NCBI RefSeq assembly: GCF_000378205.1
Contig: NZ_KB899406.1
Coordinates: 1-64,000, forward strand
Direction of reading: 5' to 3'
Source: Sediminispirochaeta bajacaliforniensis DSM 16054
GTDB lineage: Bacteria; Spirochaetota; Spirochaetia; DSM-16054; Sediminispirochaetaceae
DNA length: 64,000 bases
The position numbers and the translations under genes were made by a program. Below the pieces are notes generated by a model that saw only the letters and a list, made by a program, of their open reading frames with translations, was not told the DNA's origin and searched no databases. This document shows, piece by piece, positions 1 through 64,000 of the stretch (positions are counted from its first letter, which is position 1; each line of letters opens with the position of its first letter).

Positions 1-204
1 GGTTTTGTAGGAAAGGTGGAAATGGGTCCAGTAGTCGATGCTGAAGGTGCGGGTGGAGAAGGAGAGGTGGCAGGTTTTGCATTTGAACTTTTGGATGCGG
101 GGGGAGGTTTTGGTGGAGTAGGAGCCTGTTCTAAAGAACCAGTGGCCTTTTGGAGAGAAGTGGTTGAGGCAATGGGGATTGGGGCAGAAGGGGGGATGGA
201 ACAT
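1..204 (-). CDS. Zinc-ribbon transposase-like protein, N-terminal part (cut by window edge)
   Basis: An open frame runs leftward from an ATG at 204 to the window edge without a stop. It is preceded by AAGGAG seven bases upstream. The first 68 residues contain CPNPHC near the start and CKTC about residue 45, followed by FSTRTFSIDYW. This is a paired-cysteine zinc ribbon of the kind found at the N-terminus of IS1/IS1595-like transposases and related spirochaete proteins. The DDE or other catalytic part would lie outside the window, so an intact transposase cannot be shown. The plus-strand reading of the same bases is Gly/Glu-rich and has no family look, so the minus strand is preferred. Confidence 0.7.
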   Translation of the reverse strand, partial: MFHPPFCPNPHCLNHFSPKGHWFFRTGSYSTKTSPRIQKFKCKTCHLSFSTRTFSIDYWTHFHLSYKT

Positions 205-307
205 GGAAAAACTCCTTTTTCGTAGCGTTCTTACTATAAGTAACTACGAGAAAAGGAGATTTTATTCATTTTTCACCACGATTCCAGACAGTAGTAAAAT
301 ATTCCCC

Positions 308-336
308 TTGACATCTGTGATGAGGACACCTACACT
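308..336 (+). promoter_or_regulatory. Sigma70-type promoter of the first ABC operon
   Basis: TTGACA at 308-313 and TACACT at 331-336 are separated by exactly 17 bases. The predicted start is about 343, inside the operator that follows. It lies 67 bases upstream of the binding-protein start codon. Confidence 0.75.
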
Positions 337-341
337 ATTAA

Positions 342-357
342 ATGCAACCGTGTGCAT
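342..357. promoter_or_regulatory. LacI-family-type operator, copy 1
   Basis: ATGCAACCGTGTGCAT is an imperfect palindrome with a central CG, the usual form of a LacI/GalR-family operator. It covers the predicted transcription start, so a bound repressor would block initiation. The same sequence except for the last base stands at 13177-13192 in front of the GH65 phosphorylase gene. No regulator gene is adjacent; the cognate repressor is probably elsewhere. Confidence 0.65.
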
Positions 358-403
358 AGACTCTGTTGTATGAGAGAATACTAAAAGAAAGAAGGAGAAG
401 AAG

Positions 404-1741
404 ATGTGTAAAAGAATGAAAAGCTTTGCCGTACTTGTGGCGTTGCTTGCTCTTATCTCGGCACCCTTTGTTATGGCTGGAGGTCAGCAGGATTCGTCCG
501 CTCCTGCCGGTGATTCGGGGCAGGTGGTGGTTACCATTGCCGCCGGTGCCGTCGGCCAGGAACTTGAGTTGACGAAACAGGCGGCGGCCGAATACACGAA
601 GATGCACCCTGATGTTTTGGTTAAGGTGCTTGATACTCCTGATCTCTCCGACGATCGTCTTGGTCTCTATCTACAATTCTTCGAAAGCCAAAGCTCCGAG
701 GTCGATCTTTATCAGGTTGACGTAATATGGCCCGGAGATATGGCCGAACACTTTGAAGACCTCTACCAGTATCCCGGCATGAAAGAGGATGCTGCAAAAC
801 ACTTTGCTCCTATTGTTCAAAACAATACCGTTGATGGAAAACTGGTGGCCATGCCCTGGTTTACCGATGCAGGGCTGCTCTATTACCGTACCGATCTTCT
901 CGAAAAATATGGATTCGACGGGCCGCCGGCTACCTGGAAAGAGCTTGAAACCATGGCACAAACGATCCAGGACGGAGAACGGGCCGCAGGGAATGCGGAC
1001 TTTTGGGGCTATGTCTGGCAGGGTAACAGCTACGAAGGCCTTACCTGCGATGCCATCGAATGGCTGGCTTCCAACGGCGGTGGAACCATTGTCAGCCCCG
1101 ACAAAAAAATAACTATAAATAATGATGAGGCTATAGCCGCCCTCAATATGGCGAAAGGATGGGTCGGTACCATCAGCCCGAAGGGTGTTCTTTCCTTTGG
1201 TGAGGAGGATGCGAGAAACGTATGGCAGGCGGGAAATGCCGCATTTATGCGTAACTGGCCCTATGCCTACAATCTGAGTACCTCGGATGAAAGTGCGGTC
1301 CAAGGAAAATTCGCTGCTGCTCCGCTTCCTGCCGGCGACTCCGGTAAAGGGGCTGCTGCCCTCGGCGGATGGCAGCTTGCGCTTTCCAAGTACAGCAACA
1401 ATAAAAAGGTTGCAGCGGAAGTGCTTCGCTATATGGCCGGATACGACGTGCAGAAGATGAGGGCCATTGAAGGCTCTTTTAATCCGACTATCAAGTCCTT
1501 GTATCAGGACAAGGATGTTCTTGACGCTACCCCTATCTTCGGAACACTTTACGATGTTTTTGTTAATGCCACCCCCCGTCCTTCGACGGCGACTGCACCG
1601 CGATATAGTGAAACATCGAAGATCTTTTTTACCAATGTTCACGATGTGCTCAGCGGAAAGAAAGATGCCGCCACAGCGGTTCGTGCGATGGAGCTTGACC
1701 TGAAGGATCTTCTCGATTATCCGACCGGATCTCCCGAATAA
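404..1741 (+). CDS. Sugar ABC transporter substrate-binding protein (MalE-like)
   Basis: This 445-residue protein has a signal peptide (positively charged MCKRMK, then a hydrophobic stretch to about residue 24, then AGGQQDSS) and the body of a family-1 extracellular solute-binding protein, including the typical MPWFTDAGLLYYRTDLLEKYG segment (given in parts: MPWFTDAG, LLYYRTD). It captures a sugar, probably a di- or oligosaccharide, outside the cytoplasmic membrane and hands it to the two permeases downstream. AGGAG six bases before the ATG supports the start. No lipobox cysteine is seen, so membrane anchoring is uncertain. An operator shared with the GH65 phosphorylase at 13208 suggests the ligand is a glucosyl disaccharide such as trehalose, maltose or kojibiose; this is inference. 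Confidence 0.9.
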   Translation: MCKRMKSFAVLVALLALISAPFVMAGGQQDSSAPAGDSGQVVVTIAAGAVGQELELTKQAAAEYTKMHPDVLVKVLDTPDLSDDRLGLYLQFFESQSSEVDLYQVDVIWPGDMAEHFEDLYQYPGMKEDAAKHFAPIVQNNTVDGKLVAMPWFTDAGLLYYRTDLLEKYGFDGPPATWKELETMAQTIQDGERAAGNADFWGYVWQGNSYEGLTCDAIEWLASNGGGTIVSPDKKITINNDEAIAALNMAKGWVGTISPKGVLSFGEEDARNVWQAGNAAFMRNWPYAYNLSTSDESAVQGKFAAAPLPAGDSGKGAAALGGWQLALSKYSNNKKVAAEVLRYMAGYDVQKMRAIEGSFNPTIKSLYQDKDVLDATPIFGTLYDVFVNATPRPSTATAPRYSETSKIFFTNVHDVLSGKKDAATAVRAMELDLKDLLDYPTGSPE

Positions 1742-1764
1742 GTGACAAATTGCCTATAATGAAA

Positions 1765-1798
1765 GGCGGGCCAGAGCACTTCTCCGGCCCGCCCTTTT
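1765..1798 (+). terminator. Intercistronic hairpin after the binding-protein gene
   Basis: GGCGGGCC at 1765-1772 pairs with GGCCCGCC at 1786-1793, followed by CTTTT. The permease gene starts 20 bases further on with its own ribosome site. The hairpin can act as a partial terminator or an mRNA 3'-end stabiliser, giving more binding protein than permease. Comparable hairpins follow all five carbohydrate binding-protein genes in this window. Confidence 0.7.
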
Positions 1799-1817
1799 GT
1801 AGAAAGGAGAGTAAGGT

Positions 1818-2891
1818 ATGGAGACCACATCAAAGAGTCTGGTCAAATCCGAGGCTCGGCTTGCCTATCTGCTTCTTGTTCCGTCATTTATTATCTTAAT
1901 CATGATTGCTTTCTATCCTCTGGGCAGCGTATTTGTAAACAGCGTGACAAATAAGCGCTTTGCCAGTAGTCAAAAGACGGAATTCGTCGGATTGAAAAAC
2001 TACAAGAAACTCCTTGGTTTCAAGGTGATGGTTCTTCCTCCGGTGATTGATGATGCAACGGGAAAGCAGAAGTTCGACCCTGAAACAGGCGATGCAGTCT
2101 GGGAAAGTCCCCTCGATGTTTTGCCGACGGAACCGGTACGGTACAAAGAACTATCTCAATTCAGTTTCATGGGCGCCCAATACGTTATCGGCGCCACAGA
2201 TCCCGATTTTCTCCAGGCCGTCGGTGATACCGTTGGATTTACCATCCTTTCGGTCTTTATCGAGACGGTTTTGGGGCTTGCGGTAGCCCTGGTCCTCAAT
2301 TCGGCCTTCAAAGGAAGGGGCTTCATGAGAATGGTCATGCTGATCCCCTGGGCCATCCCCACCGCCGTTTCGTCAAGGATGTGGGAATGGATGTTTGCCT
2401 CGAACAGAACGGGATTTTTCAATATTCTTCTTGATAAAATCGGGATAAACAACGGCCAGTTCGCCTTTCTCGTCGAATCGTCAAGTCAGCTTTGGGTCAT
2501 GATCGCCATTGATGTGTGGAAAACAACCCCTTTTATGGCCCTGCTTATCCTTGCTGGCTTACAGATGATTCCCCGTCAGATCTATGAAGCAGCATATGTG
2601 GATGGGGCCAATAAACTGCGACAGTTTTGGTCCATGACCCTCCCAATGCTCAGAGCGACCCTTGCTGTTGCGCTTGTGTTTCGGACCCTGGATGCCTTAC
2701 GGGTCTTCGATGTATTTCAGATCGTCTTCGGCGCAAACCGATATTCGATGGCGAGTTTTGCCTATTATCAGTTGGTAGATAATAAGCTGATGGGCTACTC
2801 TTCTGCTTCCAGTGTCGTCATATTCCTTCTGATATTTATCTTTGACTTTATTTACATAAAAATGATAGGGGGGGTGGACAGTGATGCATAA
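1818..2891 (+). CDS. Sugar ABC transporter permease (MalF-like)
   Basis: A 357-residue membrane protein of the binding-protein-dependent transport family. A first membrane segment lies at about residues 14-37, a long non-membrane stretch of about 90 residues follows, then the core permease helices. The EAA loop is visible as EAAYVDGANKLRQFW near residue 255; it docks the ATPase in the cytoplasm. The start has AAAGGAG upstream. The long loop after the first helix recalls the MalF periplasmic insert, though it is shorter. The gene overlaps the next permease by a few bases. No ATPase gene is in this operon, so it probably uses a shared MsiK/MalK-type ATPase encoded elsewhere. Confidence 0.92.
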   Translation: METTSKSLVKSEARLAYLLLVPSFIILIMIAFYPLGSVFVNSVTNKRFASSQKTEFVGLKNYKKLLGFKVMVLPPVIDDATGKQKFDPETGDAVWESPLDVLPTEPVRYKELSQFSFMGAQYVIGATDPDFLQAVGDTVGFTILSVFIETVLGLAVALVLNSAFKGRGFMRMVMLIPWAIPTAVSSRMWEWMFASNRTGFFNILLDKIGINNGQFAFLVESSSQLWVMIAIDVWKTTPFMALLILAGLQMIPRQIYEAAYVDGANKLRQFWSMTLPMLRATLAVALVFRTLDALRVFDVFQIVFGANRYSMASFAYYQLVDNKLMGYSSASSVVIFLLIFIFDFIYIKMIGGVDSDA

Positions 2892-3753
2892 GCCGTATTC
2901 CGGAAGGCCGCTTCTTCGTATCCTTTTCTGGATTCTCATCGTCTACATCTTCATTCATATGACATTTCCTTTCCTATGGGCGATTAATTCCAGTCTCAAA
3001 AGTGAGGGGCAGCTCCAAATGACCCCCGGTACCATGGTCCCCAGAGATCCCGATACGATGAAAGTCTCCCTCTATTTGCGAAACTATGCCGCGGTTTTTA
3101 GAAACAAAACCTTTATGCGGGGGATCCTGAACTCATTTGTCGTCGCAGGGTCGGTGACCCTCCTTTCCCTCTTATTTGGTTCCTTTGCCGCCTTTGCCAT
3201 GGGAAAGCTGCGATACCGTGGGAAAACTCCCTCGATGTATATCATTCTCTCGATGACGATGTTTCCGCAGGTCTCTGTCCTTACCGGTTTGTATGCGGTG
3301 ATTCGCGTTCTCGGTATTCCTGCCACCCTTAGCATGATTCTTACCTATATGCTGATGACGCTTCCGTTTACGATCTGGGTTCTGACCAGCTTCTTTCGCG
3401 GTTTGCCGACCTCTCTGCTTCAGGCCGCTCAGATAGATGGCGCAACACCGTTTCAGAGCTTTTACCAGATTCTCCTTCCCCTGACAGCCCCCGCTCTGGT
3501 TACCACCGGGCTGCTTGCTTTCATCCAGGCCTGGAACGAGTATCTTTTCGCCTTAACCTTTACCTCGATTCAGCCGTCGGCAAGGACCGTACCTGTAGCG
3601 ATCGCTCTTTTTACCGGAGAGGTCTCCAAGCAGGAGCCTTTCGGTGAAATTATGGCTGCGGCGGTTATCGTAACCGTGCCGCTCCTTGTTCTTGTCATGA
3701 TTTTTCAGCGAAAGATCATTGCAGGGCTTGTCCAGGGCGCCGTCAAATATTAG
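2884..3753 (+). CDS. Sugar ABC transporter permease (MalG-like)
   Basis: A 289-residue inner-membrane permease with an N-terminal membrane segment, a short periplasmic loop and a five-helix core. The EAA-type loop reads QAAQIDGATPFQSFYQILLP (about residue 185-204), and the C-terminus ends in GLVQGAVKY, as is common for MalG-type partners. ATG at 2884 is preferred over the GTG at 2881. The first codons overlap the end of the upstream permease gene, so the two are probably translationally coupled and form a heterodimeric channel. The gene is the last of the operon and is followed by a strong hairpin. Confidence 0.92.
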   Translation: MHKPYSGRPLLRILFWILIVYIFIHMTFPFLWAINSSLKSEGQLQMTPGTMVPRDPDTMKVSLYLRNYAAVFRNKTFMRGILNSFVVAGSVTLLSLLFGSFAAFAMGKLRYRGKTPSMYIILSMTMFPQVSVLTGLYAVIRVLGIPATLSMILTYMLMTLPFTIWVLTSFFRGLPTSLLQAAQIDGATPFQSFYQILLPLTAPALVTTGLLAFIQAWNEYLFALTFTSIQPSARTVPVAIALFTGEVSKQEPFGEIMAAAVIVTVPLLVLVMIFQRKIIAGLVQGAVKY

Positions 3754-3765
3754 CTATGATCCATG

Positions 3766-3815
3766 GCTGCTGTTTTGCGGGAAGTGATGACGTTCCGCAG
3801 AACAGCAGCTAAGCG
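3766..3815 (+). terminator. Hairpin terminator after the first ABC operon
   Basis: GCTGCTGTTTTGCGGGAA (3766-3783) pairs, with one bulge, with TTCCGCAGAACAGCAGC (3793-3809) around a 9-base loop. The T-run after it is short. It sits between two converging genes. Confidence 0.6.
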
Positions 3816-3845
3816 TTTTCGTGAAGGCCCTGGCGGTAAAGCGGA

Positions 3846-3868
3846 AATCACCAGGATTCGGAACACTA
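3846..3868. repeat. Dispersed 20-bp repeat, single copy
   Basis: CACCAGGATTCGGAACACTA at 3849-3868 lies directly against the stop codon of the phosphatase gene. The same sequence occurs, once inverted and once direct (17-20 bases identical), at 16195-16214 and 16321-16340 behind the GH65 gene. Confidence 0.65.
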
Positions 3869-4714
3869 CTAAAAAAGCTCACTTCCCGTATGTTTTGCAT
3901 CGACATAGGCGCTTCCCGTCTCGGAAAGAGCCTCGAGAAGGGTAGGGAGGATTGCCGGACTTGCTGCCAGACAGTCCAGCAGAGCCGGTTGCTGCGCAGT
4001 TCCTCCGTGATGCCAATGTACCGCAAAGCCCCCCGCTTCCTTGACAATAAGGCTCCCCGCCGCGATGTCCCAGCTCCTTATTTTGAGCTCCCAATAGGCG
4101 TCGTAAACCCCTTCTGCAACAAGACAAAGATCGTAGGCAGCCGCCCCAAGCCTTCTTATGCCCCTTACCTTTGTGGACATGTCGGCGAGGTAGTCGATGT
4201 TGTTTTCACTGCTCGTAGCCCTGTCGTAGGGCACTCCCGTGGCCATGAGCGTTTCGTTCAATATCCGTCGTTCGGACACCTTGATTGGGATACCGTTCTT
4301 CAATGCCCCCTCTCCAGCCACTGCGCTGTAGAGGTCATCCAGCATCGGTGCGTATACAACACCGAGCATCGGCACCCCTTCGAAGGTAAGCGCGACGGAA
4401 ACGCAGAAGATCGGATGATGGTGGACATAGTTGGTGGTTCCGTCGAGAGGATCGATGATCCACTGCCATTGCGATCCGCACACCGTCGAACCCTCTTCTT
4501 CTCCCAGAATATCATGGTCGGGAAAACGGGAGATGATCACAGACCGGATGATCTGTTCGCTTTTCTTATCAGCTTCGGTGACCATATCGACACTTGTCGA
4601 TTTTCGGTCCACCCGGAAACCTTCAACTAATAGTCTTTTCTGCAGTTCGCCGGCTTTCTGTGCCGCCTCTGTTGCAACTTCCAAAGCCCCATCGGGTAGT
4701 GTTTGCTGTTTCAT
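3869..4714 (-). CDS. Inositol monophosphatase family protein
   Basis: A cytoplasmic, Mg-dependent phosphomonoesterase of the IMPase superfamily, about 281 residues from ATG 4714. The metal-binding motifs are all present: GEEEG near residue 70, DPLDGTTNYVHHHP near residue 90, and WDIAAGSLIVKEAGG near residue 215. Members dephosphorylate inositol-1-phosphate, 3'-phosphoadenosine phosphate or sugar phosphates; which applies here cannot be told. It stands alone, converging on the first ABC operon. An in-frame ATG at 4735 is possible, but AAAAGGG then touches the codon. Neither candidate start has an ideally spaced ribosome site. Confidence 0.88.
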   Translation of the reverse strand: MKQQTLPDGALEVATEAAQKAGELQKRLLVEGFRVDRKSTSVDMVTEADKKSEQIIRSVIISRFPDHDILGEEEGSTVCGSQWQWIIDPLDGTTNYVHHHPIFCVSVALTFEGVPMLGVVYAPMLDDLYSAVAGEGALKNGIPIKVSERRILNETLMATGVPYDRATSSENNIDYLADMSTKVRGIRRLGAAAYDLCLVAEGVYDAYWELKIRSWDIAAGSLIVKEAGGFAVHWHHGGTAQQPALLDCLAASPAILPTLLEALSETGSAYVDAKHTGSELF

Positions 4715-4801
4715 ACCGATATAGTAGCGTAGCATCCCTTTTTACAATAGTCTTTTGGTTTTCAATCATCCAAAAAAGTGGCGAAAATGGGCCATTGTTA
4801 C

Positions 4802-4807
4802 TATACT
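4802..4807 (+). promoter_or_regulatory. -10 element immediately before the response-regulator start codon
   Basis: TATACT at 4802-4807 puts the expected transcription start at or within two bases of the ATG at 4814. No Shine-Dalgarno sequence is present, which suggests a leaderless mRNA. The -35 match is weak. Confidence 0.4.
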
Positions 4808-4813
4808 TAACGT

Positions 4814-5476
4814 ATGGAAAAGATATGCGTATATCTTGTTGATGATCATCCGGCCGTTCGTGACGGTGTCCGTTCGGCCTTGCTTCGCAGCGGCTTTATT
4901 TCCATAGTGGGTGAGGCCGATGACGCATACCGGCTCTTTGTTGATCTTGAGGCGGTGCGTCCGGAGGTGATTTTGCTCGATATTGGTCTTCCCGACGGAT
5001 CGGGAATCGATTTGATCGAAAAAATCAGAATGAAGCTGCCTCATGTCAGGATTCTGATGTTGAGCATGTATAATCGGATTGATTATATTGTCGAGTCGCT
5101 TAGGAACGGGGCCCGGGGCTTTGTGACAAAGGAGACCTCTCCTTCACGGATAGCCGAAGCCATTGAGCGGGTTCATGCCGGTGAATATTTCTTCGACGGA
5201 ACGGTCCTCGATGCTATCGTTGGAAAGTTACTGGAAAATTCCTATAACATCATGGATGTCAGCGATAGTGCTTATGCAACACTTACCGCTCGCGAGCAGG
5301 AAATCATGCGTCTCCTTGCTCAGGGGAATTCCGTTCGTAAGGTGGCTCAAATGCTTTTTATCAGCAAGAAGACGGTGGAAAACCACCGTACAAGTATTTT
5401 CAAGAAGCTCAATATCAATAATTCGGTTGAGCTTGTACACTATGCAACGAGGATTGGGCTCATTGATATCGATTGA
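4814..5476 (+). CDS. NarL/FixJ-type response regulator (orphan)
   Basis: A 220-residue two-component response regulator. The receiver domain occupies residues 1-120, with the acidic pair D10-D11, phospho-acceptor D56 (LLDIGLPDG) and the conserved lysine in FVTKE. A LuxR-type helix-turn-helix covers about residues 150-210 (LTAREQEIMRLLAQG, then KTVENHRTSIFKKLN). It acts as a phosphorylation-dependent transcription factor in the cytoplasm. No kinase gene is adjacent; the nearest, at 11570, is of the HisKA_2 type and could in principle be its partner. The start codon seems fixed by the conserved VDDHP close to the N-terminus, yet no ribosome site precedes it. Confidence 0.93.
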   Translation: MEKICVYLVDDHPAVRDGVRSALLRSGFISIVGEADDAYRLFVDLEAVRPEVILLDIGLPDGSGIDLIEKIRMKLPHVRILMLSMYNRIDYIVESLRNGARGFVTKETSPSRIAEAIERVHAGEYFFDGTVLDAIVGKLLENSYNIMDVSDSAYATLTAREQEIMRLLAQGNSVRKVAQMLFISKKTVENHRTSIFKKLNINNSVELVHYATRIGLIDID

Positions 5477-5589
5477 TTCTAGGACTTTTCCCTATACGAT
5501 TGTGACTAATCCCAGTTTTAGGCTGATTATTGCTATGGTATAGTACATACAGATAAAGTGAATGGCAGAAAAACAAAGAAGAAAGGTTG

Positions 5590-5634
5590 ATGAAAAAAAG
5601 CGGTAAGCAAAAAATGTCTATCATTCCAGGTTAA
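5590..5634 (+). CDS. Possible 14-residue peptide in a small independent transcript
   Basis: After GAAAGG, an ATG opens a 14-codon frame (MKKSGKQKMSIIPG) ending in TAA, with a strong intrinsic terminator starting on the next base. Upstream, TATAGT near 5539 could be a -10 element. The unit may be a small mRNA, an sRNA, or the tail of the upstream response-regulator transcript; nothing identifies a function. Confidence 0.3.
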   Translation: MKKSGKQKMSIIPG

Positions 5635-5674
5635 GGAGAGAGGCGGAACCCTCGTAGGCCTCTCTCCTTTTTTT
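5635..5674 (+). terminator. Intrinsic terminator between response regulator and rex
   Basis: GGAGAGAGGC (5635-5644) pairs perfectly with GCCTCTCTCC (5658-5667) and is followed by seven T residues. It ends plus-strand transcription and overlaps the rex stop codon. Confidence 0.85.
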
Positions 5675-6317
5675 ATTCGTGGCTATGATTTCTTTCGAAT
5701 TCCGCCGCTTTCTGGCTGAGGAGTGCCAATCCTGCCGAAAGGTCTTCATAGCGAATGAAGACGTCTTCCGGAAGGGAGAGCCTTGTGGGGGTAAAATTCC
5801 AAATGGAAATAATTCCGGCGGCAACCATCTGTTCGGCAACAAGCTGTGCTTCGGAGGCCGGAGTGGTGATAATTCCGATCCTGAGCCTCATTTTTTTTGC
5901 AATGAGGGGCAGAACGTCCATCCCTTTGATCTCTAATCCTCCGATTACACTTCCTATCTTTTGGGGATCCTTGTCCAGCAAAAGGGTGATCTTCATGCCG
6001 TATTGAGCGAAACCAGGAAACTGCGCGAGGGCCTTTCCAAGGTTTCCTGCCCCGACCAATGCTACACTTCTCGAATGCTCAAGGCCGAGATACTTTTCAA
6101 GATCTTTTCGCAAGGTAAGAACATGAAAGCCTACACTCGGCCTTCCTTTTGCTTTGAAACAGAGCAGATCCTTCCTAACCTGGGCTCCTGGAACCCCTGC
6201 TTTTCGACCTATCTCGGAGGATGATATATACGACGATTTCTGCTCAGCCGCATGCTTCAAGATGCGGTAATATACGGGAAGCCTTTCCAGTGACGGACGT
6301 GAAAGCTGAATTGAAAT
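5673..6317 (-). CDS. rex: Redox-sensing transcriptional repressor Rex (apparent ATT start)
   Basis: Rex senses the NADH/NAD+ ratio and represses fermentation genes. The winged-helix domain comes first (SRPSLERLPVYYRIL, then SSSEIGRKAGVPGAQVRKDL). The Rossmann domain follows with VALVGAGNLGKAL, and the C-terminal swapped helix carries YEDLSAGLALLSQ. The conserved SRPSLERLPVYYRIL stretch lies upstream of the first normal start codon (TTG at 6260). Between it and the in-frame TGA there is no ATG, GTG or TTG. The best start is ATT at 6317, seven bases after GAGGGG, giving 214 residues, a normal Rex length. A sequencing error or small deletion is the alternative. The gene diverges from the hydroxyacid dehydrogenase, a plausible Rex target. 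Confidence 0.9.
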   Translation of the reverse strand: MSIQLSRPSLERLPVYYRILKHAAEQKSSYISSSEIGRKAGVPGAQVRKDLLCFKAKGRPSVGFHVLTLRKDLEKYLGLEHSRSVALVGAGNLGKALAQFPGFAQYGMKITLLLDKDPQKIGSVIGGLEIKGMDVLPLIAKKMRLRIGIITTPASEAQLVAEQMVAAGIISIWNFTPTRLSLPEDVFIRYEDLSAGLALLSQKAAEFERNHSHE

Positions 6318-6475
6318 AGTTGTGCCCCTCTTTCAGAGTCATTTAATGAAAAACTTCAGTTATTGTAACTCACTCCGGTCCTCTGTCAAGCTTATTCAAC
6401 GTTGTAGGTTTGTAAATTCTCCTTGAGACCGGGGTCCTCTTGCAGAGCACACCGCATGGAAGTAGACTGGAGATT

Positions 6476-7450
6476 ATGAAGAAGGTTTATGTTTCCAGAG
6501 CAATCTCGGATAAAGGGATCGAGCTGCTGCGCAGGCAGTGCGATGTTCGTGTACAGGCTGCGGACAGACCGGCCACAAGGGAAGAGCTTCTGGAAGGAGC
6601 CGACTGGGCCGACGGTTTGCTTTCGCTGTTATGCGATAAGATAGATGAAGAGGTACTTTCTGCAGGAGGCGGGCTGAAGGCGGTGGCCAATTATGCGGTC
6701 GGCTACGACAACATCGATCTTACCGCCGCAGGTCGCCTTGGAGTCGGGGTAAGCAATACCCCTGATGTCCTTACACATGCTACTGCCGAGATGGCTTGGG
6801 CACTACTTTTTGCGGTAGCCCGTCAGGTCGTTCCTTCCGACCGCCTGATGCGCAGCGGCCGGTGGCAGGGATGGGCCCCCATGGAATTTGTCGGCTGTGA
6901 TGTTACCGGAAAGACGCTCGGTATTATCGGTGCCGGCCGAATCGGCACCGCAATGGGATTGATGAGCAGTGGCTTCGGCATGAAGGTGATCTACTGGAAC
7001 AGAAGTGCATCCCCCCGACTCGAGGAGGGAGTGGGAGCGCAACGGGTTGAGCTTGATCAGCTGATTGAGGAATCTGATTTCATCTCGCTGCATCTTCCCC
7101 TGAACAATACTTCCCGGCATTTGATCGGAAGACCTCAGTTTGAGGCGATGAAACCGACATCGTGTCTTATCAATACCGGCAGGGGAGCTTTGATAGATGA
7201 GGCCGCCTTGGTTGATGCTTTGCGCAAGGGGAAGATTGCCGGTGCCGGACTTGATGTATATGAGTTTGAGCCTGCAATGAGCAAGGGGCTTGCGGATCTC
7301 GATAACGTGGTGATTACGACCCATACTGGTTCGGCAACAAGTGGTTCACGTGGAGACATGGCGGTAATGGCTGCGGAAAACCTTATTGCAATGCTCGACG
7401 GCAGGGCTGGTGCCCAGTGTCTTAATGCCGAGGTATTTCATCATAGGTGA
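6476..7450 (+). CDS. D-isomer-specific 2-hydroxyacid dehydrogenase
   Basis: A cytoplasmic NAD(P)H-dependent enzyme of 324 residues that interconverts 2-keto and D-2-hydroxy acids. The nucleotide-binding motif is LGIIGAGRIG in the middle of the chain. The catalytic Arg (NTGRGALIDE), Glu (YEFEP) and His (THTGSATSGS) are all present. The closest type by eye is glyoxylate/hydroxypyruvate reductase, but lactate-type activity cannot be excluded. ATG 6476, preceded by CTGGAG, is preferred; the in-frame extension to 6440 has no ribosome site. It lies head to head with rex, which suggests redox control of NADH recycling. Confidence 0.9.
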   Translation: MKKVYVSRAISDKGIELLRRQCDVRVQAADRPATREELLEGADWADGLLSLLCDKIDEEVLSAGGGLKAVANYAVGYDNIDLTAAGRLGVGVSNTPDVLTHATAEMAWALLFAVARQVVPSDRLMRSGRWQGWAPMEFVGCDVTGKTLGIIGAGRIGTAMGLMSSGFGMKVIYWNRSASPRLEEGVGAQRVELDQLIEESDFISLHLPLNNTSRHLIGRPQFEAMKPTSCLINTGRGALIDEAALVDALRKGKIAGAGLDVYEFEPAMSKGLADLDNVVITTHTGSATSGSRGDMAVMAAENLIAMLDGRAGAQCLNAEVFHHR

Positions 7451-7467
7451 TTATGACGAAGAAAGAC

Positions 7468-7497
7468 TTGACAGAACTTGCTCCCTTCTGATATAAA
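7468..7497 (+). promoter_or_regulatory. Promoter of the uracil permease leader
   Basis: TTGACA at 7468-7473 and TATAAA at 7492-7497 are 18 bases apart. Transcription would start near 7504 and give a leader of about 130 bases. Confidence 0.75.
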
Positions 7498-7528
7498 TCC
7501 GACAATTTGGATAACAAAAGGAGGGAGT

Positions 7529-7594
7529 ATGGTTTTTTATATGTTGCCTGTGGGCGCGGGTTTTCCCTCCGACGGCTTTCCTTTTCTTTTATAG
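7529..7594 (+). CDS. Leader peptide of the uracil permease attenuator (21 residues)
   Basis: The frame starts at ATG 7529 after an excellent AAGGAGGG ribosome site and encodes 21 residues (MVFYMLPVGAG, then FPSDGFPFLL) ending in TAG at 7592-7594. Its last seven codons lie inside the 5' arm and loop of the intrinsic terminator. The coding sequence is T-rich, as in enterobacterial pyrBI leaders, where RNA polymerase pausing at low UTP lets the ribosome catch up and prevent termination. The peptide itself is probably not functional. Confidence 0.7.
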   Translation: MVFYMLPVGAGFPSDGFPFLL

Positions 7595-7616
7595 AGAAAA
7601 GGAAAGCTTTTTTTTT
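7575..7616 (+). terminator. Attenuator terminator before the uracil permease
   Basis: GCTTTCCTTTTCT (7575-7587) pairs without mismatch with AGAAAAGGAAAGC (7595-7607) around a 7-base loop and is followed by nine T residues. It lies between promoter and permease gene and overlaps the end of the leader peptide. Terminated transcripts would be about 110 bases long. Confidence 0.85.
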
Positions 7617-7637
7617 ATCCGTAATAAAGGAGGAACG

Positions 7638-8921
7638 ATGAAGGACAAGATCATTGGAGTAAGGGAACAGCCTGAGCTGAGGCGATGGATTCCCCTGAGC
7701 TTTCAGCATGTTTTTGCAATGTTCGGAGCAACGGTTCTTGTGCCGCTTTTGACGGGCCTGAGTCCTTCGACGGCACTTTTTACCTCAGGAATAGGTACAC
7801 TTTTGTATATCCTGATTACCGGGGGACGAGTCCCTGCATACCTCGGCTCCTCTTTTGCCTTTATTCCGCCGATTATTGCGATCTCGGGAAGCTTTGGAAT
7901 GGAATATGCTCTTGGAGCAGCATTTTGCGTGGGAATATTCTATCTTATTGTCGCCTTTATTATCAGTAAGGCCGGAACCGGCTGGATAGACCGTCTTCTG
8001 CCGCCTGTTGTGATTGGGACGGTCATCATGGTAATCGGCCTCAATCTTGCACCGACGGCGATGAATATGGCCATGAATGGTCCTGATGGCAGCTACAGCC
8101 TTGCATCGGTGATCATTGCCGTGGTCACCCTCAGCATCGCGGTGGTTTCCCTCCTTGTGCTGAAGGGGTTTTTTACCGTCATTCCGATTCTGATTGCCTT
8201 TTTCGGTGGCTATCTCTTTACTTTGGTTGCCGGCTCAATCTGGCCCGCTTTTTCCTGGATCGATTTTTCTTCGGTAAAGGAAGCAGCCTGGTTCGGTTTT
8301 ACGGCCCCAAAGATCCCGAAATTCTCCGTCGTTCCTATTATCACCTTTTTGCTTGTCAGCCTTGCGACCATTGCCGAGCATCTTGGAGATACCATGGTGA
8401 CCAGTAAGGTGGTGGGAAAGGACTTTCTGAAGGATCCCGGTATTCACCGAACCCTTGCGGGTGACGGTGCTGCAACCGCCCTTGCCGCCCTTTTCGGCGG
8501 GCCCCCCAATACGACCTACGGGGAGAATATCGGTGTTATGGCCATCACCAGGGTCTACAGCGTCTGGGTCATCGGAGGGGCAGCGGTGATTGCGATCATC
8601 CTCTCTTTTATCACCAAGGTCGGGGCTATCATCAATACGGTTCCCGTTCCGGTAATGGGCGGCATATCGATGATGCTTTTCGGGATTATTGCCAGTGCAG
8701 GTATCCGCACGGTCGTGGAAAGTGGCGTTGATTACACCTGCAAAAGGAATCTTACCATCAGTTCGGTGATCCTGGTGATCGGAATCGGCGGCGGAAGAAT
8801 TTTCTTTCCCCTGAACGAAAGCCTTCATTTTGAACTAAGCGGTGTTGCCCTTGCCACCCTCGTCGGCATCGTGCTGAATTTGATTCTCCCGAAAACGATT
8901 GACAGCCCGAAAGAGGAGTAG
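7638..8921 (+). CDS. uraA: Uracil permease (NCS2 family)
   Basis: A 427-residue inner-membrane proton symporter of the nucleobase:cation symporter-2 family with about 12-14 membrane segments. Family signs include QHVFAMFGATVLVPLLTG near the N-terminus, GSSFAFIPP, the ligand-site region TIAEHLGDTM, and GDGAATALAALFGGPPNTTYGEN. The TIAEHLGD and PNTTYGEN forms are those of uracil rather than xanthine or urate carriers. The ribosome site AAAGGAGG precedes the ATG. It is controlled by the leader-peptide attenuator just upstream, which fits uptake of uracil when pyrimidine nucleotides run low. Confidence 0.93.
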   Translation: MKDKIIGVREQPELRRWIPLSFQHVFAMFGATVLVPLLTGLSPSTALFTSGIGTLLYILITGGRVPAYLGSSFAFIPPIIAISGSFGMEYALGAAFCVGIFYLIVAFIISKAGTGWIDRLLPPVVIGTVIMVIGLNLAPTAMNMAMNGPDGSYSLASVIIAVVTLSIAVVSLLVLKGFFTVIPILIAFFGGYLFTLVAGSIWPAFSWIDFSSVKEAAWFGFTAPKIPKFSVVPIITFLLVSLATIAEHLGDTMVTSKVVGKDFLKDPGIHRTLAGDGAATALAALFGGPPNTTYGENIGVMAITRVYSVWVIGGAAVIAIILSFITKVGAIINTVPVPVMGGISMMLFGIIASAGIRTVVESGVDYTCKRNLTISSVILVIGIGGGRIFFPLNESLHFELSGVALATLVGIVLNLILPKTIDSPKEE

Positions 8922-8948
8922 AGGATATTCCAGCGTGAGGCTCTGCAT

Positions 8949-8956
8949 GCTATACT
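8949..8956 (+). promoter_or_regulatory. Extended -10 promoter element of the FGGY kinase gene
   Basis: TGCTATACT, an extended -10 sequence, ends at 8956, 51 bases before the start codon. A matching -35 is not clear. Confidence 0.4.
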
Positions 8957-9007
8957 TTCCTCGGTCAGCGGAAAAAAGCACATTTCACAGCGACAGGAGG
9001 TTGCTTC

Positions 9008-10654
9008 ATGAGCACAGTGAGTCTCGGAATTGATTGTAGTACCCAGAGTATGACAGGAGTGGCAATCGATGCGGAGAGTGGTTCCGTTGTCTGGAAGAAG
9101 AGCCTGTCATACCAGTCCGATTCCCGTCTCGGTGGTTTCGGCCTGGAACATGATACATTTCTTGTTCCTCCGAGGGTTGAAGGAGAGGCGGACCAGCCGC
9201 CGAAGCTTTTCCTCGCCGCCCTTGACGCCCTTTTTTCCGATATGAAAGAAGATGGCGTTGTCAGGCCCGATTCCGTGGCTGTCATTAATGTTTCCGGGCA
9301 GCAACATGGTCATGTGTATCTGAAAAGCGGTGCACAAAAATCCTTTTCGACCTTACGGGAAAAGGGGATCGGTGCGGAAGCCGGAGACCTGGTACATCGG
9401 CTGGCCGATGTTTTTTCCTACAAGGCGGCTCCGATTTGGAAGACGAGCGATACCGCGGCTCAGGCAGAGGCTATTCGGACCGGGGTGGGCGGAAAGCAGC
9501 GCATGATCGAGCTTTCCGGCAGCGACAGCCCTTTGCGTTTTTCCGGAGCGGTTATGAGGAGGGTCGCCCAGCGTTATCCCGATGTATGGGAAAAGACCGA
9601 AACGGTACTCCTCATCAGTTCCTTTATTCCTGCGGTTCTCGTTGGTAACAGTAGGGTCGGTACCGATTTTGGAAACGGCTGTGGTACCAGTTTGCTTGAT
9701 TATCAGCGACGCTCCTGGTCTCCTGAGTTGATTGATGCTGCATCGGCATCCCTGCCGGGAGGTTCCGAGGCCTTCCGTGCAAAACTTACCGATGTCGTTG
9801 CCCCAGATGCTGTTGTCGGCTCGGTAGCTGCCTATTTCGTCGAGCGTTACGGGCTTTCGCCCGATTGTATTGTTGCGGCAGGCAGCGGTGATAATCCGCA
9901 GACAAAGGTTCTGGTCGACGGTGATCTCTTGAGCCTCGGCACCAGCTTTGTTTTCATGGTCGCGGCTTCGACCTCAGGCGATGGCCGGGTTGCCATGGAT
10001 CAGGCGGGCTACGCCAATGCCATGTACGACGGGCTTGGAAGGCCCTTTCTTTTCGGTTGCCGGACCAACGGGGCCCTTGTCTGGGACCGGGTCCGCATGA
10101 TGCACGGTTTGAAGAGAGATGAATACGCTCCTGCCGATGATCTCTTGCCCTCGATACCCGTTGGAAAATACCTTCTGATCTGGCAGCCTGATGCCGAATC
10201 TTTCCCCGCCGGCGGCGCAATAGCAGATCCAGTCCGGGATGGGCAGACTGCCTCCCTTGAGGCGGATTATGCCGGTATTATCGATACCACCCTTACGATC
10301 ATCGAACATTATTCACGCAGTTTCTCCCGTGATACCGATGAGCCCTTATACGTGACAGGAGGCCCTGCAGGGGCAGCTGGAGTGGTTTCCCGAATTGCAG
10401 CGGTCTGGAACCGCCCGGTGGTCACCATCGGCAGATTGGGGGCCGGGCTTGGAGCCGCCGTTGCTGGGGTTTCCGCTCTTTCATCCCTTCGACGGGGACT
10501 GCCTTCTGTCGATGATCTTACCTCTGCCGTCCTGCCCAGGGGGGAAGTGGTAAGGCCTGAGCCGGAGATGGTACGGTCCCTGCATGGTGAGTCGGGGTTT
10601 GTTCGTCGGGTGATTGGTCGTTACGAATCGGTATTGCAGGGGCTTTCTGCTTAG
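9008..10654 (+). CDS. FGGY-family carbohydrate kinase, xylulokinase-like
   Basis: A 548-residue cytoplasmic sugar kinase. The N-terminal half carries GIDCSTQSMTGVAID (phosphate 1 motif) and INVSGQQHGHVYL with catalytic-region residues. The C-terminal half has AAGSGDNPQTKVLVDGD, SLGTSFVFM and the adenosine-site LYVTGGPAGAAGVV. The closest recognised type is D-xylulokinase, which makes xylulose 5-phosphate for the pentose phosphate pathway; the substrate is not proven. AGGAGG seven bases upstream marks the start. No xylose isomerase or pentose transporter is adjacent. A hairpin terminator follows, so the gene is a single unit. Confidence 0.85.
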   Translation: MSTVSLGIDCSTQSMTGVAIDAESGSVVWKKSLSYQSDSRLGGFGLEHDTFLVPPRVEGEADQPPKLFLAALDALFSDMKEDGVVRPDSVAVINVSGQQHGHVYLKSGAQKSFSTLREKGIGAEAGDLVHRLADVFSYKAAPIWKTSDTAAQAEAIRTGVGGKQRMIELSGSDSPLRFSGAVMRRVAQRYPDVWEKTETVLLISSFIPAVLVGNSRVGTDFGNGCGTSLLDYQRRSWSPELIDAASASLPGGSEAFRAKLTDVVAPDAVVGSVAAYFVERYGLSPDCIVAAGSGDNPQTKVLVDGDLLSLGTSFVFMVAASTSGDGRVAMDQAGYANAMYDGLGRPFLFGCRTNGALVWDRVRMMHGLKRDEYAPADDLLPSIPVGKYLLIWQPDAESFPAGGAIADPVRDGQTASLEADYAGIIDTTLTIIEHYSRSFSRDTDEPLYVTGGPAGAAGVVSRIAAVWNRPVVTIGRLGAGLGAAVAGVSALSSLRRGLPSVDDLTSAVLPRGEVVRPEPEMVRSLHGESGFVRRVIGRYESVLQGLSA

Positions 10655-10678
10655 CCTCTCGGCTTTGCCGTCTATCGG

Positions 10679-10717
10679 GACGTCCCTTCGTCGATGAACC
10701 GATGAAGGGCGTCTTTT
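10679..10717 (+). terminator. Terminator after the FGGY kinase
   Basis: GACGTCCCTTC (10679-10689) pairs with GAAGGGCGTC (10704-10713) with one bulge and is followed by TTTT. Confidence 0.65.
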
Positions 10718-10748
10718 CCCGGTTCGAAAGCGAAGTTTGACTATGCCG

Positions 10749-11510
10749 TTATCCCCTTTGTGGATCTGTCTGAATTTCCTGTCTGGTTTCCGTGATCCAG
10801 GAAAAGCTGTGGCGATTTCTGTATTCTTTACCCGTTTTGTCGAATTGATCCCAGAGCGCTATCAGTCTTGCAAAAAGTTCCCGGCTTCTTCTGCAATACT
10901 CGAGAAGATCCTCTCTGTCTAGGTTATCGGTCTCCATCTCGGCAAGCTCTCGCACCGATTCGATAAAGGGGTGATGGGGGTGCTCGTCGGGAACCTTTGC
11001 CTCTTTGGGCTCGCTTCGATCGAGTTTTGGTTTTCTGGCAACAACGCGGATGCGTTTTACCCTTGCCGATCGGGAAGGCTGCTTACTTTCCTCCTGCTTG
11101 GCATCACCTGGAAGATCCTCACTCGAAAAACTTTCATGGGCAACACTATTCCCACCTGTATAATGATTCTGCCCCCGGGAGACCCAGCTCATGAGCATAC
11201 TGTACTCTTCACTCTTGCCCTTGCCGGTAAAATCTTGTTTTAGCGAGAGAAGTCGGCTGCAGACGGGGCATTCATCCCGCACACACTCATAGTCTTTGGG
11301 AAAGAGATTCATGAACCGGGAAAAAAGTGGATAAAATTTCTCTTTTTCTCCTTCTTCAAGATCCCATTCCTTGTTTTCGTCTCGTTTCGATCCCATTCTC
11401 ACCGCAAGAAGATATTTTTTTTCTTCTGTTGAGAGTATCTTCAGTCGATTTGCAATACTTACAATATGTAAAAGCTCTCTGGGGGCAAAAAAGTCAATTA
11501 GCTTCTTCAT
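10749..11510 (-). CDS. Hypothetical protein with a CPVC motif, co-operonic with a sensor kinase
   Basis: A 253-residue protein of no recognised family. Residues 1-60 look helical and charged. A possible metal-binding set, CVRDECPVCSRLL, sits near residue 80-95. A low-complexity basic stretch (SRSARVKRIRVVARKPK) follows near residue 150, and a final helical part contains ELFARLIALWDQF. No signal peptide is seen, so it is probably cytoplasmic. The start ATG at 11510 has GGAG nine bases upstream. The gene follows the kinase at 11570-13090 on the same strand with a gap of 59 bases, so it may take part in that signalling pathway; this is guilt by association only. Confidence 0.7.
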   Translation of the reverse strand: MKKLIDFFAPRELLHIVSIANRLKILSTEEKKYLLAVRMGSKRDENKEWDLEEGEKEKFYPLFSRFMNLFPKDYECVRDECPVCSRLLSLKQDFTGKGKSEEYSMLMSWVSRGQNHYTGGNSVAHESFSSEDLPGDAKQEESKQPSRSARVKRIRVVARKPKLDRSEPKEAKVPDEHPHHPFIESVRELAEMETDNLDREDLLEYCRRSRELFARLIALWDQFDKTGKEYRNRHSFSWITETRQEIQTDPQRG

Positions 11511-11569
11511 TTCAAGTAGCTCCAAAATCTCGTGAAACGTGGAAATCGATTGTATCGAAAGAAAAGCGT

Positions 11570-13090
11570 CTATTCAAGGGCGGTCGAAAAATTGATCCGA
11601 AAGCCTGTCCCCGGTGTGTCTAATTCCTCAATCGTCCCTTTCAACTGTTCGGTGAGATTTCGAATAAGCAGAAGGCCTAAACCTGTTGTTTCTGTTTCTT
11701 TCTGTTCTTCTTTATTGTTTATTCCTATCCCATTGTCTTTGACCGTCAATGTATAAGAAAGTTTCTCGCGCTCTTTAAGTGTAATATCAATTCGGCCGTG
11801 ACGATCCTTCGGGAAGGCATGTTTCAGACTGTTGGAAATGAGCTCTGCCGTGAGAAGGGCCAGCGGTGTTGCAACCTCGGGCCTGAGGAAGACATCTGTA
11901 GCCGCGATGTGGTAGCTGACGTGATCTGTTTGCCGGTAAATATCGAAAAGAGCGTCACACAGGCGATTAAAATATTGTGTCATATCGATTCGGCTCAAAT
12001 TCTCCGATAGATATAACTGTTCATGAACCAGTGCCATAGATTGCACTTGCATCTGCGTATCGAGGTAGAGCCTGTAATCATTATCATTTTCAAAATAGTT
12101 GCTTTGAAGACTCAAAAGACTACTGATGATCTGTAAATTGTTTTTAACACGATGATGAATTTCTTTCAGCAAAACTTCTTTTTCCGCCAAAGACTTTCGC
12201 AGAAGATTTTCATGCTCCTTTCTCGTGGTAATATCCCTGATGATACCAACCGATCCGAAGCCTCCCTCAAGCATCGTATTTGAGAACCCTACGGCACTAA
12301 CCTCACCATAGGCTATTACGGCACCTATCATCTGCTTCTGACGATCAGGGAGGTGTGGTCCGGGGATGACCCTTACCTCGAGTCCGGCTGTCTTGCGTTC
12401 TCCTGTCCGCCGTTCATCAAAGAGCTTGGGAGCACCCACGTCGCCGGTCGTTTTCCCTGTATATCGGGGAAGCACTGTCTCTCTGCTTACCCTTGGGATA
12501 TCGGAGGGGTCAAGGATGCTGGAAAAATGTTTACCGAGTAATTCGTAGGGTTCATATCCGATGACACGGACGGCATCATTGACAAAATTGAACATCCCCC
12601 TGTCGTCGAGTGAGTAGATGATATCGGGAAGCGCCTGGACCAAATCCAGGTAACGCCGTTCGGTTGCCTGGAGATGGATGTTGTGCCGGTCCATGCTCTC
12701 TTTGTAATTAAGAATTTTTCGAATCCTGTGAGGAAGAGTCGTAAGATACGTCCCTTCTTTGTCACGTATTAAAAAATCACTGGTTTCGTTCGAAACCATC
12801 TCATCGATCATGTTGTGATCGATGAAATCAAACAACAAAATAAAAGGCTGGGGCCAAAGAATAAGCCAATCGGCAAAGCCTCCATTCTGGAATTTCAGGT
12901 CGGTGACGATGATATCCACATCATGAGTTTTGCTGAGTTCTTCCACATTGGAAACCGATTCGGGGAAAAGAAGGGTATAGGGAAGATTATCCTTTTTTAC
13001 TAACTGATGAAATGCCATTTGCTCGGCTCTGTCCGCCACAGCGAACATGATGACATGCCGTCGCCTCTCGCTATCAGGGTGTCTGCTCAT
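11570..13090 (-). CDS. Sensor histidine kinase: receiver-like, PAS, HisKA_2 and ATPase domains
   Basis: A 506-residue soluble signal-transducing kinase. Residues about 10-130 resemble a degenerate receiver domain (DIIVTDLKF). A PAS domain follows at about 145-300 (LPDIIYSLDDRGMFNFVN, GSVGIIRDITTRKEHE). The phosphorylation site lies in EIHHRVKNNLQIISSL near residue 308, typical of HisKA_2 kinases. The ATPase domain carries LISNSLKHAFP and VKDNGIGI, then TTGLGLLLIRNL. There are no membrane segments, so the signal is probably internal. No response regulator is adjacent; the orphan NarL-type regulator at 4814 is the nearest candidate partner. Confidence 0.9.
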   Translation of the reverse strand: MSRHPDSERRRHVIMFAVADRAEQMAFHQLVKKDNLPYTLLFPESVSNVEELSKTHDVDIIVTDLKFQNGGFADWLILWPQPFILLFDFIDHNMIDEMVSNETSDFLIRDKEGTYLTTLPHRIRKILNYKESMDRHNIHLQATERRYLDLVQALPDIIYSLDDRGMFNFVNDAVRVIGYEPYELLGKHFSSILDPSDIPRVSRETVLPRYTGKTTGDVGAPKLFDERRTGERKTAGLEVRVIPGPHLPDRQKQMIGAVIAYGEVSAVGFSNTMLEGGFGSVGIIRDITTRKEHENLLRKSLAEKEVLLKEIHHRVKNNLQIISSLLSLQSNYFENDNDYRLYLDTQMQVQSMALVHEQLYLSENLSRIDMTQYFNRLCDALFDIYRQTDHVSYHIAATDVFLRPEVATPLALLTAELISNSLKHAFPKDRHGRIDITLKEREKLSYTLTVKDNGIGINNKEEQKETETTGLGLLLIRNLTEQLKGTIEELDTPGTGFRINFSTALE

Positions 13091-13139
13091 ACCTGCGATA
13101 TCGTATCACCATTTTATTTTTCTAGCCACCCCGTGCTCC

Positions 13140-13169
13140 TTGACAATAGGCAATAGGACAGCGTAAAGT
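13140..13169 (+). promoter_or_regulatory. Promoter of the GH65-phosphoglucomutase gene
   Basis: TTGACA at 13140-13145 and TAAAGT at 13164-13169 are 18 bases apart. The predicted start, near 13176, lies at the edge of the operator. Confidence 0.6.
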
Positions 13170-13176
13170 ATTTTGT

Positions 13177-13192
13177 ATGCAACCGTGTGCAA
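13177..13192. promoter_or_regulatory. LacI-family-type operator, copy 2
   Basis: ATGCAACCGTGTGCAA matches the operator at 342-357 in 15 of 16 bases. It is placed at the predicted transcription start and just before the ribosome site, so one repressor probably controls both this gene and the first ABC operon. Confidence 0.65.
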
Positions 13193-13207
13193 AGGGGTGG
13201 AAATGGA

Positions 13208-16186
13208 ATGAATCATCATTTGTTCGGCATAGATGCCTGGGTTTTACGCGAGGAGCGTTTCGACAGGAACACGATTGCCGCAAGGGAGACGCTTTTTACC
13301 CTTGGCAACGGCTATCTCGGCATTCGGGGCTGTCATGAAGAGCTGGATGCTTCATGGTGGCGGGGCAGCTATGTCAACGGCTTTTATGAAAGCCGCCCCA
13401 TTGTCTATGGTGAAAGGGCCTATGGTTTTGCCGATCGCTACCAGACCATTCTCAATTGCAGTGATGCCACGCTTATCACGCTGAATCTGCATGAGGAATC
13501 TTTTTCCCCGGCGACTTCGCATATCGATGCCTATAGCCGGGAGCTTGATCTTCGCACCGGAATCCTGAAGCGGAGCCTGGTGTGGTCGCCTTCCTCCGCT
13601 CCCGGTACGAAGGTGAAGGTAGAAAGCCGTCGTCTTGTACCCTACCAGCCTCGTCATCTCATGCTGATTTCCTATAGGGTTACCCTCATCGAGGGGGGAG
13701 GGAATTTTTCCCTTCGTCACGAACTCTCCGGTGATGTTTCCAATCTCGCCGCCGGTGACGATCCCCGTACCGGTTCTCATATTATGCCGGGAGATTTCGG
13801 GATCGAATCTGTTCGCCAGGAAGAAAACCATACCGTGCTGAATCATTTTACGAAAATGAGCGGCCTTCGTATGTGTGTCGTCGCGGACCGCTCCTTTTCC
13901 TGTTCTGCCGGTGAAGGGGGGTATGAACTATGGCGGAAAGAACGTAACAGCGGTGGTATTGTCGGGGCTCAGGCGGACATGAAGGCAGGTGATTGGCTGG
14001 AGATGGTTGTTTGTGCAGGATGGTATCACGGTGCAGCCGGAGAGGAGCAACAGTTGGAGTCCAGAGCCATTTCGCACGTTTCCGAGGCTCTTTCCTGCGG
14101 TTTCGATGCGGCCGCAGATACGCAGAGGAAATTTCTCGATCAGTTTTGGGAAGATGCCGATCTCCTGGTCGAACATGCCCCCGATGTGCAGCAGAGCATC
14201 CGGTTCAACCTCTTCCATCTGCTGCAGGGAGCCGGAAGAGAAGGAGGAACCTCGCTCCCTGCAAAAGGGCTTACCGGCGAGGGATATGAAGGACACTTTT
14301 TCTGGGACACGGAGATCTATGCGCTTCCCTTTTTTCTCTACACCCGTCCGGAAATTGCCAGGGATCTTCTTGAGTACCGTTACCGCATCCTGCCCCATGC
14401 CCGGGGCAGGGCAGCCCAGCTCGGCTATCCCGGGGCTCTCTATCCCTGGCGAACCATCAACGGAAATGAAGCCTCTGCCTTTTTTCCCGCCGGTACCGCT
14501 CAGTATCACATTAATGCCGATATCGCCTATGCAGTGGTAAAGTACCTTGATGTAAGCGGCGACGAGAGCTTTCTGGCCCATGGAGCGGAGATTCTCCTCG
14601 AAACCGCCCGTTTCTGGTACGGTTTCGGAGACTTTATCCCCTCCCGCGGCGGTGCTTTCTGTATCAACTGCGTTACCGGACCCGATGAATATACTGCGCT
14701 GGTAGATAATAACTACTATACCAACCTCATGGCCCGGGAGAATCTTCGCAGTGCGGTTCGCTTCCTCGATCTCTTGAAAAAGCGACAGCCGGAGGCATGG
14801 AAAGGCCTTGTCGACTCCGTCGGCCTTGATCCCGGGGAGCCCCAGGCGTGGCTTACGGCCGCGGATGCCATGTACCTTCCCTATAACGAAGATCTTGGAG
14901 TTACACCTCAGGACGACACCTTTCTCTCCAAAGCTCGCTGGGAGCGGGCTTCCGTCCCTATCGAGCGGCGTCCCCTGCTCCTGCATTACCACCCCCTTAC
15001 CATCTACCGCTACCAGATCCTTAAGCAGGCGGACCTTGTCCTTGCCCAGATGCTTTTGGGACGCTATTTCTCCCATGCCCAGAAAAAACGCGACTTCGAC
15101 TATTACGATCCCCTGACCACCGCCGACTCCTCCCTAAGCCCCTGCATCCAAGGGGTGATGGCCGCTCGGCTTGGATACGCTGAGGAAAGTTATCGACATT
15201 TCACACGCAGCGTGAGGATGGATCTGGACGACGTCAACGGCAATGTCCGGGACGGCATACACGCCGCCGCCATGGCCGGATCATGGATCAGCCTTGTTTA
15301 CGGCTTTGCAGGACTGGAAGATTACGACGGCATGCTTAGATTTGCTCCCGCTCTGCCGGCAGCCTGGAGCCGCCTTTCTTTTTCCCTGAGAAAGGGACAT
15401 TCGGCCCTCGAGGTCAGCATCGGCCACGAAGAGGTCTCCTACCGAATCAAACGGGGAGGGGCCCTGACCATTTTCCATGAAGGACGCAGACATAAGATTT
15501 TTCCCGGCTCTCCCCTGGTGATAAGCATGAGACCGGAGCTCGAAGCGGTAATTTTCGACCTCGACGGCGTTATCACCGATTCGGCCGAGTATCATTACCT
15601 CGCCTGGAAGCAACTCTGCGACGAACTTGAGATTCCCTTTGACCGGCAGTTCAACAACAATCTCAAAGGGGTAGGCAGAATGGCAAGCCTTGAGCTGCTT
15701 CTCGCCCGCGGTACGCGCCGCTACAGCCCTGAGGAAAAGGCCGCCTTTGCCGCCAGAAAAAACAAATACTACAAAAAACTGATTGCCCGTATTACCCCGG
15801 ACGATCTGCTTCCCGGCATTGATGCCCTTCTTTCGGAGTTGCATGAGGCCGGCATTCGGACCGCCCTTGCTTCGGCAAGCAGAAATGCAGGTGCTATTCT
15901 CGGCTACCTGGGGATCTCCGACCGCTTTGATGTGGTGACCGATCCCGGTGCCCTCAAAAAGGGTAAGCCCGATCCGGAACAATTCTTCCTTGCCGCCGAG
16001 CTTTTGGGGGTTCCCTACCGCAACTGCATTGGCGTAGAAGACGCCCAAGCCGGTATCGACGCCATAAACGCCGCCGGAATGCTCTCCGTCGGCATCGGCG
16101 GCTATCTCGAAGGGGCCGCCTTGCGTCTGTCTTCCACCGCAGAGCTTTCACTGGAGCGTCTGCGGGAGGCCTTCTTTCGGCGGTGA
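13208..16186 (+). CDS. GH65 glycoside phosphorylase fused to beta-phosphoglucomutase
   Basis: A 992-residue bifunctional cytoplasmic enzyme. Residues 1 to about 770 are a GH65 phosphorylase (kojibiose, maltose, trehalose or nigerose type): TLGNGYLGIRG at the N-terminus, HFFWDTEIY, and the general acid E494 in VTGPDEYTALVDNNYYTN. Residues about 774-992 are a complete HAD-type beta-phosphoglucomutase with nucleophile and acid/base Asp in VIFDLDGVITDSAEYH, LASASRNAG and GVEDAQAGIDA. The product beta-glucose 1-phosphate would be turned to glucose 6-phosphate by the same chain. ATG 13208, after AAGGGG, is preferred to an in-frame GTG at 13187, which lies inside the operator. The specific disaccharide cannot be read from sequence by eye. 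Confidence 0.92.
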   Translation: MNHHLFGIDAWVLREERFDRNTIAARETLFTLGNGYLGIRGCHEELDASWWRGSYVNGFYESRPIVYGERAYGFADRYQTILNCSDATLITLNLHEESFSPATSHIDAYSRELDLRTGILKRSLVWSPSSAPGTKVKVESRRLVPYQPRHLMLISYRVTLIEGGGNFSLRHELSGDVSNLAAGDDPRTGSHIMPGDFGIESVRQEENHTVLNHFTKMSGLRMCVVADRSFSCSAGEGGYELWRKERNSGGIVGAQADMKAGDWLEMVVCAGWYHGAAGEEQQLESRAISHVSEALSCGFDAAADTQRKFLDQFWEDADLLVEHAPDVQQSIRFNLFHLLQGAGREGGTSLPAKGLTGEGYEGHFFWDTEIYALPFFLYTRPEIARDLLEYRYRILPHARGRAAQLGYPGALYPWRTINGNEASAFFPAGTAQYHINADIAYAVVKYLDVSGDESFLAHGAEILLETARFWYGFGDFIPSRGGAFCINCVTGPDEYTALVDNNYYTNLMARENLRSAVRFLDLLKKRQPEAWKGLVDSVGLDPGEPQAWLTAADAMYLPYNEDLGVTPQDDTFLSKARWERASVPIERRPLLLHYHPLTIYRYQILKQADLVLAQMLLGRYFSHAQKKRDFDYYDPLTTADSSLSPCIQGVMAARLGYAEESYRHFTRSVRMDLDDVNGNVRDGIHAAAMAGSWISLVYGFAGLEDYDGMLRFAPALPAAWSRLSFSLRKGHSALEVSIGHEEVSYRIKRGGALTIFHEGRRHKIFPGSPLVISMRPELEAVIFDLDGVITDSAEYHYLAWKQLCDELEIPFDRQFNNNLKGVGRMASLELLLARGTRRYSPEEKAAFAARKNKYYKKLIARITPDDLLPGIDALLSELHEAGIRTALASASRNAGAILGYLGISDRFDVVTDPGALKKGKPDPEQFFLAAELLGVPYRNCIGVEDAQAGIDAINAAGMLSVGIGGYLEGAALRLSSTAELSLERLREAFFRR

Positions 16187-16194
16187 CATGTTCT

Positions 16195-16340
16195 TAGTGT
16201 TCCGAATCCTGGTGGTCTGCATGCCCTTTTGTCTGTACCATACTCGATATAGTGCCGGTGCTCGCTTTTTTTTATGGTTTTTCCTCCAGGTGGCTACGGG
16301 AAAAGGAGTTATGTTCCTCCAATCACCAGGATTCGGAACA
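16195..16340. repeat. Inverted-repeat element behind the GH65 gene
   Basis: TGTTCCGAATCCTGGTG (16198-16214) and its exact inverse CACCAGGATTCGGAACA (16324-16340) flank about 109 bases. A third copy is at 3849-3865. The left copy starts nine bases after a stop codon, like the copy at 3849. The inner part contains no convincing gene. It may be a small mobile or REP-like element, or the remnant of one. Confidence 0.5.
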
Positions 16341-16465
16341 GTAGGTATTTTTTTGGGGGGGGCAGCCGCCCCCTCGCTGCAAAGCCGCTTTCTCCGTCCG
16401 CCTCTTCCGGCTCCGTCCCCTCCGCCGGGGCGGCCGGGCGGCTTTTCCGCTCCCCCCGGGAACGA
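16341..16465. other. GC-rich gene-free stretch with a T7-G8 tract
   Basis: A T7-G8 run near 16348-16362 is followed by GC-rich palindromic sequence (CCGCCGGGGCGGCCGGGCGG) up to the stop of the next minus-strand gene. It may help termination between converging genes. No coding sequence is supported. Confidence 0.4.
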
Positions 16466-17155
16466 CTATGCGGAAAGGATGAATTTCGAGCGTATTGTAT
16501 GAAGCGTCGTCTCGTCGATTCCGATTGCTTTGAGATAGGGAACCGCACCGCCGTAGCGTTTTTCCAGAAATTCTATAACGAGCTGCATGTTATAATAATT
16601 TGATCCCGATATGTCGCTCGTGAAATCTCGGATATAGCTATGGCTCACCTCATAATCGGCAATGATGTCTTCCTTTGGAACATCGGCAATGCTCAGTAAG
16701 AACATGCTTATGATGCCGGTACGGTCCTTTCCTGCGGCACAATGATAGATCGCCCTTCCTGCATTGGCGAGAATTTTGAGGGTTTTTGCTATCTCTTCCT
16801 GCCCGAAGCTAAGAATTTGGCGATACATTCGGTGGAGGGTCCGTGTATCGGTGACCGAAGAGTTTACGTTGATATCTTTTGCCTCAACACAGCCCATTAA
16901 GGAGATGTGATGATATGATGCGCCTTCCGGAATTCTATCGGGGGAGAGCGCTCTTTCCTCTTCATAGCGTAAATCGATTATGGTGTCGATGTGCGCCGTT
17001 CGTAGCATGTTTAGGTCTTCTTCCGTTGCATGATGGAGATGTGTGGAACGGAAAAATATTCCGTATCGGGTTGCCTCCCCGTTTTTACACGGATAGCCTC
17101 CCAAATCTCGGAAGTTCGCCACTCCTTGCAGGTTCCATCGCCGTAATGCTTTCAT
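16466..17155 (-). CDS. PTP-like protein/phosphoinositide phosphatase
   Basis: A 229-residue cytoplasmic phosphatase of the bacterial Y_phosphatase3 (LipA/MptpB-like) type. NFRDLGGY near residue 15 and the P-loop HCAAGKDRTG near residue 139 (Cys nucleophile, Arg phosphate binder) are diagnostic, and the Lys/Asp after the Cys is typical of enzymes that also use phosphoinositides or sugar phosphates. The start overlaps the end of the metallophosphoesterase gene (ATGA), so the two are co-translated. The pair is driven by a promoter overlapped by an operator that also serves the sugar ABC operon, which suggests action on an imported phosphorylated compound rather than on proteins. Confidence 0.87.
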   Translation of the reverse strand: MKALRRWNLQGVANFRDLGGYPCKNGEATRYGIFFRSTHLHHATEEDLNMLRTAHIDTIIDLRYEEERALSPDRIPEGASYHHISLMGCVEAKDINVNSSVTDTRTLHRMYRQILSFGQEEIAKTLKILANAGRAIYHCAAGKDRTGIISMFLLSIADVPKEDIIADYEVSHSYIRDFTSDISGSNYYNMQLVIEFLEKRYGGAVPYLKAIGIDETTLHTIRSKFILSA

Positions 17156-17943
17156 GAGTTTGTCCTTTTACTCTCTTTTTTTACCATGGGGAGGGGATCC
17201 CTCGAGGTTTCTGCCGATCCAAAGAAAAAGAAAAAATCCTGTAATTCTGTCTCCATCATTGCATTGCGTTCATGATATTTTCGTGCCTCTTCCAGTTGGG
17301 GCGTTCTGTCATACGGAATCCGTTTGAGCGTAAGCCTTCCCTCTTCGATACATGCATAATGCGCCGATTTGTCGGGATCGTCCGGGCGACGGTATGATAC
17401 ACTGCCGGGATTTATCCATTCCATCCCGGTTGCCAGTTGATGCCTGCATTGTCTGTGTGAATGTCCGAAAATCATTCTTTTTCGCTCCGCGTTCCAGTAT
17501 TCCTTGGGTGTATGAGATTTCCAGTAAAGCTCAAACTGGTGTGATGTTTCTATGCAGCCGTAGGCCTCGTCGTACTGGTGCTGCATAAGATAGTGCCAAC
17601 CGTCGGCCTCAAAGAAACGGTGGAGGGGCAAAGCGGATAGATATGAAATATCCTGATTCGATAACCGTTCACAATTGTAGTGTACCCATTTATACATCGC
17701 GGGAGCAATGTTGCGGAATTCATGTTCATGATATGTTTTAGCGACATGGCGGTCATGATTTCCCTGTACAATCATGGAATTCTCTTTTTTTTGTCGTAAT
17801 GTCGATATGACCTCTTTCGGTGCTATCCCGTAATCGACAAGATCTCCCGCACAACATAGTTGATCATACGTTTTTTCCGCCGAAAGAATCGTCTCAAGCG
17901 CCCAGATATTACTGTGTATATCTGAGACGACAAGCAACTTCAT
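17152..17943 (-). CDS. Calcineurin-like metallophosphoesterase
   Basis: A 263-residue cytoplasmic phosphoesterase with the full metal-ligand set: DIHSN at the N-terminus, GDLVDYG, GNHDRH and GHSHRQ. These place it in the YfcE/MJ0936-like group, which cleaves phosphodiesters or phosphomonoesters using two metals. ATG 17943 with AAAGGAG upstream is chosen; a longer in-frame extension to 18066 would cross the promoter and operator. It is the first gene of a two-gene minus-strand unit with the PTP-like phosphatase, divergent from the sugar ABC operon at 18247. An unusual run of five Phe lies near the C-terminus. Confidence 0.9.
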   Translation of the reverse strand: MKLLVVSDIHSNIWALETILSAEKTYDQLCCAGDLVDYGIAPKEVISTLRQKKENSMIVQGNHDRHVAKTYHEHEFRNIAPAMYKWVHYNCERLSNQDISYLSALPLHRFFEADGWHYLMQHQYDEAYGCIETSHQFELYWKSHTPKEYWNAERKRMIFGHSHRQCRHQLATGMEWINPGSVSYRRPDDPDKSAHYACIEEGRLTLKRIPYDRTPQLEEARKYHERNAMMETELQDFFFFFGSAETSRDPLPMVKKESKRTNS

Positions 17944-18001
17944 ACAACAGCTCCTTTTTTCATGTGGTATGGTAATAGGACTTTGCCGGTAAACTGCGGT
18001 G

Positions 18002-18030
18002 ATGATAAACGCATCAAAATGGTATGTCAA
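18002..18030 (-). promoter_or_regulatory. Promoter of the metallophosphoesterase unit
   Basis: On the minus strand TTGACA (18030-18025) and TATCAT (18007-18002) are 17 bases apart. The -35 box lies inside operator O1. Confidence 0.7.
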
Positions 18031-18040
18031 TCGATTGATA
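18025..18040. promoter_or_regulatory. Operator O1 of the divergent phosphoesterase/ABC locus
   Basis: TGTCAATCGATTGATA contains the perfect palindrome TCAATCGATTGA with a CG centre, a LacI-family operator form. It overlaps the minus-strand -35 box and lies 20 bases upstream of the plus-strand -35. Confidence 0.65.
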
Positions 18041-18059
18041 TAATAAATATATTTACCGC

Positions 18060-18087
18060 TTGACATACAGATGATATGGCGTATACT
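18060..18087 (+). promoter_or_regulatory. Promoter of the sugar ABC operon at 18247
   Basis: TTGACA at 18060-18065 and TATACT at 18082-18087 are 16 bases apart. The leader would be about 150 bases and contain operator O2. Confidence 0.65.
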
Positions 18088-18202
18088 GACAAAAAATGAG
18101 AAAATTGTGAGAAAATGGTTAATAAAGTATTAGTTGACATCGATATACCTGATGTTACGCGTAGTTTTGGTGTGGATATGGAAAGCATTTTGCTTTTTAT
18201 AT

Positions 18203-18216
18203 GTCAAACGGTTGAC
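18203..18216. promoter_or_regulatory. Operator O2, in the leader of the ABC operon
   Basis: GTCAAACGGTTGAC is a near-perfect palindrome with a CG centre that shares GTCAA and TTGA half-sites with O1. The centres of O1 and O2 are 177 bases apart, close to 17 helical turns, so a DNA loop is plausible. The LacI-type regulator encoded at 22246 is the likely ligand. Confidence 0.65.
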
Positions 18217-18246
18217 TTTTTTATTTTTTAGAGAGGAGAGTGTTTT

Positions 18247-19527
18247 ATGAAAAAAACGATTCTTATTCTGCTTGTACTTCTTCTTCCCTTGGTTTTAGTT
18301 TGTGCGGAGGGTAAGCAGGAGGCATCTGCTTCAGGTGATACGGCGCAGATCAAGGTGTGGGTCAGCAGTGGTGCAGAGGATGATATCTACAGGAATATGT
18401 TCGACAACATGGAATCGGCATTGGGTATCGCCATTAATGATGAGTATTATCCGAAGGATGAACTTGATAGCAAACTGAAGATGGCTCCCGTTGTCGGGGA
18501 TGCTCCTGATATGATCGTGGTTGACTATCTTCAGATTCCATCCTACTACGAGGCCGGATTAATAGCATCTCTTGACGGACGAATACCCGATACGCTGAAA
18601 AACGATTTGATTCCCTCGGTGATAGCGGAATCCACCTATGATGGAAAATTCATTACCACTGCGCAGTTTGATGCAGGGATGGCGATGTGGGCGAACAAGA
18701 GCATGCTGGAACATGCAGGAATCAGAATACCCGCGAGCTACAAAGAGGCATGGGACAGAAAAGAGTTCGAGGATGCCTTGGCAAGGCTGAAGGCCGATGG
18801 AGTGCCGTATCCGATCTATATTCGGCAGAACAAGCCTTCTTCCCTGTATTTTATGTATTTGCCGGTTGTCGCAAGCTTTGGCGGTGATTTCATCAATCGT
18901 GATACCATGCTGACGGAAGGGACCCTGGATAGCCCGGAAACCATCGCTGCCTATGATTATATCTCATGGCTTATCGACAAGGGCTATATGAATGGCGCTT
19001 GTGACTATGAGAATGGTTTTTACGGAAGAAAAGAAAGTGCAATAGCCCTGCTTGGACATTGGAAGTACAAGGATCATGTGACAAATCTCGGTGATGATGC
19101 CATCCTGGTGCCAATCCCCGATTTCGGTAATGGGGTCTATACATGTTCCGGTTCAACGGTCTGGGCAATGACGACTTCGGCAAGCGAAAACGGTACTGCA
19201 GATGTGGTATGGAAGGTAATTGAAAAGAGCCTTGATCCTGAAAACATCAACCTGGTAACGGGCTTCAACGGGGCTATTCCCTCGAGAAAATCGGTTATGA
19301 ACAGCAACCCTGAACTTCAGAAAGGAGGACGATTGTATTTGTACCGTGAACAGTTGGAAGCCGGTATATCTGTTCTTAGGCCTTTAACCCCTGCTCATAT
19401 GACGATCTATAGTGCAGTACAGTCGGCAACAGCCGATATTATAGCCGGTTCAGATGCTGCGACGACCTTACACAACACGGCTGTGTCCATAGATGAAATC
19501 ATCAAAGATAACGGTTGGAATAAATAA
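18247..19527 (+). CDS. Sugar ABC transporter substrate-binding lipoprotein
   Basis: A 426-residue family-1 extracellular solute-binding protein. The signal peptide ends in LVLVCAEG with the lipobox cysteine at position 19, so it is probably a membrane-anchored lipoprotein, unlike the other carbohydrate binding proteins here. Body features include the family-1 pattern PDMIVVDYLQIPSYYEAGLI and FNGAIPSRKSVM near the C-terminus. GAGAGGAG precedes the ATG. It heads an operon with two permeases, a PhnP-like phosphodiesterase and a LacI regulator. The ligand may be a phosphorylated or phosphodiester-linked sugar, inferred from neighbours only. Confidence 0.9.
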   Translation: MKKTILILLVLLLPLVLVCAEGKQEASASGDTAQIKVWVSSGAEDDIYRNMFDNMESALGIAINDEYYPKDELDSKLKMAPVVGDAPDMIVVDYLQIPSYYEAGLIASLDGRIPDTLKNDLIPSVIAESTYDGKFITTAQFDAGMAMWANKSMLEHAGIRIPASYKEAWDRKEFEDALARLKADGVPYPIYIRQNKPSSLYFMYLPVVASFGGDFINRDTMLTEGTLDSPETIAAYDYISWLIDKGYMNGACDYENGFYGRKESAIALLGHWKYKDHVTNLGDDAILVPIPDFGNGVYTCSGSTVWAMTTSASENGTADVVWKVIEKSLDPENINLVTGFNGAIPSRKSVMNSNPELQKGGRLYLYREQLEAGISVLRPLTPAHMTIYSAVQSATADIIAGSDAATTLHNTAVSIDEIIKDNGWNK

Positions 19528-19547
19528 GCGATTGTCTTAACCAATAC

Positions 19548-19580
19548 GGGGGGCATACAGTTTCGTATGCCCTCCTTTCT
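19548..19580 (+). terminator. Intercistronic hairpin after the second binding-protein gene
   Basis: GGGCATAC (19551-19558) pairs with GTATGCCC (19565-19572), extended by flanking G and C residues, followed by a T/C-rich stretch. It sits between binding-protein and permease genes. Confidence 0.65.
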
Positions 19581-19602
19581 TGCACTTCGGAGTATCTTTA
19601 CC

Positions 19603-20514
19603 ATGAATAGAAGAAGCATTTCGTTGAGAAGAAGTCATCACATTCGTGACGGGCAAACAGCAACGGCCTGGCTGTTTTGTGCGCCTGCACTACTTTCGGT
19701 TTTTTTGTTTTACCTTATCCCTTTTTGTCTCTCGATTGCATATTCCTTTACAAATAAGATGCTTGTTCCGCGGATAGGACGATCGACCGAGTTTGTTGGG
19801 GTGGGAAACTATCTGAAAATTCTTTCAAACGATATCGCGGCAAAGGCTTTCGTCAATACCGGTCTCTACGCGCTTATGGTCGTACCCGCCATTATGGTAA
19901 TTGGTACCATCTTAGCCGTGTTCGTAAACAGGCAGGTAAAGGGAGTGAAAACCTTCCGGGCGATTTACTTTAGCCCGCAGGTCGTGACAATGACCGTCGT
20001 GGCGGTTGTTTGGTCTTTTATTTTTTCGCCGGGAGAGAGCGGGCTCCTTAATTCTTTTTTAGGATTGATAGGAATACCACCTCAGAGCTGGCTTCAGAAC
20101 TCGAATCAGGCCCTGTTCTGTATTGCCGTTATGTACATATGGCAATCCTTAGGTCTTCAGATGATAATAATCCTGGGGGGGCTGCAGTATATTCCGGAAG
20201 AGCTTTACGAAGCAGGTCGTCTGGACGGTTGCAGCATTGTTCAGAAATTTCTTTACATCACCGTGCCTCTGCTGAAAAACACCCTGGTCTATGTCCTTAT
20301 TTCCACGACCATCAATACCCTGAAGCTTTTCACCCAGGTCTATGTTTTGACGAACGGTGGTCCAAACCATTCAACAACTTCAGTTGTATATCTGCTGTAT
20401 AAAGCCGGTTTTATCAATAGTCAGTTGGGCTATTCTTCGGCCATTGCCGTTGTCTTTTTCCTGATTGTGCTGATCATTTCGCTGATCCAGAATTATGCCA
20501 TGAGCGAGAAGTAA
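19603..20514 (+). CDS. Sugar ABC transporter permease (MalF/UgpA-like)
   Basis: A 303-residue six-helix permease with the EAA loop EELYEAGRLDGCSIVQKF near residue 205. It forms the import channel with the next gene product. ATG 19603 is used because the in-frame ATG at 19567 lies inside the intercistronic hairpin and lacks a ribosome site; CGGAG precedes 19603. The next gene starts four bases after its stop. No ATPase gene is present in the operon. Confidence 0.9.
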   Translation: MNRRSISLRRSHHIRDGQTATAWLFCAPALLSVFLFYLIPFCLSIAYSFTNKMLVPRIGRSTEFVGVGNYLKILSNDIAAKAFVNTGLYALMVVPAIMVIGTILAVFVNRQVKGVKTFRAIYFSPQVVTMTVVAVVWSFIFSPGESGLLNSFLGLIGIPPQSWLQNSNQALFCIAVMYIWQSLGLQMIIILGGLQYIPEELYEAGRLDGCSIVQKFLYITVPLLKNTLVYVLISTTINTLKLFTQVYVLTNGGPNHSTTSVVYLLYKAGFINSQLGYSSAIAVVFFLIVLIISLIQNYAMSEK

Positions 20515-20518
20515 TATT

Positions 20519-21370
20519 ATGATATCAATATCCATACGTCGAAAACATATATCTGTCGCATGTTTGTATCTTGCCTACATAGTGGTCGCATGCCTATTTG
20601 TGCTTCCTATGCTTTACATGTTTGTCTCTTCCGTGAAAACTGATGCCCAAATTGTAGAAGATATGTCGACCTTCAGGGCCTTTATTCCTTCCGGCCATAT
20701 CTCCGCAGAAAACTACTCGGCAATAATAGGAAAGGTGAATTTCTTTAAGTTTTTTAAGAATTCCGCGGTTGTTGCCATCCTGAATGTCTCGTTGGTTACC
20801 ATTCTCAATGCAATGATGGGATATGCCTTGGGATTGCTTAGCTTCAAGGGAAAGAAGTTTATGATTTCTTTTATTATTGCGCTTGCAATCATTCCCACCG
20901 AATCTGTTATCATCAACCGTTTTATGGTTGCGCTTCATTTGCACATGCTTAACAGCTACGCAGGGCTTGCATTACCAACTGTCGGCTATCCCATGTTTAT
21001 TTTTTTGTATTATAACCATTTTAAGGGGATGCCGAGGGAGTTGCTCGAGGCCGCTATCGTTGATGGTGAAACCTATAACGGTATATTCTGGAAAATCATG
21101 CTCCCATTGTCGAAACCGGTCATCTCCACGGTTGCCATTATGGGATTTATTCGATCCTGGGGCGATCTGCTATGGCCGACTCTTGTTACCCGGGATGAAA
21201 CATATCGAACCCTTCCCCTGGCTTTACGTGCGTTGTCCACCGATGTCTATATCTTCTGGGGACAAATTTTTGCCTTCGCATCACTTATGACGCTGCCGGT
21301 CCTTATCATATTTGTATTGTTCCAAAAGCAATTCATTCAATCCCTGGCAATGACTGGTATCAAAGGTTAG
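20519..21370 (+). CDS. Sugar ABC transporter permease (MalG/UgpE-like)
   Basis: A 283-residue six-helix permease. The EAA loop reads LLEAAIVDGETYNGIFWKI near residue 180 and the C-terminus ends KQFIQSLAMTGIKG, as in UgpE/MalG partners. It pairs with the permease at 19603. The gene is packed between its partner (4-base gap) and the PhnP-like gene (2-base gap), which argues for co-expression and a shared role. Confidence 0.9.
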   Translation: MISISIRRKHISVACLYLAYIVVACLFVLPMLYMFVSSVKTDAQIVEDMSTFRAFIPSGHISAENYSAIIGKVNFFKFFKNSAVVAILNVSLVTILNAMMGYALGLLSFKGKKFMISFIIALAIIPTESVIINRFMVALHLHMLNSYAGLALPTVGYPMFIFLYYNHFKGMPRELLEAAIVDGETYNGIFWKIMLPLSKPVISTVAIMGFIRSWGDLLWPTLVTRDETYRTLPLALRALSTDVYIFWGQIFAFASLMTLPVLIIFVLFQKQFIQSLAMTGIKG

Positions 21371-21372
21371 CC

Positions 21373-22245
21373 ATGCGAATCAAATATCTCGGAACAGGAG
21401 CTGCCGAGGGTTTTCCCGGGCTTTTTTGCGAATGTGCGGCTTGCAGGAAGGCAAGGGACCGGCGGGGAAAAAACCTGAAGATGAGAAGTTGTACGTTATT
21501 GAACGACTCTGTCCTCATCGACATATCTCCCGACATTTTTGCACAAAGCCTCTCCTTCGGCATTCGCATGTCGAAGATTAAGGCAATTGTCTGTACCCAT
21601 TCACATGAAGATCACTTGGACCTTTTTTCCCTGATGTTAAGGTGCCGGACCGGATCCTCCCATCTCCCCGATATACCCCCTTCTCAAAATCACATCCATG
21701 TCTACGGGAGCAGTGCAATTATCGGAAAAATAGAACATGCCTTTTCCTCCCAGCCACATGCCGATAGAAACATTCTTATTTTTCATGAACTGAAAGCCTA
21801 CCGGCCCTATCTGATCGAGGGCCTGGAATTTACTCCACTGCCGGCACAGCATATCCCCGACGAAGAGTGCTTCCTCTATTGCGTCCGGGAAGGGAAACAC
21901 TCCTTACTCTACGCCAATGATACCGGTGCCCCAACCGAAGATTTTTTTTCCGGGGTCGAACGCTTGCCTCACCCCTTTAGCGTCGTAAGCCTCGATTGCG
22001 CCCGGGGAACGCTCGATGGCGATGGACATATGGGGATCAAGGAAGTTCGGTCGCTCTGCGGAAAGCTGAAAGAAATGGGAAGAATTACCCCTGCTTCTCG
22101 AATCTACCTCAACCATTTCTCTCATATGTGCGGTATGATACATGATGAGTTTCAGGACTTGATAGCTGAAGAAGGCCTGAGGCTTACCTACGATGGCTTG
22201 ACCCTTGAGGTCTCTGATGATGGCTTTTTCACTAGGAGCATGTAA
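21373..22245 (+). CDS. PhnP-like metallo-beta-lactamase-fold phosphodiesterase
   Basis: A 290-residue cytoplasmic metallohydrolase. The opening LGTGAAEGFPGLFCECAAC, with its structural-zinc cysteines, matches the PhnP type. The catalytic metal site is THSHEDHLD, followed by ANDTGAP and LNHFSHMCG. PhnP enzymes open cyclic phosphodiesters such as phosphoribosyl 1,2-cyclic phosphate. No other phosphonate (phn) genes are near. Its place inside a sugar importer operon, between permease and LacI regulator, points to hydrolysis of an imported phosphodiester or cyclic-phosphate sugar. Substrate assignment is inference. Confidence 0.87.
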   Translation: MRIKYLGTGAAEGFPGLFCECAACRKARDRRGKNLKMRSCTLLNDSVLIDISPDIFAQSLSFGIRMSKIKAIVCTHSHEDHLDLFSLMLRCRTGSSHLPDIPPSQNHIHVYGSSAIIGKIEHAFSSQPHADRNILIFHELKAYRPYLIEGLEFTPLPAQHIPDEECFLYCVREGKHSLLYANDTGAPTEDFFSGVERLPHPFSVVSLDCARGTLDGDGHMGIKEVRSLCGKLKEMGRITPASRIYLNHFSHMCGMIHDEFQDLIAEEGLRLTYDGLTLEVSDDGFFTRSM

Positions 22246-23235
22246 GTGGCTACGATCAAGGATGTTGCGGAGCGTGCCGGTATTACCGTGACCACTGTTT
22301 CTCGGGTCCTAAACAACAGAGGATATATAAGCGACAAGACCAGAAAAAAAGTCTATCAGGCGATGAAAGAGTTGGATTATCGTCCCAACGCGATTGCCCG
22401 TGCTCTGGCACAGAATCAGACCAACTCGATCGGTATTATTGTACCCTCTCTGTTGCATCCCTTTTTTGCCGTGAGTATTAATTACTTTGAGTTGTATGCG
22501 GCACAGCATGGCTTCAAGATAATGATCTGCAATTCTCAGCGGAATATCGAAAAAGAAATGGAATACTTCGATATGCTAAGATCAAATAAGGTTGCCGGAA
22601 TTATCTTATGTACACGAAGTGGAGAGGTTGAAAAATACCTCGGCTACTCTTTTCCGGTAGTGACCTTTGAGCGATCTATTTCCAATCAGATTCCTGCTGT
22701 TCTCTGCGATAATTACCTCGGAGGGGTTCTGGCAACCAAACATCTCCTGGAATCGGGCTGTACCCATCCGGCAATGCTTAACGGCAGCCTGCATGTCCGT
22801 CTTCCCGCCGATGACAGAGCAAAGGCTTTCATCGACATATGTAATGCGGCGAACGTTCATCCTCTGATATTTACGACGAATGAGGAACAGTTTGATAATC
22901 GTCGCTATAGGCCCGAGATAGATACCCTGATTGAAGAAAATCCGGAGATAGACGGTATCTTTGCATCAAGTGACGTCATTGCTGCACAGGCTATTCAGGC
23001 CTGTTACAAGAAGGGGATTCGTATTCCCGAGGATGTGAAACTTGTTGGTTTCGACGACATAGAAATAGCAACCCTGACCACCCCGACGCTCACTACCATC
23101 CGCCAGCCCATAGAACTGATGTGTAAATATGCAATCGAGATCATTCTTCAGAAAATGAAAGGGGAGGTCGTCCCGATTCGAACGGTCCTGCCGGTTACAT
23201 TGGTGCGGCGGGAATCCTCCGAAACCACTCCGTGA
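22246..23235 (+). CDS. LacI-family transcriptional regulator
   Basis: A 329-residue repressor with the LacI helix-turn-helix at residues 1-50 (ATIKDVAERAGITVTTVSRV) and a periplasmic-binding-type effector domain after it (IGIIVPSLLHPFFA, IDGIFASSDV, LVGFDDIEIA). The start is GTG at 22246, right after the stop of the phosphodiesterase gene, with AGGAG seven bases upstream. Being in the operon, it probably senses the imported sugar and binds O1 and O2 upstream of 18247, controlling both divergent arms. Confidence 0.93.
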   Translation: MATIKDVAERAGITVTTVSRVLNNRGYISDKTRKKVYQAMKELDYRPNAIARALAQNQTNSIGIIVPSLLHPFFAVSINYFELYAAQHGFKIMICNSQRNIEKEMEYFDMLRSNKVAGIILCTRSGEVEKYLGYSFPVVTFERSISNQIPAVLCDNYLGGVLATKHLLESGCTHPAMLNGSLHVRLPADDRAKAFIDICNAANVHPLIFTTNEEQFDNRRYRPEIDTLIEENPEIDGIFASSDVIAAQAIQACYKKGIRIPEDVKLVGFDDIEIATLTTPTLTTIRQPIELMCKYAIEIILQKMKGEVVPIRTVLPVTLVRRESSETTP

Positions 23236-23340
23236 TTTTTGCAGCGTATGTTTTGTAATGAGCCATGAATAGCCTCAGTCGCTTCTTGTGTAGTATCTTT
23301 AGGATCAGTATACCGTGTAATCGGTGCAAGGAGCGTGCTG

Positions 23341-26300
23341 ATGGCATCCCAAAAGAGCATACATGATGAATATCCCTTCTCTGATATGATTTTTACATCA
23401 AAGCATCTGGTGGCAGCCAAGCATTTGTTTGAACCGATTATTCGACATCGGGGGGCAGAGTACTTTCGGGAAGGCCGGGTGGCCTTCGAAAGCCTCTCTC
23501 CTGAAGGAGCCTTTTTCTCGGTGGAGGGGAGCCGGGGAATGCCCTATTCTGTTGTGCTTAGGACGAAGGGAGACAAAGGAGACGACCTTTCGGCTTCAAG
23601 CTGCAATTGTCCCTACGATGACTTTTGTAAGCATATTTGGGCATCCCTGCTGACGGCAATAAACGACAAGCTTCCTTTACCTTCCGGATTAGGGATTTCG
23701 AAGTCGTTCTCTCGTGCCTCTGGAGAATCCTGGGTCCGTGATCTGATCAAAGAGCCGCAGCATCCTGTCCGCGATCCGAAGAAGCGGTTCCGCCTTCTTT
23801 TCCTCATAGGGCCTTACCCCTCCTATGCTTTCCGGTCGAAACTTTTCGTCCGTCCTGCCCTTCGGTACATACGACAAGACGGTGAGCTCGGTGCAATTTC
23901 GAATTTTCGTGATTCGGCTCATCTTGCAGATGTATCCGACAGGGAGAAAATGCTCCTTTCTTCATGCCTCGAGTATGAAGGAAACCGTTTGGATCTTCAC
24001 ACCGGCATAGGCTATCTTCTCGGGGAAAAGGGGATTCCTGCTTACGTCGATAACGGGCAAACTCCCCCGGTCCCCATCACTATTTTCCCTGTCGAGGGTC
24101 TTGAGGTGGATTTTCGACCGCAACTGGAAGAAAATGGGGAGGTTGAATTTCAGCCACTGCTCGCATATATCGATTCCCAGGGGCGTCGGCAGCATGTTGC
24201 TGCGAGGGAGTGCCTTCTGGACAGACGGGGTGCAGAGAAATTCCTCTTTCATCCCCTTTCCGGTCTGCTGGCCCTCGTCCCCGTGGATAACGGTACGGAA
24301 AATCGAGCCCTTGATCTCTTGGTTAATGGCCTTCTGCCCTGGCGTCCTGAGAATATTCGGGAGTTGGAAAGGCTGCTTCCGAAGGAGCAGATAAGCCTTG
24401 CGGAAGTAAAAACTGAGTTTCGGTTTTCCGATAATATTCCCAGGCTTACTCTCGACATCACCGAGGTTCCCCAAGGTCTTGAGTTTTCGGTCGGTATCGA
24501 CCACGCCTCGCTTCCAGATTCCGAAGTCTCCCTTCATGCTGATGGATATTGGGTGATTCCCCGTGTGGACTATCAGGCTGCTTTGAAGCAGGTTTCACGC
24601 AGTATGGGCGCTTCTGAAGGCTTTTCCCCCGATGCTTCGCTGTTCAGAGTCAACATGACTCTGGTTCAATTCCTGAAGGAAAAGGCTCACGAGCTGCTTG
24701 CTGCCGGTTTGTTACTCCGTTTGAATAGCATCCCGATTCATCCTGCCGGTGAAATCAGGATTGAATCCGCCAGCGGGGTGGATTGGCTTGACCTTAGAGT
24801 TTCTATAGATGGACAAGATATTGGTACTCACTCGCTGGATCTATCCCGCCGATTGCTTTCTGCGGAAGATCATTTCATTGTTTTGGATGATGATCAGGTG
24901 GATCGGCTGATCCATCTTAACGAACTGGATCGAGGGAAATCGGGCAGCTTTCGTTTGTATCCCAACGATATCGCAACCGTTCAGGATCTCGGTTCCCTGA
25001 TAGATGGCATCGACGATCCCCGACTGGAACGCAGCCGGAATATCATCGCCAGGCTTGAGACCGGATTCGATACCCGCCAAGAGCCCCCTAGTCCTCTCCT
25101 CCGGGCGAAGCTCCGGGAGTATCAGAAAACCGGACTGGAGTGGTTGCGCTTTCTGGAACGTTACAACCTGGGAGGGATACTGGCCGATGATATGGGACTG
25201 GGAAAGACGATCCAGACCATTGCCCTCTTGGCGGATACTCTTCGGAGGGGAGATTCCGGTCCCTATCTGATCGTGGCCCCCGTAAGTGTCGTTCCCAACT
25301 GGGCCTCGGAATTTCACCGGTTTTTGCCGGAAATGGAGGTAACAATTCACATTGGGACCGACAGAGCACCCCTGGGAAAGGCCCCCAGGGGTGTGGTTCT
25401 TACCTCGTATCAGATTCTCAGGCTGGATGCCGGGGAGTTTACATCAATATCCTGGCATCTCCTTTGTCTTGATGAAAGTCAAAACATTAAGAATGCAGCA
25501 ACGAAAACCTACAAAACCGTTCGGACACTCTCGGCAGATCGTGCTTTAGCCCTCTCAGGAACCCCTATCGAAAACTCGGTAATGGAGCTATGGGCCGTGA
25601 TGGATATCGTTAATCCCGGCCTGTTGGGTACACGAGAGGCGTTTAAACGTCACTACGCAAAGGCGGTAAACGCCGGTAATGGGGAGATAACTTCAAACCT
25701 GCGGAAACGAATCGCTCCTTTTATTCTCAGACGCACCAAAGGGATTGTGGCTTCAGAGCTTCCCGCAAGGGAAGAGGTTTTGTACAAAGTAGAGCTCTCC
25801 TCCCAAGAAGCTCGATTCTACACCCGGTTGAAGGAGTCTATGCGGGCGGAGGTTAAAAGTCTCATCGATGCCAAGCCCGGATCTCTCAAGGTAGCCAACG
25901 CAATATTGATGGCCCTGCTCAGACTCCGCCAGGCTGCCATTTCCCCGATTCTTCTGGATGAGAAGCCCGAAACCAGCAGCAAACTGGATGTCGTAATTCA
26001 GCTTTTGGAAACCCTCCTCGCCGAGGGCCACAAGGTGTTGATTTTTAGTCAGTTTGTCAAGGTCCTCTCATTGCTGCGCGCGCGCCTTGAAGCAAAGGAG
26101 ATGGAGTATGCCTATCTTGATGGTTCTCTGGGGACTCGTGCACGGGAACAGGCCATTCGCTCGTTTAAAAACGCAAAGGGGATCTTTCTTATCAGCCTCA
26201 AGGCCGGAGGAACCGGTCTCAATCTCACCGAAGCCGACTATGTCTTTATCCTCGACCCCTGGTGGAATCCCGCGGTGGAATCTCAGGCTATCGATAGAAG

Positions 26301-26481
26301 TCACCGTATCGGCCAGAGGCGGCCTGTGATTGCCTACAAGTTCATCTCTGCCGGGACCGTTGAGGAACGGATTATAGAGCTTCAGGAACATAAGCGGCGT
26401 GTCGCCAACGAGCTGCTCTCCTTCGATTCCTCGCTTATAGGAAAGATGAACCGGGAGGAAATCCTGGCACTATTTCGGTAA
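23341..26481 (+). CDS. SNF2-family helicase with SWIM zinc finger
   Basis: A 1046-residue DNA-dependent ATPase. A SWIM zinc finger (CNCPYDDFCKH) lies near residue 85-100. A long middle region of unknown role runs to about residue 590. The SNF2 motor carries DDMGLGKT near residue 615, LDESQNIKN near residue 709 (a DESQ box rather than the usual DEAH/DEAQ), SGTPIENS, and the C-terminal lobe with FSQFVKVLSLL, LKAGGTGLNLT and DRSHRIGQ. It likely remodels DNA-protein complexes or acts in transcription recycling or repair. ATG 23341 has AAGGAG seven bases upstream. It is monocistronic, with no restriction or defence partners around it. Confidence 0.92.
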   Translation: MASQKSIHDEYPFSDMIFTSKHLVAAKHLFEPIIRHRGAEYFREGRVAFESLSPEGAFFSVEGSRGMPYSVVLRTKGDKGDDLSASSCNCPYDDFCKHIWASLLTAINDKLPLPSGLGISKSFSRASGESWVRDLIKEPQHPVRDPKKRFRLLFLIGPYPSYAFRSKLFVRPALRYIRQDGELGAISNFRDSAHLADVSDREKMLLSSCLEYEGNRLDLHTGIGYLLGEKGIPAYVDNGQTPPVPITIFPVEGLEVDFRPQLEENGEVEFQPLLAYIDSQGRRQHVAARECLLDRRGAEKFLFHPLSGLLALVPVDNGTENRALDLLVNGLLPWRPENIRELERLLPKEQISLAEVKTEFRFSDNIPRLTLDITEVPQGLEFSVGIDHASLPDSEVSLHADGYWVIPRVDYQAALKQVSRSMGASEGFSPDASLFRVNMTLVQFLKEKAHELLAAGLLLRLNSIPIHPAGEIRIESASGVDWLDLRVSIDGQDIGTHSLDLSRRLLSAEDHFIVLDDDQVDRLIHLNELDRGKSGSFRLYPNDIATVQDLGSLIDGIDDPRLERSRNIIARLETGFDTRQEPPSPLLRAKLREYQKTGLEWLRFLERYNLGGILADDMGLGKTIQTIALLADTLRRGDSGPYLIVAPVSVVPNWASEFHRFLPEMEVTIHIGTDRAPLGKAPRGVVLTSYQILRLDAGEFTSISWHLLCLDESQNIKNAATKTYKTVRTLSADRALALSGTPIENSVMELWAVMDIVNPGLLGTREAFKRHYAKAVNAGNGEITSNLRKRIAPFILRRTKGIVASELPAREEVLYKVELSSQEARFYTRLKESMRAEVKSLIDAKPGSLKVANAILMALLRLRQAAISPILLDEKPETSSKLDVVIQLLETLLAEGHKVLIFSQFVKVLSLLRARLEAKEMEYAYLDGSLGTRAREQAIRSFKNAKGIFLISLKAGGTGLNLTEADYVFILDPWWNPAVESQAIDRSHRIGQRRPVIAYKFISAGTVEERIIELQEHKRRVANELLSFDSSLIGKMNREEILALFR

Positions 26482-26512
26482 GGCTGCAGATGGCTATGGC
26501 CGGCTCTATTGG

Positions 26513-27463
26513 TTATATTACTAACTGCCCGTTTGATCCTGAGTCGATATGCAGTTGCCACGCATGAGCAAATATCGCTGCGCCAATTGCGCCGGAGAAA
26601 TCACCATTTGCTGCGGGAATAATCTTTGTCGGAATGCCATAGGGCCTCCATTCATAAAGATCGAGGTATCGCTTGAGGGGGCCGAAAAGATTTTTTCCGG
26701 CATTTGCAATTCCTCCGCCTATTATCATAATTTCGGGATCAAGTATATTTATTAGCGAAGCAATCCCCACGGCCAGGGCCTTTACCATCTTTAACCAATA
26801 TTCAACGGCCGCCGGATCTCCTTTGACATAATCCATTTCAAGACCAAGCGGGTCATCATATAAACCATGCGTCCTTTCGGAGATCTGGCAATTCCCGACC
26901 AAATTATCTAACCCTCCGGGGATGCCTGTCAGAGCTTGTCTACCTTCCATATCCACACTCATATTTCCAAGGTGTCCTGCTCTGCCAATGTTTCCTTCCA
27001 ACAGAATCCCATCGACTTTTGCAGCACCTCCCACACCGGTACCCAACGTAAGCATACAGATATTTTTGATGTGCTTAAGCTCGTCGGCTTGAATTTCTCC
27101 AATAAAAGCCGCTTTTGCATCGTTTACCGTATAGATTTTTCCAGGATACTTGAGAAGTTCACTCCAATCCAAACCTTGAATGTCGGTTAGTCGTTCTGGC
27201 ATGTGGCCTATTGCCGTATGGTCTTTTTTCGGGATTCCCGGAGTCGAAATGCCGAATGCGGAAGGTAATGCATGGTATTCTTGTTCAAGCTCAGCAAGAT
27301 ATGGAGTGATGAGTTTTTTCCACTCTTCGGAGCACATTTCCCGGGTAGTTTTCTCATTTTGTGGAGTGCAATAAAACGTTTTGATTATTTGATAGCCTTC
27401 ATCCAGTACCGCTGCTTTGAGTTTTGTACCGCCCATGTCTAATCCCACATAGTATGTGTACAT
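26513..27463 (-). CDS. ROK-family sugar kinase
   Basis: A 316-residue cytoplasmic ATP-dependent sugar kinase. The phosphate-1 motif GLDMGGTKLKAAVLDE opens the chain, LGTGVGGAAKVDG and GRAGHLGN follow, and IIGGGIANAGKN is near the C-terminus. The cysteine cluster of many ROK proteins is absent, and there is no DNA-binding domain, so it is a kinase rather than a repressor. Targets in the family include glucose, N-acetylmannosamine, fructose and allose. It diverges from the sugar catabolic operon at 27562 and probably phosphorylates the sugar that operon imports. Confidence 0.87.
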   Translation of the reverse strand: MYTYYVGLDMGGTKLKAAVLDEGYQIIKTFYCTPQNEKTTREMCSEEWKKLITPYLAELEQEYHALPSAFGISTPGIPKKDHTAIGHMPERLTDIQGLDWSELLKYPGKIYTVNDAKAAFIGEIQADELKHIKNICMLTLGTGVGGAAKVDGILLEGNIGRAGHLGNMSVDMEGRQALTGIPGGLDNLVGNCQISERTHGLYDDPLGLEMDYVKGDPAAVEYWLKMVKALAVGIASLINILDPEIMIIGGGIANAGKNLFGPLKRYLDLYEWRPYGIPTKIIPAANGDFSGAIGAAIFAHAWQLHIDSGSNGQLVI

Positions 27464-27478
27464 ATTCGACCTCTTAAA

Positions 27479-27508
27479 ATATATCAGAATAAAAATAAAC
27501 TGATATAT
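27479..27508. promoter_or_regulatory. Inverted repeat in the divergent kinase/isomerase promoter region
   Basis: ATATATCAG (27479-27487) and CTGATATAT (27500-27508) form a perfect 9-base inverted repeat separated by 12 bases. It is centrally placed between divergent genes and is a candidate operator for one of the two GntR-type regulators of the cluster. Confidence 0.5.
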
Positions 27509-27561
27509 TATAGTTTACAAAATTGGAATCGTCCACTACAATTTTAGGAAAGGAGGAATCT

Positions 27562-28320
27562 GTGGAGCCGCGATTTATTCAAGGAATACAGGATCTCCTT
27601 GATACTTTCGTTTCACGCAATTGTCTGCAATTACAACAGGCGGTAACATGTTGTGCGAATAGTATTGAGGCGGGACGCGGGATCCATCTTTTTGGGGCAG
27701 GACATAGTGCCTTGCCGTGTATGGAGGCCTTTCCCCGGATTGGCTCTTTTATCGGTTTTCATCAACTGACCGAACCAAGCCTGGGGTTTAACGGATTCGT
27801 TACCGGAAAGGGCGGACAGCGGCAGATGTCGTTTCTTGAACAAACCTCGGGTTTTGCCGCTGTTATTTTTGAGAATTACCGTTTTTCTTCTGATGATACA
27901 TTAATTGTTTTTTCTCATTCCGGAATTAATGCACTTCCTGTCGAGATGGCAGAGATGGCCCACTTGCTTGGTATGCAAACAATTGCGGTGGTGTCCCTTG
28001 CGCATGCAAAATCTCAGAGTTCGAAAGCCCCCTCGGGGAAGCGCCTGGATGAGGTCGCTTCGTATGTCATCGATACCTGTGTCCCGGCACATGACGCAAT
28101 TGTGGATATTGGCGATGGTGAGAAATCCGGAGGGGCCTCAACCGTTATGTCCATGATCGTTATGAATACAATTGTGTCGGAGACAGCTGCTTTGCTGAAA
28201 AAGCGGGATGTACCCGTAATGGTGTATCCAAGCCATAATGTATCTCAGCATGTTGATGAAGTTTTGGAACGAGAGAAGTCTATTTTTGATGCGTATAAAA
28301 CTTTCAGGGCAAAATTCTAG
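27562..28320 (+). CDS. SIS-domain sugar (phosphate) isomerase
   Basis: A 252-residue cytoplasmic protein with a sugar-isomerase fold: LFGAGHSALPCMEA near residue 47 and TLIVFSHSGINALPVEMA near residue 115, where SHSG marks the phosphosugar-binding loop. It resembles the UPF0309 type of SIS proteins, whose reactions are poorly known. The start is GTG at 27562 with AAAGGAGG upstream; the in-frame TTG extension to 27523 has no ribosome site. It is the first gene of a long plus-strand sugar operon and 20 bases before the FSA-type aldolase. Confidence 0.8.
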   Translation: MEPRFIQGIQDLLDTFVSRNCLQLQQAVTCCANSIEAGRGIHLFGAGHSALPCMEAFPRIGSFIGFHQLTEPSLGFNGFVTGKGGQRQMSFLEQTSGFAAVIFENYRFSSDDTLIVFSHSGINALPVEMAEMAHLLGMQTIAVVSLAHAKSQSSKAPSGKRLDEVASYVIDTCVPAHDAIVDIGDGEKSGGASTVMSMIVMNTIVSETAALLKKRDVPVMVYPSHNVSQHVDEVLEREKSIFDAYKTFRAKF

Positions 28321-28340
28321 CGAAATGTGAGGAGAAGATT

Positions 28341-28991
28341 ATGAAATTCTGGTTGGCAACGGCAAATACGACGGAAGCTGAAGAGCTGTTATCCCTAGGT
28401 GTTTTTGAGGGTATCATCACAAACCCCACTATTGTGGCAAAAGAAGAGATGAATCCGGTAAAGCTCTTTAAGGCTCTTTGCAGTAAAGCCGATTCTCTCT
28501 ATTATCAGATAGGCGACGGGACTTTTGACGCGATGATGGGAGAGGCTGATAGGATGGTATCCATAGATCCAAACAAAATGCGCATCAAAGTACCTGCAAC
28601 ACCGGCCGGTTTACGCGTTATTCGTGCATTGACAGAACAGGGATCGATTGCCATGGCTACGATTGTGCCCACGGCTCCTCTTATGCTTCTTGCCGTAGCG
28701 GCCGGAGCAATAGCTATTGCACCCTACAGCCGAATGATCCAGCAGGCAGGAGTCTCCTCGAAGATCGAAGAAGTACTGCGAATGCAACAGATCATTGATG
28801 CCCAGGAACTCGATGTTGAAATTTGTACCGGTCTGTATAATGTTACAGACCTAAGTTTTTATGCTGCTCATGGTGTAAAATCCGGTTTTATATTTCCGAA
28901 CGATATCCGTGCTTTTATTCAGCAGCCGCTTGTTCAGGAGGCCTGTGATGCCTACCGTGACGACCTTTCGCATATAAAGAGCTTTGTATAA
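28341..28991 (+). CDS. Fructose-6-phosphate aldolase/transaldolase-like protein
   Basis: A 216-residue class I aldolase of the TalC/FSA group (small transaldolases). It opens with FWLATANTTEAEEL, the family's usual N-terminal strand, then GIITNPTIV. The Schiff-base lysine is K83 in MRIKVPAT. ATIVPTAPLMLLAVAAGA and SGFIFPND follow. It either cleaves a ketose phosphate or transfers dihydroxyacetone. Its gene lies between SIS isomerase and regulator in one operon, fitting carbon-chain cleavage after phosphorylation and isomerisation of the imported sugar. Confidence 0.88.
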   Translation: MKFWLATANTTEAEELLSLGVFEGIITNPTIVAKEEMNPVKLFKALCSKADSLYYQIGDGTFDAMMGEADRMVSIDPNKMRIKVPATPAGLRVIRALTEQGSIAMATIVPTAPLMLLAVAAGAIAIAPYSRMIQQAGVSSKIEEVLRMQQIIDAQELDVEICTGLYNVTDLSFYAAHGVKSGFIFPNDIRAFIQQPLVQEACDAYRDDLSHIKSFV

Positions 28992-30005
28992 ATGCCGAAA
29001 GGAAGGACCCGGAAGGTTGCCGAAATCAAGCAAAATCTTATTGGCCGTATAGCGTCTGGATACTATCAAAGCGGTGACCGTTTTTTCTCAAATCGTGCAA
29101 TTGCCGCACGCTTTCATATTAGCTACATGACTGCTCACAGGCTTCTCAAAGAGCTGGAAGAGGAGGGCTACCTGGGCCGAAAGGCCCAGTCCGGTTCATT
29201 TGTCAAGGGAGAGCATCATACGTATGACGCGGTAGGTCTTTATGTATCCGAACGGGCCCAAATTAAAACAAGCTACAGTGCTTTCCTGCTGCATAAACTG
29301 GTCCTTCGTCTTGAAGCGGTTGATCTTCCTCATAAAATCGTATGGACCGATCGCAATACTGTTTTGGAGGACGATCTTTATCCGGTAATGATCGATACGG
29401 GTTATCTTCAAATGCAGCTTTACCGGCAAAATATGTTTGGCTTTTTGTTGAACCAAAAAGCTGCACCGGGTCTTTCGTCGATTTGGGTCGACAGTGTGTA
29501 TATTGATAACTACTCCGGAGGGACTGCCGCTGCTCAGATTTTCAAAGAATATCTTTCTTTGGATGCATGTCGTGTTTTTGCCGGTCCTGAAGATGATGAA
29601 CGCAGTGGGGCAAGGGTTTCCGGTTTTCTTTCCGAACTTCCTGATGCGCAGGTGGTATCGGCAGGGACTTGGCATTTTGAAGAGGCCCTGCGTCACGTAC
29701 CGACCCTCTTTGAAACAGAGGTAAAAAAAGAAAAGTGTGCTGTGTTTTGCTGTAACGACAAATTAGCATCTGCGGTGATTCATTATTGCTCCGATAGTGG
29801 TATAGCTCCTCCTTTTATCATGGGGTTCGATAATATGCCGGTGTCTGAAGAGCTGAATTTTTCAACGATAGCCGTGCCTTGGGATGAGATGGTCGAACGG
29901 ACCGTTGAATGCTGCGTCTCTCGTCTTGGAGGAGACGGATCGTCAACACGTCATATCGTGTTGAATACCAAGCCTCTGCTGCGTGGCCTTTCTCTGCGAC
30001 ATTAA
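28992..30005 (+). CDS. GntR-type regulator with LacI-like sugar-binding domain
   Basis: A 337-residue transcription factor. Residues 1-75 form a GntR-type winged helix (LIGRIASGYYQSGDRF, ISYMTAHRLLKELEEEGYLG), and the rest is a periplasmic-binding-type effector domain ending with FIMGFDNMPVSEE. This architecture is known from AraR-type regulators. The ATG follows the stop of the aldolase gene directly. It probably controls the surrounding sugar operon; candidate sites are the inverted repeats at 27479-27508 and 30046-30060. Confidence 0.88.
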   Translation: MPKGRTRKVAEIKQNLIGRIASGYYQSGDRFFSNRAIAARFHISYMTAHRLLKELEEEGYLGRKAQSGSFVKGEHHTYDAVGLYVSERAQIKTSYSAFLLHKLVLRLEAVDLPHKIVWTDRNTVLEDDLYPVMIDTGYLQMQLYRQNMFGFLLNQKAAPGLSSIWVDSVYIDNYSGGTAAAQIFKEYLSLDACRVFAGPEDDERSGARVSGFLSELPDAQVVSAGTWHFEEALRHVPTLFETEVKKEKCAVFCCNDKLASAVIHYCSDSGIAPPFIMGFDNMPVSEELNFSTIAVPWDEMVERTVECCVSRLGGDGSSTRHIVLNTKPLLRGLSLRH

Positions 30006-30010
30006 TGTTA

Positions 30011-30060
30011 TTGACAAACAAGAAAAGACGATATACCATCATATGTTGTAAATGTTACAA
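30011..30060 (+). promoter_or_regulatory. Putative internal promoter and operator before deoC
   Basis: TTGACA at 30011-30016 and TATACC at 30032-30037 (15-base spacing, short) precede TTGTAA-ATG-TTACAA at 30046-30060, a perfect 6-base inverted repeat. This suggests separate control of the genes from deoC onward. Confidence 0.45.
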
Positions 30061-30085
30061 ACATTTGAAATATAAGAGGTATTAC

Positions 30086-30784
30086 ATGATTACGACGCAC
30101 GACATTGCAAAAATGATTGATCACTCCCTTTTAAGGCCCAATCTGACTACTGCGCAGGTTCGGGAAGGATTGAAGCTGGCAAAGGCGTACGAGACGGTAT
30201 CGGTTTGTGTGCATCCTGCCGATGTCAGGTTGGCGGTGGAGATACTGGCGGGGACGGAGGTAAAGGTAACAACGGTTATTGGTTTTCCCCATGGGGCACA
30301 TACCACCAAGGTAAAGCTCTATGAAGCAGAAGAGGCCATGGCTGACGGAGCAGTGGAACTCGACATGGTCATCAACATCGGAAGGCTTTTGTCTCATGAC
30401 TATGCATACGTACAAGAAGAAATAAAAGCACTGGTTGCTGTGGCCCACGCTAAACATACTCTTGTGAAGGTGATTTTAGAAAATTGCTATCTCGATGACA
30501 ATCTCATCAAGATAGCCTGTGAGTTGTCGGAGGCTGCCGGGGCTGATTTTGTAAAGACGTCGACGGGTTTCGGGACCGGCGGTGCGACTATTCATGATCT
30601 GCAGATTATGCGTGCATCATGCAGCCCAAAGGTGCAGATCAAAGCTGCCGGGGGTGTCAGAACCTTAGATGCTGCACTTGATGTGCGTGCTGCTGGGGCC
30701 TCGCGGTTTGGTGCAACGGCGACAAAGACAATCCTTGATGAATGCAGGCAGCGTGAACAAGCCGGTACCCTGAAAGAGAAATAA
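30086..30784 (+). CDS. deoC: Deoxyribose-phosphate aldolase
   Basis: A 232-residue class I aldolase. The Schiff-base lysine K157 sits in FVKTSTGFGTGGAT and the second lysine K186 in IKAAGGVRT; VELDMVINIGRL carries the catalytic Asp. DeoC reversibly joins acetaldehyde and glyceraldehyde 3-phosphate into 2-deoxyribose 5-phosphate. ATG 30086 with AAGAGGT is preferred over a long upstream extension that would overlap the preceding gene. In this operon it may serve a deoxysugar route rather than nucleoside breakdown, since no phosphorylase or deoxyribomutase gene is near. Confidence 0.92.
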   Translation: MITTHDIAKMIDHSLLRPNLTTAQVREGLKLAKAYETVSVCVHPADVRLAVEILAGTEVKVTTVIGFPHGAHTTKVKLYEAEEAMADGAVELDMVINIGRLLSHDYAYVQEEIKALVAVAHAKHTLVKVILENCYLDDNLIKIACELSEAAGADFVKTSTGFGTGGATIHDLQIMRASCSPKVQIKAAGGVRTLDAALDVRAAGASRFGATATKTILDECRQREQAGTLKEK

Positions 30785-30803
30785 CACATAGGTCGAGTTT
30801 GTA

Positions 30804-31748
30804 ATGGAAAAGAAAAGCAACGAATATACATTACGAAATTTCTTGGAATTACTCATCTCTTCACGCAACCTGGATGCCGAAGCTGTTAACCACATTGTGC
30901 ATTCTACGGTTTGTGAATTGCAGGAAAGCGGTGAACTCGAACATGGCATCTCGATGGATAGCGCGGCAACTGCTTGCTCATGGTTGGAGATGCTTATTAA
31001 TGCGACCCTTTCATACAGAAAAAAAGGGAAGCTTGCCTATTATCTTGCTACCGCTATTGCTCTGATGTTCATGCAGGCGGGGACGAAAGATACATTTCTT
31101 GAAGAAATAGGAAGCTACACGGTTGATGTCGGGCTTAGATATGCTGTTAAGCGATATACAGTCTTGGACCGGCACCCCGATCTTATTCAGCTTATATATG
31201 AACAGTATGGTAAGTTTTCCCAGGATCCTCCCCGCGTTGATGCAGCAAGACGGGTAAAACGGTTAAAAGAGGTCTACGAAGCCGCATATCAGGCTGAAGT
31301 TCGTTTCCACGGCTGTTCCCAATGTATCTTGTATGGATTAGGGGAAACGATTACGCCGGTGGATAAGAGCCTTTTTAAAGCTGCCACCGCACTTTCCGGA
31401 GGCATGGCGCAATGTGGAGATGGTGCCTGCGGGGGATATTCCGGGGGAATCCTGTACATGGGGACCTTTATCGGCAGAAGTTTCGATACGTTTTCCAATG
31501 ATAAAGAGAACCAGTACCGTTCTTTTTCTATGGCCCAGAGATTACATGATAAATATGTCGAAACCTATGGAAGCGTCCTTGGAAAAGGTGTGCAAGAAAA
31601 ACTGTTCGGTGAATTTTTCCTACTACGTGATGCTCGTCAAAAAGCAGCTTTCGGAAATTCTGGTGCGCATGAATACAAGTGCCCCTGTGTTGTCGGCACT
31701 GCGGCACGGTGGGTAGCTGAAATCTTGCTTGATGAACAGCTGATCTAA
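30804..31748 (+). CDS. C_GCAxxG_C_C family cysteine-rich protein with N-terminal extension
   Basis: A 314-residue protein. The C-terminal half (from about residue 165) matches the C_GCAxxG_C_C pattern: FHGCSQCILYGL, then GGMAQCGDGACGGYSGG, and CPCVVG near the end. Conserved cysteines suggest metal or cluster binding or redox activity, but the family has no settled function. The first 160 residues are helical, of no recognised family, and absent from the short family members. There is no signal peptide. It lies between deoC and the sugar-binding protein in one operon, which is unusual. Confidence 0.75.
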   Translation: MEKKSNEYTLRNFLELLISSRNLDAEAVNHIVHSTVCELQESGELEHGISMDSAATACSWLEMLINATLSYRKKGKLAYYLATAIALMFMQAGTKDTFLEEIGSYTVDVGLRYAVKRYTVLDRHPDLIQLIYEQYGKFSQDPPRVDAARRVKRLKEVYEAAYQAEVRFHGCSQCILYGLGETITPVDKSLFKAATALSGGMAQCGDGACGGYSGGILYMGTFIGRSFDTFSNDKENQYRSFSMAQRLHDKYVETYGSVLGKGVQEKLFGEFFLLRDARQKAAFGNSGAHEYKCPCVVGTAARWVAEILLDEQLI

Positions 31749-31787
31749 AGATAGACAGCTTATTAGAACATTATGGAGGTAAGAGCG

Positions 31788-32852
31788 ATGAAGAAAATGT
31801 TATCAAGTGTAATGGCATTAGTTTTATTCTTAGTCCCGTTCTTCGTTAGCGCAGAAGGTTCGCAGGAACGCACGGCGGAGAGTAAGAGCAAGGAAGAGGT
31901 TGTCATCGGATTCTCTTTCCCTACATTGCGTGAGGAGCGTTGGGCTGCTGAAAAGGAAATTGCTATTGCATATGCAAAGCAGCAAGGTGTGAAGCTTATT
32001 GTCCAGGATGCCGATACCGATGCAAATGTACAGAATCAACAAATAGATAATCTGATAACTCAGGATGTGGATTGCCTCATTATCGGTCCTCAGGATGTTA
32101 ATGCAATGTCTTCGAGTCTGGATGCCGCAAAGGAGGCCGGTATTCCGGTGATTTCGTATCTGCGGCTCATTGATAATAAAGGACTCACAATGTTTGTGGG
32201 ATACGATTTTACCATGATAGGCGAAGATATGGCGAAAAGTGCAACTAATAGTGTACCAGAAGGTAACTACGTCGTGATTGCAGGAGACTCGGGAGATAAT
32301 GTCTCCTATCAGCTGCGGGATGGTTTCTACAATGTCATTCAGCCGAAGATTAACAGCGGTGATATCAGTGTGGTGTATGAGCAGTACATCGATACCTGGT
32401 CGCCGGAGAACGCCATGTCAAATATGGAAAACGCACTTACCAATGAACATAACAACATTCAGGCTGTATTAGTTGAAAACGACACCATGGCAGGAGCCTG
32501 CATACAGGCACTAAAGGCACAGGGCCTTGATGGAAAGGTTTTTGTAACAGGAATGGATGGCGATGTGGCTGCTCTCCAGAGGATTGCCGAAGGAAGTCAA
32601 AGCATGACTATGCTTTTCGAACATGATTTTATTGCGAAAGCTGCCGTCGATGCGGCGATAGATCTTGCAATGGGTGTGGACCATCAGGCTGTTAATGGAA
32701 CCGTTGAGGCCGGTGGTGAGTCGGTTCCTGCTGTTCTTCTGTCTGCCAGTAAGATAACTTCTGATACTTTGTACGATATCGTGATCGGGAAAAAACTGCA
32801 AAAGATGGAAGATGTATACAAAAACGTTCCGAAAAATCGGTGGCCTAAGTAG
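31788..32852 (+). CDS. Sugar ABC transporter substrate-binding protein (XylF/RbsB type)
   Basis: A 354-residue periplasmic-type sugar-binding protein of the Peripla_BP_4 family. The signal peptide ends FFVSAEGSQE without a lipobox cysteine. IGFSFPTLREERWAAEKE, then DCLIIGPQDVNAMS and VLVENDTMAGACIQALKAQG are characteristic; the arrangement is most like D-xylose-binding XylF. GGAGGT precedes ATG 31788. It works with the double ATPase and permease downstream. Confidence 0.92.
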   Translation: MKKMLSSVMALVLFLVPFFVSAEGSQERTAESKSKEEVVIGFSFPTLREERWAAEKEIAIAYAKQQGVKLIVQDADTDANVQNQQIDNLITQDVDCLIIGPQDVNAMSSSLDAAKEAGIPVISYLRLIDNKGLTMFVGYDFTMIGEDMAKSATNSVPEGNYVVIAGDSGDNVSYQLRDGFYNVIQPKINSGDISVVYEQYIDTWSPENAMSNMENALTNEHNNIQAVLVENDTMAGACIQALKAQGLDGKVFVTGMDGDVAALQRIAEGSQSMTMLFEHDFIAKAAVDAAIDLAMGVDHQAVNGTVEAGGESVPAVLLSASKITSDTLYDIVIGKKLQKMEDVYKNVPKNRWPK

Positions 32853-32861
32853 CTGATGTAT

Positions 32862-32895
32862 GCCCGGACTGCTCTATAGTCGTCCGGGCACTCTT
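32862..32895 (+). terminator. Intercistronic hairpin after the XylF-type gene
   Basis: GCCCGGAC (32862-32869) pairs with GTCCGGGC (32882-32889), followed by a short T-rich stretch, before the ATPase gene. Confidence 0.65.
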
Positions 32896-32932
32896 TGTGT
32901 TTCTTGATCTTGCAAAATGGAGAGTTGTACGC

Positions 32933-34456
32933 ATGGATAACCGTAGCTTTTTAGTATTTGAGAGAATAGTCAAAGGGTTTTCTGGTGTCGTTGTCCTGAA
33001 TCAAGTAAGTTTTCGTGTTAACCGAGGCGAAGTCCATGCGATAGTCGGAGAAAACGGGGCCGGAAAATCTACCTTGATGAAAATATTGGCTGGAGTATAT
33101 CCCTATGGCGAATATTCCGGCAGCGTCATGTTTAAAGGTGTTGAACAGCACAATAGGGACACCAAACAGGCTGAACAAGCGGGAATTAGCATCATATACC
33201 AGGAGCTTGAACTGATCCCCAATATGACAGTTTGTGAAAATATCTTCCTTGGAAATGAACCTGAAACGCATGGCGTTATTGACTATAACTGCATGCGAAA
33301 TGAGTCAATCAAGATTCTTCAACAACTAAAATCCTCTATATCACCGGATATTCCTGTTGAGATGCTGAGTGTCGGACAACAGCAAATCGTTGCAATTGCA
33401 AAGGCAATTTCCAAAAACGTCGAGGTGATCATATTTGATGAACCTACTTCGGCCCTACCTGATTCCGACGCTCTCATTCTCTTCGACATCATACGTTCTT
33501 TAAAGAATGACGGCATTACCTGTCTGTATATTTCGCACAAGATTAATCGTGTCCTGGAAATAAGCGATACCATAACAGTGTTAAGAGACGGGAAAAGTAT
33601 AATAACGGCCCCCAGAAGGGAGTTTGATGAGCATCTCATAATCAAACATATGGTAGGAAGGGATCTAACTGAGCAATATCCCCGAAAGGAACATTTCCCT
33701 TCGGATATTGTGATGGAGGTAAGAGACCTCAGTGTGTTTGACCCTGCGATCTCCAAGGTTTTGGTTGATCACGTCAGTTTTACCGTGAAAAAAGGTGAGA
33801 TCCTGGGCTTTGCGGGACTTATGGGAGCCGGAAGAACGGAACTTTTCATGGGGTTATTCGGCGCATATGAGCGATACGAGATTTCGGGTACCGTCTTCAT
33901 TCATGGACAAAAGATTAATATCCACAAACCGTATGATGCCATTAAAAAGGGTATTGGCTTGGTCGTTGAAGATCGAAAAGAACGGGGCCTTGTCATGTGT
34001 ATGGATATTATAAGAAATTCTACCTTGGCAAATATTCCCAATATGGTTTCCTGGTTCAGGCAGATTGATTCCAATAAAGAGATTCGTGAAACCGAGACAT
34101 ATGCAAAGAAACTTTCTTTAAAGTACTCCGGATTAGAGCAGCTGGTCCAGAACCTCAGTGGTGGTAATCAACAGAAGGTTGTCATCGCAAAATCGCTGAT
34201 GACGAAACCTGATGTTCTCATTCTTGATGAGCCTACCAGAGGAATCGACGTAAAAGCAAAACATGACATATACGAAATTATGAACGATCTGATTGATCAG
34301 GGGGTTGCTATTGTCATGATCTCTTCGGAATTATCGGAGGTCATTGGCATGGCCGATAGAATTCTGGTCATGTGTGAAGGTCGCCTAACTGGTGAGCTTT
34401 CATATACAGAAGCAACTCAGGAACGCATTATGCAATATGCGACTGCATCGATATAG
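32933..34456 (+). CDS. Sugar ABC transporter ATP-binding protein, two ATPase domains (XylG/RbsA type)
   Basis: A 507-residue cytoplasmic protein with two ABC domains. The first has Walker A GENGAGKST near residue 41, signature LSVGQQQ and Walker B VIIFDEP. The second has a degenerate Walker A (GLMGAGRTEL), signature LSGGNQQK and VLILDEPTRG. This is the standard layout of monosaccharide importers. ATG 32933 is chosen over an upstream in-frame extension. It couples ATP hydrolysis to transport through the next gene product. Confidence 0.95.
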   Translation: MDNRSFLVFERIVKGFSGVVVLNQVSFRVNRGEVHAIVGENGAGKSTLMKILAGVYPYGEYSGSVMFKGVEQHNRDTKQAEQAGISIIYQELELIPNMTVCENIFLGNEPETHGVIDYNCMRNESIKILQQLKSSISPDIPVEMLSVGQQQIVAIAKAISKNVEVIIFDEPTSALPDSDALILFDIIRSLKNDGITCLYISHKINRVLEISDTITVLRDGKSIITAPRREFDEHLIIKHMVGRDLTEQYPRKEHFPSDIVMEVRDLSVFDPAISKVLVDHVSFTVKKGEILGFAGLMGAGRTELFMGLFGAYERYEISGTVFIHGQKINIHKPYDAIKKGIGLVVEDRKERGLVMCMDIIRNSTLANIPNMVSWFRQIDSNKEIRETETYAKKLSLKYSGLEQLVQNLSGGNQQKVVIAKSLMTKPDVLILDEPTRGIDVKAKHDIYEIMNDLIDQGVAIVMISSELSEVIGMADRILVMCEGRLTGELSYTEATQERIMQYATASI

Positions 34457-34468
34457 GAGAATACACAA

Positions 34469-35629
34469 ATGAAGTCTTTGCAAACCAATTCTTTGGAAAA
34501 TCGATACACGCTAATCAAAGGTATACGATCCTATGCAATGGTGGGGGCCTTGATCGTCATCTGGGTACTCTTTGCCATATTAACCGGTGGTACGTTTCTT
34601 TCAGTGCGAAATCTTTCCAACCTTTTTCGGCTTACCGGTATAAAAGGTATTCTGGTAATCGGCATGGTCGGCTGCCTTGTGTCAGGAGAGTTTGATCTTT
34701 CAATAGGATCTGTTGTCGGGGTAACCGGTGCCATTACCGCCTTGCTACAAACGCAGTATGATATGAATTGTGTATGTGCCATCGCTATTTCACTTTTGGC
34801 CGGATTACTCATAGGTGTGTGGCAGGGCTATTGGATAGCATATCAAAATGTTCCGGCTTTTATTGTGACCCTGGGGGGAATGATGATTTTTCGCGGGGCC
34901 ACTGTTTTAGTAACGAAAGGATGTTCGATTCCCGTTTCCAATCCTGATTTTGCGCTGCTCGGGCAGGAATACCTTCCCGGATGGCTAAGCATCCTTCTCG
35001 GTATTATATGTATTGGCGGTTTTATATTCTTTGAACAGGGCATGCGGCGTAGGCGATCCTCATATGGCTTTGATATTACATCAAAAAGAGTACTCTTCGG
35101 AAAGTATTTCTTGGTACTAGTGTTGGTAGGAGGTTTTGTTTTCGGATTTAATTCGTATCAAGGTATTCCTGTTCCGGTGCTCATTTTGCTTATTCTCTAT
35201 TTCATCTTTGCCTTTTTGTACAACAAGACACAATACGGCAGGTATATATATGCTGTAGGCGGTAATAGTAAGGCCGCGAAATTATCGGGTATTGATATTC
35301 GAAAGGTATATATGAAGGTCTTTGTTATGATGGGTTTTCTTTCGGCTGTGGCCAGCAATGTATTAACTTCAAGACTGGCATCTGCCACGCCGAATGCTGG
35401 AAATTCATTTGAGATGGATAGTATTGCGGCATGCGTCATAGGAGGAATTAGTCTGACCGGAGGACGGGGTATGCTCTTCGGAGCATTGGTCGGAGCTCTC
35501 GTTATGACAAGTCTTGGCAATGGAATGAGCCTGCTAAATCTGACTGCCGCCTGGCAGGATGTGATAAAGGGGCTGATATTACTTATGGCGGTTTGGTTTG
35601 ATGTGTCCAGTAACAAACAGAATCGATAA
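34469..35629 (+). CDS. Sugar ABC transporter permease (XylH/RbsC type)
   Basis: A 386-residue inner-membrane permease of the branched-chain amino acid/ribose type, with about 10 or more membrane segments. GEFDLSIGSVVGVTGAI and YAVGGNSKAAKLSGIDIRK mark the family. It is longer than RbsC (about 320) and includes an extra loop near residue 190, as in XylH. It starts 12 bases after the ATPase gene and forms a homodimeric channel in this family. Confidence 0.93.
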   Translation: MKSLQTNSLENRYTLIKGIRSYAMVGALIVIWVLFAILTGGTFLSVRNLSNLFRLTGIKGILVIGMVGCLVSGEFDLSIGSVVGVTGAITALLQTQYDMNCVCAIAISLLAGLLIGVWQGYWIAYQNVPAFIVTLGGMMIFRGATVLVTKGCSIPVSNPDFALLGQEYLPGWLSILLGIICIGGFIFFEQGMRRRRSSYGFDITSKRVLFGKYFLVLVLVGGFVFGFNSYQGIPVPVLILLILYFIFAFLYNKTQYGRYIYAVGGNSKAAKLSGIDIRKVYMKVFVMMGFLSAVASNVLTSRLASATPNAGNSFEMDSIAACVIGGISLTGGRGMLFGALVGALVMTSLGNGMSLLNLTAAWQDVIKGLILLMAVWFDVSSNKQNR

Positions 35630-35647
35630 AGGAAACAGAAGGGCAGA

Positions 35648-36853
35648 ATGATGGACGGATGTATTGATACCCATAGATTAGAACAGCTACGCTATATATA
35701 TAGCAAAACATTGCTCAATGATGTGGTCCCATTTTGGATGAAATTTTCCATTGATAGAAAAAACGGCGGTTATTTTCATTATCTTGACCGCGATGGAAGC
35801 TTGCTGTGTTCCGATAAAGCTGTCTGGCTGCAGAATCGTTCATTGTGGTTCTTTTCAAAATTATATAATGAGATAGAAAAGAATGATGAATGGTTTGCTG
35901 CTGCAAAGAATGGCTATGAGTTTATTAAAAATCACTGTATAGATTCCGACGGACGGATGTTCTTTCTTGTGGATAAACAAGGAAGGAAATTACGAAAACG
36001 AAGGTACTGGTTTACCGAAACTTTTGGTGTATTGGGGCTAAGTGAATATGCAAAGGCTGCAAATGATCGCGAAGCCTATGAACTGGCTTTACAAACCTAC
36101 AAGCTTATTGTCCATTTGTATCATCACCCCGAGGAACTGCCTTCCAAATTTTATAGTGAAAACCGGAATATACGGAGTTTGACGGCCACCATGCTGCTTA
36201 TGTCGACTACACAGGTCATCAGAGCAATGGATGTGGATAAAAATGTTTCATCAGATTTTTCTCAGGTAATCGATACCTGCATCGGAGATATTCAGCGCTA
36301 CTTTTTTAAGCCCAATGAGAGGGCGCTTCTTGAGACTGTCGCACAAGATGGTTCTGTCATTAATACTCCGGACGGGAGGACCATAAACCCCGGGCATTCA
36401 ATTGAGACGGCTTGGTTTCTTATGCAGGAGGGGCTGTATCGTGGTAACAGAGATACCATTGCTCTGGGCTTACAAATCCTTGATGCATCTTTGGAACGGG
36501 GATGGGACGAAACATACGGAGGCTTGTTTTCCTTTGTTGATCTTGAAGGAAAACCCTCCGAACATGTTGAATGGGATATGAAATATTGGTGGCCGCATAC
36601 TGAAAGTCTCTATGCGCTGCTCTTGGCGTATGTTATCACGAAAGATGACAAATACCTGGCGTCATATGACGAGGTTCATGCATGGACATTTTCTCACTTT
36701 CCCGATTATGAATATGGTGAATGGTATGGATATCTTCACAGAGACGGCAGCATTGCGTTGCCGATAAAGGGTTCTGCGTGGAAAGGCACACTCCATCTTC
36801 CCCGATTGCTGATACAGGGAATGGCTCTGATCGATGATTGTATTAATCAGTAA
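35648..36853 (+). CDS. N-acylglucosamine 2-epimerase-like protein
   Basis: A 401-residue cytoplasmic (alpha/alpha)6-barrel enzyme of the AGE family. PGHSIETAWFLMQE near residue 250, KYWWPHTESLYALLL near residue 310 and GEWYGYLHRDGS near the end match the animal-type GlcNAc 2-epimerase (renin-binding protein) more than bacterial YihS or cellobiose epimerase. It would interconvert 2-epimers (for example N-acetylmannosamine and N-acetylglucosamine, or mannose and glucose). No sialic-acid lyase or NagA/NagB is present, so an amino-sugar role is not secured. ATG 35648 or 35651 may be the start. Confidence 0.87.
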   Translation: MMDGCIDTHRLEQLRYIYSKTLLNDVVPFWMKFSIDRKNGGYFHYLDRDGSLLCSDKAVWLQNRSLWFFSKLYNEIEKNDEWFAAAKNGYEFIKNHCIDSDGRMFFLVDKQGRKLRKRRYWFTETFGVLGLSEYAKAANDREAYELALQTYKLIVHLYHHPEELPSKFYSENRNIRSLTATMLLMSTTQVIRAMDVDKNVSSDFSQVIDTCIGDIQRYFFKPNERALLETVAQDGSVINTPDGRTINPGHSIETAWFLMQEGLYRGNRDTIALGLQILDASLERGWDETYGGLFSFVDLEGKPSEHVEWDMKYWWPHTESLYALLLAYVITKDDKYLASYDEVHAWTFSHFPDYEYGEWYGYLHRDGSIALPIKGSAWKGTLHLPRLLIQGMALIDDCINQ

Positions 36854-36880
36854 TCATTGTCAAATAATAGGGTTTATTCT

Positions 36881-37699
36881 ATGATGAGGAAAGTAGATAC
36901 GGGAGATAGTTGCTTGGAGAATAACCCTATTTTTCAGTACAATGTAAGCGAAGAAGATGAGACGCCCTTATATAGCCAACTTATTCTCATCATTAAACGA
37001 TGTATATTTTCGGGAGAGCTAAAGCCGGGTGATAGGATGCCCTCTGAGTCCGAGCTTTGTTCCCGGTATGGAATTAGTCGGTCAACTGCCCGGCAGGCTT
37101 TCGGGGCACTGGAAAAAGAGGGTTTTGTATACCGGCGCCGCGGTCTGGGGTCTTTTGTCGCTAATCCGAAGTTGCGAAAAAATGTAAGCTCGCTGTACAG
37201 TTTTTCCGCCCAGGCCCGTATGGAGGGTATGGAGCCCTCCTCGCGGATTATTCATTATGAGGTTATCGAAGCCGATCCTCGTCTGATGGAAATTTTTCGT
37301 ATTACCGATTCAGGCTTTATGGTGAACTATATCTATCGGATACGAGAAGCGGATGGCGTTCCTCTTATCTTGGAAAAGACCTATATCCCTTACAAGATTT
37401 GCTCGGTCTTAAACAGCTATCGTCTGGAACACGAATCACTCTACAATATTCTGAATAAAGAGTGTGGGATAATGCCGCATCATGGTGTGGAATCGTACGA
37501 AGTGGTTCAGGTGAGTAAACAGGAGAGCGATCTTCTTAATTGTCACGCTGGGACTCTTGCCTTTGCCGTGGAGCGGATCGGCTATCTGGAAAATAATGAG
37601 GTGTATGAGTTTACTCAATCGATTGTCCGGGGGGATCGTTGCAAATTTGAAGTTCCTCTCTCCAATGATGCCGAGAAACCATACCGACGCTTAAAATAA
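36881..37699 (+). CDS. GntR/UTRA-family transcriptional regulator
   Basis: A 272-residue regulator. A GntR winged helix at about residues 25-90 (PLYSQLILIIKRCIFSGELK, SRSTARQAFGALEKEGFV) is followed by a UTRA ligand-binding domain. UTRA regulators sense sugar phosphates or similar small molecules. It closes the sugar cluster, 27 bases after the epimerase gene, and probably responds to a phosphorylated intermediate of the pathway. The start is uncertain: ATG 36881 or 36884, or TTG 36857; none has a strong ribosome site. Confidence 0.9.
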   Translation: MMRKVDTGDSCLENNPIFQYNVSEEDETPLYSQLILIIKRCIFSGELKPGDRMPSESELCSRYGISRSTARQAFGALEKEGFVYRRRGLGSFVANPKLRKNVSSLYSFSAQARMEGMEPSSRIIHYEVIEADPRLMEIFRITDSGFMVNYIYRIREADGVPLILEKTYIPYKICSVLNSYRLEHESLYNILNKECGIMPHHGVESYEVVQVSKQESDLLNCHAGTLAFAVERIGYLENNEVYEFTQSIVRGDRCKFEVPLSNDAEKPYRRLK

Positions 37700-37713
37700 C
37701 GCCAATACAGGGT

Positions 37714-37771
37714 TTACCGTACGACCGGGGAGCAGGTGGTAACCACTTCTCCGGCACTGTTTCTGTTTTTA
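37714..37771 (-). pseudogene. Relic of an ABC ATPase 3' end
   Basis: Read on the minus strand, this stretch encodes GLYKNRNSAGEVVTTCSPVVR and a stop (given as GLYKNRNSAG, EVVTTCSPVVR). The last residues of the FecE-type ATPase at 45662 read DLFRNRNSAG, EVVTTCSPVMG. DNA identity is roughly 85-90% over about 50 bases and ends abruptly upstream with an in-frame stop. The stretch includes a palindrome (CCGGGGAG to CTTCTCCGG) that could now end the upstream GntR transcript. Confidence 0.6.
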
Positions 37772-37907
37772 TACAGTCCCCTTTTTCATCCAGATGCATG
37801 TTGGTAACAATTTGTTTATATAAAAAAGCATATCCTATTGCTTTTATTGGCATATTTATTCTTCTGTTTGACATGTTTCTGCTATAACCTTTATAATTCA
37901 CTGGAAA

Positions 37908-37917
37908 TTTGCGTAAA
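37908..37917. promoter_or_regulatory. Putative operator before the double-domain LacI gene
   Basis: TTTGCGTAAA differs by one base from TTTACGTAAA, found twice upstream of the GH32/ABC operon. It lies 11 bases before the start codon, suggesting autoregulation. Confidence 0.45.
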
Positions 37918-37928
37918 AAGAGAGTGAA

Positions 37929-39956
37929 ATGGCAAAAAGGCAAAAGGTCACTATAAAGGATGTTGCGGATACTGCCGGTGTTTCGATTGCAACGGTTTCT
38001 CATGTTATCAACTGTACACGCTATGTTAAGCCAGAGCTTGTACAGCGCGTTCAGGAGGCGATTGTAGCAACAGGTTACCAGAATAAAAGAACCGGTGCCG
38101 ACGGGTCCCTTTCGTACGGCCGCAGTGGTGCTGTTGCCCTGCTGGTGCCGAATCTCGAAGAACAAACCTATGTTCGTATCGCCTCCCATATTCATACCTT
38201 AGCCGAAGATTCTACCCTTCGGCTTTCCGTGCATATCACGAATGACGATAAGCAGGTGGAGAGGCAAATACTACAATCGCTTATTTCCAAAAAGACGTAT
38301 GCGGCGATACTTTTGGTTCCTGCCACCGATAATCCGAGATTCTATGGCAAATTGCTACGTTCAAGGATTCCTTTTGTTTGTATCGAGCGGAGAATCAACT
38401 CAGATGAAATTTGCTCTGTGACATTTGCCATAAAGAAGGCGATATATCTTGGTACCAAACAACTGATCAAGAACCGACATGAGCGCATTGCCTTGCTCAA
38501 GATACAGGGGATTGGGGCGACTGGCAAAGATCAGCTTGAGGGATATCAACAAGCACTGGAGGAAAGTTCACTCTATTACAGAGGCTCGCTTGTTTTTGAA
38601 TTTGAGCCCCATATGAACGGAGAGGCATATGAGCATGAGATTAAGCTTGCCTATGAAAGACAACAACCTTCCGCATGTGTTGTAGTTGGGAATGAGCTGA
38701 CCTGTGATCTGTTGAAAACGCTGCAGAATATGGGCAAGGAATGTCCTCGGGATGTCTCCATAATTGCATATGGGGATAATCCCTTCTATGAAATCACGGC
38801 TCCTCCCTTGACAATTTTAAAAGAGGATACCGAACAGATGGCCCAAAGGGCCTGGGACGCTTTACTGCGTTTGATGGCTGGAGAGCAGCTTGAAAGCCGT
38901 GACCTGCAAGTGGGTGTCGAGTTGATTAATCGAAAGTCGACAAGGATGCTGGGAATGGGACCTTTTGGCGAAAAGGCTGTTTCTCCCGATGAAATTATAT
39001 TGACGACGGACGAACGACGTATGCTCCGTGACAAGAATTATCGTGTGGCGATTTCCTTTCATTATGGGGGTACCGCGTGGACCCGCCTGCACGAACAGGC
39101 TATTCGGGCAACATTGGAATCTTTTGGGATTTCTGTGGTATCTGTCATGGATGCGCAGTTTGATCCGTCGTTGCAGCTGGCCCAGCTTGAAGCAATACGG
39201 ATCCAGCGTCCCGATGTGCTGATTGCCATCCCTACCGATGATCATGTCACTGCACAAAAATTCAAGGAGCTTTCCAAGACGATCAAGCTGGTCTTTATCA
39301 GCAATGTGCCGGAAGGATTATCGAAAGAATCCTACGTCACTTGTGTCTCGGTGAACGAGAGGGAAAACGGTAATAACACGGGAATTTTGCTTGGAGACTA
39401 CTTTAAAGCACGATCGAGTGCAAAAGTCGGGTTTATTATTCATGGTACTCCCTTTTATGGCACGCATCTTCGGGATGCTTCTGCGGAGAAGGTGGTCCGG
39501 GAAATGTACGCTCATATTGATATTGTTGCCATTCAATCCTTTGGAAGGATCGAGCATGCCTATGATACATGCAAACAGATGATCAAACAGCATCCGGATA
39601 TTGAGGGGCTGTACATCTCCTGGGATCAGCCGGCATTGTATGCAATCAAAGCTCTGGAAGAGATGGGGCGGACGGATATAGCGATCTTTACATTTGATCT
39701 TGATTATAAAATAGCCTCATATATGGCCCAAAAAAAGATGGTGATGGGGTTGAGTACCCAGCGCCCTTATGAGCAAGGTGAGGCTACGGCCAAGGCGGTT
39801 GCAAAAGCATTAGTTAGTAACGAGACATTCAAATTTGTCGGTGTTCAGCCGTATGTTGTAAAACCCAAACAGCTTATAAAAGCCTGGAAAGATATCTTGC
39901 ACGAGACCATTCCAAGCGATCTTGAACGCCTGGTAAAACAGACTGTCATGAATTGA
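37929..39956 (+). CDS. LacI-family regulator with two sugar-binding domains
   Basis: A 675-residue protein, about twice the usual LacI length. Residues 1-55 are the LacI helix-turn-helix (VTIKDVADTAGVSIATVSHV). Residues about 65-345 are a normal LacI effector domain (VALLVPNLEEQTYVRIA to the ADN/PPLTILKEDTEQMAQRAWD region). Residues about 370-650 form a second, RbsB/Peripla_BP_4-like domain (VAISFHYGGTAWTRLHEQ, PDVLIAIPTDD, IFTFDLDYKIASYM). There is no signal peptide. It may integrate two ligands. It converges on the GH32/ABC operon, whose promoter carries matching operator sequences, so that operon is the probable target. Confidence 0.88.
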   Translation: MAKRQKVTIKDVADTAGVSIATVSHVINCTRYVKPELVQRVQEAIVATGYQNKRTGADGSLSYGRSGAVALLVPNLEEQTYVRIASHIHTLAEDSTLRLSVHITNDDKQVERQILQSLISKKTYAAILLVPATDNPRFYGKLLRSRIPFVCIERRINSDEICSVTFAIKKAIYLGTKQLIKNRHERIALLKIQGIGATGKDQLEGYQQALEESSLYYRGSLVFEFEPHMNGEAYEHEIKLAYERQQPSACVVVGNELTCDLLKTLQNMGKECPRDVSIIAYGDNPFYEITAPPLTILKEDTEQMAQRAWDALLRLMAGEQLESRDLQVGVELINRKSTRMLGMGPFGEKAVSPDEIILTTDERRMLRDKNYRVAISFHYGGTAWTRLHEQAIRATLESFGISVVSVMDAQFDPSLQLAQLEAIRIQRPDVLIAIPTDDHVTAQKFKELSKTIKLVFISNVPEGLSKESYVTCVSVNERENGNNTGILLGDYFKARSSAKVGFIIHGTPFYGTHLRDASAEKVVREMYAHIDIVAIQSFGRIEHAYDTCKQMIKQHPDIEGLYISWDQPALYAIKALEEMGRTDIAIFTFDLDYKIASYMAQKKMVMGLSTQRPYEQGEATAKAVAKALVSNETFKFVGVQPYVVKPKQLIKAWKDILHETIPSDLERLVKQTVMN

Positions 39957-39980
39957 CTGGGAATCATGGCAGCATGTACA

Positions 39981-40020
39981 AAAAATACCGCCGGCAGCTA
40001 GTGAACCGGCGGTATGGTGG
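39981..40020. terminator. Bidirectional terminator between the LacI and GH32 genes
   Basis: ATACCGCCGG (39985-39994) pairs with CCGGCGGTAT (40006-40015). On the minus strand it is followed by TTTTTT, making a good intrinsic terminator for the GH32 operon. On the plus strand it can stop the LacI transcript. Confidence 0.8.
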
Positions 40021-40040
40021 CTCTCTATATTGATACGCTC

Positions 40041-41516
40041 TTATACTTTTATCGTGATGCTATCGAAATAGACCTCGCCATCCTGTACCATATATCCGAT
40101 TTCATGGTCTGCCTTGGCGAAGTAGCGATACGTGAAGGCAACCTCATCGTTTATGAACAGTTCCACCATGTCCTTGTCGATAAGAGCTTTTATTCCGATC
40201 GTACTATTGAGGCTGATTTTGAACACTTTTTCCGCGACCCGGATACCATCGGGGCCCGGTTCCTTTGGTTCGGGAATGGCCTGACAGGATTGCTGCCAGA
40301 ATGGATCGACTCCCATGGGTAGATTGAGGAGCGAAACCCTGTTCATGGCTACATCAAAAGAGAGCAGGAGGCAATTTGCCGCATCGTCGTCGGACTTGAT
40401 CAGCAAGCCGAAATGATCGTGAACTTCCCGGGGCAAAATTGTACAAGAAAAGAGAAAATGTTCCTCGCAGTGATCAAAGAAACCGTACGAGAAGGTTTCT
40501 TTTGATGCAACGGATAATGATTTTTTTCCATGCGTCACGACATTCCCCAATTTAGGGAGAAGTTTCCACGCTATTTCCTGTTTTGCGGTGGCTTCTATTT
40601 CAATGGGAAGTTTGACATTGAGTTCTTTGTTTGTATCCTGCACAACCTCATGCGGAACACAGAAGAGCCCTCCCCAATACCACTGGCCTGCATCACTATT
40701 GCCTGCACGATCGTGGGCCCAGCCAAAGTAGAAACGTCGCCCCTCGTCGTTTTTCATTGATTTCGCGGCGTAAAATCTTCGGCCGCCTATACCATCTTTT
40801 ACCGGGGTTTTCCATGGCCCGTAGGGGGTATCGGCAATTCGATAGATGGTGTTGCCAAACTCGGAAAAGCGGGAATAAGAAAGATACCATGTGTCACCTA
40901 TTTTATACATTTCGGAACACTCGGGACAGTTCGTATGGCCTGGCGTGTACAGGGCCCGGGAATAGTGCCAGGATGTCAGGTCGGGGGATTTGTAGAGTAT
41001 GACGCAGCCACGTCGAGTGCTTGGTCCGTTGTTCCTGCGTGCTGATATCAGCATCCAGTACTCATGTTCCTCTTCATGGTAAAAAACATATGGATCGCGC
41101 CAGTCAAGCGCTTCGTACAGCTCCGTGTTGGGAATGATAATTGGGTTTCGTGGATCCTTGTGCCAGGAGATTGAATCGTCGCTTACGGCGTGGCAAATCG
41201 TTTGTTGATATTCCGCATGTATATTATAGCCAGTGTAAAAAATATGATATGTTCCCTCTCCGAAAAGAGCGGCTCCTGTCCATACGCCCGAGGCGTCCGG
41301 CTCGTCGCCTTCTCCAGGATAAAGGGCTGTCGGAAGTTCTTTCCATGTTACCAGATCTTCAGATATGGTATGACTCCATGTCGTTCTGAGTCGATCGGGA
41401 TATACCGTAGTTCCCGGTGGGGATGTCAATGAGAAAATATGGTAGGTGCCGTCGTGATAAAATGGTATGGCATCACCGGTGGATTCGGTGAATGATGGTT
41501 TTCTAAAGATGTTCAT
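40041..41516 (-). CDS. GH32 family glycoside hydrolase (beta-fructosidase-like)
   Basis: A 491-residue hydrolase with a five-bladed propeller followed by a beta-sandwich. The stabilising Asp motif WRDPYVF (RDP) lies near residue 140 and the acid/base motif ECSEMYKIGDTWYLSYS near residue 197; GRRFYFGWAHDR follows. GH32 enzymes release fructose from sucrose, fructans or related sugars. The usual N-terminal WMNDPNG nucleophile motif is not obvious: the corresponding part reads GDAIPFYHDGTYHIF, so the nucleophile site is atypical and activity on ordinary fructosides is uncertain. No signal peptide; it acts on an imported sugar. It is the last gene of a minus-strand ABC operon. Confidence 0.78.
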   Translation of the reverse strand: MNIFRKPSFTESTGDAIPFYHDGTYHIFSLTSPPGTTVYPDRLRTTWSHTISEDLVTWKELPTALYPGEGDEPDASGVWTGAALFGEGTYHIFYTGYNIHAEYQQTICHAVSDDSISWHKDPRNPIIIPNTELYEALDWRDPYVFYHEEEHEYWMLISARRNNGPSTRRGCVILYKSPDLTSWHYSRALYTPGHTNCPECSEMYKIGDTWYLSYSRFSEFGNTIYRIADTPYGPWKTPVKDGIGGRRFYAAKSMKNDEGRRFYFGWAHDRAGNSDAGQWYWGGLFCVPHEVVQDTNKELNVKLPIEIEATAKQEIAWKLLPKLGNVVTHGKKSLSVASKETFSYGFFDHCEEHFLFSCTILPREVHDHFGLLIKSDDDAANCLLLSFDVAMNRVSLLNLPMGVDPFWQQSCQAIPEPKEPGPDGIRVAEKVFKISLNSTIGIKALIDKDMVELFINDEVAFTYRYFAKADHEIGYMVQDGEVYFDSITIKV

Positions 41517-41531
41517 ATGCTGCTCCAGTAT

Positions 41532-42551
41532 CTATGATCTATGACGCAATGAGGCGTTCTTGATGAACGTGGAAAATGCACTTCCCTTGCCGTTTTGTGT
41601 ATCGATGAGGATGGCGAAAAGAATGATTACTCCCTTCACTATCAGCTGCCAGAAGGAGCTGACGCCCATGAGGTTCAGGCCGTTTGAAATGATTCCAATG
41701 ACCATCGCACCTATAACGGTCCCGCTGATACGCCCCTTTCCTCCTGCCATTGAAACACCGCCAAGAACACACGCAGCAATGGCGTCGAGTTCATAGCCGC
41801 TTCCCACCGAAGGTTGTCCTGAGTACATCCTGCTGGCAAGCACAAGCCCTGCGAAGGCCGATAGCAGGCCGGTAAGGGTGAATACGGCTATCTCGACCTT
41901 CATGATGGGCACGCCGCTTACCTTTGCCGATTCGCGATTTCCGCCGATTGCATACACATAGGTACCGAATTTCGTTTTATTGAGCATGAATACGAAGACT
42001 GCGATCAGCACTATCATGTAAACGACGGGGAGGGGAATTTTCCCCAATATATAGCCTGTTCCGATCTGTACGAAAAAGTCTTCGGTGATCCTTGTGGAGC
42101 GGCCTCCGCTGTATACGTAAGCAACGCCGCTGGCAATGTTCATCATTGCCATTGTGACGATGAAGGCTGGGACCTTGAATTTTGCAATGATGATTCCGTT
42201 TATCAGACCGGCCAGGGTCCCCAGCAGGAGTCCCAGCACAATGGCGAGCCATAACGGAATCCCCTGAGTAACGATGAATCCGACGATGAGTGTTCCGCTC
42301 ATGGCGACAATGCTGCCGACAGATAAATCGATACCTCCAAGGATTATGACCAGGGTCATCCCGAGGGCGATGTACATATTGATGGAAATCTGGCGCAATA
42401 CCGATATGATGTTTCCGTTCGTGAGGAAGTTATCGGTGGTAAAGGATAGGAAGACCCCGAACAGGATCAAGACGACCAAGATGCCAGCATTATTGCGGAG
42501 CATGGTGGTGACGGTATTGCTGCGAAGCCAGGTCCTGAAGTTTTTATTCAT
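41532..42551 (-). CDS. Sugar ABC transporter permease (RbsC type)
   Basis: A 339-residue permease of the ribose/galactose type with about 8-10 membrane segments. LGGIDLSVGSIVAMSGTLIVG near residue 70 (parts: GGIDLSVGSIVA), YAIGGNRESAKVSG and DAIAACVLGGVSMAGGKG are family marks. ATG 42551 is selected because AGGAGG lies eight bases upstream; a longer in-frame extension to 42605 lies inside the ATPase gene. It overlaps the ATPase stop by eight bases. Confidence 0.93.
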   Translation of the reverse strand: MNKNFRTWLRSNTVTTMLRNNAGILVVLILFGVFLSFTTDNFLTNGNIISVLRQISINMYIALGMTLVIILGGIDLSVGSIVAMSGTLIVGFIVTQGIPLWLAIVLGLLLGTLAGLINGIIIAKFKVPAFIVTMAMMNIASGVAYVYSGGRSTRITEDFFVQIGTGYILGKIPLPVVYMIVLIAVFVFMLNKTKFGTYVYAIGGNRESAKVSGVPIMKVEIAVFTLTGLLSAFAGLVLASRMYSGQPSVGSGYELDAIAACVLGGVSMAGGKGRISGTVIGAMVIGIISNGLNLMGVSSFWQLIVKGVIILFAILIDTQNGKGSAFSTFIKNASLRHRS

Positions 42552-44052
42552 GCTCTTTTCCTCCTGCGGCAAACTGCATGATGTATTCTTGCGACAATGT
42601 TTCATGGGGAATCTGTTTGACGATTTTTCCGGCCCTGACCACGCATACCGAGTCGCACATATTTATGATTTCAGGGAGTTCGCTGGATATGAAAATTATT
42701 GCAATCCCTTCAGAAGCCAGCTGGTTAATGATCGTATATATTTCGTACTTGGCTCCGACATCCACGCCTCTGGTTGGTTCGTCCAGAATGAGCAGGCTTG
42801 GCTGTGTTGCCAGCCACTTTGCTATTACGACCTTCTGTTGATTGCCCCCTGATAGACTCGATACCTCCGCGTCTGCCGATGATGTTTTTATCATCAGTTT
42901 TTTGATGTGCTTGTCTATAATTGCCTGCCGTTTGTTTTTGCTGATTGAGATTCCCTTCATAAGAAATCTCAGCGAAGCAAGTGTAATGTTGTATCCGACC
43001 GAGTTGCTCAGGACCAATCCCTGTTTTTTTCGATCTTCGGGAACGAACCCGATTCCTTTTCTTATTGCCTGCAGGGAGTTGGTGAAATGCACTTCTTCTC
43101 CATTGAGGAGAACGGTCCCCGATGATCTTTGCGGAGGGCAGCCGAAAATGCTCATCATGATCTCGCTTCTGCCGGCTCCCACCAGGCCTGCAAAGCCTAT
43201 CACTTCACCACGCCTTACGGAAAAAGAAACATCCTCAAAATAGCCTTTGCTTGAAAGGTGCTTTACATCCAGTACAACCGGCGCTCTCTCCAGTTTGTTG
43301 TATGTTCTTGTATAGAAACTTTCCAGGTTTCGTCCCACCATCATGGCAACCAGTTCGTGCGTGTTGGTTTTGTCCGTGTCCTTGGTCCCGACATACAGGC
43401 CGTCGCGAATGACCGTTATTCTGTCGGAGATTCTGAACAATTCTTCCATGCGGTGAGAGATATAAATGATGCTTACATTGTGGGTTTTTAATTTCCCAAT
43501 TGTTTCAAACAGCTTCTCCACTTCTTCTTCACTAAGGGATGAGGTCGGTTCGTCCATAACCAGGATCTTGGCGTTGAAGGAGATGGCTTTTACAATTTCA
43601 ACCATTTGCTGCTGGGCGATGGTTAGTTCTTCAACCGGACGAGTCACATCGATGGAAAGCCCCAATCGTGAAATCATCGTGTGGGCCTCCGTTATCATGC
43701 GCTTCTCGTCGAGTATCCCCCCCCTCGTCAAAGGTTCTCTTCCGAGATAAATGTTCTTGGCCACGGAGAGGTGGGGAACCAGCACAATTTCCTGGTGAAT
43801 GATCCCTATTCCGTATTCCCGTGCTGTTGTGACCTTGTCAATTACCACCTGGCTGCCCCGGATCGTGATGGTTCCCTCATCAGGGCGGTAAATTCCTCCG
43901 AGTGTCTTGATCAATGTCGATTTTCCGGCACCGTTTTCTCCCAGCAATGCGTGGACTTCGCCCTTTTTCAGCGAGAAATCGATGCCTTTCAATGCATGTA
44001 CTCCGGAGAAACTCTTTTTGATGTTCTTCATTTCCAATACTATTTCATTCAT
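42544..44052 (-). CDS. Sugar ABC transporter ATP-binding protein, two ATPase domains (RbsA type)
   Basis: A 502-residue cytoplasmic protein with tandem ABC domains. The first has GENGAGKST (Walker A), LTIAQQQ and ILVMDEPTSS. The second has GLVGAGRSEI, LSGGNQQK and LLILDEPTRGVDVG. It energises the adjacent RbsC-type permease. ATG 44052 is used, with GAGGG nine bases upstream; alternatives at 44058 and 44082 run into the intercistronic hairpin. Confidence 0.95.
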   Translation of the reverse strand: MNEIVLEMKNIKKSFSGVHALKGIDFSLKKGEVHALLGENGAGKSTLIKTLGGIYRPDEGTITIRGSQVVIDKVTTAREYGIGIIHQEIVLVPHLSVAKNIYLGREPLTRGGILDEKRMITEAHTMISRLGLSIDVTRPVEELTIAQQQMVEIVKAISFNAKILVMDEPTSSLSEEEVEKLFETIGKLKTHNVSIIYISHRMEELFRISDRITVIRDGLYVGTKDTDKTNTHELVAMMVGRNLESFYTRTYNKLERAPVVLDVKHLSSKGYFEDVSFSVRRGEVIGFAGLVGAGRSEIMMSIFGCPPQRSSGTVLLNGEEVHFTNSLQAIRKGIGFVPEDRKKQGLVLSNSVGYNITLASLRFLMKGISISKNKRQAIIDKHIKKLMIKTSSADAEVSSLSGGNQQKVVIAKWLATQPSLLILDEPTRGVDVGAKYEIYTIINQLASEGIAIIFISSELPEIINMCDSVCVVRAGKIVKQIPHETLSQEYIMQFAAGGKEHE

Positions 44053-44080
44053 CTCCATTACCCTCATGCATCTGACAAAC

Positions 44081-44107
44081 AAAGAGGAGGGTTCAGCCCT
44101 CCTCTTT
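44081..44107 (-). terminator. Intercistronic hairpin after the RbsB-type gene
   Basis: AAAGAGGAGGG (44081-44091) and CCCTCCTCTTT (44097-44107) form an uninterrupted 11-bp stem with a 5-base loop between the binding-protein and ATPase genes. Confidence 0.7.
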
Positions 44108-44140
44108 GCGGTAGAAACGTTCGGAAATCTTAGCGACAGG

Positions 44141-45100
44141 TTACTGCCAGTCGTTCAGGGTCTTGGTTGCTTCTTCCTGAGAGACGAGGTGGGAAGGCAG
44201 ATATACCGATTTCTCGATTGTTTTACCATCCAGAACATCCAGGGCCTGGTTGAAGGCGTATTTTGCAATCTCGATGGGAACCTGTGCGGCCACAGCGGTA
44301 AACTCTCCGTCGAGCAGTGCCTGCTTTCCATCCGGCGAGGCATCGATGCTGTATACTCCTATCTGACCCTCTTTGTTTGCTGCCTTGATTGCCGCCGCCG
44401 CTCCAAGGGCACTTGGATCGTTGATGCAAAAGAAGGCCTTCAGATCGGGGTGTGCTGTGATAATGTCTTCGGCAAGCACCAATGATGCATCAAGTGCTGC
44501 GGATCCGTCCTGCTGGGCCACAATGTCGAATGCGCTTTTGTTTGCGCCAAGGCCTTCAAGGAAACCGTTTACCCTGTCGACACAACTTTCATTGGAGGGG
44601 AAATCGAGAATGGCGATCTTGCCACCTTCGGGGTAGTCTTTTACCATCTGGGCTCCAACCAGTGTTCCCGCCATATAGGCGTCGGTTGCGACCACCGAAA
44701 GTACGAGGCTCAAATCGTCCTTGCCGACTGAGGTATCGACGTTGATGACAGGGACACCGGCTTGTTTGAGTTCCATAAGTCCTGCGGTTATGCCGTTGGA
44801 GTCTACGGGGATGACGAAAACCATATCATATTTCTGATTGGCTGCGTCTGATAATTGGTTGAGTTGCTTGTTCAGGTCATAGTCGGGATCCAGAACGGTG
44901 TAAGCGATTCCTTTTTCATCACACAATGTTTTAAATGTGTCGTTCATGGTGCTCTGAAACGTATTGTTCTGGGTGTTCGGCAGGAACGCAAATCGCAGTC
45001 TGTCATCTTTGGTTCCCTCCTGTTCTCCTCCCGCAAATAACGGAACTGCCAGAACGAGTAGTGTTAAAAGGGCCAGCATTGTTTTTGATCTTTTGTGCAT
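44141..45100 (-). CDS. Sugar ABC transporter substrate-binding protein (RbsB type)
   Basis: A 319-residue periplasmic-type protein. The signal peptide (MHKRSKTMLALLTLLVLAV) ends PLFAGGEQEG, again without a lipobox cysteine. Binding-protein marks include RFAFLPNTQNNTFQSTMND, MVFVIPVDSNGITAGLMELK and FFCINDPSALGAAAAIKAAN. ATG 45100 with GGAGG is used. It heads the operon ending in the GH32 gene, so the ligand is likely a fructose-containing saccharide; that is inference. Confidence 0.93.
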   Translation of the reverse strand: MHKRSKTMLALLTLLVLAVPLFAGGEQEGTKDDRLRFAFLPNTQNNTFQSTMNDTFKTLCDEKGIAYTVLDPDYDLNKQLNQLSDAANQKYDMVFVIPVDSNGITAGLMELKQAGVPVINVDTSVGKDDLSLVLSVVATDAYMAGTLVGAQMVKDYPEGGKIAILDFPSNESCVDRVNGFLEGLGANKSAFDIVAQQDGSAALDASLVLAEDIITAHPDLKAFFCINDPSALGAAAAIKAANKEGQIGVYSIDASPDGKQALLDGEFTAVAAQVPIEIAKYAFNQALDVLDGKTIEKSVYLPSHLVSQEEATKTLNDWQ

Positions 45101-45212
45101 CTTTATCCTCCGATATGAATAAATGATAGAATATTCAGGCCTTGTTATCATATTTACCTTTGCTGTATTCGCTTGTCTGAAAAGATCTGGCCAAATAAGA
45201 AACAAGCCTTTG

Positions 45213-45222
45213 TTTACGTAAA
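45213..45222. promoter_or_regulatory. Putative LacI operator, proximal copy
   Basis: TTTACGTAAA, a perfect 10-base palindrome with a CG centre, lies directly after the minus-strand -10 element, where a repressor would block transcription of the RbsB operon. Confidence 0.55.
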
Positions 45223-45305
45223 GATTTAACATGACTCTGGTTTGGTGTCAACATAAATTTTGACATGATTTCATATTTGTATTTATTGAAGCTTATTTTG
45301 AATTA

Positions 45306-45315
45306 TTTACGTAAA
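45306..45315. promoter_or_regulatory. Putative LacI operator, distal copy
   Basis: A second TTTACGTAAA, 93 bases from the first (about nine helical turns), upstream of the minus-strand -35. The spacing allows looping. Confidence 0.5.
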
Positions 45316-45428
45316 TTTATTGGTTTTGACACTTTTATTTCTCGCAGGCGTCTGTATGTATTTCTCTTGCCTCTCCCCCTTACTGGAGGGTTTATCCTCT
45401 TTTTTACCATTACGATATGGAGAGTATA

Positions 45429-45650
45429 ATGAAAGATGTTATTTTGCTGTTGGGTGCGGGTTGTCTTTTCGGTTGTACGGGTTCCGGCTGGAGCCCGCCG
45501 GAAGGCCTCATGCTCGAGGGCTTTCAGGTACACGAGGGGTATCACTGTGAAAGCAGCGCCATGTTGAATCTCCTCCAGTATCAGGGCTATGCCGTCACCG
45601 AAGATCGGATTATCGGCGCCGGGGCTTTAAGAATGATAAAAAGGCGATAA
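45429..45650 (+). pseudogene. Remnant of a BtrH_N-domain protein
   Basis: The frame starts at ATG 45429 after GGAGAG and encodes 73 residues. The first 16 look like a lipoprotein signal (MKDVILLLGAGCLFGC). Then HEGYHCESSAMLNLLQYQGY and TEDRIIGAGALR resemble the start of BtrH_N domains, whose pattern is GxHCExxAxxNLLxYxG followed by SExxxxGxG. Full members are over 300 residues, so the frame is cut just after the first motif, at the junction with the ABC ATPase gene. A genuine small lipoprotein is the alternative. Confidence 0.45.
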
Positions 45651-45661
45651 CGGTCTTTGCG

Positions 45662-46444
45662 CTATCCCATAACCGGAGAACAGGTGGTAACCACTTCTCC
45701 GGCGCTGTTTCGGTTTCTGAATAGGTCGACGGTGATGCCGTAGGCTTCCTTCAGGCTATCTTCTGTGAGAATCCTGGCCGTTGCTCCGGCCTGCACCCGG
45801 CGATCCCGATAGAAGAGCGCCACGTTGTCTGCGCAGAAAAAGGCCTGGTCCGGGGAATGGGTTATCATCATGATGCCGAGGCCTTTGTCGCGCAGTTTGA
45901 TCATCTGCCGGAGCAGGTGCATTTGATTACCGTAATCAAGATTGGAGGTTGGCTCATCCATCATGAGAAAGGTGGGTTCCTGCGCCATTGCCCTGGCGAT
46001 GAGCACCATCTGCTGTTCCCCTCCCGATAGCTGCGAATAGCATCGATCTGCCAGATGCACGATCTCCAGCTGCTCCATTACCTCTCTGCAGACGGCATAA
46101 TCTTTCTTTCCCGGTGCCGAAAGCGTGCTCAGGTACGGGGTGCGCCCCATGAGCACCATATCACGTGCACTGTAGGAAAAAGGGTGACCGTGGACCTGGG
46201 GGACATAGGCTATGAGCTGTGCAAGTTCCCTGCGGCTGAGACGGGGGAGAAGGGCGTTGTTGATGTATACCTCTCCGGCAAGCGGTTTCAGAAAGCCCTG
46301 GATCGTTTTGAAGAAGGTGGTTTTGCCCACGCCGTTGGGTCCCAGGATGCAGAGAATCTCACCCCGGGAAAGGGTCAGATTGAGCCCCTCCAGCAGCGCC
46401 TTTGCGCCGTATCCGCAGGAGAGCTCCTTCACCTCGATGTTCAT
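45662..46444 (-). CDS. FecE/HmuV-type ABC transporter ATP-binding protein
   Basis: A 260-residue ATPase of the siderophore/B12/molybdate importer class. Walker A is GPNGVGKTT near residue 35, the signature LSGGEQQM near residue 138, and Walker B FLMMDEPTSNLD. It is the last gene of a four-gene minus-strand operon and overlaps the permease gene by four bases. Its final codons form a palindrome and match the relic at 37714. Confidence 0.93.
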   Translation of the reverse strand: MNIEVKELSCGYGAKALLEGLNLTLSRGEILCILGPNGVGKTTFFKTIQGFLKPLAGEVYINNALLPRLSRRELAQLIAYVPQVHGHPFSYSARDMVLMGRTPYLSTLSAPGKKDYAVCREVMEQLEIVHLADRCYSQLSGGEQQMVLIARAMAQEPTFLMMDEPTSNLDYGNQMHLLRQMIKLRDKGLGIMMITHSPDQAFFCADNVALFYRDRRVQAGATARILTEDSLKEAYGITVDLFRNRNSAGEVVTTCSPVMG

Positions 46445-47469
46445 GACTGACTTCTCCGCTGTTTGTACATAAGCAATAGAAAAAAGGGGGCGCCGATCAC
46501 GGCGGTGAGGATGCCGAGGGGAATATCCATAGCCGTTGCGCTTCGGGCAATATCATCCACCAGCAAAAGGTAGCTTGCCCCGAGGACCATGGCAGCGGGA
46601 AGTTGGAAGCGGCAGTCGGAGCCCACCAGCATTCGTGCCAGATGGGGGATGATCAGGCCTACCCATCCGATGATGCCTCCTACGGCCACCACCGACGAGG
46701 TGATGAGGGTTGCACAGAGGATCACGATAAAACGCAATCGTGTGGTATTGATTCCCAGAGACATTGCCTCCTCATCCGGCAGGGAGAGCAGATTTAGTTT
46801 CCAGCGCAGCAACAGGAGGGGAAGTCCGCCTGACAGCAGGGGAACGGCCAGAAGGGGAAGCGATGAGGGGACGGCCGCCGAAAGAGATCCCATGAGCCAG
46901 AAGGTGATGGCCGGAAGCTTCGTATAGGGGTCCCCTACATATTTTACCAGGGAGATGCCGGCCTGAAAGAGGGCGGAGACGACGATACCGGTGAGGACAA
47001 GGGAGAGAGTCATGCTGTTTCGGTCGCCGAAGGAACGGGCGAGTATGCTAGTCCCGCCTACTGCCGCCAGACCAAAGAGAAAGGCAATCAGCTGAACGAG
47101 GCTGCCGTTGAGGTTGAGGAGTAGGGCAATAGCCGCCCCAAGTCCCGCTCCGGCGGTGGCCCCCAGAATATCGGGAGAAACCAGGGGGTTGCGAAAGGCC
47201 CCCTGGTAGACCGATCCCGACAGGGCAAGGCCGCAGCCGGTGATTGCCGCCACCAGGATTCGAGGTAGTCGGATGCGAAAAAAGACCTTCGATGCGCTGG
47301 CTGAGAGCCCGGAGGGCAGTCCTGTTAGCCCTTCGCGAAATAAAAAAAAGAGGTCCCTGGGTGTCAGGGAATATCGTCCAAGAAAGCAGGAAAGGAAGAA
47401 CGCCGCGATCAGGAGGCAGCCGAGCAGCACAATCGGCAAAGCGCGGCCTTGTTCTTCAGACGTTTTCAT
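46441..47469 (-). CDS. FecCD-family ABC transporter permease
   Basis: A 342-residue inner-membrane permease with about ten helices. RLPRILVAAITGCGLALSGSV and NPLVSPDILGATAGAGLGAAI near the N-terminus (parts: RLPRILVAAI, NPLVSPDILGATAGAG), and VGLIIPHLARMLVGSD near residue 275 are characteristic of BtuC/FecCD/MolB proteins. ATG 47469 overlaps the end of the MoeA-like gene by 14 bases, suggesting translational coupling; no strong ribosome site is seen. Confidence 0.93.
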   Translation of the reverse strand: MKTSEEQGRALPIVLLGCLLIAAFFLSCFLGRYSLTPRDLFFLFREGLTGLPSGLSASASKVFFRIRLPRILVAAITGCGLALSGSVYQGAFRNPLVSPDILGATAGAGLGAAIALLLNLNGSLVQLIAFLFGLAAVGGTSILARSFGDRNSMTLSLVLTGIVVSALFQAGISLVKYVGDPYTKLPAITFWLMGSLSAAVPSSLPLLAVPLLSGGLPLLLLRWKLNLLSLPDEEAMSLGINTTRLRFIVILCATLITSSVVAVGGIIGWVGLIIPHLARMLVGSDCRFQLPAAMVLGASYLLLVDDIARSATAMDIPLGILTAVIGAPFFLLLMYKQRRSQS

Positions 47470-48664
47470 GACCGGTACGAAGTTCGACCATAACGGTTTC
47501 GCCTTTCTTATGGCCGGGCCCCTTTTGATGCACGAAAAGATAGCCGTTGTGCTCGGCAATGGAGCGGTCGAGACGACTGTGGGGCAGGGGACGGGCATGG
47601 AGCATCTTTTCTCCCGGCACCCGGTAAAGGCCGATGGTGTAGATGAAATCGGTCCGGTGGTGGGGAGCTATATCCTCATCAAGAACGGCCTGGACCTCGG
47701 TGACACGGTAGGGCTGTCCCAGGCAGGCCAAGAGTGCGGGGCGGACGTAGAAATCGAAGGTCATCTCTTCCCCTCCCGGCGGCCCCACCAAGCCGAAGAC
47801 CGGTGTTCCGTCGATAAGCGAGAAGCAGGTCCGTTTGCCCGGTCCGTGTTCCACGGAGGAAAAATAAAGCTCACCGACATCCGACGCCGCCTCCTGGAGG
47901 AGGTCGAATCGGCCTCGGCCCGATCCTCCGCAGATCACCACGATATCGGCCTTTGCCGCCGCCTCTTTCAGGCGGCTTCTCAGCACGGCATGCTCATCCC
48001 TGGCAATGGGAAAAAGTAGCTCCTTGCCGCCCCATTGCCGAACCTTGGCGGCCATGGAAAAGGTATTTGATTCGATGGTCTGGCCGGGGGTTGGGGTGTT
48101 GTAGCAGGATACCAGCTCGTTTCCCGAAGGCAAGAGGGCTACAATCGGTTTCTTGAGAACCGGAACCTGTATCACGCCGCCTGTTGCCAAAAGGTTGAGA
48201 TGGGATGGGGTGATGAGGGTTCCCTTCTGTACGATGGTCTCACCGATCGCCATGCGCTCTCCCTTCGGAATCATGTGCTGTCCCTGAACCACATCCTTCT
48301 GATCTATGGAGATAAGCCGATCTTCGTGAAAGGTCGTTTTCTCGATCATCACCATGGTGTCAAAGGCCTGCTGAAAAACCGGGATGCCTGTGTTTGAAAA
48401 GATGTAATCGACCTCGGTCTGCCACGAACTTACGTCACGGTCCGAGTCGAGATAGTGCTGCCAGGAAAAGCAGATGCCGTCCCAGCGGCTGCACTTCACA
48501 TCCGGAACGTTCAGACGGGATACGATGTCCCTGGCCGCCACCCGCTTAACCGCATCGGGAAGGGATACGATTTCTTCGACCGGCCGATACTTTATATGCT
48601 TGCCGATCTCCTCCAGCGCTTCGAGCCTGGGCATGTTCATGCGGGCGAATCCTGTCATGCTCAT
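47456..48664 (-). CDS. moeA: MoeA-like molybdopterin biosynthesis protein
   Basis: A 402-residue protein with MoeA domain order: N-terminal domain (EEIVSLPDAVKRVAARDIVS, SRWDGICF where MoeA has S-x-M-D-G-x-A), MoCF-type domain (VALLPSGNELV, VVICGGSGRGRFD, GPPGG) and a C-terminal domain. MoeA inserts molybdate or tungstate into molybdopterin. The GGSGRGRFD stretch replaces the usual GGVSxGxxD, so specificity may differ. Its position inside a FecBCD-type transporter operon suggests metal import linked to cofactor use, as in MolABC systems. The start follows GAGGACGGGGAA. Confidence 0.82.
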   Translation of the reverse strand: MSMTGFARMNMPRLEALEEIGKHIKYRPVEEIVSLPDAVKRVAARDIVSRLNVPDVKCSRWDGICFSWQHYLDSDRDVSSWQTEVDYIFSNTGIPVFQQAFDTMVMIEKTTFHEDRLISIDQKDVVQGQHMIPKGERMAIGETIVQKGTLITPSHLNLLATGGVIQVPVLKKPIVALLPSGNELVSCYNTPTPGQTIESNTFSMAAKVRQWGGKELLFPIARDEHAVLRSRLKEAAAKADIVVICGGSGRGRFDLLQEAASDVGELYFSSVEHGPGKRTCFSLIDGTPVFGLVGPPGGEEMTFDFYVRPALLACLGQPYRVTEVQAVLDEDIAPHHRTDFIYTIGLYRVPGEKMLHARPLPHSRLDRSIAEHNGYLFVHQKGPGHKKGETVMVELRTGHENV

Positions 48665-48677
48665 TTCCCCGTCCTCA

Positions 48678-49811
48678 TTACGTTTCCGGGTCGAGATGGG
48701 CCAGAATCCGCCGGGCCTGCTCGTCGGTCAGGTCATAATAGAAGAATTCTGCATAGAACCTCTTGAGTTCCGCCGTCATATCGACTTCGGGAAAGCGATC
48801 AGGATAGAGGGTACTCGCAAGATACAGCATGAGCAGGGGCTTTTGGACACCGGAATCCCAGAAAAAGACACCGGTGGGTACGATAAATATATGGTCCTGC
48901 GCAACCGCACTCATCTCGGCGTAGAGGTCGTCGGAAAGCATCTCGTGTATCACCTCTTCGGCCGTGGCGTTACCTGATGAACCGGCATGGTCGACAAAGA
49001 TGTAATCGGGGTTCCATTCCAGAAGCTGCTCGGCGGTCACCTTTGTTTTTCCGCCCCCTTCAAGCGTGGTGGTAACGGGAACGCCCCCGCTGACCTTGAT
49101 GAGATCCAAAATACTTGAGGCCGATCCGTGGGTCATTAATAGTTCCTGATTGGCAAAGTAGACGTTGGGCCGTTCGGCCTCGGGGATGGTGTCGACGACC
49201 GCGCTAATACGTTTCACCATGGCGTTGAAATAGTCGGCATAGCGTTCGGCTACCTTTGGAGCGTCGCCTCCGATCGCCTCGGCATATACTCCAACCTCAT
49301 CGACGATGGAATCATAAGCTGGTTTCGATGCCAGGGGAACAACGGCCATTCCCGCCTCACTCATCGCCTTCGTGGTGTTGGGATTGGGAAAGTTGAAGAC
49401 GATATCGGGTTTGTAGCCCACAAGGTCCTCGATGTTGGGGGAGCTGTGGGCATTCTTGATGCCGGGAACCTCGTTGAGGTGCTTGTAAATTACGTTTGAC
49501 CAGGGCCAGCTGTAGATGTGGTAATCCCCGTCGAAGACGATCTTATCCTCGGCCCCGAGCATTACCACCTTTTCATACGATGGTCCGAAAAGACATCCGA
49601 TTCTTTCGACCTGGTAGGGAACGGTGATGACCGTTCCGTCGCAGTTTGTTACGCTGCGGGTTTCCGGCGTGGCCGCTACGGTCGCTTCCGTTGTATTTTT
49701 TGATCCCTGCGCGGCACTATCGGCACCCTTGTTACAGGCACCGAGGGTGAGCAGGAGGGTGAGGACCAGCGATCCCCATAGAACCCGGCTATTGTGGTGG
49801 TTTCTTTTCAT
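48678..49811 (-). CDS. FecB/BtuF/MolA-type substrate-binding lipoprotein
   Basis: A 377-residue lipoprotein; the lipobox LGAC puts the acylated cysteine at position 26. The mature part is a class III (helical-backbone) binding protein: VERIGCLFGPSYEKVVMLGAED, then DLVGYKPDIVFNFPNP, and WNPDYIFVDHAG (parts quoted). It would bind a metal chelate, B12 or oxyanion. Combined with the MoeA-like gene 13 bases downstream, molybdate or tungstate is the favoured guess. It heads the four-gene operon. Confidence 0.9.
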   Translation of the reverse strand: MKRNHHNSRVLWGSLVLTLLLTLGACNKGADSAAQGSKNTTEATVAATPETRSVTNCDGTVITVPYQVERIGCLFGPSYEKVVMLGAEDKIVFDGDYHIYSWPWSNVIYKHLNEVPGIKNAHSSPNIEDLVGYKPDIVFNFPNPNTTKAMSEAGMAVVPLASKPAYDSIVDEVGVYAEAIGGDAPKVAERYADYFNAMVKRISAVVDTIPEAERPNVYFANQELLMTHGSASSILDLIKVSGGVPVTTTLEGGGKTKVTAEQLLEWNPDYIFVDHAGSSGNATAEEVIHEMLSDDLYAEMSAVAQDHIFIVPTGVFFWDSGVQKPLLMLYLASTLYPDRFPEVDMTAELKRFYAEFFYYDLTDEQARRILAHLDPET

Positions 49812-49832
49812 GGTATTTGCATCCCTCTTAAT

Positions 49833-49856
49833 ATACTTCCGTATATGGAAAAGTAT
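49833..49856. promoter_or_regulatory. Palindrome upstream of the FecB-type operon
   Basis: ATACTTCC (49833-49840) and GGAAAAGTAT (49847-49856) form an interrupted palindrome about 22 bases before the start codon, a candidate operator of unknown regulator. It is not the classical ModE box. Confidence 0.4.
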
Positions 49857-49986
49857 GTGTGATTGGATGCCATTATATGAATAAATAGATGATGGTTCAA
49901 TTCTCTCTTACGATTAATAGACTTTTTTGTTCGTTTTTCTTTTGTTTTAACAAATTTGTAAATGATATTAAATCATGACTCTTTCC

Positions 49987-50022
49987 GTTGACAAAAAGAT
50001 AATATATATCGATACTGTCAAC
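49987..50022 (+). promoter_or_regulatory. Promoter and inverted repeat of the XRE/IrrE gene
   Basis: TTGACA (49988-49993) and GATACT (50011-50016) are 17 bases apart. GTTGACA (49987-49993) and TGTCAAC (50016-50022) form a perfect inverted repeat whose arms overlap the -35 and the end of the -10, a layout suited to autorepression by the XRE protein. Confidence 0.6.
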
Positions 50023-50035
50023 AGAGGAAAGTACA

Positions 50036-51220
50036 ATGATCGGGGAGAAATTACGGCAAAAAAGAATAATGAGCGGATGGTCTCTCCAGAGATTAGCGGA
50101 TAAACTTGAACGGCAGGGAACCAGGATCACCCGTGCGGCTCTTTCAAAATATGAACTGGAAAAGGCGACGCCCAATGCTTTGACGCTTTATGCTCTTGCC
50201 CAGGTTTTTGACGTTAAAACGGATTATTTCTTTTCAAATCCCTCAGCCACCGTTACATGGCAGTCATTCAGAAAGAAAGCCTCCGTCAGTCAGGTGAAAA
50301 TCGATAGTCTCAAGGCAATCGCCGAAGAAAAAGTTGAAAACATTTTAATGATTGAAAATGTATGCGGAGTGATTTCAGAACCTTCTGTTCTCCCTCGGTC
50401 ACGTGAAGAGGCGACACCTGAAGAGGCCGAAAACATGGCTGAGGAGCTTCGTTCCCTCTGGAATTTGGATGATACTCCTATTCAGAATCTCTGCGAGCTT
50501 CTGGAAAGCAAGGGGATTATTCTTGTCCCCATCACGACAGAAGGAAACGGGGTGGATGGATTTGTAGGGAACCTGCCGAATAATCGGAAAATCATCGTTT
50601 ACGCGAAAGATAAAAGCGTTGACCGGACAAGGCTGACTATCTGCCATGAACTCGGCCATTTGCTTCTTTCCAGCACCGAGCCCAAGATAAACGAACATTT
50701 GGCCCATCGTTTTTCCGGGGCTTTCCTGGTTCCGGCAGAACGCTTACGGCAAATTCTGGGGACAAGCCGCACCGATATATCCATCCAGGAACTGTGCCTT
50801 ATGAAAGAACGTTTCGGTATCAGTATTCAGGCACTTACCTACAGGGCGAAGGATCTCGGCATTTTAAGCCGGTCGGCCTATCAGACTATGTTTATTAATT
50901 TCAGGAGTAAGGGTATTTATTCCGAGGAACCGGGGCACTGGCCCTACCCGGAGGAACCGCGTTTAACCCAGCAGTACCTGTTCCGCGCTGTAGCGGAAGG
51001 ACTGATAAGCGAATCCCGGGCCCAGGAACTCTTCCCGGACTACCTGACGGTGAAAGAGCAACTGGAGGACAACAGCTCGTCAGCTGTTAATACCTACCTC
51101 TCTCTGAGTGCTGAAGAACGTTCGGCCTATCTTTCAAAACTGGCAGAAGAGAGTGCGGATATGTATGCTCCGGACAGTGAGCTTTTAGCAGACGACATAA
51201 TGGATGTCATGGATGGCTGA
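50036..51220 (+). CDS. XRE-type regulator with ImmA/IrrE peptidase domain
   Basis: A 394-residue protein. Residues 1-65 are an XRE helix-turn-helix (EKLRQKRIMSGWSLQRLADK, ALSKYELEKATPNALTLYAL in parts). The middle carries the zincin motif HELGH near residue 203-207 in TICHELGHLLLSS, the ImmA/IrrE (COG2856) peptidase. Such proteins control mobile elements, stress responses or toxin systems, often by cleaving a partner repressor. A C-terminal 150-residue helical part follows. The gene overlaps the broken MazF-type gene, forming a toxin-antitoxin-like pair. Confidence 0.9.
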   Translation: MIGEKLRQKRIMSGWSLQRLADKLERQGTRITRAALSKYELEKATPNALTLYALAQVFDVKTDYFFSNPSATVTWQSFRKKASVSQVKIDSLKAIAEEKVENILMIENVCGVISEPSVLPRSREEATPEEAENMAEELRSLWNLDDTPIQNLCELLESKGIILVPITTEGNGVDGFVGNLPNNRKIIVYAKDKSVDRTRLTICHELGHLLLSSTEPKINEHLAHRFSGAFLVPAERLRQILGTSRTDISIQELCLMKERFGISIQALTYRAKDLGILSRSAYQTMFINFRSKGIYSEEPGHWPYPEEPRLTQQYLFRAVAEGLISESRAQELFPDYLTVKEQLEDNSSSAVNTYLSLSAEERSAYLSKLAEESADMYAPDSELLADDIMDVMDG

Positions 51221-51478
51221 TCCTCAACGCGGCGAGCTGTGGTGGATTAATTTTGATCCTACCATCGGGGCAGAGATCAGCAAGCAAAGGCTGGCCGTTG
51301 TGGTTTCTCCCGATTCTGTCGGGAAACTGCCATTGCGCATAGTCGTACCTGTTACGGAATGGAAAGATCGCTATGCTTCTTATCCCTGGAACGCTTTCAC
51401 AATCCGGCGGGCAGGATTTCTGCTCAGGAACAGGAAGAGATTACGGTTGCTCTGCAGATTTGCGTGGGAGCGATTTGA
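51213..51478 (+). pseudogene. MazF/PemK-family toxin gene, broken by deletion and frameshift
   Basis: From ATG 51213 the first about 55 residues are a good MazF/PemK start: RGELWWINFDPTIGAEISKQ, then AVVVSPDSVGKLPLRIVVPV. After WNAFTI the frame loses all family likeness and runs on to 51506. In the +1 frame, GRISAQEQEEITVALQICVG and a stop at 51476-51478 match the family C-terminus. The central part with the conserved SAADxxQVRS-type segment is missing, so a deletion not divisible by three has occurred. The toxin is probably inactive. Confidence 0.78.
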
Positions 51479-51584
51479 AAGTTTTTTTGATTATCGTCTT
51501 CCCTAACCGGCATTCTCAATTTCTATCTGTGAATGAAATCCTCTGTGACCAAAATGAACAAAAAAAACAATATATACAGAAGGG

Positions 51585-51613
51585 TTGACGATTGCCCGGA
51601 CCGAAAATAGTAT
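51585..51613 (+). promoter_or_regulatory. Promoter of the FMN/FAD reductase gene
   Basis: TTGACG (51585-51590) and TAGTAT (51608-51613), 17 bases apart, 33 bases before the start codon. Confidence 0.6.
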
Positions 51614-51645
51614 ATAGATAAATAATTATCCTTTAGGAGTTTGAT

Positions 51646-53382
51646 ATGAAAGCAAACAAACGTTTGGGGGCGGCAATCGCATCCATTGTTCTTTTGCTCT
51701 CTTTTGTTGCCTGTAGCGGAAAGGGTGCATATAAACCCGGAACGTATGAGGGCGAGGGGCAAGGGCACGGCGGCGCCATCAAAGTCGCTGTTTCGGTAGA
51801 TTCGGACAAAATAACGAAGATTGATGTAACAGAGAGTGCCGAGTCTGATTTTAGTAAGCCGGCCGTCCAGGAGATCATCAAACGGGTTCTTGACAAAAAT
51901 AGTGCGGAGATAGATTCCGTAAGCGGTGCTTCCGAGACCTCGGCAGGCTTGATCTCTGCCATCGCTGCGGCGCTATCCAAGGCCCAGACCGGTGAGGCGG
52001 TAAAGAGCGCCGGTACCAAAGGGGCAACTGGTGAAGTTCCGGAAGATATGAGTTGTGATGTCGTTATTGTGGGTGCCGGAGGTGCCGGTTTGTCTGCGGC
52101 CCTGGAAGCCCATGATCATGGGGCTTCGGTTATTCTTGTTGAGAAGATGCCTGTTATCGGCGGCAATACCAATTATGCCACCGGGGGACTGAATGCGGCG
52201 GAAACGACGCCTCAGAAGGCATTGGGCATACAGGATTCTGTCGAAACCTTTTACGAAGATACCATGAAAGGCGGAAAAAACCTGAACAACCCGGCGCTGG
52301 TCCACGTTTTAACGGAGCGGTCGGCTGGTACCATCGACTGGCTCATCGGCCTCGGGGGTGATTTCTCCGATGTAGGGAAGCTGGGCGGAGCGACAAATCC
52401 CAGGGCCCACCGGCCCTCAGGCGGAGCTCCCGTGGGAAACCATCTGGTCAAGATTCTCTATGATGCGGTACAAAAGCGTGGAATTAACGTTCAAACAAAC
52501 AGCAAGGTGGTTGCTTTGCTGAAAGAGGGAGACGCGGTTAGCGGAGTCGAAGTAGAAACGAAGAATGGAAATTATATGATACGGGCGAAAGCCGTCATCA
52601 TCACGACCGGCGGATTCGGTGCAAACCAGGAAAAGGTTGTTGCCTACAAACCGGAACTGAAAGGCTTCGGCACGACCAATCAACCGGGAGCCACAGGAGA
52701 TGCTTTGGATTTTATCAAGGACTTTGATGTGGCCCTTGTCGACATGGAGCAGATTCAGACACATCCCACGGTGGTCCCTGTGAAAAATACGATGATCACT
52801 GAAGCCGTACGCGGCAATGGTGCAATTCTTGTAAACCGCGAGGCTTCACGGTTTATCTCCGAGATGCAAACCCGGGATGTCGTCTCCGATGCGGAGTTGG
52901 CCCAGACCGGCGGTACCGCCTTCCTCCTCTTCGACCAGGGGGTACGGGATTCCCTTTCCGCCATTGAGAATTACGTAAAAGCAGGTCTTCTTACCGAGGG
53001 GGACACCATTGCGGATCTTGCTCAGACGATGGGGCTTGATGCCGCAACGCTGCAGGCAACGGTTGACCGCTACAATGGTTTTGTGAATACAGGGGTCGAT
53101 ACAGACTTCGACAGATCGGATCTGCCGCGGGAATTGGTCCATGCGCCTTATTACATGGTTGAGGTCGGCCCAGCCGTCCATCACACCATGGGGGGGATCA
53201 AGATCAATACCGATGCCCAGGTTATCACTACTGGCGGTTCGGCTATTCCCGGCCTGTTTGCCGCTGGAGAGGTGACCGGAGGAATCCATGGGGCGAATCG
53301 CCTGGGTGGAAATTCTTTAAGCGATATAACAACCTTCGGCAGGATTGCCGGAACGAAAGCTGCCGAATTTGCAGCGAACTAG
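51646..53382 (+). CDS. Lipoprotein flavocytochrome-c-type reductase (FMN-binding plus FAD domains)
   Basis: A 578-residue secreted flavoprotein. The lipobox FVAC puts the acylated cysteine at position 23. Residues about 30-110 are an FMN-binding domain with the flavinylation motif SGASETS, to which ApbE would attach FMN. Residues about 135-578 are the fumarate-reductase/urocanate-reductase FAD domain: VVIVGAGGAGLSAALEA, IQTHPTVV, EAVRGNGAILVNREASRF, HHTMGGIKI and GGIHGANRLGGNSL, which hold the substrate-binding His and Arg residues. It reduces an unsaturated organic acid outside the membrane. No heme motif is present. It is followed by a dicarboxylate-type two-component system. Confidence 0.92.
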   Translation: MKANKRLGAAIASIVLLLSFVACSGKGAYKPGTYEGEGQGHGGAIKVAVSVDSDKITKIDVTESAESDFSKPAVQEIIKRVLDKNSAEIDSVSGASETSAGLISAIAAALSKAQTGEAVKSAGTKGATGEVPEDMSCDVVIVGAGGAGLSAALEAHDHGASVILVEKMPVIGGNTNYATGGLNAAETTPQKALGIQDSVETFYEDTMKGGKNLNNPALVHVLTERSAGTIDWLIGLGGDFSDVGKLGGATNPRAHRPSGGAPVGNHLVKILYDAVQKRGINVQTNSKVVALLKEGDAVSGVEVETKNGNYMIRAKAVIITTGGFGANQEKVVAYKPELKGFGTTNQPGATGDALDFIKDFDVALVDMEQIQTHPTVVPVKNTMITEAVRGNGAILVNREASRFISEMQTRDVVSDAELAQTGGTAFLLFDQGVRDSLSAIENYVKAGLLTEGDTIADLAQTMGLDAATLQATVDRYNGFVNTGVDTDFDRSDLPRELVHAPYYMVEVGPAVHHTMGGIKINTDAQVITTGGSAIPGLFAAGEVTGGIHGANRLGGNSLSDITTFGRIAGTKAAEFAAN

Positions 53383-53472
53383 CAGCGAACGGACGTTTTT
53401 TATCGATAGGGGGCTGGCCGGGAAGCAATCCTGGTCAGCCCCTTTCTGCTTTTGGGTTATACTAAAAGAGAC

Positions 53473-55056
53473 ATGACACTCTATGCAAAGATATCGAGAA
53501 CACTATCACTTTTGATTATCCTACTCATCATCGGTGTTGTCCTTTTCATGACAATACAGTGGTTTTCCACGCTGAGGCGGCAGTTAGGGCGTGAAGCCTT
53601 CGATATGGCTCTGACAATAGCACAAACCGAGCTTGTCCGGGAGCATGTACCGAAAGAGAATGGATATATCGCTATTCAGAATTTCATCGAAAAATTACGT
53701 TTAAAAACCAGAATCCAATATATCTACGTGCTTAACCGTGACAAAAGGTTTTATTCGAATCCGAAGCCGGCTCTTATCGGAGAAACGTTTTCATCAACGC
53801 TTGTAGACGTAGTATTGAAAGAGGAGAAGGCGCGTATCGTTTTCCCCTCTTTTTTCGCTACCTATGCAGAGGCCGTCGCTCCTGTCTATTCCGAAGGTGT
53901 GTTATCCGGTGCCGTTGTTGTCGGGATGCTGAACGGCAGGATCTACCAGGAGATAACAAGGAACCTTATTTTCCTGCTTATATTCATGTTTTTCATCATG
54001 ATGTGCGGTGTTCTTGTATCCTTTGCCTTGACTTCCAGCATCAAAAGGTCCATTCGGGGCCTGGAACCTGAAGAAATCAGCTTTCTTTTGGGACAAAAAG
54101 AGCTCGTTCTGCAAAATCTGAAGGAGGGCCTGGTTGTTGTCGATGAACATTTTTGCATAAGTATGTATAATAAAAGTGCCGAGACGCTGTTGGACCTCTC
54201 TCCTTCCGATATCGGAAAAAACTACAAAGACTACTTTTTTGCCTCGGGACTGACAGAAGCCTTTGAAAGACATACGATGTTGGTACAAGAGGTCCGGCAG
54301 GGGCCGCTAAAAATCTTACTTGGGAAATACTATCCTGTTAGCGATTCTGCCACCGGTGCATTCCTGGGGCTTATGGCCAGTTTTGAAGATTTGACCGTAG
54401 CCAGACAGAGGGCGGAGGAATTGACAGGGATGAAAGAGTTGACCCAGGCTTTGCGGGCCCAGAATCATGAATTCATGAATAAGCTCCACACCATATCGGG
54501 AATGATCCAGCTGGGTGAAATAGACACAGCCGTAACGTATATATCCGGGATAACAAAAAAACGGCAGGAAATTCTATCGCTGCTGAGCAGCAGCATTAAG
54601 CTTCCTGCGCTGGCTGGACTCATCCTGTCAAAGTATAATAAGGCTGCCGAAGCAAGGGTCTCGCTTCAACTTGATCCCCATTCATCAATACATACACTTC
54701 CCGAGGGAATGAGGGTGGAATCTTTGGTTTCCGTCATCGGTAACCTCATAGAAAACGCTTTGGATGCCCTTATCCCCGCAAAGAATGGAAGAATTGACGT
54801 ACGTTTGATTGAAGATGAAAGTAACCTGGAAATCACGGTATCGGATAACGGCCCGGGCATTTGTCCAGGAATCGAAAACAGCATATTGTGCAAAGGCTTT
54901 ACGACAAAGGAAGAGGGAAGAGGCTATGGCCTTTATGTGGTGTCGAAAATCGTGGAAGAAGAGCGGGGTTCAATAGAAATAGACACAAACCAGTGGGGTG
55001 GGGCCGAATTCGTTGTTACATTTCCCATAAAAAGGGCAGGGGCGGAATCGACATGA
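53473..55056 (+). CDS. Citrate/dicarboxylate-type sensor histidine kinase (DcuS/CitA-like)
   Basis: A 527-residue membrane kinase. Two membrane segments (about residues 10-32 and 165-188) enclose an extracytoplasmic PDC-type sensor domain (AKISRTLSLLI first, FYSNPKPALIGETFSST within). A cytoplasmic PAS domain follows (VVVDEHFCISMYNKSAETLL). The phospho-accepting histidine is H332 in NHEFMNKLHTISGMIQLG, and the ATPase domain has VIGNLIENALDAL and DNGPGI. Domain order and H-box are those of the DcuS/CitA family, which sense C4- or tricarboxylates. ATG 53473 is chosen; the stop overlaps the regulator gene by four bases. Confidence 0.92.
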   Translation: MTLYAKISRTLSLLIILLIIGVVLFMTIQWFSTLRRQLGREAFDMALTIAQTELVREHVPKENGYIAIQNFIEKLRLKTRIQYIYVLNRDKRFYSNPKPALIGETFSSTLVDVVLKEEKARIVFPSFFATYAEAVAPVYSEGVLSGAVVVGMLNGRIYQEITRNLIFLLIFMFFIMMCGVLVSFALTSSIKRSIRGLEPEEISFLLGQKELVLQNLKEGLVVVDEHFCISMYNKSAETLLDLSPSDIGKNYKDYFFASGLTEAFERHTMLVQEVRQGPLKILLGKYYPVSDSATGAFLGLMASFEDLTVARQRAEELTGMKELTQALRAQNHEFMNKLHTISGMIQLGEIDTAVTYISGITKKRQEILSLLSSSIKLPALAGLILSKYNKAAEARVSLQLDPHSSIHTLPEGMRVESLVSVIGNLIENALDALIPAKNGRIDVRLIEDESNLEITVSDNGPGICPGIENSILCKGFTTKEEGRGYGLYVVSKIVEEERGSIEIDTNQWGGAEFVVTFPIKRAGAEST

Positions 55057-55772
55057 ACATCCTGATTGTTGAAGATGATCCCATGGTCGGAAAGATCAAT
55101 AAACAATTTGCTGAAAATACGGGATTGGCAGAAACGGTTTCATGTGCCGAGTCTGTTCAGGAGGCAAAGCGGTATCTGGAAATAGCGGAATACGATCTTG
55201 TCCTTCTTGATGTGTTTCTTCCCGAGAAAAAAGGGACTTCGCTTCTTAGTTGGATCAGGCAAAAGGATCTTTCGGTGTCCGTAATATTGATAACCGCCGA
55301 TAAACGGCCTTCGACAGTGGAGAAGGCACTGAACTGGGGAGCCTCGGATTATCTTGTGAAGCCCTTTACCTATGAACGCTTCCAGGAAGCATTACAAAAG
55401 GTCTTTTTAATCCGAAAAACATTGCATAACGCTTCCGACAAAGAGCACCGTTTCGAGCAAAAATCCCTTGATTCTCTCTTTACCTCCCCAGGCCATCCCG
55501 AACATTCTTCTCATACGGATGATATTCATGCTCCTCTCCTGGATAAGGGCCTGAGTACCTATACCTATTCGATTATTACCGACAAGGTGCAAGACTATGG
55601 GCGATCTTTTACCGCCGAGGAATTAGCGGTCGATTTGGGGATCTCAAGAGTGACCGTCAGGCGCTACCTGGAATACATGTATAAAAACGAGATCCTGGAG
55701 CGGCACATGGAATACGGTAAGCCCGGTCGTCCGCTCCATTACTACCGATTACGGGACGGGCGGGAAAAATGA
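55053..55772 (+). CDS. CitB/DcuR-type response regulator
   Basis: A 239-residue regulator. The receiver domain begins MNILIVEDDPMVGKINKQF with phospho-acceptor Asp in VLLDVFLPEKKG and the switch Lys in YLVKPFTYE. The C-terminal part (GISRVTVRRYLEYM near residue 200) is the DcuR/CitB helix-turn-helix. It is the partner of the overlapping kinase and probably activates the flanking flavin reductase genes in response to an external organic acid. Its ATG sits inside the kinase stop (ATGA), and its stop overlaps the next gene in the same way. Confidence 0.93.
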   Translation: MNILIVEDDPMVGKINKQFAENTGLAETVSCAESVQEAKRYLEIAEYDLVLLDVFLPEKKGTSLLSWIRQKDLSVSVILITADKRPSTVEKALNWGASDYLVKPFTYERFQEALQKVFLIRKTLHNASDKEHRFEQKSLDSLFTSPGHPEHSSHTDDIHAPLLDKGLSTYTYSIITDKVQDYGRSFTAEELAVDLGISRVTVRRYLEYMYKNEILERHMEYGKPGRPLHYYRLRDGREK

Positions 55773-57187
55773 AGAAGGTACTCCTTGCATTCCTGGGCGT
55801 AGCAGCGATGGGGGCTTTGTGCCTGTTCTGTCTTTTCCTGCCGGAAAGGACAGATATTGTCGTGGTCGGAGGGGGGGCGGCCGGCATGTCCGCCGCCATA
55901 GAGGCAACGGAGCGGGGATGCTCCGTCGTTTTGCTGGAAAAAATGAGCTATCTTGGCGGAAACTCCTTACGAGCCACAGGCGGGATGAATGCGGCTTGTA
56001 CGGAAGAGCAGAAGAAAAACGGAATTGTGGATTCCCTGGACAGCTATTATCAGGATACGATGAAAGCCGGGCATTGGTTAAATAACAAAAAGCTGGTCAG
56101 GCTTTTGGTCCGTAATTCGGCGGAATCCGTTTCCTGGCTGGAGCATATGGGGCTTGATTTGAGTGATGTAGGACGTCTTGCCGGCCACAGCATATCACGG
56201 ACCCACCGGCCTGCAGGGGGGGCTCCGATCGGTACATCCCTCATTCCCGTTCTTACCGGACAGTTGAACAAACGTGGCATCGATGTACGGACGGAAAATC
56301 GGGTTATTGGACTTCTTCATAATCAAAAAGGAACCGAGGTCTTTGGTGTCCTCACGGAAACAAGGGAAGGCCGACAGTATAAAATAAAGGCTTCGGCCGT
56401 AATCATAGCTTCGGGCGGATTCGGTAGCGAGCCCGCATTGTATGTAAAAATGGACCCCGACCTGAAAGGTTTTAAAACAACGAATCAGCCCGGTGCCACC
56501 GGTGATTACCTTTCCATCGTTGAGGGCTTTCATCCAGCCTTGGTGGATATGTCGTATATCCAGACCCATCCAACGGTCGAACCGAATAACGGGGTGCTTA
56601 TCACAGAGGCTGTGCGTGGAAACGGCGCCGTCCTTGTCAATCGAAACGGGTATAGATTTACCGATGAACTTGCCTTCAGAGATATCCTGAGCCGGGAGAT
56701 TCTAAAGCAGCCGGAAAAATCCGCCTATCTTATTTTCGACGATCAGATCAGAAAAAGCTTATCCGCTACCGACACCTATTTTGCGATGAATTTGATTACC
56801 AAGGCCGATACCCTATCCGAGCTTGCCGAGATGCTGGGTATTCATCCAATCGTCCTTTCTCAATCCGTTCAGCGCTATAATCAACTGGTAATGCTAGGAA
56901 AAGATCGGGATTTTGGAAGAAATGATCTCCCTTCCGAGATTATACATGCTCCTTTTTACGGTATTCGCATTGTTCCCGCTGTCCATTATTGTATGGGAGG
57001 CCTAAAGATAAACGAGAAAGCGGAAGTAATCAGCGAGTCGGGGGGACCGATCAAACGCCTGTTTGCTGCGGGAGAGGCTACGGGAGGAATCCATGCCGCA
57101 ACCAGGCTCGGCGGTAATTCCCTGGCGGATGCTGTTACTTTCGGCCGTATTGCTGCCAGGGAAGCGGCCTCCCTGGCCCGTCGATAG
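55769..57187 (+). CDS. Fumarate-reductase-type FAD flavoprotein without FMN domain
   Basis: A 472-residue flavoprotein with an N-terminal hydrophobic segment (residues 3-28) followed directly by the FAD motif VVVGGGAAGMSAAIEA. Substrate-site segments IQTHPTVE, EAVRGNGAVLVNRNGYRF, HYCMGGLKI and GGIHAATRLGGNSL match those of the lipoprotein at 51646, but the FMN-binding domain is missing. It probably takes electrons from another carrier, perhaps the paralogue's FMN. The start overlaps the response-regulator stop by four bases, so kinase, regulator and reductase form one translationally coupled unit. Confidence 0.9.
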   Translation: MKKVLLAFLGVAAMGALCLFCLFLPERTDIVVVGGGAAGMSAAIEATERGCSVVLLEKMSYLGGNSLRATGGMNAACTEEQKKNGIVDSLDSYYQDTMKAGHWLNNKKLVRLLVRNSAESVSWLEHMGLDLSDVGRLAGHSISRTHRPAGGAPIGTSLIPVLTGQLNKRGIDVRTENRVIGLLHNQKGTEVFGVLTETREGRQYKIKASAVIIASGGFGSEPALYVKMDPDLKGFKTTNQPGATGDYLSIVEGFHPALVDMSYIQTHPTVEPNNGVLITEAVRGNGAVLVNRNGYRFTDELAFRDILSREILKQPEKSAYLIFDDQIRKSLSATDTYFAMNLITKADTLSELAEMLGIHPIVLSQSVQRYNQLVMLGKDRDFGRNDLPSEIIHAPFYGIRIVPAVHYCMGGLKINEKAEVISESGGPIKRLFAAGEATGGIHAATRLGGNSLADAVTFGRIAAREAASLARR

Positions 57188-57217
57188 GGCTGTTCTCTCT
57201 GTTCTGTCCGCTTTCCC

Positions 57218-58285
57218 TTACCGCTTTTTCGGATCCGAATGGTAGACCGCCTCGATGAGGCGGACGGTCTCTCTTCCCTCTTCTCCTGTTACCGCAGGAG
57301 GCCTGTCGTTGGCGACGGCGTCGGCGAAATCTTCGATTTGGCGACCGAAGAACCAGGTTGTGGGCTCGATACTTTTGAAAAAGGCCGTATCCTCTTTTTC
57401 CCAGACGTCGAGGTTGCCTTCCTCACCGGGGATGGTCCAGAGGTCGTTGACCGGTGGCTCGAGGATACCGCTTTGGCCGGCGACGAACATTGCCCCTCCG
57501 TCGGTCTGGACCCCGGCCGAGGAGCCGCTATCCCCGTGGATGTGAACCTTTGCATAGATACCCGGCCTCTGGGAGTTGGAGAGCAGAAGTGAGGCCATCC
57601 CTCCGTTTTTGAACCTGACCGCCGCTACGGCACTGTCTTCGACCTCGATGTAGGGGTGGTTGATGTTGTCCCAGAACCCCTTTACCTCGGCGACCGAGCC
57701 CATGTACCAGCAGAGTAGATCAAGTTGGTGGGGAGCCTGATTGATAAGGACGCCGCCCCCTTCCGCCTCCCAGCTTCCCCGCCAGGAATCGCTTCTGTAG
57801 TAGGCCTCATCGCGCCAGCCGAGGATGGTTACCTGGGCGAGGGCTGGCTTGCCCAATTTCCCCTCGTTGATGGCCTTTTTTATCCTGCTGCAGGAGGGGT
57901 ACCAGCGGCGCTGGCTTACTACCGAAAGCAGACGGCCTGCCCGTTTCCCCGCCTCGATCATCTCGTCGCACTGGGCCGTGGTTAGCGCCATGGGCTTTTC
58001 CACCAGAACGTGGCATCCGGCGGCAAAGGCCTCGATGGCTGCATCCCTATGGTTCGGATGGGGGGTGGTGATGATCACCGCATCGACGCCGTCCTTTTGT
58101 ACCATCGCTTCGGCGCTGTCGCGGGAGACAATGGAGAACTCGGCGGCGAACAGGTCTCGTCGCTGTTTGTTTCGGCCTGCAACAGCGACCAGCCTGGCCC
58201 CATCCGCCGCTCTCAGGGCGATGGCGTGGAGGCGTGCAACCTTTCCGTAGCCGATAAGGCCGAAACGCAATGGTTCCTTTTTCAT
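57218..58285 (-). CDS. Gfo/Idh/MocA-family oxidoreductase
   Basis: A 355-residue NAD(P)-dependent sugar or polyol dehydrogenase. The Rossmann motif is FGLIGYGKVARLHAIAL at the start, with the family lysine in VLVEKPMAL near residue 95. The C-terminal alpha/beta domain has WEAEGGGVLINQAPHQLDLL, where GGG..xxxxxHxxD marks the catalytic histidine region. Substrates in the family include inositol, glucose-fructose, and N-acetyl sugars; none can be assigned. It overlaps the zinc dehydrogenase gene by four bases and belongs to the four-gene minus-strand locus with KDG-kinase-like and RpiR genes. Confidence 0.9.
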   Translation of the reverse strand: MKKEPLRFGLIGYGKVARLHAIALRAADGARLVAVAGRNKQRRDLFAAEFSIVSRDSAEAMVQKDGVDAVIITTPHPNHRDAAIEAFAAGCHVLVEKPMALTTAQCDEMIEAGKRAGRLLSVVSQRRWYPSCSRIKKAINEGKLGKPALAQVTILGWRDEAYYRSDSWRGSWEAEGGGVLINQAPHQLDLLCWYMGSVAEVKGFWDNINHPYIEVEDSAVAAVRFKNGGMASLLLSNSQRPGIYAKVHIHGDSGSSAGVQTDGGAMFVAGQSGILEPPVNDLWTIPGEEGNLDVWEKEDTAFFKSIEPTTWFFGRQIEDFADAVANDRPPAVTGEEGRETVRLIEAVYHSDPKKR

Positions 58286-59316
58286 GGTTCAAGTACCACC
58301 TTGAGCAGGCCGGGTTCGCGATCGTAAAGTCGATCAAACCAGCTTTGCCCCTCGGAAAGGGGGGCGACGGCACTGATCAGGGGATCAAGATCGATCTTGT
58401 TCCGAAGCATCATATCAAGGACCGCAGGATATTCCCCCGATATGGCGCAGGAACCGAAAAGCATGATCTGCCGCGTCACCACCGACTGGAGGGGGAGTTC
58501 TATCTTGGGACTGACGTTGCCGATAAGGGTTACCGAACCGCCCTTTCGAACGACCTCCAGGGCGGTCTGTATGGGAGCGCTTGCACCAACCGCTTCGAAG
58601 ACCCTGTCCGCGCCGCGACCCTGTGTTATCTCCCTTATTTCATCTGCCGCCGTGCCCGATGCGGGATTGATCGCCATATCCGCTCCCAGGGAGCGTGCCG
58701 TGGCAAGGCGTTTTTCGTCGGTATCGATGGCGATGACCCGTCCCGAGGCGGCTGCTTTGAGAAACTGGATAAGCAAAAGGCCGATTAGGCCCGTTCCCAC
58801 CACCGCCATGGTGTCGTTCAACTCGATCGGAGTAATGCTCATGGCATGGGCCGCTACCGCTGCGGGCTCGGTGAGGGAGGCGTCGACAAAGGAAAGCCCT
58901 TCTGGAAGCCGGTAGGCGATGTGGTTGGGGATGCGGACATATTCGGCAAAACAGCCGTCCTGGCGGTACTCTTCACAGGAAACCCCCAGTACCCTTCTAT
59001 TGTCGCAGAGGTTGACCAGCCCCCTGCGGCAGTAATAACAGCTGCTGCAGTAGATGGTCGAATCGAAGGTGACCCGGTCTCCCACCGCAAAGCCGGACAC
59101 CCCGTTGCCTATGGCTACGATTTCGCCGGAGGCCTCGTGGCCCATGATCACCGGCGGCTTGCGTCTGCCGGTGGAGCCGTCGAAGCCGTGGACATCCGAG
59201 CCGCAAATGGCTGCCGCCTTTACCTTGACAATCAGGTCCCTCTCGGAGGCTATCTTCGGCTCCGGGACCTCTTCATAGCTCAGCTGCTTGTAACGGTGCA
59301 TGACCAGCGCTTTCAT
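58282..59316 (-). CDS. Zinc-dependent alcohol/polyol dehydrogenase (MDR family)
   Basis: A 344-residue medium-chain dehydrogenase. Catalytic zinc ligands appear in ICGSDVHGFDG and GHEASGEIV; the structural zinc cysteines are in SSCYYCRRGLVNLC. The nucleotide motif VVGTGLIGLLL follows near residue 170. The type resembles sorbitol, galactitol or threonine dehydrogenases. It sits between the PfkB kinase and the Gfo/Idh gene, consistent with a two-dehydrogenase route for an imported sugar, sugar acid or polyol. Confidence 0.92.
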   Translation of the reverse strand: MKALVMHRYKQLSYEEVPEPKIASERDLIVKVKAAAICGSDVHGFDGSTGRRKPPVIMGHEASGEIVAIGNGVSGFAVGDRVTFDSTIYCSSCYYCRRGLVNLCDNRRVLGVSCEEYRQDGCFAEYVRIPNHIAYRLPEGLSFVDASLTEPAAVAAHAMSITPIELNDTMAVVGTGLIGLLLIQFLKAAASGRVIAIDTDEKRLATARSLGADMAINPASGTAADEIREITQGRGADRVFEAVGASAPIQTALEVVRKGGSVTLIGNVSPKIELPLQSVVTRQIMLFGSCAISGEYPAVLDMMLRNKIDLDPLISAVAPLSEGQSWFDRLYDREPGLLKVVLEP

Positions 59317-59331
59317 TGTGTGCCTACCTTT

Positions 59332-60408
59332 TTATCGTTGAATCCTGGCGGAACCGCCGGCGGCGAAGGCCTCGACCTGTTCCCTTGTTGCCATGGTGGT
59401 ATCTCCCGGAAAGCTGGTGAGCAGGGCGCCGTGGGCCCAACCTGTACGCACGGCGTTCTCCGGATCTGCTTCCTCCAGAAGGCTTGCGAAAAGGCCTGCG
59501 GCAAATCCATCGCCGCCGCCGACCCGGTCGTAGACATCCAGGCTGCAGACCGGGGCCCGGTGGGCCTTTCCTCCGCTCCAGAGAACCGCGCTCCATTCGT
59601 GGTGGTTTGTCGATTTAACCTCTCTCATGGTGGTTGCCACCGCCTTGATGTTGGGATAGCGTTTGCCCACGGTTTCCATCATCGAGATGAAGGCCGAGGG
59701 ATCAAGTTTGGATACCTTCTCCACCTGGGGGCCGGTCAGGCCAAGCCCTTTCTGCAGATCCTCTTCGTTGCCGACAAGGATATCGACATATTCAGCGATT
59801 TCCCCGAGGACCTTTTGGGCCTGCAGCATCGGATCGATGCCTTCTGCTGCGTTGGCACTCCACAACTTTGCGCGATAGTTCAGGTCGAAGGAGACCGTTG
59901 CACCCGCTTCTTTTGCCGCCTTCATGCCTTCGATGATGAGTTCCGGAGTAGTGGCCGAGAGGGCTGCAAAGATCCCTCCCGAATGAAACCATCGTACGCC
60001 GCCTTCGAAGATCTTTTCCCAGTCGAAACTGCCGGGACCCAGAAGAGCGGCAGCCTCGTTTGCCCTGTTGTAGAAGACCACCGGCGCCCTGACTCCCTGG
60101 CCCCGGTCGCTCCAGACCTGTGCCATATTGGGTCCGTGAACACCGTTGTGGGAAAACCGCTTGTAAAAGCCGTCGACCCCCATCCTTCTTACCTCGGCCT
60201 CGACCTTCGCTCCGATCGGGTAGTCGACCATGGCGGAGACAACCGCCGTCTTTTTCCCAAAGGCCCTGGCCATGTTGGCGGCCACATTGAACTCCCCTCC
60301 TGAAACATGGAGATCGTAGTGATCGGCATACTCGAAGGGAACGATCCCGGGGTCCAATCGTGTTACCAGTGCTCCCAGGGCTATGAAGTCGTAGGTGGAT
60401 TGTGCCAT
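59332..60408 (-). CDS. PfkB-family sugar kinase, 2-keto-3-deoxygluconate-kinase-like
   Basis: A 358-residue ribokinase-fold kinase. The N-terminal GGEFNVAANMARAFGKKTAV and C-terminal motif RVGGGDGFAAGLFASLL (anion hole and catalytic Asp in GGGDGFAAG) are clear. The general form, with NYRAKLWS near residue 180, recalls KDG kinase, which makes 2-keto-3-deoxy-6-phosphogluconate. No KDPG aldolase gene is in the window. It lies 15 bases upstream of the zinc dehydrogenase gene in transcription order. Confidence 0.88.
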   Translation of the reverse strand: MAQSTYDFIALGALVTRLDPGIVPFEYADHYDLHVSGGEFNVAANMARAFGKKTAVVSAMVDYPIGAKVEAEVRRMGVDGFYKRFSHNGVHGPNMAQVWSDRGQGVRAPVVFYNRANEAAALLGPGSFDWEKIFEGGVRWFHSGGIFAALSATTPELIIEGMKAAKEAGATVSFDLNYRAKLWSANAAEGIDPMLQAQKVLGEIAEYVDILVGNEEDLQKGLGLTGPQVEKVSKLDPSAFISMMETVGKRYPNIKAVATTMREVKSTNHHEWSAVLWSGGKAHRAPVCSLDVYDRVGGGDGFAAGLFASLLEEADPENAVRTGWAHGALLTSFPGDTTMATREQVEAFAAGGSARIQR

Positions 60409-60455
60409 GCTATACTCCTTATATATAAGCCTGTCGAGGTCGAGAACATCCTCTC

Positions 60456-61298
60456 TCAGGTTCTACGCTTTGCAATGGCCTGCCGCATCGCTTCGAGATG
60501 CGTAACACCTGCCTCATCAAAGCGCTTCATGATCTCAACATAGAGTGCATCGATGACCACCAAATGGGCGATACGCGCGGAAAAGGCCTCGGATACGAAG
60601 GAGGTCGATGCGATTTGTACCGAAAGGGATATCTGTCCCGCGCGGGCAAGGGGCGACCGGGGATTGCTGGTAAGCATGATTGTTCTGCAACCCGAATGCT
60701 TGAGCTCTTCGACGATGGCGAGGGTATCCATGTTTTCCCCGGTGTGGGAGATGATAAGTGCGGCACAACGCTCACAGGACTGAGAGGCGAGCATCAGCTG
60801 CATGTGGTAATCCTCCGCCATAGCGCAATCAAGACCTGTCCTGATGAACTTATGGAACGCATCCCGTGCCACGATATTGGAACCGCCGGTACCGAAAAGG
60901 TACAACCGTTCGGATGATGTGATCAGGTCCGCAGCCTCGGTCATCGCCTTACGATCGAGGGTGTTTCTGGAAAGCTCCAGGGTCGAGATGGCGCTGTTGA
61001 ACACGACCTCGACATCGTCGTCGTTTTCGTTGATCTGCGTTTCGAAAAGGCGGGAAGCCGGAACTACCGTCTCGGTTGCAAGGGCGATCCGAAAACGCTG
61101 ATAACCGGGATAGCCCAGCTTCTTTACAAAACGTACCAGCGTGGATTCCGATATCCCCACGCTCTCCGCAAGCTCTTCGATGCTGGGATGAACCGCCTCA
61201 CGAGGGTTGGCAAGGATATAATCCGCAATGAGCCGCTCCTTTTCGCTGAACTCCTTGTATTTCGACTTAATAAGATAGATGCAGCTTATCTCAAGCAT
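60456..61298 (-). CDS. RpiR-family transcriptional regulator
   Basis: A 280-residue regulator with an N-terminal RpiR helix-turn-helix (VGISESTLVRFVKKLGYPGY near residue 45) and a C-terminal SIS sugar-phosphate-binding domain (LYLFGTGGSNIVARDAFHK, ALIISHTGENMDT). It is the first gene of the minus-strand unit and divergent from the ABC operon at 61453. It likely controls both in response to a phosphorylated intermediate. Two phased direct repeats at 61333 and 61354 are candidate binding sites. Confidence 0.93.
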   Translation of the reverse strand: MLEISCIYLIKSKYKEFSEKERLIADYILANPREAVHPSIEELAESVGISESTLVRFVKKLGYPGYQRFRIALATETVVPASRLFETQINENDDDVEVVFNSAISTLELSRNTLDRKAMTEAADLITSSERLYLFGTGGSNIVARDAFHKFIRTGLDCAMAEDYHMQLMLASQSCERCAALIISHTGENMDTLAIVEELKHSGCRTIMLTSNPRSPLARAGQISLSVQIASTSFVSEAFSARIAHLVVIDALYVEIMKRFDEAGVTHLEAMRQAIAKRRT

Positions 61299-61332
61299 GG
61301 AAGGCTCCTTGTGATTTCCTGGATATTATAAT

Positions 61333-61367
61333 ATGAAAAAAATAATCATGCAAATGAAAAAAATATT
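61333..61367. promoter_or_regulatory. Phased direct repeats in the RpiR/ABC divergent region
   Basis: ATGAAAAAAATA occurs at 61333 and 61354, 21 bases (two helical turns) apart, between the divergent RpiR and binding-protein genes. This is a plausible regulator-binding tandem. Confidence 0.45.
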
Positions 61368-61377
61368 TATTTATCTT

Positions 61378-61406
61378 TTGACTTTCAAAAAAAGGGGGGG
61401 GATAAT
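61378..61406 (+). promoter_or_regulatory. Promoter with homopolymeric spacer (A7-G8)
   Basis: TTGACT (61378-61383) and GATAAT (61401-61406) are 17 bases apart. The spacer is TTC, A7 and G7, with one more G beginning the -10 hexamer. A change of one or two residues in the tract would alter promoter spacing. Confidence 0.65.
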
Positions 61407-61452
61407 GTGATAAAGCGGTGTTCTGCCGTATTTTGAAAAAAGGAGAGAAAGT

Positions 61453-62730
61453 ATGAAAAGGGTTTTGGTTCTAGTAGTGATGGTAGGCCTGTGTCTGCCT
61501 CTCTTTGCCGGAGGCCAGTCTGAGGGGACTGCGTCGGAAAAGCCCCAGGAAATTCGTGTACTTCTTGCAAATCATCCTTACGGCGAATTATTGAAACAGG
61601 TGATTCCTGAATTTGAAAAAGAAACAGGTATTAAGGTAAATGTAGAGAGCCTTCAAGAGAGCCAACTGACGCAAAAACTCACCACGGAATTTGCAACAAA
61701 CTCCTCTACCGTGGATGTGTTTATGACACGACCGCTCCAGGAGGGCTTGCTTTTTATTAAGAACGGTTGGTATGAGCCCCTTGATACCTACGATTTTTCT
61801 GATTATCCCTCGAATTCCGTGGATATCGGACGAAAGAATGGTCATGTATACATCATCCCCCTGGTTACCGAATGGCAGGTGATGTATTACCGCAAGGACC
61901 TCTTTAAGGCCGCCGGCATCGAAGTCCCGACCAATTTTACCGAACTTGAGGCCGCAGCAAAGGCCCTGACCACCAACGAGGTTGCCGGAATCGGTTCACG
62001 AGGAAAGGGTGGGTCTGCGGTTACCCAGCTTTCGAGCTATCTCTACAACTTCGGTGGGCTCTACCTTGATAATAACGTGGCGGTCTTCGATACACCCGAG
62101 GCGATCGAGGCCTTCCGCTATTACGGCAGGCTTTTGGGAACATACGGACCTCAGGGGGTAACCTCGATGTCCTGGGAGAATCTGATGCCGGTGTTCCAGG
62201 CCGGAAAGCTTGCGATGTGGACCGATGCATCGGTTTTTTACGGTCAGGTTGTCGACCCCACGAAGACGCAGGTTCCTGCCGAAGATGTCGGTATAGCGAA
62301 ACTCCCCGCAGGACCGCGCGGCGACAGTCCCTTTATCGTGGTTTCCTGGGGAATGAGCATTTCGAGCAAGACAAAAAACCCCGAAGCAGCGATGAAATTC
62401 CTCGATTGGGCCACCAGCAAGGAGCTTGCCATCAAAGGTATGCTTTCCAACATCACCATGGCCCGCAATTCCGCCTGGCAGGACAGCGAGGTCAGGGAAA
62501 AGATGAACCCCGGTTTGATCGAAACCCAGGCCCATGCGGCGCAGAATGGTTATCCCTTCGATCGTCCCTTCATGAGTTCCGTCGGGAAGGCCAGGGATCT
62601 CATCGGTGAGGTTATCATCGAATCTATCGATACAAAGGGAACATCACCCAGGCTCGAGGCCCTGGCTGCGGAAAAGACCGAGGCTGTTAACGAGTTGCTG
62701 AAAGCCGACGGAGAATACGGCGGAAATTAG
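61453..62730 (+). CDS. Sugar ABC transporter substrate-binding protein
   Basis: A 425-residue family-1 solute-binding protein. The signal peptide ends CLPLFAGGQSEG; the Cys lies before the Leu-Pro stretch and does not form a lipobox at the cleavage site. Body marks include VDVFMTRPLQEGLLF and VTEWQVMYYRKDLFKAAGIE. AAAGGAGAG precedes the ATG. It heads an operon with two permeases and diverges from the RpiR unit; the ligand may be a sugar acid, polyol or oligouronide, inferred from the KDG-kinase-like gene. Confidence 0.92.
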   Translation: MKRVLVLVVMVGLCLPLFAGGQSEGTASEKPQEIRVLLANHPYGELLKQVIPEFEKETGIKVNVESLQESQLTQKLTTEFATNSSTVDVFMTRPLQEGLLFIKNGWYEPLDTYDFSDYPSNSVDIGRKNGHVYIIPLVTEWQVMYYRKDLFKAAGIEVPTNFTELEAAAKALTTNEVAGIGSRGKGGSAVTQLSSYLYNFGGLYLDNNVAVFDTPEAIEAFRYYGRLLGTYGPQGVTSMSWENLMPVFQAGKLAMWTDASVFYGQVVDPTKTQVPAEDVGIAKLPAGPRGDSPFIVVSWGMSISSKTKNPEAAMKFLDWATSKELAIKGMLSNITMARNSAWQDSEVREKMNPGLIETQAHAAQNGYPFDRPFMSSVGKARDLIGEVIIESIDTKGTSPRLEALAAEKTEAVNELLKADGEYGGN

Positions 62731-62750
62731 GCCTTGCGTATCAAGTATCC

Positions 62751-62786
62751 CGGGGACAATATGTAATCATGTTGTCCCCGCTTTCC
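62751..62786 (+). terminator. Intercistronic hairpin after the last binding-protein gene
   Basis: GGGGACAA (62752-62759) pairs with TTGTCCCC (62772-62779), followed by a T/C-rich run, between binding-protein and permease genes. Confidence 0.65.
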
Positions 62787-62817
62787 TTTTGTCACATACT
62801 TGAAAGGAGTTGTTGCA

Positions 62818-63696
62818 ATGATCAAAAGCGGTTTTTTCGAGCGTAACCTCAGATATATATTCCCCCTCCCCGCGCTTTTCTTTGTTCTGCTGCTTATGGT
62901 CTTCCCCGTGGCCTATACCCTCGTCATCAGTTTTACCGATTGGGCCCTTACCTCGGGCAGGCCCATGAAGTTCGTCGGTTTTTCCAGCTATCTCGGGGTC
63001 CTCAAGGAACCGCGTTTTATCGATGCCTTCGGCCGTACCTTCTCCTTTACCATCGGTGCCGTCGTTCTCGAAGCCGTTATTGGGACCGTACTGGCGCTTG
63101 TTCTCAATCGCGAATTTGTGGGGAAAAATGGGATTAAATTCATCCTGCTGCTGCCGCTGGTCTCCACCCCTGTGGCCATCGGTATTGTCTGGAACCTTTT
63201 CTATGATCCTACCATCGGATTTCTCAACTATTGTCTGAGTATACTCGGACTACCCCAGAGCGGGTGGGTAACCGACGCATCAACGGTTCTTCCCTCGCTG
63301 ATCATGGTCGATGTATGGCAGTGGACACCGATGATTGCCCTCATCGTCCTTGCCGGACTTGCAGGACTATCGTCGGAGCCCTATGAATCGGCGAGGGTCG
63401 ACGGCGCGAATTCCACCCAGATTTTCTGTTTCATTACCCTTCCGATGATCATGCCGACGATCCTGACGGCTGTTATCCTACGGGCCATCGATGCGTTGAA
63501 AACCTTCGATATCATCTATGCAATGACCGGGGGAGGTCCCGGCTATGCTTCCGAGACCATCAACATCATGGCATACAAATACAGCTTCGAGTATTTCGAC
63601 CTCGGCTCGGCATCGGCCATGCTTGTCTTCCTTTTTGTTTTGGTTCTTGCGGCAAGCCTCGGCGTGATGCGGCTTCGAAAACGATTCGAGGCATAG
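62818..63696 (+). CDS. Sugar ABC transporter permease (MalF/UgpA-like)
   Basis: A 292-residue six-helix permease. The EAA loop is EPYESARVDGANSTQIFCF near residue 200, and the end SLGVMRLRKRFEA is usual for the family. ATG 62818 has AAAGGAG upstream; an in-frame TTG at 62800 lacks one. It forms the channel with the partial permease nine bases downstream. Confidence 0.92.
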   Translation: MIKSGFFERNLRYIFPLPALFFVLLLMVFPVAYTLVISFTDWALTSGRPMKFVGFSSYLGVLKEPRFIDAFGRTFSFTIGAVVLEAVIGTVLALVLNREFVGKNGIKFILLLPLVSTPVAIGIVWNLFYDPTIGFLNYCLSILGLPQSGWVTDASTVLPSLIMVDVWQWTPMIALIVLAGLAGLSSEPYESARVDGANSTQIFCFITLPMIMPTILTAVILRAIDALKTFDIIYAMTGGGPGYASETINIMAYKYSFEYFDLGSASAMLVFLFVLVLAASLGVMRLRKRFEA

Positions 63697-63705
63697 GGGG
63701 TAGCC

Positions 63706-64000
63706 ATGAAACAGTCACCGGTTTTTCGTATCTTTTTTCCCATTCTTCTGGTGCTCATTATCGTACCGACCCTCTTCCCATTCCTCTGGATGCTCCTCTC
63801 TTCGATCAAGAGTCAGGTTGATATCATCTCCTGGCCGCCGAAATTTGTTTTTGATCCGACCATGATCAATTTCTACAAGGTCTTTAGGGAACAGGATTTC
63901 CTGAAGTACCTCATCAATTCAAGCATCGTCGGAGTCTCATCGGTTGCCCTTTCTCTTTTGATGGGGCTTCCTGCCGCCTATTCGATTGCACGGTTCGGAC
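63706..64000 (+). CDS. Sugar ABC transporter permease (MalG-like), cut by window end
   Basis: An open frame from ATG 63706 (after AGGGGG) runs to the last base without a stop. The first 98 residues show a membrane segment (IFFPILLVLIIVPTLFPFLW), the MalG-type SSIKSQVDIISWPP periplasmic entry, and the start of the permease core with LINSSIVGVSSVALSLLMG. The EAA loop is outside the window. It is the partner of the permease at 62818. Confidence 0.88.
   Translation, partial: MKQSPVFRIFFPILLVLIIVPTLFPFLWMLLSSIKSQVDIISWPPKFVFDPTMINFYKVFREQDFLKYLINSSIVGVSSVALSLLMGLPAAYSIARFG

Follow-up and report, generated by a model that had tools for sequence, protein, structure and literature searches.

In Sediminispirochaeta bajacaliforniensis the gene for a uracil permease is probably controlled by a pyrBI-type, translation-coupled transcription attenuator. 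Attenuation of pyrBI is a textbook case from the enterobacteria; the mechanism is known, and what is new here is the phylum and the target gene. Our reading draws on the anatomy of the permease leader, its recurrence among related spirochaetes with leader peptides that are not conserved, the absence of a PyrR element, a start sequence like that of pyrBI and a parallel leader at pyrB, all of which can be read directly from the DNA. Because the design recurs with different tiny frames across spirochaetes and before pyrB, we hold it very likely to be a genuine switch, which would raise uracil uptake on pyrimidine shortage.

Anatomy of the permease leader

The window is the whole stretch of DNA analysed (64,000 nucleotides); its genome is referred to as G000 and that of a sister species as G003. 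The features of the leader and of the gene that follows it are:

7468 to 7473, plus strand: -35 box TTGACA, read from the sequence and unchanged in G003
7492 to 7497, plus strand: -10 box TATAAA after a spacer of 18 nt, read from the sequence and unchanged in G003
7504 to 7509, plus strand: AATTTG, predicted initially transcribed stretch at the predicted start, 7 nt past the -10 box and identical at E. coli pyrBI
7518 to 7524, plus strand: near-perfect Shine-Dalgarno (SD) sequence AAGGAGG for the leader frame, read from the sequence
7520 to 7526, plus strand: GGAGGGA within the SD, partner of 7564 to 7570 as predicted by RNA folding
7529 to 7594, plus strand: leader frame (ORF) of 21 codons, MVFYMLPVGAGFPSDGFPFLL, with its stop TAG (7592 to 7594) at the junction of loop and 3′ arm
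7532 to 7537, plus strand: T6 tract in the sequence, a possible UTP-sensitive pause; TTCTTC in G003
7564 to 7570, plus strand: TCCCTCC, anti-SD inside the leader frame, from RNA folding; unchanged in G003
7574 to 7608, plus strand: stem-loop of an intrinsic terminator, 16 pairs and loop TAT, from scanner and folding
7608 to 7616, plus strand: T9 tract of the terminator in the sequence, its first T also paired in the stem
7638 to 8921, plus strand: UraA-type NCS2 uracil permease of 427 aa, from profile and structure matches, with its ATG at 7638

Of known permeases, E. coli UraA is the nearest to that of the window. The window permease matches the solved UraA structures with an E value of 1e-111 and scores 463 bits against the NCBIfam uracil permease model, slightly below the model cut-off of 477; a second, distant NCS2 gene lies elsewhere in the genome. 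In an alignment to E. coli UraA, the YGENIG motif is kept and the AEHxGH motif reads AEHLGD. We take these to be binding-site motifs, one position of which presumably differs in the window permease. The substrate is likely to be uracil. In 12 genomes (L145 and L142–L153) no uracil phosphoribosyltransferase (Upp) above the curated cut-off was found, and each of these has instead an ORF of about 360–430 codons whose C-terminal part matches Upp.

The preliminary description of this DNA had reported a good promoter, a near-perfect SD and a 21-codon frame, all borne out by the sequence (TTGACA-18-TATAAA, AAGGAGG, 7529–7594). Its 13-bp perfect terminator with nine T residues holds as well: the arms at 7574–7589 and 7593–7608 form 16 pairs, 13 of them uninterrupted Watson-Crick pairs, with T9 at 7608–7616. 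It had also placed both the last codons and the stop of the frame in the 5′ arm and loop; the last codons do lie in the stem, but the TAG has its first base at the end of the loop and the rest in the 3′ arm. An intrinsic terminator is thereby found between a promoter and a pyrimidine gene, and it ranks first among the five plus-strand matches of a simple terminator scanner. The promoter at 7468–7497 was missed by that scanner, which accepts no -10 box without a T in sixth place. The leader folds at -45 kcal/mol against -31.8 kcal/mol for shuffles (z -3.6, equalled by 0 of 200 shuffles), a stability due mostly to the terminator. When the window leader alone was shuffled, an SD-led or 5′-proximal frame reached the stem with a chance of about 12%, so that the window frame by itself is not significant and its significance comes from the comparative set.

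A 2-hydroxyacid dehydrogenase gene lies upstream of the leader on the same strand and ends at 7450, as would be expected if the terminator belonged to that gene, the short frame were there by chance and the permease were served by another promoter. We regard this as highly unlikely, since the TTGACA/TATAAA promoter, which G003 keeps intact, stands between the dehydrogenase gene and the terminator, and since many species have this arrangement in leaders whose sequences are unrelated.

Under the attenuator model, transcription would start at about A7504 (AAUUUGG), and a ribosome would bind the leader SD and translate the 21 codons into the terminator stem. With UTP plentiful, the polymerase would run ahead of the ribosome, the hairpin at 7574–7608 would form and transcription would terminate at the T tract. 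With UTP scarce, the polymerase would be slow in the U-rich leader, and the ribosome would catch up and cover the 5′ arm, leaving the permease to be transcribed. The AAUUU start would probably be a second UTP brake, through reiterative initiation at high UTP. Folding of the window leader also predicts pairing of 7520–7526 with 7564–7570, which is intact in G003, and the predicted hairpin can sequester the leader SD; it would shut off ribosome loading once the polymerase passes 7564–7570 and so sharpen the race between the two. The same switch design would operate at pyrB of this genome and at uraA or pyrB of related spirochaetes. Translation of the leader frame, ribosome-dependent antitermination and stuttering are each what we infer from sequence.

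Leaders of related uraA genes

A permease-based collection comprised about 120 related loci with their upstream DNA, 111 of them non-redundant. Spirochaete leaders were kept by an automated filter where a promoter and then a terminator precede the permease, and 17 non-duplicate leaders passed; confidence is lowest for L019, whose AT-rich terminator is weak, and the leader of L096 failed the filter and was found by eye. The leader frame was defined as one whose start is SD-led or at most 8 nt from the predicted transcript start and whose stop is at most 5 nt short of the stem or lies further downstream. Such a frame is present in all of the filtered leaders, where 1.5 would be expected from shuffled leaders. 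A plainer first-ATG rule was applied to 17 leaders listed after checking by hand; it holds for 15, where 3.9 would be expected (P 1e-8), the failures being L037 and L048/L060, in which the SD-led frame has a later start. Both rules were chosen after inspection of the leaders and 6 of the 17 loci come from one genus, which weakens the P values but not the pattern.

It had been anticipated that relatives would keep the overlap of frame and terminator and not the peptide, and that relatives with the terminator and without the frame would count against the model. None of the latter kind occurs among the 17 non-duplicate leaders; the overlap is kept in 17/17, and leader peptides from different lineages bear no resemblance to one another. 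In G003 the promoter, SD, frame and terminator are all kept, and the frame differs from that of the window by three T-to-C changes, every one of which alters a residue. The window, too, has a translatable frame that runs into the terminator and a peptide whose sequence appears unimportant. Leader stops range from -4 to +102 nt from the stem start: they lie before the terminator in L036, L038 and L041, inside it in the window, L037, L039 and L119–L121, and far past it in L004, L009, L010, L023, L109 and L124. In L023, L004 and L109 the frame stops at or just short of the permease start, like pyrL before pyrB.

These stop positions bear on another class of leader. A short SD-led frame ahead of a terminator is also seen in trp/his-type leader-peptide attenuators, which respond to an amino acid or charged tRNA, but for the window such a reading is very improbable: there is no run of any regulatory codon, the peptides are unrelated, no conserved competing antiterminator was seen and the target is a uracil permease. 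The stop, moreover, is inside or at the stem, whereas in amino-acid attenuators over 20 bp separate the end of the leader gene from the terminator (PMC4824070). In E. coli pyrBI the terminator is within the 135-bp pyrL leader gene (PMC4824070), and it is this rule, not that of the amino-acid attenuators, that the stop of the window leader follows. Amino-acid attenuation was rejected on both codon runs and stop position.

The AUG is 5′-proximal in 10 of the 17 leaders (P 0.001), but counted by lineage this falls to 5 of 12 (P 0.1), so that the preference is suggestive. Six loci of one genus (L009, L010, L119, L120, L121 and L124) have leaderless frames, with starts at +2 to +3 relative to the predicted 5′ end; among the same six a TTTATAA tract ahead of the stem is invariant, and the position of the stop varies. 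By eye, the six-species alignment of this genus contains no conserved antiterminator beyond the terminator core and the TTTATAA tract. At L109 the leader frame (MKNKTILGVFNWPPFGRRIPLCFRYVIVLFGAPLAVPPL...) resembles a decayed copy of the N-terminus of its permease, and the attenuator there may therefore have arisen by partial gene duplication.

The transcription start

The predicted start in the window (TATAAA-TCCGAC-AATTTGG) is near-identical to that of E. coli pyrBI (TATAAT-GCCGGAC-AATTTGCC); E. coli K-12 has TATAATGCCGGACAATTTGCCGGGAGGATGTATGGTT before pyrL, and the window counterpart is TATAAATCCGACAATTTGGATAACAAAAGGAGGGAGTATGGTT. We take AATTTG to be the exact pyrBI start motif for reiterative transcription. 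The general signature of reiterative initiation, an A or G followed by a T run at 7–8 nt from the -10 box, is present as AATTTGG at 7 nt, at the predicted start. Among uraA promoters, AATT+G at 6–8 nt past the -10 box is found in 6 of 41, against 0 of 172 control promoters from the flanks (P 4e-5), and the looser [AG]A?TTT at the start in 11 of 41 against 6 of 172; most of the leaders lack the AATTTG start. At E. coli pyrBI the start is a site of UTP-sensitive reiterative transcription (PMC6245113).

In the uraA promoters of L040 and L042 the predicted start reads AATTTTG, and neither is followed by a convincing terminator or leader frame. These terminator-less promoters resemble the class of E. 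coli upp, codBA and carAB, and may be controlled by stuttering initiation alone. To our knowledge, that reiterative-transcription class has no attenuator. The window has a T run at the transcript start in common with it (PMC6245113) but differs in combining a reiterative-type start with an attenuator.

A parallel leader at pyrB

In the genome of the window, pyrB encodes a PyrB-PyrI fusion and is followed by a phosphoribosyltransferase gene, probably pyrE, and by that for OMP decarboxylase (PyrF). It has a pyrBI-like leader of its own:

L190 position 14921, minus strand: pyrB start, locus L130/L190 (G000:C4)

Like that of the window, this leader consists of a promoter (TTGCAA-17-TATACT) and a frame that passes through a terminator towards a pyrimidine gene. 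It differs in that its AUG lies at about +4 of the predicted transcript, in its lack of an AATTTG start, and in its frame of 53 codons, which runs past a T-rich stretch (GTTTTTCCGATGAATTTTTTATG) and through the terminator (ACCGGCCGTTGTGCCGGT and a T tract) to end on the pyrB ATG. In 404 kb of this genome, a sample chosen to include pyrB, the scanner found only three promoter-terminator-gene arrangements, of which two, at uraA and pyrB, include a leader frame. Similar pyrB leaders occur in three further genomes (L160, L163 and L164): the frames of L160 (first ATG) and L163 (SD-led, by eye) end at most 6 nt from the stem, and that of L164 crosses it. The pyrB gene of L128, from the same genus as the window, has a pyrBI-like leader too, in which a 53-codon frame begins close to the transcript start and crosses a terminator to finish on the pyrB ATG. 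By eye, the carA leaders of G000 and G003 have no terminator of the uraA/pyrB leader kind.

A T-rich tract before the stem is clear in L023, in L124 and in the pyrB leader of the window genome and weak in L041, L048 and L109. With the T6 of the window altered in G003, there is no conservation of a UTP-dependent pause as such, and U-tract conservation cannot in general serve to prove UTP sensing, the tracts varying among leaders. A set in which the overlap of frame and terminator is universal and U-rich pause tracts are not, and in which the peptides have no common codon signal, would also suit a translation-coupled attenuator that senses the general balance of transcription and translation (growth, translation stress or slow polymerase) and not UTP specifically. 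We consider this unlikely in view of the two genes that the arrangement precedes, uraA and pyrB, both of them pyrimidine genes, and of the enrichment of AATTTG-type starts at uraA promoters. That UTP is the sensed signal we infer from the identity of the genes, from the parallel leader at pyrB and from the motif at the start, the T-rich pause being variable.

PyrR and the exchange of sensing systems

Bacillus-type PyrR attenuation (RF00515) likewise places a leader terminator at pyrimidine genes, including that for uracil permease, and a Rfam scan located PyrR sites in eight Bacillota sister uraA loci (L044, L046, L047, L049, L051, L052, L055 and L058). That system needs the PyrR protein and a binding hairpin, and searches found neither here. 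The preliminary description had held that a PyrR-type element would speak against pyrBI-type control; in the same scan neither the window nor any of the spirochaete leaders tested gave a PyrR match at threshold, and the sub-threshold match at the window (23 against 54 bits) spans the terminator but leaves out the hairpin that PyrR binds. No PyrR protein above the cut-off was found in the genome (best 22 bits, cut-off 138). With neither RNA element nor protein found, PyrR-dependent attenuation was rejected, and its probability for the window is close to nil. No RNA family reaches the Rfam gathering threshold in the window; a check of the leader for a ligand-binding RNA or antiterminator gave no Rfam family at threshold and the predicted SD–anti-SD hairpin. 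Of the Bacillota loci, L046 and L052 have purine riboswitches nearby as well.

In the permease tree, the attenuator is present in 16 of 22 rows of one environmental spirochaete clade, which adjoins the Bacillota clade with PyrR sites. It is sporadic among Treponema relatives (L023, L096 and L109), and no clear attenuator was found in L008 and L035, of the same permease clade, nor in most Treponema. Given a clade of attenuators next to one of PyrR sites and the sporadic occurrence in Treponema, sensing systems appear, on the sequences, to have been exchanged at one permease gene. Exchange of sensing systems has been reported for other attenuated genes, in a text that has no spirochaete or pyrimidine case (PMC2965389).

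Discussion

The window leader shares with E. coli pyrBI (pyrL) its promoter, AATTTG start, SD, short frame into a terminator with T8–T9 and downstream pyrimidine gene (PMC4824070; PMC5021804; PMC6245113). It differs in controlling a permease and in belonging to another phylum, and its frame of 21 codons ends in the terminator whereas pyrL has 44 codons and ends 3 nt before its gene. Unlike the enterobacterial case, the T-rich pause is not conserved between sister species, and in many relatives the frame has no SD and begins close to the 5′ end. Comparison of the leaders lends strong support to translation coupling, and the initial reading of pyrBI-type attenuation is upheld by the 17/17 leaders, the lack of a PyrR element, the pyrBI-like start and the pyrB leader. 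We found no pyrimidine attenuator of a spirochaete in the open-licence literature searched, and one may have been mentioned elsewhere.

A broader proposition, about evenly poised in our judgement, is that the spirochaete pyrimidine regulon (uraA and the pyrB operon) is repressor-free and runs on pyrBI-type attenuation, either independently evolved or shared by ancient descent or transfer. It would include leaderless frames at or a few nt from the 5′ end, with translation coupled to RNA polymerase, and PyrR (in the Bacillota sister genes), the attenuator and stuttering alone would have taken each other's place at a single permease. The leaders are also a natural set, with stops before, inside or past the terminator and with an SD-led or 5′-proximal AUG, for testing what distance between ribosome and polymerase is needed against termination. 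The comparison also suggests an exchange of three sensing systems within one gene family. If the pyrBI logic does operate at uracil import and at pyrB of spirochaetes, start-site sequence included, nucleotide sensing through ribosome and polymerase coupling would be an old or repeatedly invented form of pyrimidine control that works without a regulator protein.
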